A stretch of 35,499 nt of DNA from a virus. Shown one piece after another: positions 1-35,499 of the stretch. Numbering within the stretch: the first letter of the stretch is position 1; each line of letters begins with the position of its first letter. The DNA lies in the IMG/VR virus record IMGVR_UViG_3300025137_000120, positions 1 to 35,499 of that record; one strand, 5' to 3'. The position numbers and the translations under genes were made by a program. The notes beneath the pieces were generated by a model. It did not search any database. It had not been told where the DNA came from and was given only the letters and a program-made list of their open reading frames with translations.

Positions 1-233
1 TGACTAATTATAACTGCGGCTTTACCATCTACATTGACTGGCATAGATTCTGACCATTTTAAAAATACTCTTTGGCCTGATTGGATATTTAATACCTCAT
101 CTCCGACTGCGAGTACTAATCCTGGTTTATTACCTTTATCAATCGCTTCGGTAAGTATTATACCACCTGCTGATTGTTCTTCTTTTTCTGTTTCAGCAAC
201 TAAAACGTTGTTGCCTAATACTTGAATTCCCAT
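1..233 (-). CDS. groES: Co-chaperonin GroES-like protein (partial, C-terminus outside window)
   Basis: Reading from the ATG at 233 gives about 77 residues before the window edge. The mobile-loop region contains SAGGIILTEA, followed by G-LVLAVGDEV and, near the edge, GKAAVII, which is the order seen in GroES. T4 supplies gp31 in place of host GroES so that GroEL can fold the capsid protein; I infer the same role here, but this sequence looks closer to ordinary GroES than to gp31. The start is supported by AGGAG seven bases upstream. The gene begins 17 bases after the CCA end of the tRNA-Ala, so both probably come from one transcript that tRNA processing would cut. The gene is incomplete only because the window ends. 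Confidence 0.85.
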   Translation of the reverse strand, partial: MGIQVLGNNVLVAETEKEEQSAGGIILTEAIDKGNKPGLVLAVGDEVLNIQSGQRVFLKWSESMPVNVDGKAAVIIS

Positions 234-249
234 ATTATTCTCCTATAAA

Positions 250-325
250 TGGTGGAGCTGGAGGGGATCGAACCCACGACCTACGCGTTGCAAACGCGTC
301 GCTCTCCCTACTGAGCTACAGCCCC
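250..325 (-). tRNA. tRNA-Ala (anticodon UGC), CCA encoded
   Basis: The minus strand folds as a full cloverleaf: acceptor GGGGCTG with CAGCTCC, D-arm GCTC/GAGC, anticodon stem ACGCG/CGCGT around the loop TTTGCAA (anticodon TGC), and a T-arm with TTCGATC. The T-stem has one apparent U-U mismatch. Discriminator A is followed by an encoded CCA at 250-252. The first ten bases overlap the 3' end of the upstream primase-like gene, whose stop codon lies inside the tRNA. Confidence 0.95.
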
Positions 326-1236
326 TGATTTCTAAATACAAATTCGATTGCACGATCTGCCTCTTTTTCCATATCACGTTTTAAATACCAATTACCTGTT
401 TCATTATCTAGAGTTCTGCAGATATGCGCAACCTCTTTTGATGTAATTGGATATCCTTTATTCAAAGCATTACCTGCCGTTGAAACCATTATCTTATACA
501 TTTGTGAATACCAACCGGTACCTTGTATAGCTTTATATTCGTTAACTTGTTTCTTATTTACAAATGGACAATCATCATAATTAGTCCAACTATAAGAAGT
601 ATTTTTTAATTGATTCTTTCTGTGTTCGATCAATCCCTTCTTTATACCCTCGGGTAATCTATCAAAGAAGTTTTCCGATTGTTGAAAATAAGGATGTGAT
701 TCTAATAAACTGCCGACGTCCATAACATCACCATCATGACTAAAAATAAAATTGTTAGAGTTTTTATATTTAGCAGGTATGTAATACATCCTAGATAAAT
801 CTTTAGTTTGTGCATCAGCGATTCCACCGATTTCTTTATTAAGTGCAAACCAGAAGTGTTTGATTTCATCTTTTTCTACCCATCTATCTAAAGGAAAAAC
901 TAATCTAAAACGAGGTTTATCAGTAGTAGAAGAAGCAGTAGAATAGCAAACATATCTAAATTGTTCATATTTTTTCTCTATATCTTTTATGTTGCCTACA
1001 AAATCATCAACATCGAGAATACCAAAACCGCCCCAAGAAACCACGTTATCGTTAGCACGAGTACTATCAGGCAAATATGTAGCAGGACTGATAAGAGGAG
1101 CTTCAGATTTAGTAGGGTATTTTGTAGACTCTGCGAGCCTATATAAGATGGACTCGAACTGATCGAACGATTTGTAGTCCATTCTTTTATCCGTTTGGTT
1201 ATCATAGATGTTATTAAAAATCGTACAAGATACCAT
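316..1236 (-). CDS. Putative archaeo-eukaryotic-type primase-like replication protein
   Basis: This 306-residue protein has features of AEP-superfamily primase/RepB-like domains. There is a hydrophobic-D-x-D motif (LDVDD, Asp75 and Asp77), then a segment with SSTTDKPRFRLVFPLDR around residues 102-118, then DLSRMYYIP around 146-154, the usual order of the catalytic and nucleotide-binding motifs. The last 60 residues form a helical PriCT-like tail. Only the motifs are seen; primase activity is inferred. It starts with a good Shine-Dalgarno (AAGGAAATT before ATG) and overlaps the MazG-like gene by 23 bases. Its TAG stop lies inside tRNA-Ala. T4 itself uses gp61 as primase, so this may be a second or replacement enzyme; it could also be a non-catalytic relative. 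Confidence 0.6.
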   Translation of the reverse strand: MVSCTIFNNIYDNQTDKRMDYKSFDQFESILYRLAESTKYPTKSEAPLISPATYLPDSTRANDNVVSWGGFGILDVDDFVGNIKDIEKKYEQFRYVCYSTASSTTDKPRFRLVFPLDRWVEKDEIKHFWFALNKEIGGIADAQTKDLSRMYYIPAKYKNSNNFIFSHDGDVMDVGSLLESHPYFQQSENFFDRLPEGIKKGLIEHRKNQLKNTSYSWTNYDDCPFVNKKQVNEYKAIQGTGWYSQMYKIMVSTAGNALNKGYPITSKEVAHICRTLDNETGNWYLKRDMEKEADRAIEFVFRNQGL

Positions 1237-1618
1237 AATTTCCTTCGTGATCTGGACCTTCCCAACCTTCAGGTTTGATTAGATCTGGTAAGCCCAGGGG
1301 GTTAGGTCTTGTTTCTTTAACACCGACTTGTTTTTTCATATTAGCTTTTAGGACTTCGTCCCATGCTTTATGACCATCGATATTGAAAGCGTCTAAAGTT
1401 CCAATTGCAACAACGCATATATCTATTAGTGCATCGACTGTTTCTTCTGAGTCAATGTGATACGCTGCAGATTGTAGTTCGTTGAATTCTTCTTCAATGA
1501 ATTTAATTCTAAATTTTAGATATTCTAATTGCTGATCTGCTGTAGCATTTTTCATCCATTTATGTACACCATATTTGGATTGCATTTTATTAATATCTTT
1601 TACCCAATCCTGACTCAT
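1214..1618 (-). CDS. MazG-like / PRA-PH-like NTP pyrophosphohydrolase
   Basis: A 134-residue, mostly helical protein with IEEEFNEL around residues 40-47 and DALIDICVVAIGTLDA around 62-77. This acidic EExxE...D pattern binds Mg in the all-alpha NTP pyrophosphatases (MazG, HisE, dUTPase-2). The C-terminal part, GWEGPDHEGNYG, resembles small phage proteins usually named phosphoribosyl-ATP pyrophosphohydrolase-like. The expected role is hydrolysis of (d)NTPs or alarmone-type nucleotides in the host cytoplasm, but the substrate cannot be read from sequence. Its start codon overlaps the stop of the Sm-like gene (TAATG), so the two are translationally coupled. Confidence 0.75.
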   Translation of the reverse strand: MSQDWVKDINKMQSKYGVHKWMKNATADQQLEYLKFRIKFIEEEFNELQSAAYHIDSEETVDALIDICVVAIGTLDAFNIDGHKAWDEVLKANMKKQVGVKETRPNPLGLPDLIKPEGWEGPDHEGNYGILYDF

Positions 1619-1923
1619 TAGACGATGATTCCTGTATTCGATGCTGCTGATAGATCAATTGAGCTAAAAGCTGCTTGGTGTTGTTTCAATAGATCTTCTA
1701 CTGGATCAACCATAAACATTACAAATTTAAGATCTATTTCTATACCATCTTCTGATCCTTTCGTGTAAGGCATAAACGGCATAAATCCTAGTTTGCCTTC
1801 GCCAGCTGGTATAAGAACAATTGCATCTTTAAAGATGATTGTATCAGTATCAATTCCATTTAGATCTACATTCGCGATAATTTCTTCGCCAGATGTAAGT
1901 CTCATTAGTTTAATATTTTTCAT
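1618..1923 (-). CDS. Sm/LSm-like small phage protein (paralogue 1)
   Basis: A 101-residue protein opening with MRLTSGEEIIANV, then a beta-rich stretch with VLIPAGEGKLGFMPFMPY, a layout like the short strands of Sm-fold proteins. It is clearly related to the protein at 17508-17912: both share the LxxGExIIAxV start, a central aromatic (F/W)P(F/Y)(T/S)K segment and a PV(E/D)E-rich helix. An RNA-binding or RNA-chaperone role is inference from the fold. It has its own early-type promoter, with a leader of about 16 bases and a GGAG Shine-Dalgarno, so it heads the operon that continues through the MazG-like and primase-like genes. Confidence 0.6.
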   Translation of the reverse strand: MKNIKLMRLTSGEEIIANVDLNGIDTDTIIFKDAIVLIPAGEGKLGFMPFMPYTKGSEDGIEIDLKFVMFMVDPVEDLLKQHQAAFSSIDLSAASNTGIIV

Positions 1924-1945
1924 ATATTTCTCCGTATAGTGGTAT

Positions 1946-1974
1946 ATTATACCATAGTTTTAGTGTGATGTAAA
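1946..1974 (-). promoter_or_regulatory. Early-type sigma70 promoter for the Sm-like/MazG/primase operon
   Basis: Minus-strand TTTACA (1974-1969), 17-bp spacer, TATAAT (1951-1946), with GGGGG just before the -35. The -35 lies inside the 3' end of the UDG-like gene. This fits the GTTTAC/TATAAT pattern of T4 early promoters. Confidence 0.8.
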
Positions 1975-2280
1975 CCCCCTAATTTCGTTAATCACTTTGG
2001 GTTCTAGATCTGGATCATTCCACATACGGTTTAATCCACTAGGGTGGGGTACTTTTAAATGTTTTATATTATGTTTGTCAAAGTATTTAGCTACGATATT
2101 TCCCATAGCTATTACTCTTAATCCTTTAATTTGTTCTAGATGATCTGGGTCTGAGATGTTAGTCCATGTCCAATCTTTTAGATTAGCTTCTATTGACCAT
2201 TTAGTTATCCTCTTTATTGTCTGGGACTTATTTGGCGGATTCTTTCCTGGCTCTGTCCCTACGTATATAGCTCTCGTCAT
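1960..2280 (-). CDS. Miniature uracil-DNA-glycosylase-superfamily-like protein
   Basis: About 106 residues from the ATG at 2280; a longer reading would need a TTG start inside the gp43 stop region. The N-terminus has YVGTEPGKNPPNKS, like motif A of UDG-superfamily enzymes (GxxPG). The C-terminal region has VIAMGN and then KVPHPSGLNR, matching the HPSxxNR DNA-intercalation motif. The protein is about half the length of usual UDGs, so activity is uncertain. It follows gp43 directly, one base after the polymerase stop, suggesting a function in base-excision or in sensing uracil during replication. No Shine-Dalgarno is obvious, so expression probably depends on coupling to gp43. Confidence 0.55.
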   Translation of the reverse strand: MTRAIYVGTEPGKNPPNKSQTIKRITKWSIEANLKDWTWTNISDPDHLEQIKGLRVIAMGNIVAKYFDKHNIKHLKVPHPSGLNRMWNDPDLEPKVINEIRGFTSH

Positions 2281-2281
2281 A

Positions 2282-4804
2282 TTATTCAAAAAATAAGTCC
2301 AATGTCATTTGTGGACTAGATGTCCAGCCAATAGGTTGTAAAATAGCTTCGATAGCATCTAAGAATGTCTTTTCGAATTGTAATTCTTTATCGATGTATT
2401 GTTCTAATCCAAATTCTTCTGGTAAGTAATCTGGGAAAGCAATAACATTTTCTTTAAGAGGATTAGGTTGCTTTAGGTAAATAAACTTTAGCTTATCGCC
2501 ATTTCTTAAGTTTGGATATTTGGTTAGATCTAGATCTTGCTTTTTCTTGTTATAAAGTAAAGCACCACGTACGTGAATAGGTGTGCCTTTCTTATAAATC
2601 GTAGCCGAATCTGCATAGCCAGTAATGTTGTTCGCGCCACGCGGGAAGGCAATTTGATATGGTGGTAAAGAAAAGAAATGTTCTTTGAATTGTTTAATTG
2701 CTTTCTGAACAGTTTTCTGATCTTCTGATATAATAACTTTGAATGTTTCTTTTAAAGCTTCTCTGCAAACTTCAGGTGTAGAACTTTTGTTAGCTTCTAC
2801 GCCAATGGTTTTAATCTTTGGTACTTTATATCTTACACCTTCGTTATCTATTACATTTAGAATATATCTTTTCTTAGCTAGGTAGATGCCACGATCTGCT
2901 ATAACCTCTCTAGACATAACCATTTTGTTTTGGAATCCACCAAACTTATCGTAGAATTCTTGGTAAGCTTTTACGAATACAGGTTCTAGTTTATCTTTTG
3001 AAACAGTATCTAGGAAGTCTACGCTATTCTTAGGATTAAATTTATTTACTAGATCGCCTAGTCCAACGTATAGTGAATCTGTATCGATGGTAATAACATA
3101 ATCTTTCTTAGTTGATAATAGTTTATTTAGGTATTCATTAATTGCATTTTCACCCCATCGGATAATAGCTTGGCCAGATAGTGTAATAGCTTCTGCAATT
3201 CTTTGGTCGAAGAACCTGAAGTAACGGTTACCAAGAGCACCATAAAGAGAGTTAAGTAGAATCTTGATAGACATTTGCCTATTTTCTGCAAGAGATATCT
3301 TTCTTTGTAAATCAAATATGTCTTGTTTATCTTCTGTCTTTTGTAGCTGTTGTTGATATTTGATCATATCTTTTTTAACAGTAACACGTTCTGTGTACAT
3401 CTCTTCGATGATCTTAGGCAGTACGCCTTGTTTAGAAGTATCGAAGTGTTGACCACCAGCTGCAATGCCAGTGTTATCTGGTCTGTTAATATTAGGTTTA
3501 GATAAGACTGTTTCTACATCTAGTTCTGGACTATATTCATTCTTAATAGTTTCTGGTGACATATTAAACTGCATAATGATAGATGGATATAGGGAGTTTA
3601 AATCGAAACTAACTACATGTTCATGCATACCAATATATGGTTCTTTGACATGACCCCCAGGATAATTACCTTTCTCTGAATCTTTTGGGAAAGGAACTAT
3701 AATGTTATCTTGGTATAGATCACGGTAGATAATAGAATCCCATATTGCAGTAGTACCAAACGTATCTGAATAGTTAACACCACCACGATAAGCCATAGTC
3801 ATAGCTAATGTAATTAATCCCATTTTATCTTCGAAGCGATCGACTAATTCTACATCTTTGATATTATAATCAATAAACTTTTGGTGATCTGCTTTGTAAA
3901 GATTATATAGAGAACCATGTTCTTCGTAGGATAGTTTCTTTTCGCCAAGTACTACGTGAGCAATATTATTAAGCGAATATGATTCTTGTTGACCATAAGC
4001 ATAACCAAACTTCTTGAATACTTCCATATAATCCATTTGGGATATACCTTGGAATTCGAATGTTTCATCACGGTTTGCAGACTTGTAAGCTATTCTAGCT
4101 TCTCTACGTTCTACCATTCCCCAAGGAGAAAGCTTTTTGATATTCTCTTCGCCGAGGTCAGGCCCAAATACTCTACGAATACGATTGACCAGATAAGGTA
4201 TATCGAAGAACTTAGAGTTCCAGCCGGTTATAACATCAGGTGTATGCGAGGGTGTAGCCCAGTGATTAATAAAGTCTATTAGTAATTCTTTTTCATCTGC
4301 GCACTTTTTGTAAACTACGCGATTTGTTTTCATGATTGCTTTTGATACATCGTAATCGCCTAAGCCCCAGACATAATAGGTATTGTCTATATTATTTTTA
4401 AGACAAATAGCAGTTACGGTCTTAGCAGCTTCTGCAGGTTCTGGGAAGCCATCATCGGATTGAACTTCTATATCGATTGTTGTTACGTTAATTTTAGATC
4501 TATCGAATTCTATTTCACCAGGGAATAGATCATTGACTAAGCAGGCTTGGTGTCTGGTATTGCCAAAGATATGTCTGCCGGCTACATACTGGTTTTCTTG
4601 GATCCAGTTTTTAGCATCTCGCATCGATTCGAATTGAACAGGAGCAACAGGTTTCCCATCGAGAGATTTCCATTTGCTTGCTTTGTTAGTTCCTACGAAG
4701 AGTGTAGGTTTGTATTTGATTTTCTTTTGTACACGTTTACCATTTTCTATACCTCTGTAGAGAAGCATATTACCATAACGAGACACATTTGTGTAAAAAT
4801 TCAT
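2282..4804 (-). CDS. gp43: Family B DNA polymerase (T4 gp43 homologue)
   Basis: Replicative polymerase of 840 residues (T4: 898) with 3'-5' exonuclease. Exo I is TTIDIEV (Asp111, Glu113), Exo II WNSKFFDIPYL (near 195-205), Exo III YNIKD (313-317). Pol motif A is DLNSLYPSII (Asp401), motif B KILLNSLYG (514-522), motif C IDTDSLY (574, 576). The last residues, QMTLDLFFE, match the clamp-binding PIP pattern QxxLxxFF, as expected for docking on gp45. The N-terminus aligns with T4 gp43 (NFY...G...), so the ATG at 4804 is the right start. Its promoter leaves only six bases between TATAAT and ATG, so the mRNA should be nearly leaderless and lacks the T4-type leader operator. Confidence 0.98.
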   Translation of the reverse strand: MNFYTNVSRYGNMLLYRGIENGKRVQKKIKYKPTLFVGTNKASKWKSLDGKPVAPVQFESMRDAKNWIQENQYVAGRHIFGNTRHQACLVNDLFPGEIEFDRSKINVTTIDIEVQSDDGFPEPAEAAKTVTAICLKNNIDNTYYVWGLGDYDVSKAIMKTNRVVYKKCADEKELLIDFINHWATPSHTPDVITGWNSKFFDIPYLVNRIRRVFGPDLGEENIKKLSPWGMVERREARIAYKSANRDETFEFQGISQMDYMEVFKKFGYAYGQQESYSLNNIAHVVLGEKKLSYEEHGSLYNLYKADHQKFIDYNIKDVELVDRFEDKMGLITLAMTMAYRGGVNYSDTFGTTAIWDSIIYRDLYQDNIIVPFPKDSEKGNYPGGHVKEPYIGMHEHVVSFDLNSLYPSIIMQFNMSPETIKNEYSPELDVETVLSKPNINRPDNTGIAAGGQHFDTSKQGVLPKIIEEMYTERVTVKKDMIKYQQQLQKTEDKQDIFDLQRKISLAENRQMSIKILLNSLYGALGNRYFRFFDQRIAEAITLSGQAIIRWGENAINEYLNKLLSTKKDYVITIDTDSLYVGLGDLVNKFNPKNSVDFLDTVSKDKLEPVFVKAYQEFYDKFGGFQNKMVMSREVIADRGIYLAKKRYILNVIDNEGVRYKVPKIKTIGVEANKSSTPEVCREALKETFKVIISEDQKTVQKAIKQFKEHFFSLPPYQIAFPRGANNITGYADSATIYKKGTPIHVRGALLYNKKKQDLDLTKYPNLRNGDKLKFIYLKQPNPLKENVIAFPDYLPEEFGLEQYIDKELQFEKTFLDAIEAILQPIGWTSSPQMTLDLFFE

Positions 4805-4810
4805 AAGTAT

Positions 4811-4839
4811 ATTATACCATAATTTAACGAGGATGTAAA
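4811..4839 (-). promoter_or_regulatory. Early-type promoter of gp43, adjacent to the start codon
   Basis: TTTACA (4839-4834), 17-bp spacer, TATAAT (4816-4811), preceded by a G run. Only six bases separate the -10 box from the ATG at 4804, placing transcription start at about the start codon. Confidence 0.8.
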
Positions 4840-4850
4840 CCCCCTAATTC

Positions 4851-4884
4851 AAAAAAGGTGGAGGAGAGTTTCCCCTCCTCACCC
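4851..4884 (-). terminator. Rho-independent terminator downstream of the Hsp20/small membrane gene operon
   Basis: On the minus strand GGTGAGGAG pairs with CTCCTCCACC (one bulged base) around a GGGAAACT-type loop, followed by six T. It separates the Hsp20 operon from the gp43 promoter immediately downstream. Confidence 0.85.
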
Positions 4885-4899
4885 AAGTTTTCTAATTGC

Positions 4900-5034
4900 T
4901 TAATTAAGTGTTGCTAACCAAATTAATGCAGGAGCTGTACCAATACATACTCCAAACACCAATGTAGCTTGTAACGCGTCAATTAAGGTCTTAGCGATTT
5001 CATGTTCAGCCACGTAGGCTTTTATTTTTGTCAT
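4900..5034 (-). CDS. Small single-pass membrane protein (44 aa)
   Basis: An ATG at 5034 with GGAG eight bases upstream opens 44 codons ending in TAA at 4900. The first 22 residues are polar and charged (MTKIKAYVAEHEIAKT...). Residues 23-43 are a hydrophobic helix rich in V, I, L, A, G and W, ending LATLN. It lies between Hsp20 and a strong terminator, so it is the last gene of the Hsp20 transcript. I do not recognise the family. A role in membrane or lysis timing is possible but unsupported. Confidence 0.65.
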   Translation of the reverse strand: MTKIKAYVAEHEIAKTLIDALQATLVFGVCIGTAPALIWLATLN

Positions 5035-5090
5035 GATTTATCTCCAGTAAAAAGTTTTTACACCATCTACTGAGTGTCGCTAATTGAGAA

Positions 5091-5546
5091 TTACCCTTTC
5101 AGGAATTCTTTCTTTGTTGATGCCCCAGCAGACCCTATTTTGATCTCCCTAGGACGCTTCTCTTCTGGAAGTTCTACCCTAGCATACACTACAAGTATTC
5201 CATCACTAAGATCAGCACCGTCGATTACGACAAATTCAGAGAGGCGGAAGCTCTTCTCGAATTTGCGGGACGATATACCCTTATACGCGAATTCGCGGTC
5301 ATCCTTAGCCATCTCACCTTTAACCTTGAGAATCCCATCTTTGACCTCAACTGATATGTCTTCTTGTCGAAAACCAGCTAATGCCATTTCGATTAAAAAT
5401 TTCTCTTCATCGATCTTCACCACATTATGTGGCGGATAGTTATCTCCTGGTGATTTCCCTGCAGAGTGAATCCTCTCCAGCTCGTCTAATAAAGGCTCAA
5501 AGCCTACGAATAAAGAACGCGGTACGTTCATTGTATTTCTTACCAT
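5091..5546 (-). CDS. hsp20: Small heat-shock protein Hsp20 (alpha-crystallin family)
   Basis: 151 residues with an alpha-crystallin domain at about 40-130. Visible marks are the ALAGFRQEDI segment (55-64), DGILKVKGE (70-78), the second G-x-L site DGILVV (115-120), and a C-terminal I-x-I anchor (IKI, 135-137). Small Hsps hold unfolded proteins in soluble form without ATP; in T4-like marine phages they are common and probably help virion protein folding, alongside the GroES at the window edge. A strong AGGAGG lies eight bases before the ATG. A TATAAATA late promoter lies 66 bases upstream, so expression is probably late, with capsid production. Confidence 0.95.
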   Translation of the reverse strand: MVRNTMNVPRSLFVGFEPLLDELERIHSAGKSPGDNYPPHNVVKIDEEKFLIEMALAGFRQEDISVEVKDGILKVKGEMAKDDREFAYKGISSRKFEKSFRLSEFVVIDGADLSDGILVVYARVELPEEKRPREIKIGSAGASTKKEFLKG

Positions 5547-5611
5547 ATTTAGTTCCTCCTATAAATAGCAAGGTTATTTAGAGCCGGTCCAATACCGCAC
5601 TCTTTCAGTTA

Positions 5612-5619
5612 TATTTATA
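5612..5619 (-). promoter_or_regulatory. T4-type late promoter (TATAAATA) for hsp20
   Basis: Exact TATAAATA on the minus strand between regA and hsp20, with no -35 box needed. Transcription would begin near 5606, giving a leader of about 60 bases. Confidence 0.7.
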
Positions 5620-5624
5620 CAGGT

Positions 5625-6053
5625 TTAATCTTTAGATTGATTATTACCAATATTATATTTTGGACATAATTCCCACTCGACTTTTTCTTTAAAAGGTATT
5701 ACCTTTATTTGTCTAAGCGGAGCTACGTCCTTAGCTTGGGAAGGTTTCACCATAGTGACTAATCCCCAATCAGATAACAGAGTAGTAATTGTATTCCTAC
5801 GCTGTACATCATTCTCTATCAAATTAGATGGCTTACCATCTAATAGAAATAATTCTTTGAAGTGGACAATAAAGTATCTTCCTTGTTTATGCAATATATG
5901 GCATGATTGGAATAGTTTATTATCTTTTCGTGATGCGACCCCGATACGAGTAAGTGTTTCTCTGATTTTTAAAAAATCATCGGGTTCGTTTATTGTGACT
6001 TCCAACATATCGTTGGGAGTCCATGGTCTAATTTCATTATTTTGTTCTTCCAC
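5625..6053 (-). CDS. regA: RegA translational repressor
   Basis: RegA binds ribosome-binding sites of early phage mRNAs and represses their translation. The match to T4 RegA is direct: MLEVTINEPDDFLKIRETL, then LFQSCHILHKQGRYFIVHFKE, and WELCPKYNIGN at the end. The reading shown starts at GTG 6053 and has a 16-residue extension compared with T4. An ATG at 6005 (MLEV...) aligns exactly with the T4 start and may be the real one, though no strong Shine-Dalgarno precedes it. The GTG form overlaps gp62 by 17 bases. Position after gp62 and before gp43 is as in T4, with hsp20 and a small gene inserted in between. Confidence 0.95.
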   Translation of the reverse strand: MEEQNNEIRPWTPNDMLEVTINEPDDFLKIRETLTRIGVASRKDNKLFQSCHILHKQGRYFIVHFKELFLLDGKPSNLIENDVQRRNTITTLLSDWGLVTMVKPSQAKDVAPLRQIKVIPFKEKVEWELCPKYNIGNNQSKD

Positions 6054-6417
6054 CTTTAGTCATCCTCAGTTTTATTTGTTTAATTTGATCGCCAGTAAGA
6101 AGAGATAATATAGACTTTGCTTTTTCATTGCTATATCCATAATGTTTCTTAATGCAATCCAAATCTTCAATCTCCGATGGTTTAACCCATTTGGAGAATC
6201 TTTTTTTCTTTGTTATTATATTTATAAAAAAATCGTTTTGAAGACGGTTATCTAGGTGGTGGTTTACATTCATTTCATTCGCATATAGAACAGTATCTTT
6301 AAAATGAGATAACGTTCTATTTACTAAAAATGGTTGATATGCTTTTTCAGTTACATCATCTACAATTAAATCTTTTTTAGTAAAGTTAATTGCATTTATA
6401 AAATCAAATGGATTCAT
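6037..6417 (-). CDS. gp62: Clamp-loader small subunit (gp62)
   Basis: About 126 residues from the chosen start (MNPFDFINAINFTKK). The pattern of VNRTLSHFKDTVLYANEMN, followed by KKRFSKWVKP and a C-terminal basic tail, is that of gp62 in marine T4-like phages, which is shorter than T4's 187 residues. With gp44 it opens the gp45 clamp and loads it on primer-template DNA. ATGs at 6453 and 6426 are in frame, but starting there would overlap the upstream gene more and add residues (MTGMKPVEGMEK) unlike the family start; GGAG lies just before the chosen ATG. It overlaps the preceding gene by about 14 bases and runs into regA. Confidence 0.88.
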   Translation of the reverse strand: MNPFDFINAINFTKKDLIVDDVTEKAYQPFLVNRTLSHFKDTVLYANEMNVNHHLDNRLQNDFFINIITKKKRFSKWVKPSEIEDLDCIKKHYGYSNEKAKSILSLLTGDQIKQIKLRMTKGGRTK

Positions 6418-6649
6418 CTTCTCCATACCTTCCACGGGTTTCATTCCCGTCATAATTTAATTCAGTCATACTTTTTTGCTTAATTTTTTGGTCAAAATTG
6501 TCATCGACTTCGTTTCTATACTTAGTCTTATATTTATTTAGTTCATCTGTAAGAACACCAATGCGGGCATAAGCTGCCTGCAATTGTCCTTGTATTTCTT
6601 TTACCGTACTTTCCATAATCTGTATTTCGTTCAATGCGTGAATAGACAT
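6404..6649 (-). CDS. Small coiled-coil protein between gp44 and gp62
   Basis: 81 residues. The first 50 (LNEIQIMESTVKEIQGQLQAAYARIGVLTDELNKYKTKY) show a heptad-like pattern typical of a short coiled coil; the rest is polar and probably disordered. ATG follows the gp44 stop with no gap (TAAATG). I do not assign a function; the position inside the clamp-loader operon, seen also in marine relatives as far as I recall, suggests an accessory role in replication or a structural partner of gp44/gp62. Confidence 0.8.
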   Translation of the reverse strand: MSIHALNEIQIMESTVKEIQGQLQAAYARIGVLTDELNKYKTKYRNEVDDNFDQKIKQKSMTELNYDGNETRGRYGEDESI

Positions 6650-7585
6650 TTAGTTAAACTCCGTATTTGCCATTACCTCTGTTAAACATGCCACAAGATT
6701 CAATTCATGATCTGCGACAAAACTATTTTTATATTGGTAATCAGCTAAGATAAGAACGAGTTGTGGTATAGATTTAGCATCGACATAATCATACATTGTG
6801 TCATATAGCTTTCTAAATATAGCAGCTGGTTCGCTATCCATATTGTCTGCAACCCATTGTCTCATCTTTCTGAAGTCTTTCATCTTAAGAAACCTAATTA
6901 GATCGTCTATAGAATCATCAGATAAATTAACCAATACACCAGTATCTATACTACCACCAGACCCATAGCGCTGCAATTCATTAATAACCCTACGCCAATC
7001 TGGCATATGTTTCATAATAAGTTCTGCTAGTACTTGTTTCTCATAATGAACGTCGTTCATTTTAAGAATCATTTCACAACGATTTAAGAATTGTTTACAT
7101 AGATCAGGCATATCTTTTTTGGCTACGTTAAATTCTATAACAGTACACCTAGAATGCAAGGGTTGAATTATCCTATTCTTAAAGTTGCATGTCAGAATAA
7201 ATCTGCAGTTCGAAGAGAATTCTTCTATGAACCCACGTAAAGCTGGTTGGGTGGATTGTGGATTTAGGTAATCCGCTTCATCGAGTATTACGACCTTATA
7301 TCCACCCGAGAGAGAAACAGTGCTTGCGAACTGTTTGATTTTATTTCTTAAGGTATCAATATTACCTTCTTCTGAACCATTCACGATTAGAAAATCTAAT
7401 CCTAGTTCATTGCAAAGTGCCTTAGCAACTGTAGTTTTCCCCACGCCGGCCGTGCCGGTTAGAAGCATATTGTGTAAGTCACCTCCGTTAACAATTTGCT
7501 CGAACGTTGCTTTTATGTGGGAAGGCAAAATTACCTCTGCAATAGTAGCTGGTCGATATTTCTCGACCCATAAAAATTCTGTCAT
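6650..7585 (-). CDS. gp44: Clamp-loader ATPase large subunit (gp44)
   Basis: 311 residues from the chosen start (MTEFLWVEKYRP), a typical AAA+ clamp-loader opening. Walker A is GTAGVGKT (44-51), Walker B VVILDEADY (98-106), and the arginine-finger SRC motif is in LHSRCTVIEF. ATP hydrolysis drives loading of gp45. The ATG at 7585 overlaps the TGA of the upstream gene (ATGA), the usual coupling; an in-frame ATG at 7597 would only add MGST. The gene is followed at once by the coiled-coil protein and gp62. Confidence 0.97.
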   Translation of the reverse strand: MTEFLWVEKYRPATIAEVILPSHIKATFEQIVNGGDLHNMLLTGTAGVGKTTVAKALCNELGLDFLIVNGSEEGNIDTLRNKIKQFASTVSLSGGYKVVILDEADYLNPQSTQPALRGFIEEFSSNCRFILTCNFKNRIIQPLHSRCTVIEFNVAKKDMPDLCKQFLNRCEMILKMNDVHYEKQVLAELIMKHMPDWRRVINELQRYGSGGSIDTGVLVNLSDDSIDDLIRFLKMKDFRKMRQWVADNMDSEPAAIFRKLYDTMYDYVDAKSIPQLVLILADYQYKNSFVADHELNLVACLTEVMANTEFN

Positions 7586-7839
7586 AGTACTTCCCAACCT
7601 TCAACAGTATCTAATCTAAAAGATCTCCAGGCATTTTTGTCTATTGACCAGACAGCATAATGCTCCATGTTTTTCTCGGAATAGTCAATTTGCATTGCTA
7701 CACCATTTGCTTCTAATACTGTGGGATTGAGAGTACAGGGCATAACTCGTAGTTCCCCTGTGTCTATTTTTCTAAATGATACTGTAACAGTACCTTTTTT
7801 GAGTGCGCTGAGTAGCGACTTGTTTTCATTCTTGTTCAT
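7582..7839 (-). CDS. Small SH3-like beta-barrel protein
   Basis: 85 residues with alternating hydrophobic beta strands: GTVTVSFRKIDTGELRVMPCTL, then VWSIDKNAWRSFRLDTVEGWEVL. The pattern resembles a small phage SH3-fold family (DUF2693-type), whose function is not known to me. It has the leader AGGAATATATT before ATG, identical in those 11 bases to the leader of gp45. It is coupled to gp44 by ATGA, which suggests a replication-linked or regulatory role, but nothing more can be said. Confidence 0.7.
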   Translation of the reverse strand: MNKNENKSLLSALKKGTVTVSFRKIDTGELRVMPCTLNPTVLEANGVAMQIDYSEKNMEHYAVWSIDKNAWRSFRLDTVEGWEVL

Positions 7840-7850
7840 AATATATTCCT

Positions 7851-7882
7851 AAATAATAAAGTAAGCGGGGCCGAAGCCCCAC
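7851..7882 (-). terminator. UUCG-loop hairpin, weak intrinsic terminator
   Basis: On the minus strand GTGGGGC-TTCG-GCCCCGC forms a very stable hairpin (7865-7882), followed by TTACTTTATTATTT. The T-run is interrupted, so termination may be partial; it separates the 7886-8146 gene from the gp44 operon. Confidence 0.6.
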
Positions 7883-7885
7883 CGA

Positions 7886-8146
7886 TTAAGATTCTTCTGA
7901 ATCTTCAACAGGTTCTGCTTCCATTTCTGGAACAGCGCCTTCTGGTGCTTCACCGTCTTTAGGCTGATTTGCCTCGACGAAAGCAACCACTCTGGATCTT
8001 AATGCTCCAACGGTCTCGAGCTCGGGACCTTCGAATGCACCACGCTTAGAACATAGATCAACGATTTGAACCATCGTTGCCATGTCACCAAGTGTAATTC
8101 CAGGTGCTGCAGCTTCTGGAGCTGCCGTTTCATTTGTATCTGTCAT
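7886..8146 (-). CDS. Conserved small acidic protein beside gp45
   Basis: 86 residues in three parts: a low-complexity N-terminus rich in A, E and T; a central 40-residue helical core (LGDMATMVQIVDLCSKRGAF, then a short stretch through LRSRVVAFVE); and a very acidic tail (EMEAEPVEDSEES). The core resembles small proteins seen next to gp45 in marine T4-like phages. Function unknown. TAGGAGAATATC precedes the ATG. A TATAAATA at 8212-8219 upstream suggests late expression, unlike the neighbouring replication genes; a hairpin lies in its leader. Confidence 0.75.
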   Translation of the reverse strand: MTDTNETAAPEAAAPGITLGDMATMVQIVDLCSKRGAFEGPELETVGALRSRVVAFVEANQPKDGEAPEGAVPEMEAEPVEDSEES

Positions 8147-8172
8147 GATATTCTCCTATAGGTTGACAAATT

Positions 8173-8197
8173 AAACATCCCATAATTGGCGATGTTT
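8173..8197. repeat. Inverted repeat between gp45 and the acidic gene
   Basis: AAACATC and GATGTTT form a 7-bp stem around an 11-base interior that has partial pairing. On the plus strand it is followed by TTTTTC-TTTTC; on the minus strand it lies in the predicted leader of the late transcript. Its role is unclear. Confidence 0.4.
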
Positions 8198-8211
8198 TTC
8201 TTTTCATGGTA

Positions 8212-8219
8212 TATTTATA
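8212..8219 (-). promoter_or_regulatory. T4-type late promoter (TATAAATA)
   Basis: Exact TATAAATA overlapping the last codons of gp45 and lying 66 bases before the acidic protein gene. Transcription would start near 8206. Confidence 0.6.
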
Positions 8220-8889
8220 CATGAAATTCTGTTGTATTCTCTAAAGCTATAAAATATTCTACTGGATAATTCGAATTAGTCCAATTCGATATCTTAGAAC
8301 TAGATAGAGAAACGTAATAATCTCCGGGTAACAATTTTAAATTAGCGATGTTAAAATCGAAATTAAATTTGTTTGGTACTTTTACATCTGCTTGTGTAGT
8401 TAAATCAAGCGTATATTGATTTGCAGTAACATCTTTTGAATCAAATACTTTAGCATATGTATGATCATCTTGGACATAACTTAAATCACTATGACCAAGT
8501 ACTCCGGCTGATTGGTTAATCTTTTTTAAATCTTCTGCAGACAAATTCATACCAACTTCTGCATTTGGCATTGTAATAGCCTTAGAAGGTGTTGTTAGAA
8601 TTTCTGGGTTAGAATAATAATAAGTAACTTTTTGTTGTTCGTTTTTAATTATAATATGATTATCGAAGAACTCTAGATCTGCATCAGGTATTAAAGACAG
8701 AACAGATAAGAATTCATTCAGATCGTAGATGCCAAATTCGTTTGGAAAGTCTTCTACGATATCTGCTTCGGCCATAATTGTTTTTGATTCAGCAATTGTT
8801 TTTAGCTTTTGCCCTGGTTTAACTACCAGGTTGGGGTTAATAGTTGCGAAGTTCTTTAGAACTGCGATAGTGTCTTCTGACAATTTCAT
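8215..8889 (-). CDS. gp45: Sliding clamp (gp45)
   Basis: 224 residues (T4: 228). The N-terminus MKLSEDTIAVLKNFATINPNL, the INxxG-type turn, LEFFDNHIIIK, and the C-terminal strand VEYFIALENTTEFHV are those of gp45, a trimeric ring tethering gp43 to DNA. In T4 it is also the mobile activator of late transcription together with gp55, which is encoded at 16794-17360. Its own early-type promoter lies 34 bases upstream and the leader ends AGGAATATATT-ATG. Confidence 0.97.
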   Translation of the reverse strand: MKLSEDTIAVLKNFATINPNLVVKPGQKLKTIAESKTIMAEADIVEDFPNEFGIYDLNEFLSVLSLIPDADLEFFDNHIIIKNEQQKVTYYYSNPEILTTPSKAITMPNAEVGMNLSAEDLKKINQSAGVLGHSDLSYVQDDHTYAKVFDSKDVTANQYTLDLTTQADVKVPNKFNFDFNIANLKLLPGDYYVSLSSSKISNWTNSNYPVEYFIALENTTEFHV

Positions 8890-8922
8890 AATATATTCCT
8901 ATTTAATTTATTTGATGGTATC

Positions 8923-8951
8923 ATTATACCATAGTTTTGGTTGAATGTAAA
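8923..8951 (-). promoter_or_regulatory. Early-type promoter of gp45
   Basis: TTTACA (8951-8946), 17-bp spacer, TATAAT (8928-8923), followed by about 25 bases to the gp45 start. Confidence 0.8.
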
Positions 8952-8954
8952 TCC

Positions 8955-9488
8955 CTATTTGTAAAATTTATGGGTTTCGATTTGAATAACATAAGTTAAA
9001 TGATCTGCCCAGTAAGGGTGTATGTAATCTGCATGGTACCATAAAGCACCTTCTGTAATATCATAGTTAGATGAATTCAAGGCAATGTCTGCAATTCGAA
9101 TAGATTCTATCCATGTTATTGAATCTTTAGGTTCATCAGATTTCCCATCACAGTACCAGCTAAACTGACACATTCCTCGATTTGGAATCATTTCTCCAGA
9201 CCAAGATTTGTAATAAGATTTTGTTTGATATACCACATCGCAGATTTCATTTGGAAATTGTAGATCAAATACTCTATTTAAAGTTACATGAGCTACAGCC
9301 ATTTTTCCTGCGAATGGTTGATTACCTGCTTCGAAATAAATATTTTGGGCTAAGCAAAACCTATCCCCATTTTCATCACTTGCAAATACATCGTTTGCCC
9401 AAAGTGAAAATATAAGAATAGATGTCATTATACATGCATGCATTGGTAAGAACCATTTCGATCCTGAGTTTGGTAAACTAAGTTTCAT
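8955..9488 (-). CDS. SleB-type cell wall hydrolase with N-terminal membrane anchor
   Basis: 177 residues. Residues 12-33 form a hydrophobic signal or anchor segment. The catalytic domain runs from FCLAQNIYFEAGNQ (Glu53, the presumed catalytic acid) through MAVAHVTLNRV, MCQFSWYCDG, ALWYHADYI and THKFYK at the end, the typical Hydrolase_2/SleB layout. It should cut peptidoglycan in the periplasm and is a candidate endolysin or tail-linked lysin. Its start overlaps the stop of the upstream membrane protein (TAATG), so the two are probably made together. The alternative is a virion-assembly lysin; nothing here separates the two. Confidence 0.9.
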   Translation of the reverse strand: MKLSLPNSGSKWFLPMHACIMTSILIFSLWANDVFASDENGDRFCLAQNIYFEAGNQPFAGKMAVAHVTLNRVFDLQFPNEICDVVYQTKSYYKSWSGEMIPNRGMCQFSWYCDGKSDEPKDSITWIESIRIADIALNSSNYDITEGALWYHADYIHPYWADHLTYVIQIETHKFYK

Positions 9489-9823
9489 TATTTTTTCCCC
9501 TTAAAGGTTTTATATTGATCCCAATCTTTGACCCAAACTCTACCATTTTCTTCTGCTTGTCTAAATACCATGTTTGTTACCATTATAGGAATTATTACAG
9601 CTAAGTGAATCCAAATAGAAGATACTATACTGTAGTTCTCCCATCCAATCCAAACCCATGCTACGATTCCAAAATAAGCGCTCCACATAATAAATAAAGC
9701 CATTGTAAAATAAGCTTGTATTGACGGATCAGCAATAAACCTTAAAGGGTTATATCTGTTATCCATTATAATTCTCCAACAATCAATAACAAACATTATT
9801 GTTCTTTTAATCAATTTAATCAT
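9488..9823 (-). CDS. Small membrane protein, possible lysis partner
   Basis: 111 residues with two hydrophobic helices, about 36-58 (AYFTMALFIMWSAYFGIVAWVW) and 66-86, and a charged tail (WVKDWDQYKTFKGKK). An in-frame ATG at codon 20 gives MDNRYNPLRFIADPS and may be the actual start. No family is recognised. Tight coupling with the hydrolase (TAATG overlap) and two transmembrane segments make it a reasonable holin or spanin-partner candidate, but no signature proves this. Confidence 0.7.
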   Translation of the reverse strand: MIKLIKRTIMFVIDCWRIIMDNRYNPLRFIADPSIQAYFTMALFIMWSAYFGIVAWVWIGWENYSIVSSIWIHLAVIIPIMVTNMVFRQAEENGRVWVKDWDQYKTFKGKK

Positions 9824-10107
9824 AGTTTAATGTCCCTGTCGTGCTCGCTAAGCGCGATTAATGCATAGTGTAATACTTTCATAAGATCTTTCCTATGATC
9901 ACTTCTATGACCTTTACGGCCGTATCTCTGTGCATATTTTAATATATTACCAATTGCAAAACCTATACCATGACCGCAGTCGGATATAAATTCTGTAGAT
10001 TGGAATTTGTTTTTAGAATAATGTCCCCCGTAGGTTTCATCGATATACGCTTGAAGCTCTGCAATTAGAGCTCCTTCGTTAAATTTGTAATCTGGTTTAT
10101 TTGCCAT
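9820..10107 (-). CDS. DUF3310-like small protein
   Basis: 95 residues. GIGFAIGNILKYAQRYGRKG and the following DLMKVLHYALIAL fit the DUF3310/SaV-like small phage family (G-x-GNxxKY-x-RxxxK...DLxKAxxYL). The biochemical function is not settled; some members are called nucleotide-kinase-like. It overlaps the AAA gene upstream (TAATG) and the membrane gene downstream (ATGA), so it is part of the AAA operon. The 3' part (9838-9858) carries an unusual GC-rich patch. Confidence 0.75.
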   Translation of the reverse strand: MANKPDYKFNEGALIAELQAYIDETYGGHYSKNKFQSTEFISDCGHGIGFAIGNILKYAQRYGRKGHRSDHRKDLMKVLHYALIALSEHDRDIKL

Positions 10108-11270
10108 TAATATAAATCCTCCTCTGACTCTGGGTTTTCTTCTAATACATCAGGAGTATCTTCTGTGATAACTCCTGAATCAACTTTTGTGTAAAGATCT
10201 AGAAACGCTGACTTAGTGTCTTCGTCGAATCTAGAAATACAAAGATCGATAGCTTTCATTCTATCATTAAAGATAGAAAATGTTTGGACAACGTGGCAAA
10301 GCCTACGTGTAGAAATAACTTCATCGACACCATCATCATAGAAAGTCTTTCTGATAATATCAGCCCATGTGACTAATCTATCTGCAAATTCTAAATCTAA
10401 AGAATCGAATTTATCCATATGTTTGTGTAGGATTTTCTTTTCGATTGCGATAGAAGGGAATAGTTGATCTATAGAGATAGTAAATCTTTCTAAGAAAGCT
10501 TCATCGATTATAGAAGCTGCAGTAAATCTGCCATCTTCTGAACCTTTACCTTTAGTATTCGCAGTAGCTATAACGTTGAATCCTTTAGCAGGAGAAATCA
10601 TTTCACCAGTCTTTTTAACTAGGACTGGTTTACCTTCTAAGATACCTTGAAGACACATGATCTTGTTAGTAGCTCTATCGATTTCGTCGAGTAAAAGTAT
10701 TGCACCATTTTCCATTGCTTTTAGAACTGGACCTTTAGAGAAAACTGTTTCACCATTAATCAATCTAAATCCACCAAGTAAATCATCTTCATCTGTTTCA
10801 GGGTTAATCTGAACTCTAATGAATTCTTTACCAGCTTTAGCACAAGCTTGTTCGACCATAAAGGTTTTACCATTTCCAGATAGACCTGAAATATATGTAG
10901 GGTAAAACATTTCTGATTTAATTATTTTCATAATGTCTGTGTAAGGACCCCATGGTACGAATGTAGGATCTGCTTTTGCAAAAGTCCTTTCATCATTACC
11001 AATTGAAGTAACTGAAGTAGCCATAGCAACGGCAGAATTTGGGATTGAATCGATTTTAGTATCCTCGGGCAGTAAACCATCTAGAGAGTAAGTACCGATC
11101 TTAACTCTGTTTGCTGGTGTAAGTAAAGGATAGAAATCCTTCTGGGTGTAACCAAAAGACTTGGCAACATCTTCGATGATTGCTCTACGGAAGTCCGTTT
11201 GGCCTGGGAATTTCTTAGATATCTCTTCTAAGATAATTCTGGTTGATTGTTTCATTTCACTTTTTTTCAT
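10107..11270 (-). CDS. MoxR/CobS-like AAA+ ATPase
   Basis: 387 residues. Walker A GLSGNGKT (129-136), Walker B ILLLDEIDR (191-199), sensor-1-like ATANT (235-239) and a possible arginine finger in FLERF. This AAA_5/MoxR group works with VWA-domain partners to remodel or load substrates; cyanophage homologues are often annotated cobS, but I see no cobalamin pathway here. The likely partner is the HExxH/VWA protein encoded just upstream. The gene has its own early-type promoter and a palindromic element shared with that partner. Four downstream genes follow with overlapping starts and stops. Confidence 0.88.
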   Translation of the reverse strand: MKKSEMKQSTRIILEEISKKFPGQTDFRRAIIEDVAKSFGYTQKDFYPLLTPANRVKIGTYSLDGLLPEDTKIDSIPNSAVAMATSVTSIGNDERTFAKADPTFVPWGPYTDIMKIIKSEMFYPTYISGLSGNGKTFMVEQACAKAGKEFIRVQINPETDEDDLLGGFRLINGETVFSKGPVLKAMENGAILLLDEIDRATNKIMCLQGILEGKPVLVKKTGEMISPAKGFNVIATANTKGKGSEDGRFTAASIIDEAFLERFTISIDQLFPSIAIEKKILHKHMDKFDSLDLEFADRLVTWADIIRKTFYDDGVDEVISTRRLCHVVQTFSIFNDRMKAIDLCISRFDEDTKSAFLDLYTKVDSGVITEDTPDVLEENPESEEDLY

Positions 11271-11300
11271 AATATATTAACTCCTCAGTTTTATTTTTTA

Positions 11301-11322
11301 ATGTATGTATTATACCGTATTT
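11301..11322 (-). repeat. Twin-promoter core repeat, copy 1 (AAA gene)
   Basis: A 22-bp block including TATAAT is identical to positions 13591-13612 upstream of the VWA gene. Other promoters in the window differ from it just outside the -10 box (they read TGG before TATAAT, these read CGG). Confidence 0.75.
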
Positions 11323-11337
11323 CTGGCTCCTTGTAAA
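11309..11337 (-). promoter_or_regulatory. Early-type promoter of the AAA operon
   Basis: TTTACA (11337-11332), 17-bp spacer, TATAAT (11314-11309). It lies immediately downstream of the palindromic element at 11344-11363. Confidence 0.8.
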
Positions 11338-11343
11338 CCTTTT

Positions 11344-11363
11344 TTTCGTCACAATTACGTGAA
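11344..11363. promoter_or_regulatory. Operator-like palindrome, copy 1
   Basis: 20-bp element with TCAC-N6-GTGA dyad symmetry, six bases upstream of the AAA -35 box. Its reverse complement matches 13666-13685 at 19 of 20 positions. A shared regulator binding site is inferred. Confidence 0.5.
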
Positions 11364-11384
11364 CTTTTAGATTCTTTTGGCATA

Positions 11385-13565
11385 TTAAGCAACTTCTTTA
11401 CCAAATGATGTCATAAGAACTTTGTTTAATTTCTTTCCTTTAGAATGCTTTTTGAAAGCATTTCTTAGCTGAGCATCTGTTTCATTACCAAATATTTCGA
11501 ACTCTTCGTTCTCTGCAGATAGATTTTTACCACCTTTTAATAAGTAGTATTGATCATATCCAAATGCATTTTTTCTAGCAACACATTTGTTCTTTCTGTA
11601 TTCTGCTGCGCAGTCTTTTTTGAAATCATCATACATCTCATAATTGTATTCGCCATTCTCAATATCTCTTTTCATTGAGTATAATCTTTCTCTCCAATGA
11701 CTAGCATCATCAGCCATAAAGAAACCTATTGTTTTAGTATTATATCTTTTGCTTAGGTTAAGTAGAAGCTCTTTAGTACAATTAAATCTTTTACCAAGAT
11801 CGATTCTTTTGCCATCGATGATAGCTTGATAACCACCATTGTAAGCATTAGTTTCTATCTTCTTAGATTCTAAAGCACGTGATTGAATTGCATTTAATCC
11901 ATTTGAATCACCATCTGTAAAGGTAACTAAATTCATTTTTTGGACCTGATGCTTGACCTTAAATTCTTTAACCAAATGATGAGCTACGAATAGCGCTTGA
12001 TTTAAAGGTGTTGAACCATATTCTTCGTACTTAGAAAGAGCATCATACCAGCTTCTGGATTGTTTTCTACCGTACATATGTCTTATTGAATCTTCATAAT
12101 CTTTTTTGTTAAGCGAAGATGAACATATAAGAGGCATGGATAAATTATCCATATAAAGATCACCATCTTTTCCGTTAAATGATTCGGTATTATTAGATGT
12201 AAACCCATAAACATCAAATGGAATTTGAACTGATTTACAGAACATAACCAAATGAAGAAGCTGATCCATAACATATGGCATTGATTGAGCCATAGAACCT
12301 GAAAAATCTACGATCATAATCATACCGTGATTTTTAGCATCTGCCAATCTAGTAACTTGAGAAAAGATATCTTCTGATGTTTTATAAGACCAAAGCTTAT
12401 TAACATCGATACGACCAGTTTTAGCAGTAGTAGCTCTAGTGTATTGGAATGCTGCCTTTCTTTGTTCGAATTCTTTAACAGCGAAGTTAACAGATCTCTT
12501 GGTTTCTTTAACGTATTCTTTGAACCCATCATATCTGGAATCATTTTCATTAGTGTAATCATTTGACAATCTATCTGCTTTTAATTTTGCGTAAGGTATA
12601 ACTGCAATGTTTCTTTTAGATTTACTAACGTCATTAATTAATACTTTTTGTGAACCATTTTCATCTATATCTAATAGAGATTCTTCGTTTCTCCTAAAAG
12701 CTTCGTCTGTCTTAGAAACATCTTCTTCTGAATGTTCCGGTTGTTTGGAAATCTCTGCATTATTAGGATCACCTTCTAGATCTTCATCTGCAGAATCTGG
12801 ATTGTCATCCCCACCTTGGCCGTCAGGCTCCTCAGTGGCTGAATCCCCATCTTCATCTGCAGAATCGGAATCTTCTGTTGTTTCGTTTTCTTGTTCGCCT
12901 ACACCCTCTTCTGGTTCCATATCGTCATGGCCTTGGGGTATGTCTTCATTATCTTCCATTGGTATACCATCAGTATCTGGTTGTTCCTGTGGTTTTGGTT
13001 CCAATAGTTCTGGTTGGTTTTCTTTTGTATAAGCTAAGATATCTTTTGCTAACTGTACAACTTCATCGAAAGTTTCTGTTTTCATCATTCTATCAAAGAA
13101 GACTAGTTCTTCTGAATTAAAAGGAACGGTTGCAAGATGTGCTAATTTAGCTTTGATGTTTAACTTATCGATAAGCTTAACTTCATTCCATTCTAAATCA
13201 TCTACATCACCAAAGAATCCATCTTCTTTTAAAACCTTATATCCACGTGCCATAGGTCCAACTAGACCTGGGTAAATATTCTTAATAAATTTTTCGATCC
13301 TGGCATCTTCTACAACGTTAAGATATGATCTTGGAGCACCTGCTAATTTTTCTGGGCTATCGTGCCATCCTTCGAAAGGAGTATGTAATGCATGGGATAC
13401 TTCATGACCTACTAAAAGATCATAAACATCTTTACCCATATCTTTCCACATAGGTAAACCTAGAACACGATCTTTAACATCAAACCACGCAGTGTGGTAA
13501 TTACCATGCTTAATAGTAATGTTTTCTTTAGCTAGTAGCTTTGGTAGAATCGAACTTTGTAACAT
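11385..13565 (-). CDS. HExxH metallopeptidase-like / VWA-domain protein, partner of the AAA+ ATPase
   Basis: 726 residues in three parts. Residues 1-180 hold HEVSHALH (His54, Glu55, His58) and NVVEDARIE (83-91), the order of a zinc metallopeptidase helix followed by a possible third ligand. Residues 185-290 are a long acidic linker rich in E, D and S. Residues 412-620 form a VWA domain with MIDAS residues DFSGS (420-424), Thr519 in GSTPL and Asp551 in TDGD. AAA/VWA pairs such as CobS/CobT and MoxR/VWA act as ATP-driven remodelling machines with metal-dependent substrate contact; the HExxH part suggests DUF2201-like proteins. It has a separate promoter and a good Shine-Dalgarno (AAGGAG). Confidence 0.85.
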   Translation of the reverse strand: MLQSSILPKLLAKENITIKHGNYHTAWFDVKDRVLGLPMWKDMGKDVYDLLVGHEVSHALHTPFEGWHDSPEKLAGAPRSYLNVVEDARIEKFIKNIYPGLVGPMARGYKVLKEDGFFGDVDDLEWNEVKLIDKLNIKAKLAHLATVPFNSEELVFFDRMMKTETFDEVVQLAKDILAYTKENQPELLEPKPQEQPDTDGIPMEDNEDIPQGHDDMEPEEGVGEQENETTEDSDSADEDGDSATEEPDGQGGDDNPDSADEDLEGDPNNAEISKQPEHSEEDVSKTDEAFRRNEESLLDIDENGSQKVLINDVSKSKRNIAVIPYAKLKADRLSNDYTNENDSRYDGFKEYVKETKRSVNFAVKEFEQRKAAFQYTRATTAKTGRIDVNKLWSYKTSEDIFSQVTRLADAKNHGMIMIVDFSGSMAQSMPYVMDQLLHLVMFCKSVQIPFDVYGFTSNNTESFNGKDGDLYMDNLSMPLICSSSLNKKDYEDSIRHMYGRKQSRSWYDALSKYEEYGSTPLNQALFVAHHLVKEFKVKHQVQKMNLVTFTDGDSNGLNAIQSRALESKKIETNAYNGGYQAIIDGKRIDLGKRFNCTKELLLNLSKRYNTKTIGFFMADDASHWRERLYSMKRDIENGEYNYEMYDDFKKDCAAEYRKNKCVARKNAFGYDQYYLLKGGKNLSAENEEFEIFGNETDAQLRNAFKKHSKGKKLNKVLMTSFGKEVA

Positions 13566-13590
13566 ATAAAACTCCTTATTTTTTTAAATG

Positions 13591-13612
13591 ATGTATGTAT
13601 TATACCGTATTT
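13591..13612 (-). repeat. Twin-promoter core repeat, copy 2 (VWA gene)
   Basis: Identical over 22 bp to 11301-11322; see copy 1. Confidence 0.75.
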
Positions 13613-13627
13613 TTGAGTGCTTGAGAA
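13599..13627 (-). promoter_or_regulatory. Promoter of the VWA gene
   Basis: TATAAT (13604-13599) with a 17-bp spacer to TTCTCA (13627-13622), a weak -35. A G-rich tract (GGGGGGAGGGGG) lies directly upstream of it, in the place where other promoters here have GGGG. A weak -35 suggests that an activator may be needed. Confidence 0.65.
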
Positions 13628-13665
13628 CCCCCTCCCCCCTAAAATAACTCACTTTTTTACGATAT

Positions 13666-13685
13666 TTCACGTAGTTGTGACGAAA
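13666..13685. promoter_or_regulatory. Operator-like palindrome, copy 2
   Basis: 20-bp element with TCAC-N6-GTGA symmetry, 38 bases upstream of the VWA -35 box, in opposite orientation to copy 1 and differing at one position. Confidence 0.5.
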
Positions 13686-13705
13686 CGATACGATTATTTA
13701 TTAAT

Positions 13706-13782
13706 TGGCGCACCCAGGAGGACTCGAACCTCCAACCCTCGGCTTAGAAGGCCGATGTTCTATCCAGTTGAACTATGGGTGC
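13706..13782 (-). tRNA. tRNA-Arg (anticodon UCU), CCA encoded
   Basis: A complete cloverleaf on the minus strand: acceptor GCACCCA/TGGGTGC, D-arm GTTC/GAAC, anticodon stem TCGGC/GCCGA around CTTCTAA (anticodon TCT), T-stem GGAGG/CCTCC around TTCGAGT, discriminator G and encoded CCA at 13706-13708. It reads AGA and AGG, which suits an AT-rich genome. It begins six bases after the stop of the 72-residue gene upstream. Confidence 0.97.
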
Positions 13783-13788
13783 TTGGTT

Positions 13789-14007
13789 CTAGAAAGGCCA
13801 GGGGTTTGATGACCAGTCGCGATCTTTCTTAAGACAAATTTTGCCTTCTGTGTCTATATACAATACAAACTTATCTCCGCTGGAGAAACCATGTCTTTCT
13901 AATTGTTCCATAGTAAGCTTGTCTTCATTATCACAAAATTGAATACCATATGGATTCATCTTAAGCTTATAGTCGACATACATGATTTCAAATGGTTCGT
14001 TATCCAT
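13789..14007 (-). CDS. Small unknown protein downstream of gp46
   Basis: 72 residues (MDNEPFEIMYVDYKLKMNPY...). It looks like a compact beta-rich protein: YVDYKLKMNPYGI, an acidic loop, then DKFVLYIDTEGKICLKK, ending with aromatic DWSSNPWPF. The family is not recognised. It lies in the gp55-47-46 operon, 12 bases after gp46, and its transcript continues into tRNA-Arg. Any link to gp46/gp47 recombination is by position only. Confidence 0.75.
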   Translation of the reverse strand: MDNEPFEIMYVDYKLKMNPYGIQFCDNEDKLTMEQLERHGFSSGDKFVLYIDTEGKICLKKDRDWSSNPWPF

Positions 14008-14019
14008 TTTAGATTCCTT

Positions 14020-15735
14020 TTATCTGATTTTGGAAAAGTTCTTTTGCTTAAAGAACTCTATTTTTGATCTAAATTTATTCTCTAATACATCGCCTTTATG
14101 GGATATAATAAAGGTGTTGCTATCTTCGTCTAATGTATCTAATATTTTGGTCAGGCTTTCTACTCCGTCGTGGTCTAGTGAACTATCAAATGTCTCGTCG
14201 AGTATCAAAAGATTTGTCGAGGCACTGTTTTTTAACTTAGCAATCTGTCTCCATGTAAATAGGAGACTTAAATCTATTCTTTGTTTCTCTCCTTCAGAAA
14301 ACGATGCATAATTAAAACTATCTCTATGGCGAGATCTAATTGTTTCATTAAAGTTTTCATCTAAGTGAAATGCAACAAAGAAATCTAACACTTGTAAATA
14401 ATTATTGATTAACCTATTCATAACAGGAAGATATTGTTTAATGACTTTAGTTTTAATACCAGTGTCTTTTAGCATTTCTCCTATTACTTCGTTATAGGTT
14501 CTTTCTTCAACGTATTCTATTTTCTTATCGATAATAGTTTCTTTGTTTGTCCTTAGGGCTTTTAACTCTTTCTTAGCAGCACCGGTATCACCAGTTTGGC
14601 TATTCAATTGATTAATTTCTTTTTGGATCTTATCTATTTCTTTCTGTATTACAGAAATTCTTTCATTGTTAGAATTAATCTTAGATTGTTTTTGTTTTAG
14701 GATATTAGTCTTATCAGAGATTTCTCTTAGTTGCTGTTGTAAAGTGTGGATTTCTTTTTCTAATCCAGCCTTTTCCTGTTGTATACCCTTAGCAGAATTT
14801 TGGATTAGCTGTATTTTCTTTTCTTTTAATTCTGGTCCTACATCTTGATCGCAGGTTGGACAATGGTCGTTGTCCTCATAGAATCTTGCTTGATCGACTA
14901 GATCCTTGATTTTTTGGTTATAGTTTAGATCTAATGATTTTAATTCGGACGATTGGTTTAGATTTTCTTTATGTCTTTTCTCTTCGCCTTTTAATAATGT
15001 CTCTAGATTCTTACCTAACTTTTTAGATTCTTCAAATGTGTCTTTTATAGTTTGCTTATGTACTTTAATAGAATCTCTTTTATTGTCAATTTGATCTTGG
15101 TTTAACGACTCTAGATCTTTTATATACTTTGATTGACCTGTAATCTTAGTCTTAAGTAATTCTATCTGGTGGCTAATATCAACTAACTCATCTCTTATCT
15201 TTGTATTACGTTCTTTCAATAATGTATTCATCTTAGAGAATATATTAATATCCAAAAGATCTTCTATTACAGACCTACGGGACCAAGCAGGTAATTGCAT
15301 AAATGGAATAAAAGAACTAGACCCTAATACAACTACTTGGTGAAATGATTTATGATTAAGTTTTAATATGTTTTGTTCTAAAAACTTTTGGTAATCCCTA
15401 GCGTTACTAGATTGATTAATCATATTACCATTCTGCCATATCTCAAACTTAGCCGGTTTAATACCACGGACAATTTTAAATTCTTGTCCACCTATATCAA
15501 ATTCAACAGTAACTTCTGCTTTCTTTTGATTAATAGAATTAACTAGTTGTCCTTTGTTAATATCTCTATGGGGTTTATTAAACAACGCAAAGGACATAGC
15601 ATCTAGTAAAGTGGATTTACCTGCACCGTTTTGTCCTACTATAAGTGTTGTTGGGGATTTATTCAATAAGACCTTAATTGGGTCTGTTCCAGTGGATAAG
15701 AAATTTTTCCACTCGCATGATTTAAAATTTATCAT
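14020..15735 (-). CDS. gp46: Recombination nuclease ATPase subunit (gp46, Rad50-like)
   Basis: 571 residues (T4: 560). Walker A is GQNGAGKST (34-42), the zinc hook CPTC is at 292-295 within a long coiled coil (about 170-420), the ABC signature is FSEGEKQR (479-486), and Walker B is LLILDETFD (Asp513, Glu514). With gp47 it resects DNA ends for recombination-dependent replication and host DNA degradation. Its start overlaps the gp47 stop by four bases, so the two subunits are coupled. Confidence 0.97.
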   Translation of the reverse strand: MINFKSCEWKNFLSTGTDPIKVLLNKSPTTLIVGQNGAGKSTLLDAMSFALFNKPHRDINKGQLVNSINQKKAEVTVEFDIGGQEFKIVRGIKPAKFEIWQNGNMINQSSNARDYQKFLEQNILKLNHKSFHQVVVLGSSSFIPFMQLPAWSRRSVIEDLLDINIFSKMNTLLKERNTKIRDELVDISHQIELLKTKITGQSKYIKDLESLNQDQIDNKRDSIKVHKQTIKDTFEESKKLGKNLETLLKGEEKRHKENLNQSSELKSLDLNYNQKIKDLVDQARFYEDNDHCPTCDQDVGPELKEKKIQLIQNSAKGIQQEKAGLEKEIHTLQQQLREISDKTNILKQKQSKINSNNERISVIQKEIDKIQKEINQLNSQTGDTGAAKKELKALRTNKETIIDKKIEYVEERTYNEVIGEMLKDTGIKTKVIKQYLPVMNRLINNYLQVLDFFVAFHLDENFNETIRSRHRDSFNYASFSEGEKQRIDLSLLFTWRQIAKLKNSASTNLLILDETFDSSLDHDGVESLTKILDTLDEDSNTFIISHKGDVLENKFRSKIEFFKQKNFSKIR

Positions 15736-16793
15736 AATATCTCTAGATTCTGTGCCTCCGTATAAAGCTTACGGAGCTCTACTTTAATATGATCTTTATC
15801 AAGATCTGTTTCTACTGCATCAACATATGAATCTAGAAGTGTTGTTGTATCTTCCATGGATATTTTCTCGTCTTCGACGCTTTCTCCAAGATACTCTTCA
15901 AAGCTTTCTGCTATTTTTAGTTCATAGGTTTCAATACTATTTAACTTATCTACGAACTTGTCGAACATATATAAGTCATTTTTATTTATAACAATTAATT
16001 TAATGAAATGTTTTTCGTATTGGGTAACATCTACTTCGTTGTAATCTAATTTACTGTCATCATAAACTACCTTTTTAAATATAGTAAGTGGGTTACGCAC
16101 GGGCGTAAGCTCGCGTGTATCTGTATCTAATACATGAAAGTATTTAGGATCGTCTACATCTGCCCAGGTAAACTCCATTTGAGAACCTAGATAATGAACG
16201 TTATCCCTACTTGATTTAGTATGGAAATGTCCTGTTAATACAGATTCAAATCTCGAGAAGATATCTGCATTCATACCATGTGGATTAGGCATACCTGCCA
16301 TCATTTCAAAACCTTTTAATTCTAAGTGAGCTCCTAGTATTGGTGCTTGACATTGCATTGCCCATTTAGTATATTCTTCTAGATTAGCATTATTAATCCA
16401 AGGTAATACCCCAATCTTTAAACCATCGTAGTCCAAAACTGTTGGCTTCATAACAATGTTTACGTTAGTGGTAAAGTAACCTAATAGTTCTTTTAAGGAG
16501 CATAGTTCATTGGTATTCTTAAAGTATACATCATGATTACCAGGAATGATATCCATAGTAATACCAGCATCACGCAAAGGTTCAAGAAAATGTTTACGAT
16601 TTGCATTAAGAGCTTTAAAATTCACAAACTTGCGATGTTCATAATAATCCCCTAGGTGGAGGATGTTTTTAATCTTATGTTCTTTTAGATAAGGAAAAAA
16701 TACTTCTTCATAGAATCTTTCTTGATAATTTAAGAAAATGTCTGAAGAGTTTCGGACGCCACAATGCGTATCATTTAATATTGCTACTTTCAT
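15732..16793 (-). CDS. gp47: Recombination nuclease subunit (gp47, Mre11-like)
   Basis: 353 residues (T4: 339). The metallophosphoesterase motifs appear in order: NDTHCGV near residue 8, HLGDYYEHR near 46-54, PGNHDVYF near 84, a histidine in GAHLEL and the final GHFHTK. These bind two Mn ions in Mre11 enzymes. It pairs with gp46. The reading begins exactly where gp55 ends. A GC-rich patch with TTACGC/GCGTAA symmetry lies inside the coding sequence at 16092-16117. Confidence 0.97.
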   Translation of the reverse strand: MKVAILNDTHCGVRNSSDIFLNYQERFYEEVFFPYLKEHKIKNILHLGDYYEHRKFVNFKALNANRKHFLEPLRDAGITMDIIPGNHDVYFKNTNELCSLKELLGYFTTNVNIVMKPTVLDYDGLKIGVLPWINNANLEEYTKWAMQCQAPILGAHLELKGFEMMAGMPNPHGMNADIFSRFESVLTGHFHTKSSRDNVHYLGSQMEFTWADVDDPKYFHVLDTDTRELTPVRNPLTIFKKVVYDDSKLDYNEVDVTQYEKHFIKLIVINKNDLYMFDKFVDKLNSIETYELKIAESFEEYLGESVEDEKISMEDTTTLLDSYVDAVETDLDKDHIKVELRKLYTEAQNLEIL

Positions 16794-17360
16794 TTATCTC
16801 ATGAAAAGCTCTAGCTTTTCTATTTCCTTTTCTTTTTTTGCAAAATCTTTTACTGCTTCATCTTTCTTTCTAACAGTACTTATCCTTTGTCTAAGTGTAT
16901 CAACATAGTTCATAGTCTCTTCAGCACCTGCACCATCCATACCCATTTCTACAAAATCATCAATACCCATTTTTTCAATGAACCTGAATTTAATTTCTTG
17001 TTGCTTTTTCTCTTTCGTAATTCTACGGATAAAAGCATAGAAACATATTTGTGTAAAGTAACTAAACGCATTAGGATTACCTGTACGTGTAGCGGTTTCG
17101 ATCTTATAGTTATTGATTGCTCTTAAACAGTTTTCTACGGCATCCATAACCATTTCTTCTCTGTAAGTATATCTTACGAAGTTTGGTCTGTGCGATAGTC
17201 CCTCTGAAATTTTTATAAAGCACTTTGCAATATAATCCGTAACTGTTGGTTTTGGTAATTCGTTCTTTTTTGCTTTGTCGCATTCTTTAACGTATTCTAC
17301 AACTGCTAATGAAAACTCCTTATTGTTAATATAATGAGCCTTGTTCTTTTTTGTTGCCAT
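16794..17360 (-). CDS. gp55: Late sigma factor (gp55)
   Basis: 188 residues (T4: 185). HYINNKEF at the start, a central SEGLSHRPNFVRYTYREEMVMDAVENCLRAI and the FSYFTQICFYAFIRRITKEKK helix match gp55, the small sigma that directs RNA polymerase to TATAAATA. The C-terminal KLELFM may be its clamp-contact tail, in the place of T4's SLDFLYE. It is the first gene behind an early-type promoter and is followed by gp47 and gp46 on the same transcript. Confidence 0.95.
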   Translation of the reverse strand: MATKKNKAHYINNKEFSLAVVEYVKECDKAKKNELPKPTVTDYIAKCFIKISEGLSHRPNFVRYTYREEMVMDAVENCLRAINNYKIETATRTGNPNAFSYFTQICFYAFIRRITKEKKQQEIKFRFIEKMGIDDFVEMGMDGAGAEETMNYVDTLRQRISTVRKKDEAVKDFAKKEKEIEKLELFMR

Positions 17361-17394
17361 AATTCTATATCTCCATTTTTTAATAGAAGGTACT

Positions 17395-17423
17395 ATTATA
17401 CCATACTTTTGGGTAAAAGTAAA
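17395..17423 (-). promoter_or_regulatory. Early-type promoter of gp55-gp47-gp46
   Basis: TTTACT (17423-17418), 17-bp spacer, TATAAT (17400-17395), with GGGG before the -35. It leaves about 35 bases to the gp55 ATG. Confidence 0.8.
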
Positions 17424-17449
17424 CCCCTTAATTTATTTTCGCTAGGGGG

Positions 17450-17478
17450 TTTACAAAACACATTTTTTATGATATAAT
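17450..17478 (+). promoter_or_regulatory. Early-type promoter on the opposite (plus) strand
   Basis: TTTACA (17450-17455), 17-bp spacer, TATAAT (17473-17478), with GGGGG before it. It belongs to the same family as the minus-strand early promoters but points the other way. A transcript would start near 17485 and run antisense through the Sm-like gene into uvsW. Confidence 0.7.
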
Positions 17479-17507
17479 AATAGAGTCCATTCGAGGGAAG
17501 AGGTACA

Positions 17508-17912
17508 CTAATGAATAGTTTTCTTCTTACCAATAAACCCTTCTTCTTCAAACATCTCAGCCATTTGATCATCAACTTCCATTTCTAATTCTTCTAATAT
17601 TTCCATAGTAGATCGGCTTTCTAATTTGGGTTTAGATAGATTTGACTTAGCATTTAAAACAAACTTAACATAAGCTTCTTTTATTTCTTCGTCGACTGGG
17701 GTTGATTGTAAAACATTAGTAAATCTTATTTTATAATTCTCTTCTTTCGAGAAAGGAAACCATGGTGAAAATTGATAGCCATTTATTATTCCAGCTGTAA
17801 TCTGAACCGGTAGTCCAAGATACCAATTGTCATCATTTTTAGAGTTAACAGCAGCTATGATTTGCTCGCCATTAATGAGTTTAAAGTGTCTTACTTTTAA
17901 ATCTTCTTCCAT
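17508..17912 (-). CDS. Sm/LSm-like small phage protein (paralogue 2)
   Basis: 134 residues. HFKLINGEQIIAAVNSK and GYQFSPWFPFSK match the Sm-like paralogue at 1618-1923 (MRLTSGEEIIANV and LGFMPFMPY). An extra C-terminal 60 residues are acidic and helical (EILEELEMEVDDQMAEMFEEE), then basic GKKKTIH. A putative RNA-binding regulator, on fold similarity only. It follows uvsW at once; a plus-strand promoter faces its 3' end, so antisense transcription may oppose it. Confidence 0.6.
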   Translation of the reverse strand: MEEDLKVRHFKLINGEQIIAAVNSKNDDNWYLGLPVQITAGIINGYQFSPWFPFSKEENYKIRFTNVLQSTPVDEEIKEAYVKFVLNAKSNLSKPKLESRSTMEILEELEMEVDDQMAEMFEEEGFIGKKKTIH

Positions 17913-19418
17913 TTAAATATTTACTTCGTGTAATTCGTAATCAAATTTTTCTTTACTATATATCTTTATTCGTTCTGCAGCGTGTTCAAGAGTATAGTTC
18001 TTTTTAGTCTTCCAATGTAAATCATCTGCTATATCAAATACTTGTGTATCTCTATCACTTTTTCTAAGTCCTCTACCAATAGATTGTAATACTCTTATTT
18101 GGCTTTTTGACGGTGAAGCAAAGATTAAATTGTGTAGTCTCTTTATATTTATACCCGTAGAGAATGTGCCTAATGAAGCTACAATAATTGCATTCTCTTC
18201 TTTCTCAGTTATCGCGCGTACGCTCTCTCGCGTGTCCACGTCTGTCTCGCCTGAGACATAAAAAAGCTTCCTATCTTTACCTTTAAGTTTTTCTTTTAAG
18301 ATGTTATGTAAGGGTTTTCCATGCTTTTCGACGTAATTAAACAGGATTAAACTATTACCTTCGAGGTCAATAGCTAAGTTAGAAACAAAATTATTTCGGG
18401 GAGTATACCTTACAATAAAGTCTAACTCCTCTTGGTATTTTAGTTTAGATATTTCTTTACAGTGTTCTTCTTTATATTTTAATAGGATCATTTTAATATC
18501 TAGTTTAGCTAACTGATCAGAATCGATTAATTCTTTTGTTGTAGTTACTTTATTTACTGGTCCAAATAATCCTTCTAATACTAATTGATGTGTTTGTGTT
18601 CCATCCAACGTACCAGTAGTTCCTATACGATATTCTGCTTCTGTACATTTTTCCATAATGGATGTTAATGACTTAGCTTTAAATTGATGTGCTTCATCAC
18701 CGATAACCATTCCAAAGTTCTGGAAGAATTCTGCAGGTCTTTTATATATGGATTGCCATGTAGATATAACTATTCTTTCTAGCATTGCACCCTTCTGAAC
18801 ACCACCGTGTATTTTATTTGCCCATTCGTCTATATGAAAAAAATCATCTTTCATACTATAATCAGCAAAGTCTGAATACATTTGTTCTACTAAAGAAATA
18901 GTTGGAACTATGATTAATATCTTCTTACTTGGATCGTGATCTATATACCATCTAGATGCTAAGTAAATAATTAAAGATTTACCGGATGCAGTCGGAGATA
19001 ATAGTAAAGCATTTTTGTTTGTTAGCGAGTGTCCTAGAGCGTTTAACTGATAGTCACGGGGTGTAATTGGTACTTGATTAGATGTTAGTTTTAAATTATC
19101 TAACCATTCTTTATTGATATATGTTCTGTCTTCAACTGGATCTAACTCACCATACTGCTTAGAAGAGGCCGTCAGGACTTCGTATTCACGCTGTACAGCA
19201 AACTCCTTTAGATACTTATATAAACCAATGTATAAAGTTTTCTTACGCGAATCAAACAGTCTTATTTTTCCATCCCAATATTTGTTTCTATATGCAGGCA
19301 TAAACTTATACCCAGGAACATAAAAACAGAAATGCTCAGTCAGTTCCATTTCAATACTAGGATCTGTTTCGATGTACATGAACGCGTGGTTCTTCTTTAC
19401 AATCTTTATTTGATCCAT
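17913..19418 (-). CDS. uvsW: UvsW DNA/RNA helicase
   Basis: 501 residues, the family length (T4: 503). Walker A SPTASGKS (141-148), the DEAH box GDEAH (240-244), GTTGTLDG motif III-like (266-273), and motif VI QSIGRGLRKS (445-454) give a superfamily 2 helicase. UvsW unwinds branched DNA and R-loops and helps switch T4 from origin-based to recombination-based replication. The start overlaps the stop of the glycosyltransferase-like gene (TAATG). A GC-rich patch lies at 18212-18240. Confidence 0.97.
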   Translation of the reverse strand: MDQIKIVKKNHAFMYIETDPSIEMELTEHFCFYVPGYKFMPAYRNKYWDGKIRLFDSRKKTLYIGLYKYLKEFAVQREYEVLTASSKQYGELDPVEDRTYINKEWLDNLKLTSNQVPITPRDYQLNALGHSLTNKNALLLSPTASGKSLIIYLASRWYIDHDPSKKILIIVPTISLVEQMYSDFADYSMKDDFFHIDEWANKIHGGVQKGAMLERIVISTWQSIYKRPAEFFQNFGMVIGDEAHQFKAKSLTSIMEKCTEAEYRIGTTGTLDGTQTHQLVLEGLFGPVNKVTTTKELIDSDQLAKLDIKMILLKYKEEHCKEISKLKYQEELDFIVRYTPRNNFVSNLAIDLEGNSLILFNYVEKHGKPLHNILKEKLKGKDRKLFYVSGETDVDTRESVRAITEKEENAIIVASLGTFSTGINIKRLHNLIFASPSKSQIRVLQSIGRGLRKSDRDTQVFDIADDLHWKTKKNYTLEHAAERIKIYSKEKFDYELHEVNI

Positions 19419-20332
19419 TAGATAATTTCTTTTAATCGTTTCACAGTACTATTTATATCACTACAAAGATAACCATATATGTACCAATTAATAAACTTGT
19501 TTGCGTAGAATGGATCATGCCAAGTTAAATCTGTAATTAAATCTTCTAGTTGGGTTAATGATTGTAATTGTTTTGTAGCCCAATGGTATTCAGGAAATCC
19601 ATAAGATATGATTGGTACCTGATGCATTAAACATTCTATTCCAGCAGTACTATTTTCTGTAATAGCTACTCTTGTTTTAGGTAATACATCATGAATACTG
19701 ACATATCCTTCTATTACCCTAATCCCAGATTTTTTCCACTGGTTAATCTGGTTTGTTTTTCTTTTATCCTGGAATGATGGGTGTAATTTAACTACAATCG
19801 GTCTTGTCTGTGATACTAATAACTTGGCAACAATACTACAAATTTTAGTCCAATGGTTACCAAATCCGAATCCATCTACTGTTTCATCTTTAGGTTGTTG
19901 TACTATAACGAGAACATGATCTTTAGGAAAGTTTTTTCTTAAATCGTCTTTCCATTTAACCATAATAGAATCATCCCATTTATTAGATTTAGATTTAATT
20001 AATTCTGATATATCGGAATTATTAGTATATTCTTTTTTTAATCCAATCGGCTCTTTAAATGCTAGTGTAGAACTATTAGCGTACCCGTGGGTATCTATTG
20101 CAAAGTGATCACTGGTAGGACCAGTTGGTTTAAAAATAAGAGTATATTCGCTCCAGGCTGGAACTTCTGATATATGACAATGATTGTATATATCAATATC
20201 AGCGATATCGCTTTGGCTTTCAGTATGTCCTAGAACAGACATAGCTTGATGTATTACGTTTTCGTGTTTAGTAAAATTATCGAAACGGTATTGATGTATT
20301 TTATATTCCACTAGTAAATTTACGCCACTCAA
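19418..20332 (-). CDS. Putative glycosyltransferase, capsule-biosynthesis-like (GT-B type)
   Basis: 304 residues. The C-terminal half has IVVKLHPSFQ, then VSIHDVLPKTRVAITENSTAGIE followed by HQVPIISYGFPEYHWA. This matches nucleotide-sugar binding regions of GT-B proteins such as KpsC/KpsS-type capsule transferases. The donor and acceptor are unknown; options are host surface sugar, virion protein, or modified DNA. The ATG at 20332 overlaps uvsY by 32 bases; a GTG at 20311 would overlap less and is possible. Position inside the uvsY-uvsW pair is unusual for a sugar enzyme. Confidence 0.6.
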   Translation of the reverse strand: MSGVNLLVEYKIHQYRFDNFTKHENVIHQAMSVLGHTESQSDIADIDIYNHCHISEVPAWSEYTLIFKPTGPTSDHFAIDTHGYANSSTLAFKEPIGLKKEYTNNSDISELIKSKSNKWDDSIMVKWKDDLRKNFPKDHVLVIVQQPKDETVDGFGFGNHWTKICSIVAKLLVSQTRPIVVKLHPSFQDKRKTNQINQWKKSGIRVIEGYVSIHDVLPKTRVAITENSTAGIECLMHQVPIISYGFPEYHWATKQLQSLTQLEDLITDLTWHDPFYANKFINWYIYGYLCSDINSTVKRLKEII

Positions 20333-20744
20333 TCATATTCTTAATTGTTTGGTGACGCCATTTAATGCTATCTAATATCTCTTTTAGAGTACTACATAAT
20401 TCTTCTTGATATGCTATTCTTTTTTGCATTTCTTGGATAATAGGATCTGAATCATAATACTTATCCATATCGGATTTAAGTACTGTTAGTCCATTTAATG
20501 GATCGTATTCCCATCCTTTTTCATTTAATTCGTCTTGGGTTAGTTTACCATTATAATGATTAAACTTATCTCTAAGTAAAACCTTAAAGTCTAATTCTAA
20601 TTGTTTCAATTTTAATCTGCTTACACTATATATCTCCAAGTATTTGGAGTGTAGTTTTGCTGTTGCTCGGGAGGATTCATCTAATGCCATTTCATCAATA
20701 ACATTATCTTTTTTCCACATTTCTAATACATTTTCTAAGTTCAT
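20301..20744 (-). CDS. uvsY: UvsY recombination mediator
   Basis: 147 residues (T4: 137). MNLENVLEMWKKD...ID at the start, LHSKYLEIYS, and the C-terminal helical part DSIKWRHQTIKNMIEWRKF match UvsY, which loads UvsX recombinase on gp32-coated single strands. The start codon is conserved, yet the upstream promoter leaves only seven bases between TATAAT and ATG, so its mRNA should be almost leaderless. No purine-rich Shine-Dalgarno is present. Confidence 0.92.
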   Translation of the reverse strand: MNLENVLEMWKKDNVIDEMALDESSRATAKLHSKYLEIYSVSRLKLKQLELDFKVLLRDKFNHYNGKLTQDELNEKGWEYDPLNGLTVLKSDMDKYYDSDPIIQEMQKRIAYQEELCSTLKEILDSIKWRHQTIKNMIEWRKFTSGI

Positions 20745-20751
20745 AACGTAT

Positions 20752-20780
20752 ATTATACCACAGTTTACGAGAAAAGTAAA
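20752..20780 (-). promoter_or_regulatory. Early-type promoter of uvsY, adjacent to the start codon
   Basis: TTTACT (20780-20775), 17-bp spacer, TATAAT (20757-20752), preceded by GGGG. Seven bases separate the -10 from the uvsY ATG. Confidence 0.8.
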
Positions 20781-20783
20781 CCC

Positions 20784-21254
20784 CTATCTAAATTCAAATG
20801 ATGTGTATTTTAGTACTAAGTCTGCTTGTACGTACTCTATATCTGTTGCTTGTGCGTTGAATTCTGTTGCGCTTAGAGATATAGGAAATACCCCTGAAAA
20901 TGCAATTTCTTTATTAACATTATTATGTGATGACAATATCTGAAGTACTGCATCAAATTTATAATTCCTATCAGCATCTTTTTTCTGTGCGCTGTTAGTT
21001 AACCAGTTAAACGTTTCTATATAGTTTTCCATATTTTCAGTAACGTTAAACCGAATAGCAAGATCTTCAAATCCCATCCTATCACCTGTAAATGCAAGGT
21101 TAACACCTTTATACGGGATTGGAACATCACCCAGGGAAACCCCGGGTAACGTTACGGCTGTACAAAAATATTCCAAATTTGGAAAATTTGTATTGTCGAT
21201 CTTAAAGTTAAACCCTACTGGGCTTAAAAAGTTCTTGTTGGTTGTTAATGCCAT
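20784..21254 (-). CDS. Tail-tube-fold (gp19-like) protein next to the capsid gene
   Basis: 156 residues. NFLSPVGFNFKIDN, VTLPGVSLGDVPIPYKGVNL, and DLAIRFNVTENMENYIETFNWL follow the tail-tube pattern (compare TSFMCKAAAFPASVVAPVEV in gp19 at 26512-27039). It is a second member of this fold in the window. The product may sit at the baseplate end of the tube (a gp54/gp48-like role) or be another tube-like virion part. It follows a 43-residue membrane protein gene under a late promoter, so it is expressed late. Confidence 0.75.
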   Translation of the reverse strand: MALTTNKNFLSPVGFNFKIDNTNFPNLEYFCTAVTLPGVSLGDVPIPYKGVNLAFTGDRMGFEDLAIRFNVTENMENYIETFNWLTNSAQKKDADRNYKFDAVLQILSSHNNVNKEIAFSGVFPISLSATEFNAQATDIEYVQADLVLKYTSFEFR

Positions 21255-21255
21255 T

Positions 21256-21387
21256 TTATGTTATATTTTTCCTAATAACTTTGTGGAGTCTACCTGATTT
21301 CATCATTTTGTGAAATTTGCGATCCTGCAAAAGAAGATACCAGCCTAATATCGCCCATGGCAATAACAATAGTGTCATTGCTTCCAT
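21256..21387 (-). CDS. Small basic membrane protein (43 aa)
   Basis: The ATG at 21387 opens 43 codons ending at TAA 21256. GAGG lies nine bases upstream. The N-terminal 20 residues (MEAMTLLLLPWAILGWYLLL) form one hydrophobic helix; the tail (QDRKFHKMMKSGRLHKVIRK) is strongly basic, giving an N-out or N-in single-pass protein. It comes just after the TATAAATA late promoter at 21420 and ends one base before the tail-tube-like gene. Function unknown; an alternative frame from ATG 21409 would give 39 residues but lacks the spacing to GAGG. Confidence 0.65.
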   Translation of the reverse strand: MEAMTLLLLPWAILGWYLLLQDRKFHKMMKSGRLHKVIRKNIT

Positions 21388-21419
21388 GTATGTGTACCTC
21401 TTTTTTCATAATGTAATAC

Positions 21420-21427
21420 TATTTATA
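21420..21427 (-). promoter_or_regulatory. T4-type late promoter (TATAAATA)
   Basis: Exact TATAAATA 33 bases upstream of the small membrane protein gene and just after the gp23 terminator. Confidence 0.75.
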
Positions 21428-21448
21428 CGACCTAAAAAACTAATCTAC

Positions 21449-21474
21449 AAAAAAAGGGACACCGAAGTGCCCCT
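21449..21474 (-). terminator. Rho-independent terminator of gp23
   Basis: On the minus strand GGGGCAC-TTCG-GTGTCCC is followed by seven T. This ends the capsid transcription unit. Confidence 0.92.
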
Positions 21475-21502
21475 TAATCGAATTAGATTTAACTAATCAG
21501 GT

Positions 21503-22843
21503 TTACACCATGATGTCGTCAACTCTGAAGATTCTGAAGTATTGGTTGGATCTATCTGCACCGACAGTCCCATCAATAGCTACGTAAGGATTAGCAATCA
21601 TGCCGTACCTTGTTTTGAATCCCATTCTAGGTTGGAAGTCATTCTCACCAACTGCTTTAACCATAGTTAAAGGAACGTATGGACAATAGAATAGTCCTGC
21701 GTCATATGGATTTGAACCTCTGTAACCAACACATGCGAAATCAACAGTTGAATATGGATCAATGTAAACTTTCATTCTGCCATTTAAGACACCTGCGAAA
21801 GTATTACCAGTATCGTCAACATTCAAGTTAGCTGATAAAGCTGGAGTGTAGTCTAATAGACCAGCAGCTGCTAGAGCTGAAGCAACGTCTGAAGAACATA
21901 ATACGAAATTACCTTTTCCTCTTCTTGTTTCTTTAGCGATAACATTAGCTTCTCTTTCGAGTTGCATAATTAGACCTTTAAACTTCTCTACCATCCATCT
22001 ACCATCTGAGTCTGTACCGACGTCAAAGATACCTGAAGTAGCAGTTGAAGATTGAAGTGCACCGATTTTAGCAGTTTTTAGAACTGTTCTAATAACTTCT
22101 CTGTTGATTTCCGCTAGGATTTCAGATGATAAGATATTAGCAAGTTCGCCTTCTGCGTCTAAGCCGTGAACGGCTTTAAGATCTTGTGCTAGTTCCATTG
22201 TGTACTCAGCTTTTAATGCTCTTGATTTAGCAGTTACTGTAGCTTTCTCGATTGTGAAAGCCATCTCACCGAATGCACCGTCGCCTGATTCGCCAACACC
22301 TAGTCTTTCTGCGGCTGAGGTAGCTATACCTGCACCGAATGTTGAGACTGTGTCGCTTTCATCTGCGATTGTACCGTCAGTGTCTGCATCAGAAACACCA
22401 GATAGACCTGTTGGGTCTGCTTGATGTGTACCTGCTCCAGAGAAATCAGTATCAGCTTCATTAAAGAATGCTTCTGTTCCTGATTGAGTTGCGTACTTTG
22501 ATTTCATTGCAAAGATAAGTCCAGTAGGACCAGTCATAGGCTGAACACCTGCGATATCATATGCAATAAGGTTTGGCATTGCTCTTCTTACGAGAGAGAT
22601 CAATACTGGGTCAAAAGTTCCGATGTTATTCGGAGCTGAACCTGTACCAATATTGTTAGCAGCAGCTGCTTCAGAAATGTAATTTCCTTGCGCCTGTGCT
22701 TGTTCTTCTCTCAAAGCAACTTCTTGGTTCTCTAACAATCTAGCTGTAACAGCTTTCTTGTAGCGGTCTTCAATAGCTGGAGCACTTTCGTGATCTAGTA
22801 CTGGTGACCATTTTTCGATTAATTGTGAATCTGCGTTAAACAT
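21503..22843 (-). CDS. gp23: Major capsid protein (gp23)
   Basis: 446 residues (T4: 521). Typical parts are MFNADSQLIEKWSPVLDH at the start, GPTGLIFAMKS, then ARSRALKAEYTMELAQDLKA-like text and VYIDPYSTVDFACVGYRG near the end. The N-terminal arm contains YISEAAAANN, where Ile56-Ser-Glu58 fits the gp21 cleavage rule (I/L)-x-E, so about 58 residues would be removed during maturation. The strong AAAGGGGA Shine-Dalgarno suits very high expression. No separate gp24 vertex gene follows; pentamers may be made of gp23 itself. Confidence 0.97.
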   Translation of the reverse strand: MFNADSQLIEKWSPVLDHESAPAIEDRYKKAVTARLLENQEVALREEQAQAQGNYISEAAAANNIGTGSAPNNIGTFDPVLISLVRRAMPNLIAYDIAGVQPMTGPTGLIFAMKSKYATQSGTEAFFNEADTDFSGAGTHQADPTGLSGVSDADTDGTIADESDTVSTFGAGIATSAAERLGVGESGDGAFGEMAFTIEKATVTAKSRALKAEYTMELAQDLKAVHGLDAEGELANILSSEILAEINREVIRTVLKTAKIGALQSSTATSGIFDVGTDSDGRWMVEKFKGLIMQLEREANVIAKETRRGKGNFVLCSSDVASALAAAGLLDYTPALSANLNVDDTGNTFAGVLNGRMKVYIDPYSTVDFACVGYRGSNPYDAGLFYCPYVPLTMVKAVGENDFQPRMGFKTRYGMIANPYVAIDGTVGADRSNQYFRIFRVDDIMV

Positions 22844-22861
22844 TTGTTTTCCCCTTTAAGA

Positions 22862-24022
22862 TTACTTATTAAATTTAGTTATAGCCTGAGTGTATCTAGA
22901 CATAGTGTCGGATTGGACTTCGACCGGAGCCTCGTCTTCACCTACCATGCTATTTACTTCGTCAACCGATTCCTTAACTTCACCTTTGAAATATGATTGT
23001 TTGATAGTGTCAACTTTCTGTTGGAAAGTATCTATATTATCAAACTCAACATCTTCACAGAGTTTAGCTAATTTTTCGGCTTCAGTTTCTGCAAGCCCTG
23101 AAGATGCTTCTCTAACAATTTGGTCTTTCTCGAAAGATGAGACTTTGTTGTGTAAAGAGATATTATCTTCTGTGGATTTATTTAAAGATTCTTCTAGTTC
23201 AGATACTTGCTCGGCTAGATCGTCGATTAAGTCTTCTTTACCTTCTGGAACCTCGATATAATGTTCTTTGAACACTGCTTGTAAGGAAGTCATAAAGTCT
23301 TCAGCAATCTCGGTTTTAAGACCTTGATTGATTGCAACTTCATTTTCTTTCACCCAATTTTCAACTACGTAGTTAAGATATGAATCTACCTTCTCTACGA
23401 GTGAACCTTCGATGTCGGAAACTTCTTCTTCCAAGTTTTGCGCATATTCTGCTTCTAAGCGTTCAATCTCTTCGGCAAGTTTGCTAGTAAGCACTGCTTC
23501 GAATATTGTACCCGCTTTATCACGGAATCCATCTGAAAGAGTAGCTTCTTCTTTGACTATGTTATCGATGTCTTCATCAAAGTCAACTTTCTCAACTTTT
23601 GCTTTTGCTTTAAGTTCATTCTTCTTCTTAGGTAAAGAAGCCTTCATGGCCTTATCTGCATCTGCAACTTCTTGATCGTTGTCTTCTTCGACTTCGTCGA
23701 TTTTAGTCATTTTAGCGAAGAGCTTTTGCGCGTCCTCTTTTCTTGCTGATTTTAACATATCAACAGCTGCTTGAATAACACCAGCTTTAGTTTTTGGCAT
23801 TGCAACTTCTTTGGAGGTAGATTCTTCATAGTCCTCTTCCTTCTTTTTGGCTGCTTCTTCCAAATCTTCTACTGATTCCTCAGTAGACTCTTCAGCTTGT
23901 GTCTCTTCAATCACTTCCTCTTGAGTCTCGTCGATTACTTGTGTTTCATCGTTAAGTACTTCTTCAGAAGCTTGCTCTTGAACGTCTTCAGCGTCATTTA
24001 AGTTTTTTACGTCTTCTGACAT
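22862..24022 (-). CDS. gp22: Prohead core scaffolding protein (gp22)
   Basis: 386 residues, strongly acidic at the N-terminus (E/D-rich through about residue 70) and mainly helical. The stretch MPKTKAGVIQAAVDMLKSAR and the later heptad segment LAEQVSELEESLNKSTED are the marks of gp22-type cores. The scaffold shapes the prohead and is destroyed by gp21 before packaging. T4 gp22 is about 270 residues, so this one is longer. AGGAGAACGAC precedes the ATG. Confidence 0.85.
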   Translation of the reverse strand: MSEDVKNLNDAEDVQEQASEEVLNDETQVIDETQEEVIEETQAEESTEESVEDLEEAAKKKEEDYEESTSKEVAMPKTKAGVIQAAVDMLKSARKEDAQKLFAKMTKIDEVEEDNDQEVADADKAMKASLPKKKNELKAKAKVEKVDFDEDIDNIVKEEATLSDGFRDKAGTIFEAVLTSKLAEEIERLEAEYAQNLEEEVSDIEGSLVEKVDSYLNYVVENWVKENEVAINQGLKTEIAEDFMTSLQAVFKEHYIEVPEGKEDLIDDLAEQVSELEESLNKSTEDNISLHNKVSSFEKDQIVREASSGLAETEAEKLAKLCEDVEFDNIDTFQQKVDTIKQSYFKGEVKESVDEVNSMVGEDEAPVEVQSDTMSRYTQAITKFNK

Positions 24023-24035
24023 GTCGTTCTCCTAT

Positions 24036-24695
24036 TTATTTAGAGTTTACAAGTTTCGAGAGGAAATTTTTAAATGCACGAATTTCAACATCAGATGATG
24101 CGGTGTTCCTTGCCGTCTTTATTTCAGTCTCAATTATTTCAATGTCTTGTGCTTTGAGTATTCCATTATCCCAAACCCATTCTACCCCTTCCATGATTCC
24201 ATTAACGAATGCTTCCGGAGCGGATGGATCTTGAACTATGTCTACGGTGGCTAACATAAAGTCTTTACCAACGTAACTAGTACCGCCTTTTTGCACAAGG
24301 CTTCCCATTCCACGACTTGATACACCAAGCTTAACTCCACCTTCAAGCAGACCTTCTACGATCTGTCCCATAGGGGTTTTAAGAATTGATGCTTTTCCTA
24401 CAACGTTACTTCCTTCCCAACGGAGCTCAGTAATTTTGTGAGAAACTTTGTCTAGATTAACAGTTGGTCCTTCCGGATGATTTAACTCTCCAACTGCTCT
24501 TCCAGTAGAAACCTGCTCTTTAACATATTTGTTAACAGCGGCTTCTAAAATCTTTTTTTCATATATTCGGCCGTTTCTATTTTTCGAATCGGCCTGCATA
24601 AATACGCCTTCAATAACATGGCTTTTATTACCTTTCTTATCTTCAGTAATAAAGTTTCTTATATTACTATCGTTGTATTCTGCGATTAATCTCAT
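24036..24695 (-). CDS. gp21: Prohead protease (gp21)
   Basis: 219 residues from MRLIAEYN. ELNHPEG (His73) and GVSSRG (Ser126/127) carry the catalytic His and Ser of herpesvirus-like prohead proteases; VEGVFMQADSKNRNGRIY-like text before them also matches T4 gp21. It cleaves gp22, gp67 and gp23. The chosen ATG at 24695 follows AGGAC and starts seven bases after the gp67-like stop; an in-frame ATG at 24725 would overlap that gene and add ten residues unlike the family. Confidence 0.93.
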   Translation of the reverse strand: MRLIAEYNDSNIRNFITEDKKGNKSHVIEGVFMQADSKNRNGRIYEKKILEAAVNKYVKEQVSTGRAVGELNHPEGPTVNLDKVSHKITELRWEGSNVVGKASILKTPMGQIVEGLLEGGVKLGVSSRGMGSLVQKGGTSYVGKDFMLATVDIVQDPSAPEAFVNGIMEGVEWVWDNGILKAQDIEIIETEIKTARNTASSDVEIRAFKNFLSKLVNSK

Positions 24696-24702
24696 AGTTG
24701 TC

Positions 24703-24903
24703 CTATTCTTCTGCTTCTGCTTCAACAGGTTCTTCGATTGGATCTTGATCCTTTCTTTGAACCATTGTAGAAGCTAGCTCTACTTTTTTTGCGTCTAAAG
24801 CATCAGACATTTTTCCAGCCATTGCTGTGTTAAATGCTTTTTCAGCGTTTATATTATCACCATCTTTTAATTTACCAATAATATCTTTAATTGTCTCACT
24901 CAT
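24703..24903 (-). CDS. gp67: Prohead core protein (gp67-like)
   Basis: 66 residues with a helical first half (IKDIIGKLKDGDNINAEKAF), DALDAKKVELASTM, and an acidic tail EEPVEAEAEE. This matches the size, position and charge layout of T4 gp67 (80 residues), an internal core protein cut to peptides by gp21. No separate gp68 is visible between it and gp21. A late promoter lies about 21 bases upstream. Confidence 0.78.
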   Translation of the reverse strand: MSETIKDIIGKLKDGDNINAEKAFNTAMAGKMSDALDAKKVELASTMVQRKDQDPIEEPVEAEAEE

Positions 24904-24924
24904 TCAATTTTCCTCGTCTGTATT

Positions 24925-24932
24925 TATTTATA
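24925..24932 (-). promoter_or_regulatory. T4-type late promoter (TATAAATA) for gp67-gp21-gp22-gp23
   Basis: Exact TATAAATA in the 41-base gap between gp20 and gp67, followed by AATACAGACG and the GAGGAAAA Shine-Dalgarno. Confidence 0.75.
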
Positions 24933-24944
24933 ATATTTAAAGTC

Positions 24945-26447
24945 TTAACCGAATCTAGGATCATCTGGATCAGGCATATCTAATTCACCTTTACCTTCTT
25001 CGTCCTCGATTTGCTTATTCATAGTCTCGATATCATCATCACTAAATCTAAGAATATTCTTTTTAACCCATTCATTTGATATGAATCGACCAATATGCTC
25101 ATCTAATGATCCTAACATGTCGAACCTTTCCCTATACATTTCAGCTTCTTTTAGTTCTGAAAAGTAATTATCCTCAATATAGTCGAACTGAATGTTTTCT
25201 TTCCATTCGTTCCACTCTTCCATAGTTATAACATTCTTCAGCATTAATTGAGTTTTTAATAACTGAATGAATATATCTGAAAATCTATTTCTTAACCTAT
25301 CAATAAATTTCTTAAACTTAACCTCATCTCTAGTAATCTCGGAAGATCTACCTAATGAGAACTGGGCTTCTTGTTCTAATCTATTCATAGGTACATTTAA
25401 TGATTTATATAATTTCTTTTGGAAATATATAATATCATCTATTTGTCCTAGATTTTCACCACCTGGTAATGTAGTTATTTCTGTACCTCTTCCACCTTCT
25501 CGTCGGGGTAAGAAGAAATCTTCAAGCATACTCATATGCTTTTTATCATCTTTTATATCACCAGTTGATGCATCATAAACCAATTTGTTTCTATATTGGT
25601 TCATAATACCTCGTAAGTATTCTTCTGCTTTACCTTTCGGTAAGTTACCAACATCAATATAGAATATTCTACGTTCTGGTGCTCTACTTATTCTATAGAT
25701 AACAACAGAATCTTCCATCATTCTTAATTGATTTACTGGCTTAATAGCTTTATGTAAATACGATAAGATTCTTTTACGAGAAGAATCTAATATACCAGAT
25801 GTTGCATAAGCTATAGCATCTGATTGGATTTTTAATCCTTGATTATATTTTCCTAAAGCATTGTCTTGGAAAATAAAAAATTCTTTTTGAGATTTAATAA
25901 GTTTAGCTCCTGTCTTAGGATCTTCTTCTTCCTCAATCTCTTTTACTTTTCTTAATTTGGTAGGATCAATATACCTTAGTTCTTGAATTCCTTGTTTTTC
26001 ATTACCTTCTTTTATAATAATATGATAAGGTAATCTTCCATCAATATACCATTTTCTGAATATATCATGGGAATATGCATTAAAGTTTAAAAGTGATAAT
26101 ATTGTATCAAATTCGCTTTTAATCATTTTTTTAATTTTATCTGAAGCTTCTAATTTATCTAATATGATATCAACTGGAACATCGTTATGATCTCCAACAA
26201 TTGCTTCATTTACTATATCTTCGATTGCTCCATCACATTCTGGTTGAGCAGCTATATCTCGATATTTCATAACAAGATCTACTTCACTTTTTGCTTTGTC
26301 TCCGTCAAGATCTAAATATGCACCAAAGTGACCGCCAGAGGTAATTACGCCTGCGCCGTCTTCATCTGTATTTGGTACGAAAGAGACTTTCGGAGCTTCT
26401 TTCTCCTTCCCTTTTCTATTTATTTCAAAGCCGAAAAACTCTGCCAT
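24945..26447 (-). CDS. gp20: Portal protein (gp20)
   Basis: 500 residues (T4: 524). FDTILSLLNFNAYSHDIFRKWYIDGR, VYRISRAPERRIFYIDVGNLPK, FLPRREGGRGTEITTLPGG, and MNRLEQEAQFSLGRSSEITRDE are conserved portal segments, each in the expected order. The portal nucleates prohead assembly and docks the terminase and the neck (gp13/gp14). It has its own late promoter, and its mRNA should begin with a perfect hairpin at 26471-26490. Confidence 0.97.
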   Translation of the reverse strand: MAEFFGFEINRKGKEKEAPKVSFVPNTDEDGAGVITSGGHFGAYLDLDGDKAKSEVDLVMKYRDIAAQPECDGAIEDIVNEAIVGDHNDVPVDIILDKLEASDKIKKMIKSEFDTILSLLNFNAYSHDIFRKWYIDGRLPYHIIIKEGNEKQGIQELRYIDPTKLRKVKEIEEEEDPKTGAKLIKSQKEFFIFQDNALGKYNQGLKIQSDAIAYATSGILDSSRKRILSYLHKAIKPVNQLRMMEDSVVIYRISRAPERRIFYIDVGNLPKGKAEEYLRGIMNQYRNKLVYDASTGDIKDDKKHMSMLEDFFLPRREGGRGTEITTLPGGENLGQIDDIIYFQKKLYKSLNVPMNRLEQEAQFSLGRSSEITRDEVKFKKFIDRLRNRFSDIFIQLLKTQLMLKNVITMEEWNEWKENIQFDYIEDNYFSELKEAEMYRERFDMLGSLDEHIGRFISNEWVKKNILRFSDDDIETMNKQIEDEEGKGELDMPDPDDPRFG

Positions 26448-26470
26448 TATTTAATCCTCTTAATATTATC

Positions 26471-26490
26471 GGGGCAAATTTCTTTGCCCC
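26471..26490 (-). repeat. Perfect hairpin at the 5' end of the portal mRNA
   Basis: GGGGCAAA and TTTGCCCC form an 8-bp perfect stem with a 4-base loop. The late promoter just upstream (26498-26505) would start the RNA within a few bases of the stem. There is no T-run downstream on the minus strand, so it is unlikely to be a terminator for that strand. Confidence 0.6.
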
Positions 26491-26497
26491 TTTAATA

Positions 26498-26505
26498 TAT
26501 TTATA
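26498..26505 (-). promoter_or_regulatory. T4-type late promoter (TATAAATA) for gp20
   Basis: Exact TATAAATA just after the gp19 stop; transcription start near 26492. Confidence 0.75.
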
Positions 26506-26511
26506 CTAGTT

Positions 26512-27039
26512 TTACGAAGTAGTATTTGACTCCCAGTATTGCATCTGCAATTCTACTGTGAACTCCTCAATTGTGTTTTCCTGATCATAGGCAACTTCAA
26601 TTGCTGAAATGTTAGAAGGCCAAATTCCTCGAAGATCAATCTTCTTGGTTACATTACCTTCTTTATCTAGCTGTTCCATTACTGCATCAGCTTGATAATC
26701 AGTAGGATTACTCAATCCTGTATTAGAGTTGTGTCCATTAATACCATTACTCCATCTTTCGAAAGCGTTTCGAACTTCGAAACCAACGTCATTAATAACT
26801 GTAATGCTCCATGGTTCAAAAGATCTATCTCCAGCTATCTGAAGCTTTCTTCCTCTGAACGGAACCTCTACAGGTGCTACCACTGACGCTGGGAAGGCTG
26901 CTGCTTTACACATGAATGATGTGAGTTCAACGTCGCCTGCCGCGTATCCTGGGAAGTTAACAGTACACTTGAATAAATTTCCTCGTGCACCACCGCCAAC
27001 TAGTTTAGATTTAAAATCATCTACGCCTAATATTGCCAT
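26512..27039 (-). CDS. gp19: Tail tube protein (gp19)
   Basis: 175 residues (T4: 163). VELTSFMCKAAAFPASVVAPVEV, FRGRKLQIAGDRSFEPWSITVINDVGF and AFERWSNGINGH match gp19, the subunit of the inner tail tube, which stacks as hexamers inside gp18. It lies directly after gp18 with 12 bases between. Confidence 0.95.
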   Translation of the reverse strand: MAILGVDDFKSKLVGGGARGNLFKCTVNFPGYAAGDVELTSFMCKAAAFPASVVAPVEVPFRGRKLQIAGDRSFEPWSITVINDVGFEVRNAFERWSNGINGHNSNTGLSNPTDYQADAVMEQLDKEGNVTKKIDLRGIWPSNISAIEVAYDQENTIEEFTVELQMQYWESNTTS

Positions 27040-27051
27040 TTTTTATTTCCC

Positions 27052-28743
27052 CTATACCCCTGCGATCTCGGAGAATTCTACTCCAGATCTGGTTGCAATG
27101 AAGTTCAAACTAATAAAGTTAATAGATCTTGCAGGCTTGATAAATATATCAGCTACGAATCTATTTCCGTCTATTACAGAACTTGTATTATTGGAAGTGT
27201 CACAAACTACTGAAAAGTCTGTTATACCTCTACGTCCTTTAACGTCTCTTAAGAAGGGCTCAACCATATTCTTGAACTGAGCTCTTGTGAATTCGTCGTT
27301 AAATTCAAATAATTGTGCCTTAGCTGCTGTTGAAATTGCTTTCTCAAGAGCTATGAACAATCTTCTAACGTTAATCCTGTCAAAAGCCGAGGCTCTGCTT
27401 AATAGGGTTTTATCCCCAAAGAGCATCATACCTTCACCTGGAAAAGATACTAAAGGATTAACACGTCCTTTATATAATGTATCTCTATCCGCTTTTTTCG
27501 GATTGAACGCTAATTTTGTTACACCTAATAGTTGACCTCGGTTAACACCTGCTGGTGAGAACCATGCATCTGCCACTCTATCGGTATTAGCACAAAGACC
27601 TGCCATGTGTCCTGCTGCACCTATGTATCTGTATAAGTCGTTATACTTATCATATACGTATAATGCACTAGAATCACATACTGCGTAGGAAGTACTCGTT
27701 AAACCATTTGCAAACGCCATAACGTCTGTAGCTGGTGATGAGCTTCCTGCTGTGTCTTCTATTGGAGGTGATACAAATGCAACTAAATCTTTTCTTGCGT
27801 TAGCAATAGAAATTAAGTCTTCTGCAATTGTTTCTGCTCCATTAGCATCTGGGCATGCAAACAATAAATTAACATCAACCGTTTCTGCGTCTTCGAAATT
27901 GTCATATGCTAATGCCATTTCTCCAACTGTTGGTGTGTTATCGTCTGATCCACCGCTTAAGCTATGATCTATAGCTGCCGCGTGTGTGTCATATGCCGCA
28001 CTTCTTGATGCTAAGCTTTCTCCAGCGTTTTGTAGATTTGTAGTGTCATGATCAGACCACCAAATATACTTAGAGGTGTTATTAATAACCTCTTTGTAAT
28101 AGTTTGATGTTCCGTCAGTCTTCTTCGCGTCTGACGCTTGAGATACGAATGCGAATGTCTCTAGAACGGTACCAGCTGTACCTGTCCATAATCCGTCTTC
28201 GTCTATAACTGCTACGTGTAATTCGTCGTTGTAAGAAGTTTTTCCTAAGTTAACTGCGTAATCAGATGTACCAGGAGCGCCATCAAAAGATGATGCAAAT
28301 GCCCAACCTGAAAAGCTACTGATTCCTTGCGAAATCATAGAAACTTTTAGACTGTTCCCTAGTGAACCTGGATATTTAGCTACCCATAAACCCTTATCCA
28401 ACGAACCACTCGAATAGTTATTTTCATAATCTGTATTATTCTTAATAAGTTGTCCAGTACCATCTGCGGTCGCATTATCATGACCTGAAGATACCCGTAC
28501 AACTTTCAGAGCGTTACCATACTTTAGGAATGCCGCTGCTGTAAGAAAATATTTCGCTGTATTGTCGTCTGGAGTACCAAATTGCTCAGCTAGTTCTGAT
28601 TCAGAACCTACTGTTACTATCTGGTCTGCTGGACCCCAGTTGAACGCACCTGCGAATCCACCAATGTTGGTAGATACTGCCGGAATTACATTCGTTGCGT
28701 CTATTTCTTTTACCTGGACGCCTGGTGATACTTGAAATGCCAT
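27052..28743 (-). CDS. gp18: Tail sheath protein (gp18)
   Basis: 563 residues (T4: 659). The N-terminal SPGVQVKEIDATNVIPAV and GAFNWGPADQI, and the C-terminal FVADIFIKPARSINFISLNF with a final FSEIAGV, are those of contractile sheaths. The C-terminal part, GRVNPLVSFPGEGMMLFGDK to FLRDVKGRRGI, is the conserved sheath core; the middle is shorter than in T4. A late promoter precedes it by about 70 bases. Confidence 0.97.
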   Translation of the reverse strand: MAFQVSPGVQVKEIDATNVIPAVSTNIGGFAGAFNWGPADQIVTVGSESELAEQFGTPDDNTAKYFLTAAAFLKYGNALKVVRVSSGHDNATADGTGQLIKNNTDYENNYSSGSLDKGLWVAKYPGSLGNSLKVSMISQGISSFSGWAFASSFDGAPGTSDYAVNLGKTSYNDELHVAVIDEDGLWTGTAGTVLETFAFVSQASDAKKTDGTSNYYKEVINNTSKYIWWSDHDTTNLQNAGESLASRSAAYDTHAAAIDHSLSGGSDDNTPTVGEMALAYDNFEDAETVDVNLLFACPDANGAETIAEDLISIANARKDLVAFVSPPIEDTAGSSSPATDVMAFANGLTSTSYAVCDSSALYVYDKYNDLYRYIGAAGHMAGLCANTDRVADAWFSPAGVNRGQLLGVTKLAFNPKKADRDTLYKGRVNPLVSFPGEGMMLFGDKTLLSRASAFDRINVRRLFIALEKAISTAAKAQLFEFNDEFTRAQFKNMVEPFLRDVKGRRGITDFSVVCDTSNNTSSVIDGNRFVADIFIKPARSINFISLNFIATRSGVEFSEIAGV

Positions 28744-28811
28744 CGCTTTATCCTCTCATTTGTTGTGAGTTAGTTAATAAGTTACATAATAAGGTTATTT
28801 TCAATCACATT

Positions 28812-28819
28812 TATTTATA
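28812..28819 (-). promoter_or_regulatory. T4-type late promoter (TATAAATA) for gp18
   Basis: Exact TATAAATA in the 88-base gap between the RimK-like gene and gp18. Confidence 0.75.
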
Positions 28820-28831
28820 ATAATCATAGTT

Positions 28832-30283
28832 CTAAGTGTCAGTATTGTCTTCTTTACTAACATAGTCTGATAATATAAATCTCCTATTTGGATTAACTGC
28901 AACTTTAAATGTAGTCATTAGTTCTCTATTAACTAACATTTCAGATGCAGAATCTGTTGTTGTTAAACCAATCCTAGTATTTGGATATGATTTATTATTG
29001 AAATTAACCGTCATTTCTATAACTGGCCTTTTTTCTTCCACTGTAGGTAATCTTCTTGCAATCGATACATCAATTATATCTGATTTAAATTCACTACCAT
29101 TCTTTCTCCAGATAGCTGTATCGCCATCTATCTTTAAATTATCTACATGTAACATGGAAGCGTTTGTACCGTTACCGGTGTCAAACTTAGCACGTATTGA
29201 ATTTTTCAATCCATCTAATTTAATTCTTTCTATAAAACCACATTCTGTTCTATGTAGCGGTTTTCTATGTAATTCGTGTGTGAAGTAATCTACTATTAAT
29301 TCTAGTACTTCTTCATCTGTTATTTTTCCTAAGGATTTACCATCTTCTAGGTCATATCCATTGAAGTGTGATCTGATTCCTGGTGATCCATTTATCTCTA
29401 AAACATAAAGATCTTTACCAACTTTACAATGATCTACACCGCAATAGAGTGCGCCAGTCGCACGTGCGGACTGTTTAACGAGTTCTTTTTCTTCATCTGA
29501 TAGTTTATATGGCTTTGTTTTTGCACCTAAATGTACGTTGTTTCTAAACTCTTTTTCGTCTTGCTTAATCCGTTCAGCTGATCCTAGGATCTTACCATTA
29601 ATAACTAATGTTCTTATATCTGATTCCAATGGCAAGTATTGCTGGATTAATAGTTGTGCATCATATTTCCATAATGCTTGACAAACAGAAACTAACGATT
29701 GTTTACTCTCTGCTATAGCAACACCAACTCCTTGTGTACCTGTTAATGTTTTGATGACAACAGGAAATTTACCTCCGATCTTTTCATGAGCAGAGTCTAT
29801 AGACTTAATATTTGTTATAACAGATGATTTAGGTGTAGGTATATTATTACGATCTAATGCAATTACGTTTGACATTTTATTATCACATAGCATCATTGAT
29901 TCTAAATCGTTTACCATAAAGAATCCATATGTACCTAAAGAAGATACTAAGGACTGTGATACTAAAGTTTGTATAGCCCCAGCTCTTACGAATACAATTG
30001 AATTTTCTTTACTTATTTCTATTTCACTATCTTCACCATCATAGTTCTGGAAAACCACGGATCCTAAATCAACATCAACAGAAGAGATAAAGGCTTCCTC
30101 TACATTTATTAATGTAAATTTCATTCCTCTTTTCTTAGTAAGCTTACTAACTATATCCGCAAATGTTCCTTCTTCTTCCCCAAGTCCAAGCACAATACAA
30201 TGTAGCTTAGAAGGATCTTTTTCAAATACCCTCTTTTCTTGTATTATTTCGTTATCCGAATTTTGCCAGTCTTTAAATTTCAT
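28832..30283 (-). CDS. RimK-like ATP-grasp ligase fused to RimB-type aspartic-protease-like domain
   Basis: 483 residues in two domains. Residues 130-335 are a RimK-type ATP-grasp: FPVVIKTLTGTQGVGV (Lys178 and glycine loop), LLIQQYLP and LYVLEINGSPG (Glu297, Asn299, metal ligands). Residues 345-475 look like a retropepsin-type domain: IRAKFDTGNGTNASMLHV (Asp368-Thr-Gly) and TDSASEMLVNRELM, then VNPNRRFILS, as in RimB/DUF785 ATP-dependent protease-like proteins. RimK adds Glu to ribosomal protein S6 in bacteria, and RimB is its usual partner. The target in a phage is not known: S6, another host protein, or a virion tail. It lies between gp17 and gp18, is transcribed with gp16/gp17, and is not present at this point in T4. 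Confidence 0.82.
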   Translation of the reverse strand: MKFKDWQNSDNEIIQEKRVFEKDPSKLHCIVLGLGEEEGTFADIVSKLTKKRGMKFTLINVEEAFISSVDVDLGSVVFQNYDGEDSEIEISKENSIVFVRAGAIQTLVSQSLVSSLGTYGFFMVNDLESMMLCDNKMSNVIALDRNNIPTPKSSVITNIKSIDSAHEKIGGKFPVVIKTLTGTQGVGVAIAESKQSLVSVCQALWKYDAQLLIQQYLPLESDIRTLVINGKILGSAERIKQDEKEFRNNVHLGAKTKPYKLSDEEKELVKQSARATGALYCGVDHCKVGKDLYVLEINGSPGIRSHFNGYDLEDGKSLGKITDEEVLELIVDYFTHELHRKPLHRTECGFIERIKLDGLKNSIRAKFDTGNGTNASMLHVDNLKIDGDTAIWRKNGSEFKSDIIDVSIARRLPTVEEKRPVIEMTVNFNNKSYPNTRIGLTTTDSASEMLVNRELMTTFKVAVNPNRRFILSDYVSKEDNTDT

Positions 30284-30284
30284 A

Positions 30285-31895
30285 TTACCAGTTTATAAAT
30301 TTAGTGTCGTCCTCGAACCACACGTTTCCATCTTTGTCTTTAGTATATTTATGCTCTTCAGATTTCTCACCTAAAAACCCTACTGGAAGCATATCATCTT
30401 GTATTGCTGCTAATCTTTCTCTATATAACATATCTTTCATGTCGATATCGGTTAAAGATCTAAATATATCAGTAGTGGTAAACCACGCAAACAATACTAA
30501 GTTCATCATTAAGTCATCATGATTTGGTGCTACAGCCTGAAATGAATTGCCTTTACTTACAAAAGTACTCATTTCAATAATTGTATTAGCATCTACTATC
30601 TCTAGTTTTTTCTGTTCAATTAAATCTTTTATTGTAGAACATCCTATACGTTTTACTCTTCTAGTCATCGTAGCACCAATTGCATTAGCTTTTACGGATG
30701 ATTCAACAAATATGTTTTCATATTCTAAATCATAATATAAACCATTACAAACCACAGCACCTTGGTCGTTACTTTCTACAATTACATATGCATCATTATA
30801 ACTTTTAGCATACTTATAAATGATATCTGGAAATAACATAGGAGATAAATTGTTATCTCTAAACGTTGCTACTTGCTTAAAAGGATTACAGGTTACATCA
30901 ATAACAGTAAACGTACTATAATCTTGTCCTCTTCCTTTTGCAACATCAACTGTCATTATATATTCGTGATCTTCTATCGCTTGTTCATATATCCAAACAT
31001 TCTCTTTAAAGAATTCAGGAGATTGGCTTTTTTGGGCTAACAGATAATTAGCATCGATTAATGTATTACCACGTCCGTGGAATGTATTACCAAACTCTTG
31101 TTCAAATTGTAGTTCAGAAGTATTAGCAATAGTTTCCTTTTGCCATTTTTTATTTCTTCCTGGTACATCCCACCAATCTATACGGAATGGCTTATAATCA
31201 TTTGTACCCTGCGAAGCACCTTCCCATAGTTTATGATATACATTACCTATCCCATTTGCTGTAGAACAAATTATAATTTGGGTATCTTTACCTGCCGAGA
31301 CCACTGGATAAGTTGATGTGTAAAATTGGGCATCATTATCAATAAAAGCAAACTCATCTAAGAACAATAAGTTAATAGATAAACCCCTTATAGAACTTCC
31401 GGACGTTGCCGCTGCTAAGATCTTGGAATTGTTACTGAATGTTATTGATCCTTTATTTAATTCCTTAGTTCCTGGTTGTAAAAAGAAAGGTAAGTTTTCT
31501 AGAGCTAATGTTATACGAGCTAGCATTTCTCTAGCTACTGCACCTTTGTTTGCGAGTATAGCTATGGTTTTTTCTGGGTGAAATACCGCATACCATAAGA
31601 TATAAACCACACTAGATATACTTTTACCACTCTGTCTACATGCTAACACTATACTAAATCTATTACTATTGAAGTGTTTAAACATCTTTTTTTGATATGG
31701 ATATAGGTTAAATGGTACTAATCCTTCATCTAAAGATATAATCTTAACATATTTTTTAGCAAAGTATACAGGATCTTTCATACATTTCATGTACTCCCGT
31801 ATTTCTTCTTTGCTAAATTCTGTCTCTACACCGTCCCGTTTTACATTGGGATTACCTAGATAACCGAATTCGTTGTTCTTAATCCTCTGCATCAA
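30285..31895 (-). CDS. gp17: Terminase large subunit (gp17)
   Basis: 536 residues (T4: 610). Walker A CRQSGKS (86-92), Walker B LLFLDEFAF (176-184) and C-motif CSTANG give the packaging ATPase. Nuclease residues are in VDVAKGRGQDY (Asp317), VIVESNDQG (Glu374) and PNHDD (Asp460/461). It cuts concatemers and pumps DNA through gp20. It overlaps gp16 by 17 bases. Confidence 0.98.
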   Translation of the reverse strand: MMQRIKNNEFGYLGNPNVKRDGVETEFSKEEIREYMKCMKDPVYFAKKYVKIISLDEGLVPFNLYPYQKKMFKHFNSNRFSIVLACRQSGKSISSVVYILWYAVFHPEKTIAILANKGAVAREMLARITLALENLPFFLQPGTKELNKGSITFSNNSKILAAATSGSSIRGLSINLLFLDEFAFIDNDAQFYTSTYPVVSAGKDTQIIICSTANGIGNVYHKLWEGASQGTNDYKPFRIDWWDVPGRNKKWQKETIANTSELQFEQEFGNTFHGRGNTLIDANYLLAQKSQSPEFFKENVWIYEQAIEDHEYIMTVDVAKGRGQDYSTFTVIDVTCNPFKQVATFRDNNLSPMLFPDIIYKYAKSYNDAYVIVESNDQGAVVCNGLYYDLEYENIFVESSVKANAIGATMTRRVKRIGCSTIKDLIEQKKLEIVDANTIIEMSTFVSKGNSFQAVAPNHDDLMMNLVLFAWFTTTDIFRSLTDIDMKDMLYRERLAAIQDDMLPVGFLGEKSEEHKYTKDKDGNVWFEDDTKFINW

Positions 31896-32286
31896 TAAAA
31901 TCTTTATCTAATATCATCTTCTGTAGATCAGCTGTACTTCCTACGAACAAATTATTATTTGTTACTAATCTTTTCTTCTCTTCTGCTTCTTCATCCTTAG
32001 ATAGTTTCTTTTTATCTGCTTGCAAAGCCATAAGTTTCTCTGTTGTATCAGCAACATCTTTTATAGCTCTGGATAATACTTCGAATGCGCGTGGGTGCTC
32101 GCTCTCGCGGGCGAGCTCGGCGAGCGTATCTAAACTCCCCATTCCGGTGTTTATTAGATCTTTATAGGTCCGTCTAGAAAACTCGTAGTCATCTTTTATA
32201 TCTTTCTTGTCTTTTCGTTCTTGTGCACCAGCACTAACAGGAAGATTTTTTTCTAACGACTTTTGTAACTTCTCTTTCTTTTCCAT
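31879..32286 (-). CDS. gp16: Terminase small subunit (gp16)
   Basis: 135 residues. KDDYEFSRRTYKDLINTG, then LARESEHPRAFEVLSRAIKDVADTTEKLMALQ and TNNNLFVGSTADLQKM match gp16, a ring that senses DNA and stimulates gp17. Part of its coding DNA (32087-32126) is about 80 percent G+C by my count, with inverted GCTCGC/GCGAGC blocks, while the rest is AT-rich. T4 has a pac-like signal in gene 16, but equivalence is not shown here. Confidence 0.92.
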   Translation of the reverse strand: MEKKEKLQKSLEKNLPVSAGAQERKDKKDIKDDYEFSRRTYKDLINTGMGSLDTLAELARESEHPRAFEVLSRAIKDVADTTEKLMALQADKKKLSKDEEAEEKKRLVTNNNLFVGSTADLQKMILDKDFIDAED

Positions 32287-32298
32287 AATATATTCATC

Positions 32299-33570
32299 CT
32301 ATGAGGTAGTGTTTATTTGTCCGCCCATTGCACTATGATTAGAGCAGTAGTAATATAGCGTTGGTGTACTTGCTGTAACTACTATTTGTATTGATGTTGA
32401 TGTAGGATTAGTAACACCTGTTGTGTATGCTGCTCCACCATTATGTGTTCCATTTGCTACCTGAGAAAATTTAAATGGATGAGCCGCAGGATAATTAATT
32501 ATATATGTATTACCAGCAACAAATGTTAACGTTGGTTGCTGTTGATCAAATATGAAATATTTATTTCCAGAGAATACTACATCTGGGTATGATGTTAAAG
32601 TGTTAACGTTTTGGGTAACACTTACAAACACAGGAGGATTATTAGAATTAATACCATCAATAGTTAATCCAGATGGTAATCCATATCCTGATACTGCCAT
32701 ACCAACCCCTAGATTAGCTACGTTGTTAACATAAACTTCATCTTGAGTTGCGCTAATTACTATTTGTTTTGTTATATTTATAGCTTGAACTCCTGCTGTA
32801 TATGTAAATGTATTACCAGCAGAAGTTGGGTTTGATGTTGTCTCTCGTGTAGTTGTAACTGTAAATGAACTTGGGCTATCATTTGATCCAACAGTAAAAT
32901 TAAGTCCTTGATAAAATTCTGCAGGGGTTTGTCTTTCGAAGTCTAGGTTGATTGTACGTATAATACCTTGATCTACAGTTGGTCCATAAAATTTCATTTT
33001 CATAACAAAATCTAATTGGTAAGTTAAAACTCTTCTTTCTGTGAAATCACCTTCGTAATCATCTTGAATACTTACCCCTGTTAATACAACAGGAACGTCT
33101 TGTTTGTGTGTAAAGTTATCTACTGGGGTAATTGATACACTATACTCTGGTTGAAAATAAGGAAGTATCTGTTCAACTATTTGTAAACCATCATCTTGGT
33201 TTTTAGCTAAAATATATAAAGACATTCCTATATTATAAGACGTGTAGTGTGAAATAGTTTTCTTTTTAGAAACATCACTCGCGTGATCTTCTACAATTTT
33301 ATTTCTCTTCTGTTGTTTTATATTGGTATCTAATTCTAATGAAGTCATTTCAAATGCCATTCGTGGCAATTTGATTGATAAAGGAGAATCAAAGTCTTGG
33401 TCAATTCTTGCAAGAAATTTTTGTTTTGGTCCATATGATAATGGAACTTTTATTTGATTTAATACAGCACCGCTAGCACCTTTTCGAATTACTTTTATAT
33501 CATTAAACAGTGTTCCGAATACAGCTACCGATTTTCGCATTGTGGCATGATAGAAATGAGAACCAAACAT
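32299..33570 (-). CDS. gp15: Tail terminator/sheath stabiliser (gp15) with C-terminal cupredoxin-like extension
   Basis: 423 residues; T4 gp15 has 272. Residues 1-215 match gp15, including QIVEQILPYFQP, which is identical in T4, and KFYGPTVDQGIIRT. From 225 on is extra. Residues 345-420 look like a cupredoxin: PTLTFVAGNTYIINYPAAHPF (His364) then YYYCSNHSAMGG (Cys409, His412, Met415). The His, Cys-x2-His-x2-Met set is that of a type-1 copper site. Gp15 seals the tail tube top and joins it to the neck. I infer that the extra domain protrudes from the tail-neck junction; copper binding is not proven. Confidence 0.85.
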   Translation of the reverse strand: MFGSHFYHATMRKSVAVFGTLFNDIKVIRKGASGAVLNQIKVPLSYGPKQKFLARIDQDFDSPLSIKLPRMAFEMTSLELDTNIKQQKRNKIVEDHASDVSKKKTISHYTSYNIGMSLYILAKNQDDGLQIVEQILPYFQPEYSVSITPVDNFTHKQDVPVVLTGVSIQDDYEGDFTERRVLTYQLDFVMKMKFYGPTVDQGIIRTINLDFERQTPAEFYQGLNFTVGSNDSPSSFTVTTTRETTSNPTSAGNTFTYTAGVQAINITKQIVISATQDEVYVNNVANLGVGMAVSGYGLPSGLTIDGINSNNPPVFVSVTQNVNTLTSYPDVVFSGNKYFIFDQQQPTLTFVAGNTYIINYPAAHPFKFSQVANGTHNGGAAYTTGVTNPTSTSIQIVVTASTPTLYYYCSNHSAMGGQINTTS

Positions 33571-34499
33571 TAGTACGTATCCGACGGATCACCGAATGGG
33601 TTTGATTCCGTAAAGTCCATGAAACTATCTGCTTCAAACTCTAAGGCCACATTCTCCGCCGCTCCATCTGTTGTAAATGTATTAGTATTATCTGAAACAT
33701 CATATATTTTAGTAATAAGACCAGTATAACTATTTGCCGCACCTGTAAGTGCTGCACTTCCTGAAACAATAAAGTCTTTTGCTTCTCCAGCTGATCCTGT
33801 AACTCCTATATTAGATATTCCATATGTACCAGCTGTATTTGATGTTTTAGTTCTTTGTTGAACTTCACCAGTAACAGTTATACCTGTAGAAACTAATTGT
33901 GAAACAGTTTCACCAACTTCAAAATGATTACCACCTGAAACCGTAACATCTACAAATACCTGATATGCTGCCGATCCAGTTGTAGAATCTATACCTTCTA
34001 TTCCAGTATCAAAGTCTTCATCCGAATATTCGAATAGTGAACATTGCATTCTATATACTGGTACATTAGATAATTGAAAAAATGGTGATTCACTTTCAAC
34101 GTGATTGATTTCAAAGAATGAATTTGTCATAGGAAGGAAAATAACATCTCCTTCGTTTGGTCTTGGTTCAGTTACATCAGCTGAGAATTTACCAACTAAT
34201 CTTTCCCAAACTCTTTTTGAAATAACAAACGTTGCTTCATCTCTTATTTCTAATCCAAACTTAGACATAAGGTCACCAGCACCTTCGAATCCGTCTATGT
34301 TTTCTATATATGCTTCCATTAAATATGCATCGTCAAATTTAGATGCAGGATCTTCACCAAGTATACTATCTCTATTTACAAGGGTACGTGGGACATAATA
34401 TATGTCTTGTCCGTATATTTGTAAACTCTCAACAACTAAATCTTCGTAGAGGCTTTGCTCTGATTTAACTGCCTGAGAAAAGAAAACGTTCCTAGGCAT
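33570..34499 (-). CDS. gp14: Neck protein (gp14) with inserted beta domain
   Basis: 309 residues; T4 gp14 has 256. The first 160 residues match gp14 (MPRNVFFSQAVKSEQSLYEDLVVES, YYVPRTLVNRDSILGED, FEINHVESESPFFQ). Residues about 165-285 are a Gly/Thr/Ser-rich beta segment (VSGGNHFEVGETVSQ and GTYGISNIGVTGSAG) not expected in the T4 protein. The final FMDFTESNPFGDPS resembles the T4 C-terminus. It works with gp13 at the head-to-tail joint. TAATG couples it to gp15. Confidence 0.9.
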   Translation of the reverse strand: MPRNVFFSQAVKSEQSLYEDLVVESLQIYGQDIYYVPRTLVNRDSILGEDPASKFDDAYLMEAYIENIDGFEGAGDLMSKFGLEIRDEATFVISKRVWERLVGKFSADVTEPRPNEGDVIFLPMTNSFFEINHVESESPFFQLSNVPVYRMQCSLFEYSDEDFDTGIEGIDSTTGSAAYQVFVDVTVSGGNHFEVGETVSQLVSTGITVTGEVQQRTKTSNTAGTYGISNIGVTGSAGEAKDFIVSGSAALTGAANSYTGLITKIYDVSDNTNTFTTDGAAENVALEFEADSFMDFTESNPFGDPSDTY

Positions 34500-34502
34500 A
34501 GT

Positions 34503-35480
34503 TTATCCTACGTAAAAGTCGACTGGTTGTTCCCAATTTAATCGGGCTTCTTCTTCCAATCTTGTAATTTCTTCATTTGCATCATCAAAAAGTTGTCTTC
34601 CGTTAAACGTAACTCCACCAGGCATTTGCATACCTTCGAACTTTAGTAGGTTTGTTCCCCATTGTCTTTTAATTAATGATGTAGCATATTTCTTTAAAAA
34701 GTAATCGTTATAAACATCAGTGTATGTATCTGGATCTAAAATCCGGAAGCACTCTACTACAATATAATCATCTACCTGTACTTCTTGTGACCAATTCATG
34801 AATATATCTAATTGATTTTTATGCATATCAAAGTTAATAGTTTTTTCGTCACTATCTATAATGTTATCAAGCATATCTAAGTATTGCATACTCATAACAT
34901 ACTCAGCTAAACTACCCATAAATCCTAAACTATATAAATCATTCATATGAATCTGATATCTTATATCGAACATATCACTAGTAGAAACTGAATCACGAAT
35001 AGGTATTACTCTTACGACATTTTGTACTAAATCAGGAATAGGAATAAATCTATTTTCTATATTTCCTTTTACTATTCCATTAGATGATGAAATAACACCA
35101 GTTGCACCTGATGTTCCACCTGTTACTGTTTCACTAGCTTGGAAAGGTACGTTAGGATTGCCTAATGTATTATATCTTAGTGTGGATGTAGTTGGTACTT
35201 TTTTTACAGTAGCAATTGCTCCTGATGTACCACCAGTCATTATTTCGCCTTCTATAAATGTTCCTGTGGTTACTGCTTGAAATACTAATTCACTATTAGT
35301 TATTTGATGCTTTAAGAATACTTTTTCGATTCCATCCATATGATAGTTTTGATAGAATTGTAGAGCTTCGTCTATTCTATCATCGATTTGATCCTCGTCG
35401 ACATTTATTTCGATCACCGGTGCTCCCAATGATCTTAAACAGAAATCAATTAATGTTGTTTTACTATTTGGTTTAGCCAT
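34503..35480 (-). CDS. gp13: Neck protein (gp13) with inserted tandem TGGTSGA repeats
   Basis: 325 residues (T4: 309). FCLRSLGAPVIEINVDEDQIDDRIDEALQ is trimmed to the known gp13 opening, and the C-terminal part, LIKRQWGTNLLKFEGMQMPGG, also matches. Between residues about 75 and 132 are two repeats of F-x2-(G/S)-E-x-(M/V)-TGGTSGA, a small beta insertion. A late promoter lies directly upstream: only five bases lie between TATAAATA and the ATG at 35480, so its mRNA should be near-leaderless. Confidence 0.92.
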   Translation of the reverse strand: MAKPNSKTTLIDFCLRSLGAPVIEINVDEDQIDDRIDEALQFYQNYHMDGIEKVFLKHQITNSELVFQAVTTGTFIEGEIMTGGTSGAIATVKKVPTTSTLRYNTLGNPNVPFQASETVTGGTSGATGVISSSNGIVKGNIENRFIPIPDLVQNVVRVIPIRDSVSTSDMFDIRYQIHMNDLYSLGFMGSLAEYVMSMQYLDMLDNIIDSDEKTINFDMHKNQLDIFMNWSQEVQVDDYIVVECFRILDPDTYTDVYNDYFLKKYATSLIKRQWGTNLLKFEGMQMPGGVTFNGRQLFDDANEEITRLEEEARLNWEQPVDFYVG

Positions 35481-35485
35481 ATTAC

Positions 35486-35493
35486 TATTTATA
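35486..35493 (-). promoter_or_regulatory. T4-type late promoter (TATAAATA) for gp13
   Basis: Exact TATAAATA at the window edge, five bases upstream of the gp13 start codon. Confidence 0.7.
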
Positions 35494-35499
35494 CTCTTT

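What the first reader, a model, noticed from the sequence alone, without database searches (positions are those of the whole stretch)
28832..30283. RimK-like ligase fused to a RimB-type protease-like domain inside the packaging-tail operon
In bacteria RimK ligates glutamate to S6 and RimB is a partner protease. Here both activities appear fused in one protein and placed between gp17 and gp18, where T4 has no such gene. It might modify host ribosomes, or add and trim residues on a virion protein. An ATP-grasp/protease pair in one chain suggests a writer-eraser.
Basis: partly seen in the sequence, partly recalled or inferred. Interest (0 to 1): 0.65.

Follow-up and report, generated by a model that had tools for sequence, protein, structure and literature searches.

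The report
Phage RimK–RimB enzyme, probably virion-packaged
A marine virus of bacteria carries a fused enzyme that should be able to add amino acids to the ends of proteins and cut such tails off again; the fusion has been known since 2008, but its front end resembles the tag that sends proteins into the virus head, so it may be injected into the host with the viral DNA.

Summary
The ORF at 28832-30283 (minus strand, 483 aa) is a RimK-type ATP-grasp ligase followed by a RimB-type retropepsin-like domain, lying between gp17 and gp18. Catalytic residues K178, D284, E296, N298 and D368 are invariant in 47 of 47 aligned relatives, and both domains fold as expected. The fusion and its gp17/gp18 setting are not new: Monier et al. 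2008 reported both, and Little et al. [quoted passage not shown]

What I did not find in print is the N-terminus. Many relatives start with a position-exact copy of the T4 capsid-targeting sequence (aromatic 4 and 7, L/I 8, E10): 29 of 69 N-termini against 0 of 380 other ORFs of the same loci, and 0 of 60 cellular homologues for the equivalent core. The window's own protein has only a weaker form. A distant relative in phage YerA41 was found in virions by mass spectrometry.

Best reading: a head-packaged, injected protein-modifying enzyme, comparable in logic to T4 Alt. The target is unknown; host ribosomal protein S6 is a guess.

The parts
28832..30283 (-). gene of the RimK-RimB (KB) fusion protein, 483 aa
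30206..30283 (-). N-terminal extension, residues 1-26: capsid-targeting-like (F3, W6; I-x-E at residues 14-16), a weaker form than in the sister clades
   Evidence: predicted helix at residues 3-9
29261..30205 (-). RimK N-domain plus ATP-grasp domain, residues 27-341
   Evidence: structure match to RimK 5zk6, Z 28.5 over residues 27-341
29750..29752 (-). codon of K178 (ATP-grasp lysine), invariant in 47 of 47
29432..29434 (-). codon of D284 (putative metal ligand), invariant in 47 of 47
29390..29398 (-). codons of E296 to N298 (putative metal ligands E296 and N298), invariant in 47 of 47
28874..29251 (-). RimB/RloA-type retropepsin-like domain, residues 345-470
29180..29182 (-). codon of D368, single catalytic aspartate of the DTGN motif
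30285..31895 (-). gp17-like terminase large subunit, upstream neighbour
27052..28743 (-). gp18-like tail sheath, downstream neighbour
24036..24725 (-). gp21-like head maturation protease, the enzyme that would remove a capsid-targeting sequence
   Evidence: phrog_207

Best explanation
The gene makes a RimK-type peptide ligase with a C-terminal RimB-type aspartic protease domain (shown by sequence, conservation and predicted fold; activity not shown). Its short N-terminal extension is a T4-type capsid-targeting sequence or a drifted remnant of one: it brings the enzyme into the prohead core, the phage's gp21-like protease cuts after an [LIV]-x-E site before the RimK domain, and the mature enzyme stays in the head and is injected with the DNA (inferred). 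In the new host cell it adds acidic residues, most likely glutamate, to the C-terminus of a host protein, with ribosomal protein bS6 the first candidate, while the RimB domain trims such tails or stimulates the ligase (inferred from RimK and RimB biochemistry). A retropepsin-like domain has one catalytic aspartate per chain, so the protease should act as a dimer. My estimates: intact bifunctional enzyme 0.9; packaged, for the family 0.7 and for the window's own protein 0.5; target on the host ribosome 0.3. The confidence given below is for 'packaged and injected RimK/RimB-type modifying enzyme', target left open.
For: Active sites invariant in 47 of 47. Both domains under purifying selection: dN/dS of the window against eight close relatives 0.05-0.14 for the RimK N-domain, 0.055-0.10 for ATP-grasp, 0.08-0.24 for RimB. 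ATP-grasp model matches RimK structures, the RimK-RpsF complex 5zk6 at Z 28.5; the C-terminal domain modelled alone matches DUF785 2pma and RloA/RloA2 9g58/9g59 at Z 15.5-16.2, then retroviral and Ddi1 proteases at about Z 9. CTS: published mutants of T4 IPIII place targeting at residues 4 and 7 and processing at 8 and 10, with gp21 cutting after L/I-x-E (PMC9026906 passages). T4 IPII and IPIII begin MKTYQEFIAEA; relatives here begin, for example, MEKFTEFLKEA (L061, second Met), MEKFKSFITEA (L115), MFDFTNYITEA (L111). Strict pattern: 29 of 69 distinct KB N-termini against 0 of 380 other ORFs in the same loci. Core pattern: 31 of 76 in the phage clade, 0 of 60 cellular homologues, and in 37 T4 CDS exactly 2 hits, ipII and ipIII. 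Core-bearing lineages include the deeply split L111, L115 and L119, and the RimK-only protein of the cultured phage Melnitz starts LTQKFSQFITEE. Other proteins of KB phages carry the same start, two of 132 called genes in G002. Homologue in YerA41 annotated as structural protein and LC-MS/MS-identified. In the L036/L111/L112 group a TATAAATA element stands 5 nt before the KB start codon, as expected of late genes.
Against: The window's own clade fails the strict pattern: 0 of 12, though 12 of 12 keep an aromatic pair and an [LIV]-x-E; a comparable weak pattern occurs in 20 of 380 background ORFs. In this clade the extension evolves fast (dN/dS about 0.25-1.8 on 26 codons), and another clade (L097/L099) fails both patterns, 0 of 10. 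Homologues are not independent, so the counts overstate significance. Alt, itself packaged in T4, does not match the core, so the pattern is not necessary for packaging. YerA41 is not T4-like, its homologue lacks the motif, its gene peaks in the middle class, and its virion list holds polymerases and helicases, so its presence in particles is weak evidence. The purified bacterial hybrid did not glutamylate S6. No host is known and no substrate was found.
Confidence: 0.5

Rival explanations
1. Ordinary late-expressed moron: the enzyme is made during infection and modifies a host protein such as bS6; the N-terminal similarity to the T4 tag has no packaging role in this lineage.
For: The window's extension is fast-evolving and lacks the strict motif; the gene sits in different places in different phages (gp17-gp18, RegA-polymerase, RNR cluster), as mobile accessory genes do; the YerA41 homologue peaks in the middle class.
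Against: The exact four-position match to the experimentally mapped tag in several deeply split lineages and none of 60 cellular homologues.
Confidence: 0.3
2. The enzyme works inside the prohead on a phage protein: it extends or trims the acidic C-terminus of a core protein such as the gp67-like protein encoded between portal and gp21, tuning head assembly.
For: A capsid-targeting sequence would place it in the prohead core beside gp67. The gp67-like protein of the window ends EAEAEE, and every complete relative seen in the gp17-KB-gp18 lineage ends in Glu; Melnitz ends in Glu too.
Against: T4 gp67 ends in Glu although T4 gave no KB match; Mosig has KB but its gp67-like protein ends in Thr; HTVC008M, S-SM2, C48C1 and S-RIM12 end in D, V, S and S. 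The correlation is therefore incomplete.
Confidence: 0.12
3. The ligase makes free poly-glutamate or modifies a small molecule, and ribosome or virion proteins are not its targets.
For: [quoted passage not shown] RimK-family members act on coenzymes and LysW, and ArgX (3vpb) ties with RimK in the structure list.
Against: By sequence the profile prefers RimK (7qyr, E 6.2e-48) over LysX/ArgX (E about 1e-20).
Confidence: 0.08

Closest known systems
Phage RimK homologues with C-terminal DUF785 from GOS metagenomes (Monier et al. 2008, Genome Biol 9:R106, PMC2530865; section 11 read)
   Same: Same domain order, same marine T4-like setting, contigs with gp17, gp18 or regA; [quoted passage not shown]
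   Different: No protease assignment, no N-terminal targeting sequence and no virion localisation in the section and passages read.
Bacterial RimBK hybrid, e.g. Desulfotalea psychrophila DP2392 (Little et al. 2025, PMC11957791; abstract and sections 5, 6, 12-14 read)
   Same: RimK and retropepsin-like RimB in one chain; protease activity on glutamylated S6 shown.
   Different: RimB is N-terminal there. In my trees the bacterial hybrids sampled and the phage enzymes fall on opposite sides of a supported branch.
Haloarchaeal RimK-RimB proteins (Salinirubellus L217, Haladaptatus L218)
   Same: RimK first, a DTG-bearing domain second.
   Different: Separate from the phage clade in the tree (96/97 support); no capsid-targeting-like start.
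T4 internal proteins IPI-IPIII and Alt
   Same: Proposed logic: N-terminal tag, prohead core, gp21 cleavage, injection, early action on the host.
   Different: Unrelated catalytic domains; packaging is proven for the T4 proteins, only inferred here.

Membership tests
RimK family (ATP-grasp alpha-L-glutamate ligase) | RimK-like ATP-grasp domain above the curated cut-off | tested here: met
   PF08443 130.3 bits, cut-off 21
RimK family (ATP-grasp alpha-L-glutamate ligase) | NCBIfam subfamily TIGR00768 above its cut-off | tested here: not met
   137.7 bits against 143.4: just below
RimK, 30S ribosomal protein S6--L-glutamate ligase (equivalog) | NF007764 above its cut-off | tested here: not met
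   86.5 bits against 331; not filed as the S6 ligase orthologue
RimK, 30S ribosomal protein S6--L-glutamate ligase (equivalog) | Adds glutamate to the C-terminus of S6 | not testable with these tools
   needs enzyme assay
RimB / DUF785 retropepsin-like peptidase | DTG motif with catalytic Asp | tested here: met
   D368 and G370 invariant in 47 of 47
RimB / DUF785 retropepsin-like peptidase | PF05618 above the cut-off | tested here: inconclusive
   24.1 bits, below 27; 28.9 bits, above; 38 of 47 relatives match at E <= 0.01
RimB / DUF785 retropepsin-like peptidase | Retropepsin fold | tested here: met
   predicted domain matches 2pma, 9g58, 9g59 at Z 15.5-16.2 and retroviral proteases at about 9
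RimB / DUF785 retropepsin-like peptidase | Cleaves poly-glutamate tails | not testable with these tools
   needs assay
RimBK hybrid of Little et al. 2025 | RimB domain N-terminal to RimK | tested here: not met
   order is RimK then RimB
Proteins with a T4-type capsid-targeting sequence | Aromatic 4 and 7, L/I 8, E 10 | tested here: not met
   not met in the window's own protein (F3, W6, I-x-E at 14-16); met in 29 of 69 distinct family N-termini
Proteins with a T4-type capsid-targeting sequence | Packaged in the head and cut by gp21 | not testable with these tools
   needs virion proteomics; a gp21-like protease is present at 24036-24725

The most novel reading that the evidence does not exclude
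A RimK-RimB enzyme conserved across marine T4-like phages, and present on gut contigs that look like large phages, is a head-packaged effector injected with the DNA to glutamylate and trim a host translation protein within the first minutes of infection, possibly acting with the phage-encoded bS21 that all five of the longest marine KB/RimK records searched encode.
Probability: 0.25. Interest if true: 0.75.

Novelty: new variant of a known kind. Interest (0 to 1): 0.5.

Why it matters
If the packaging inference is right, abundant marine phages deliver a protein-tail writer and eraser into the cell with their DNA, before any phage gene is expressed. That would add amino-acid ligation to the short list of modifications made by injected phage enzymes (T4 Alt makes ADP-ribosylation). 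It gives the long-known but unexplained phage rimK genes a testable place and time of action, and cultured phages (Mosig, Melnitz) exist in which to test it.

Tried and rejected
Substrate by neighbourhood: rejected. Neighbours differ between lineages: gp17/gp18, RegA/polymerase, a GroES-like gene (by eye), an RNR cluster.

Phage-encoded S6 as substrate: PF01250 found in 0 of 13 records, 7 of which are fragments under 40 kb. Phage bS21 (PF01165) found in 5 of 13: G001, G002, G003, Mosig and Melnitz, not in YerA41 and not in the seven short fragments, nor in the window. Those whose C-termini I read (L214-L216) are basic, not acidic. HTVC008M has bS21 but gave no KB hit, so bS21 may mark the lineage only.

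gp67 tail as substrate: kept as a low rival because T4 and Mosig break the correlation.

Defence-system membership: no PADLOC match at E <= 0.01.

Origin from a bacterial RimBK hybrid: not favoured. Phage enzymes lie across a starred branch from bacterial RimK and RimBK (100/100) and, in a smaller tree, from two haloarchaeal proteins as well (96/97). Rooting is arbitrary, L006 sits on a long branch with L162, and the RimK-only L005 and L172 fall inside the phage side, which suggests loss of RimB there.

Late promoter before the window's gene: a CATAAATA lies 62 nt upstream of its start, inside the gp17 coding end; not used as evidence.

Literature: nine searches of the held library counted, plus one that returned an error. 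'RimK + virion + bacteriophage', 'capsid targeting sequence + cyanophage' and 'RimK + T4-like + metagenom' listed no report of a packaged phage RimK; most subscription papers, and preprints, are not held.

Full report
What is there. The window is a fragment of a T4-like bacteriophage: minus-strand genes for terminase subunits, sheath, tube, portal, prohead protease, scaffold and major capsid protein. The nearest cultured phages by capsid protein are Methylophilales phage Melnitz (64%), with phage C48C1 and Pelagibacter phage HTVC008M next. Between gp17 (30285-31895) and gp18 (27052-28743) lies one 483-codon ORF, 28832-30283. It contains a RimK ATP-grasp domain (PF08443, E 8.3e-38) and a weaker C-terminal match to PF05618. 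T4 has nothing between these genes.

Both halves look intact. In an alignment of 47 relatives, down to about 23% identity, K178, D284, E296, N298 and D368 never vary. Which of these bind metal is inferred from the family. A profile of the alignment finds RimK structures best (7qyr, E 6.2e-48) and, with the C-terminal part, DUF785/RloA structures (2pma, E 8.8e-9). The AlphaFold2 model of the whole chain (mean pLDDT 85.3) matches RimK alone and in complex with RpsF (Z 28-29) but ties with ArgX. The C-terminal domain modelled separately (pLDDT 87.6) matches the bacterial retropepsin-like peptidases RloA and RloA2 and then retroviral proteases. dN/dS is low in both domains.

It is not new as a fusion. 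Monier et al. 2008 (section 11 read) reported more than a hundred marine metagenomic contigs with RimK homologues, several with DUF785 on the C-terminal side, and contigs carrying gp17, gp18 or regA. They also noted the N-terminal position in some bacteria and the C-terminal one in Halobacteria. Little et al. [quoted passage not shown]

Distribution. Among the 122 locus entries examined, 71 have the gp17-KB-gp18 order, 10 have one of the two neighbours with the contig ending on the other side, 8 have RegA and/or the polymerase, and 33 show none of the window's genes next to it or run into a contig edge. Among 50,697 phage records 20 gave a match, 2 of them covering 80% of the query. Trees put the phage enzymes across a strongly supported branch from bacterial RimK, bacterial RimBK and two haloarchaeal fusions; rooting is arbitrary.

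The N-terminus. Most relatives have an extension before the RimK domain, and in many it is strikingly regular: MEKFTEFLKEA, MERFNEFLIEK, MEKFKSFITEA, MFDFTNYITEA. T4 internal proteins IPII and IPIII start MKTYQEFIAEA. For IPIII, ten residues suffice for packaging, targeting depends mainly on residues 4 and 7 and processing on 8 and 10, and gp21 cleaves after L/I-x-E (PMC9026906 passages; see also PMC3012670 passages). With the rule aromatic 4, aromatic 7, L/I 8, E 10, 29 of 69 distinct family N-termini match and 0 of 380 other ORFs of at least 120 codons in the same loci; shuffling the N-termini gives 0.01 on average (the real N-termini were allowed any Met within the first 26 residues as start, the shuffled ones only the first). 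With a slightly freer core, 31 of 76 phage-clade N-termini match, 0 of 60 cellular homologues, and in 37 T4 genes only ipII and ipIII. By clade: 26 of 27 in the largest; 1 of 4, 2 of 3, 1 of 1 and 1 of 1 in the groups shown by L045, L111, L115 and L119; none of 12 in the window's clade and none of 10 in the L097/L099 clade. The window's clade keeps an aromatic pair and a nearby [LIV]-x-E in 12 of 12. The cultured phage Melnitz, whose enzyme lacks the protease domain, has LTQKFSQFITEE at its annotated TTG start. In G002 two further genes start MKGFNTFITEA and MKSYNQYLAEA, as expected if several proteins share the tag.

Virion evidence. In phage YerA41 the homologue (29% identity) is annotated as a structural protein. 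The YerA41 paper lists a 'ribosomal protein modification protein' (g112) as an LC-MS/MS-identified particle-associated protein (passages); I identify g112 with this gene by gene order. The list also includes polymerases and helicases, the phage is not T4-like, and this homologue lacks the tag, so this is supportive but weak.

Mechanism. The reading that best joins these facts is a head-packaged, injected protein-modifying enzyme. Shown: domains, active-site conservation, selection, tag-like N-termini in part of the family. Inferred: packaging, cleavage, injection, ligase specificity, target. The target is open. bS6 is the classical RimK substrate. All five of the longest marine KB or RimK records searched (G001, G002, G003, Mosig, Melnitz) also encode bS21, which would suit a translation-directed strategy, but HTVC008M has bS21 without a KB hit. 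A phage substrate, the acidic gp67-like core protein, is an alternative with mixed support.

Verdict. Observation confirmed; the fusion and its location are already published; the tag-like start was not found in print in the searches made. Interest 0.5: the enzyme is known, but its probable place in the virion makes an old question testable.

Noticed in passing
L036 3172, 4956, 8294; window 35480; G001 (three sites): TATAAATA elements exactly 5 nt before an ATG recur in these phages: 7 of 68 TATAAATA in the five sequences counted. If they are T4-type late promoters (recalled), the transcripts would be nearly leaderless.
   Followed up: partly
window 24703-24903: gp67-like prohead core protein ends in a Glu-rich tail; every complete relative seen in this lineage ends in Glu, but T4 does too without a KB match, and Mosig with the enzyme does not.
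   Followed up: partly
L122, L124, L126, L128: RimK-RimB genes on gut or rumen contigs filed as Firmicutes; two contigs are about 400 kb, and L122 also has phage-type thymidylate synthase and dNMP kinase genes. They may be large phages binned with bacteria.
   Followed up: partly
L122 6822-7400: A gene soon after the RimK-RimB gene starts MKNLNHYISEA, resembling the same tag.
   Followed up: no
L031 4763-6223: RimK-RimB only 64% identical to the window while its gp17 is 91% and portal 89%: probable replacement by a divergent allele.
   Followed up: no
L005 82-1131 (Melnitz): RimK-only relative that falls inside the phage fusion side of the tree, so the protease domain was probably lost there.
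   Followed up: partly
window 250-325 and 13706-13782: tRNA-Ala(TGC) and tRNA-Arg(TCT) genes.
   Followed up: no

Follow-up and report, generated by a model that had tools for sequence, protein, structure and literature searches.

Two described systems lie closest to the protein considered here. The first is gp15 of phage T4, a protein of 272 residues (PDB 3j2m_A); the second is the plastocyanin/azurin family of cupredoxins (PF00127), of which members such as plastocyanin are free electron carriers. In amicyanin, the ligands are His53, Cys92, His95, and Met98 (PMC12723479). Metal binding by phage tails also has a precedent, because the T4 long tail fiber holds seven iron ions through HxH motifs (PMC11705849). 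In the literature searched, which included few subscription papers, we found no description of a cupredoxin, plastocyanin, or copper-binding domain on a phage baseplate, tail, or virion; what appears new here is a putative copper-type module common to the virions of marine phages and the surfaces of marine cells.

A gp15 homologue with a C-terminal extension

The window, i.e., the whole 35,499-nucleotide stretch of viral DNA that was analyzed, encodes on its minus strand a 423-residue gp15-like tail sheath stabilizer with a C-terminal extension (32299..33570, stop codon included). The gp15 core, residues 1–216 (32923..33570, minus strand), was delimited with PF16724 and T4 gp15 structure chains. 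In a profile search with the 423-residue protein, PF16724 (T4 gp15) covered residues 5–216 with an E-value of 2.1e-67 and a score of 227.3 bits, against a curated cut-off of 25; phrog_227 matched with an E-value of 3.7e-73, and the alignment to T4 gp15 spanned residues 1–215. These matches bear out the preliminary description of this DNA, which had proposed a gp15 homologue that runs past the end of T4 gp15 (~272) to residue 423. The gene order on the minus strand is gp13, gp14, gp15, terS, terL, then sheath, so that gp15 occupies the position typical of the T4 family, between gp14 and the terminase genes. Phage C48C1 has the identical order, and pelagiphage HTVC008M has a matching order with additional genes interspersed. 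Like T4 gp15 in its first 216 residues and in its gene neighborhood, the window protein differs in having an added β-module and a cupredoxin domain. The gp15 proteins of cultured relatives are likewise shorter, the 777-bp gene of C48C1 encoding ~258 residues and the 816-bp gene of HTVC008M ~271. Because the window sheath resembles that of HTVC008M (59% identity) and the terminase that of C48C1 (68% identity), we take the window to come from a marine T4-like phage, whose host is probably a pelagic proteobacterium.

The extension has two parts. Residues ~254–328 (32587..32811, minus strand) make up a β-rich linker of 'VGMAVSGYGLPSG' type repeats, modeled as strands with block pLDDT values of 82–89; this module is missing from a shorter, 358-residue relative (L012). 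Residues ~330–423 (32302..32583, minus strand) make up the cupredoxin-like domain, which was delimited from an AlphaFold2 model and PDB matches. The model of residues 325–423 alone, built on a 59-row alignment, had a pLDDT of 89.8 and a pTM of 0.80. In the full-length model, residues 254–324 came out as a β-module and 330–423 as a further domain of good quality, but the gp15 core was weak (mean pLDDT 69.5, pTM 0.38), and this model was left out of any placement on the virion.

A Foldseek search of the PDB with the domain model gave seven matches at E ≤ 1e-3, namely rusticyanin (E 3.5e-4) and the cupredoxin domain of Hyphomicrobium nitrite reductase, and the next matches were laccases, amicyanin, and plastocyanin. 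VIA-align superposed the model on rusticyanin with Z 9.1 and rmsd 2.4 over 90 residues, and on the Hyphomicrobium domain (2dv6) with Z 8.9 and rmsd 1.9 over 79 residues; Z-scores of 8–9 are near those attainable by unrelated folds, and the structural match carries weight because every top PDB row is a cupredoxin, not through Z alone. In the model, His364 immediately precedes a strand (domain residues 42–45), Cys409 closes the strand at 81–85, and the loop leading to the last strand (92–98) contains His412 and Met415. A His before a strand, a Cys at the end of a strand, and a His and a Met in the final loop constitute the classical cupredoxin arrangement. The confident model and the uniformly cupredoxin best matches agree with a Greek-key β-sandwich and with the earlier proposal of a cupredoxin-like C-terminal domain; on the strength of the model, residues ~330–423 very probably adopt a cupredoxin fold with an intact ligand set.

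Predicted copper ligands and kinship to copper proteins

The four predicted ligands are encoded on the minus strand at 32479..32481 (His364, the first ligand, in AHPFKF), 32344..32346 (Cys409, the thiolate ligand, in LYYYCSNH), 32335..32337 (His412), and 32326..32328 (Met415, the axial ligand). All four stand where the preliminary description had placed them, and the blue-copper-like C-x2-H-x2-M arrangement that it had pointed out has exactly the loop spacing of amicyanin. Cys409 is the sole cysteine of the 423-residue protein and, by six-frame translation, no other real gene in the window contains C-x2-H-x2-M. His364 did not vary in either alignment, one of 59 viral rows and one of 29 viral and cellular rows, and the same was true of Cys409 and His412 (zero entropy at all three positions in both sets); Met415 was conserved except for a natural Met-to-His exchange in two relatives (L004, L160), and His was its only substitute in the 29 phage and cell domains.

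Some of these collections could have been biased toward the ligands, having been gathered by whole-domain searches or, in one case, with a pattern containing YYYCxxH. Viral contigs were therefore searched with an alignment that ended before the ligand loop. The upstream His and C-x2-H-x2-M were present in 70/70 distinct viral domains retrieved in this way, 68 of which were scored by script and two by eye (L267, NYYCSSHSGM; L319, YYYCPNHIKM), and residues between the ligand positions varied freely. Since the ligands are kept in this unbiased set, chance occurrence of the motif is ruled out, and the conservation among homologues that the preliminary description had called for holds. Plain tblastn searches of cultured phages likewise returned the four ligands in 12/12 copies, at 34–55% identity. 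The cell set, which was retrieved with a pattern containing CxxH, is independent evidence for His364 and Met415 only. Tyr407 and several glycines match the ligands in conservation, which is thus partly structural.

Conservation of this kind bears on whether the domain could be a metal-free cupredoxin- or Ig-like β-sandwich for carbohydrate or protein contact, with the Cys and His as structural leftovers. β-Sandwich decoration domains are frequent on phage virions, and the carrier in P-HM1 is annotated with an Ig domain (PF07686). However, the four ligand positions are kept in all 70 unselected copies while the intervening residues are free to vary, and none of the 70 was a degenerate copy that had lost its ligands, making a metal-free domain very improbable. 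The Ig V-set reading behind the P-HM1 annotation was itself set aside, the PDB antibody-chain hits resting only on the YYC stretch.

His376 (GTHNGG) was considered as a fifth ligand and rejected: it is near-invariant in viruses, but is deleted or replaced by Trp or Asn in four domains (L123, L251, L215, L237), for which reason its role is probably structural. A separate peculiarity of some relatives (L011:1467-2942, L016:3001-4467, and L319) is a second repeat module within the cupredoxin-like domain itself; it follows 'YTTGVV' and precedes the last strands, and the four ligands remain intact.

Taken alone, the window domain reached no family in Pfam or NCBIfam, and fell short of the PF00127 cut-off. 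The best three PDB hits of a profile made from the 29 phage and cell domains were plastocyanins, with marginal E-values of 0.037–0.14; in the best of these, each of the four predicted ligands (His, Cys, His, Met) aligned with its plastocyanin counterpart (H, C, H, M). The amicyanin profile TIGR02657 gave an E-value of 0.042 for one of the 29 domains only, and nothing for that of the window. A firmer connection came through a single intermediate, a lipoprotein-like protein from a Woeseiaceae genome (L198): its domain is 50% identical to the window domain and scores 24.8 bits against PF00127, over the cut-off of 21.2, so linking the phage domain to named copper proteins. The His, Cys, His, and Met that mark the PF00127 ligand set occur in each of the 70 viral domains. 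As compared with PF00127 cupredoxins (rusticyanin, amicyanin, plastocyanin), the module is thus alike in modeled fold, in its H...C..H..M set, and in the placement of the ligands relative to the strands; it differs in being part of virion proteins and in having its own signature, GNTY...HP...GTHxGGxxYTTGV...LYYYCxxHxxMGG. Two other affiliations were discarded. PF25489 (At5g54830-like) reached E-values down to 8e-6 in single members, but was under its cut-off in L012, the member examined. Phage plastocyanin, petE, was set aside as the source of the module because it is a separate metabolic gene (PMC3037559), a judgment made from its description.

With these relationships in place, copper is the likely metal of the window domain. 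His-Cys-His-Met sites can take other metals, and the site might instead hold, e.g., Zn(II) or Ni(II) in a purely structural capacity. Such a site would be in keeping with the Met-to-His exchange seen in two relatives, which retains a ligand, and with the precedent of iron in the T4 long tail fiber (PMC11705849), which at the fiber tip may also be structural. On the other hand, both the ligand constellation and the loop spacing are those of type 1 copper proteins, and among annotated relatives the nearest falls in the plastocyanin/azurin family; another metal therefore seems improbable, albeit less so than no metal at all.

Distribution among marine phages and cells

Among the 80 gp15 loci nearest the window, a set that includes some near-copies, 16 have the domain at the gp15 end; others stop at ~250 residues or bear a different repeat. 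The tree of gp15 cores has two separate gains of the domain, both forced by starred branches, one in the 12-member clade that includes the window (100/99) and the other in the pair L138/L140. A member of the sister clade of that pair (L023:2057-3322) has the domain in gp14, inserted between 'EQLVS' and 'VFGEVQQRTK', a site at which the window's gp14 has no insert, and in another relative (L073:679-1794) it is located on gp13. Given copies in gp15, gp14, and gp13, three different neck proteins can bear the module. Additional carriers are the gp9 baseplate-fiber connectors of cyanophages, the tail fibers of pelagiphage HTVC028P, and large structural proteins. Although enterobacterial phages are abundant in the collection searched, 130/133 matching phage records were Synechococcus, Prochlorococcus, 'Cyanophage', Pelagibacter, or Methylophilales phages. 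PHROGs 677 (gp9 baseplate-fiber connector), 708, 30742, 693, 6005, and 27200 were matched by the domain in all or most of 59 copies; these families are named for the whole protein, and none is described as a cupredoxin. Judged by sequence, then, the cupredoxin-like domain is a module that is mobile and widespread among marine phages, and it is not peculiar to gp15.

Related domains were also found at the C-termini of lipobox-type proteins from SAR86, Woeseiaceae, other gammaproteobacteria, and marine Euryarchaeota, in a cellular set of which some contigs are likely viral. By the same kind of evidence, the phage module is akin to these cellular domains of lipoprotein type. Among the proteins of marine bacteria and archaea that resemble lipoproteins and end in the copper-type domain are L194, L198, L213, and L245, whose other parts are cadherin-like, collagen-like, or unassigned.

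Possible role on the virion

Our preferred explanation, to which we give a probability of about 0.5 as a whole, is that the C-terminal ~95 residues form a copper-loaded, surface-displayed, metal-stabilized accessory domain. The domain would be a cupredoxin with a complete predicted type 1 (blue) copper ligand set, His364 preceding one strand and Cys409-x2-His412-x2-Met415 forming a ligand loop with amicyanin spacing, and would exemplify a module that marine phages append to virion proteins as an accessory. Because gp15 forms a hexamer at the T4 head–tail junction, up to six copies might surround the neck. A metal ion, presumably copper, could be taken up after lysis, in sea water; the folded domain, stabilized by the metal and probably exposed on the virion surface, might then weakly contact the surfaces of hosts or particles. 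The preliminary description had offered adhesion, stability, or redox sensing as candidate roles. The evidence leaves a role in surface contact or stability evenly balanced. Counting against contact, a carbohydrate-binding module on the neck fiber of phage A-1(L) failed to bind the host (PMC10966104).

The same ligands could instead serve electron transfer or sensing, with virion-borne copper that alternates between Cu(I) and Cu(II) reporting or changing the redox state of the host surface. The complete type 1 set and the amicyanin-like loop would suit such a function, as would the occurrence of marine-cell kin on predicted lipoproteins, a site where cupredoxins carry electrons. However, the phage carriers are fiber, baseplate, and neck proteins with no accompanying redox partner domain, and the cadherin-like and collagen-like parts of the cellular carriers give the look of a generic module, so that a redox function appears unlikely. 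What the carriers share is exposure on the virion or cell rather than an enzyme partner, which is why we rank a contact module above a redox relay. Extending the contact reading further, the virions of marine phages could quite generally be equipped with accessory copper-loaded cupredoxin domains that also occur on bacterial and archaeal surface lipoproteins in the sea, and these domains could aid host contact in a copper-dependent way; we put this forward only tentatively, and hold it to be doubtful.

The HxH iron motifs in tail fibers that underlie the Ferrojan or Trojan horse idea (PMC11705849) resemble the module in that both would be metal sites on tail parts of marine phages; the iron sites sit in a trimeric fiber, whereas the module is a predicted cupredoxin copper site, and the likeness is therefore one of working only. 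Cyanophages and pelagiphages rank among the commonest marine viruses. If the copper reading is correct, a strictly conserved virion copper site would tie phage adsorption to trace-metal chemistry and provide a copper counterpart to the iron-based ideas about tails. It would also supply a testable function for a domain now hidden under 'tail fiber' and 'hypothetical' annotations.

Other features were seen in and around the locus. The gp13 relative of the window (34503-35480, minus strand) has 'GETVTGGTSGATG' type repeats, and several gp15 relatives have a C-terminal repeat of the same kind in place of the cupredoxin domain. Between the large terminase and sheath genes, the window encodes a RimK-like ATP-grasp protein (28832-30283, minus strand; PF08443, E 8e-38), to which is fused a C-terminal stretch that resembles an ATP-dependent zinc protease (PF05618, E 4e-5, below the cut-off).
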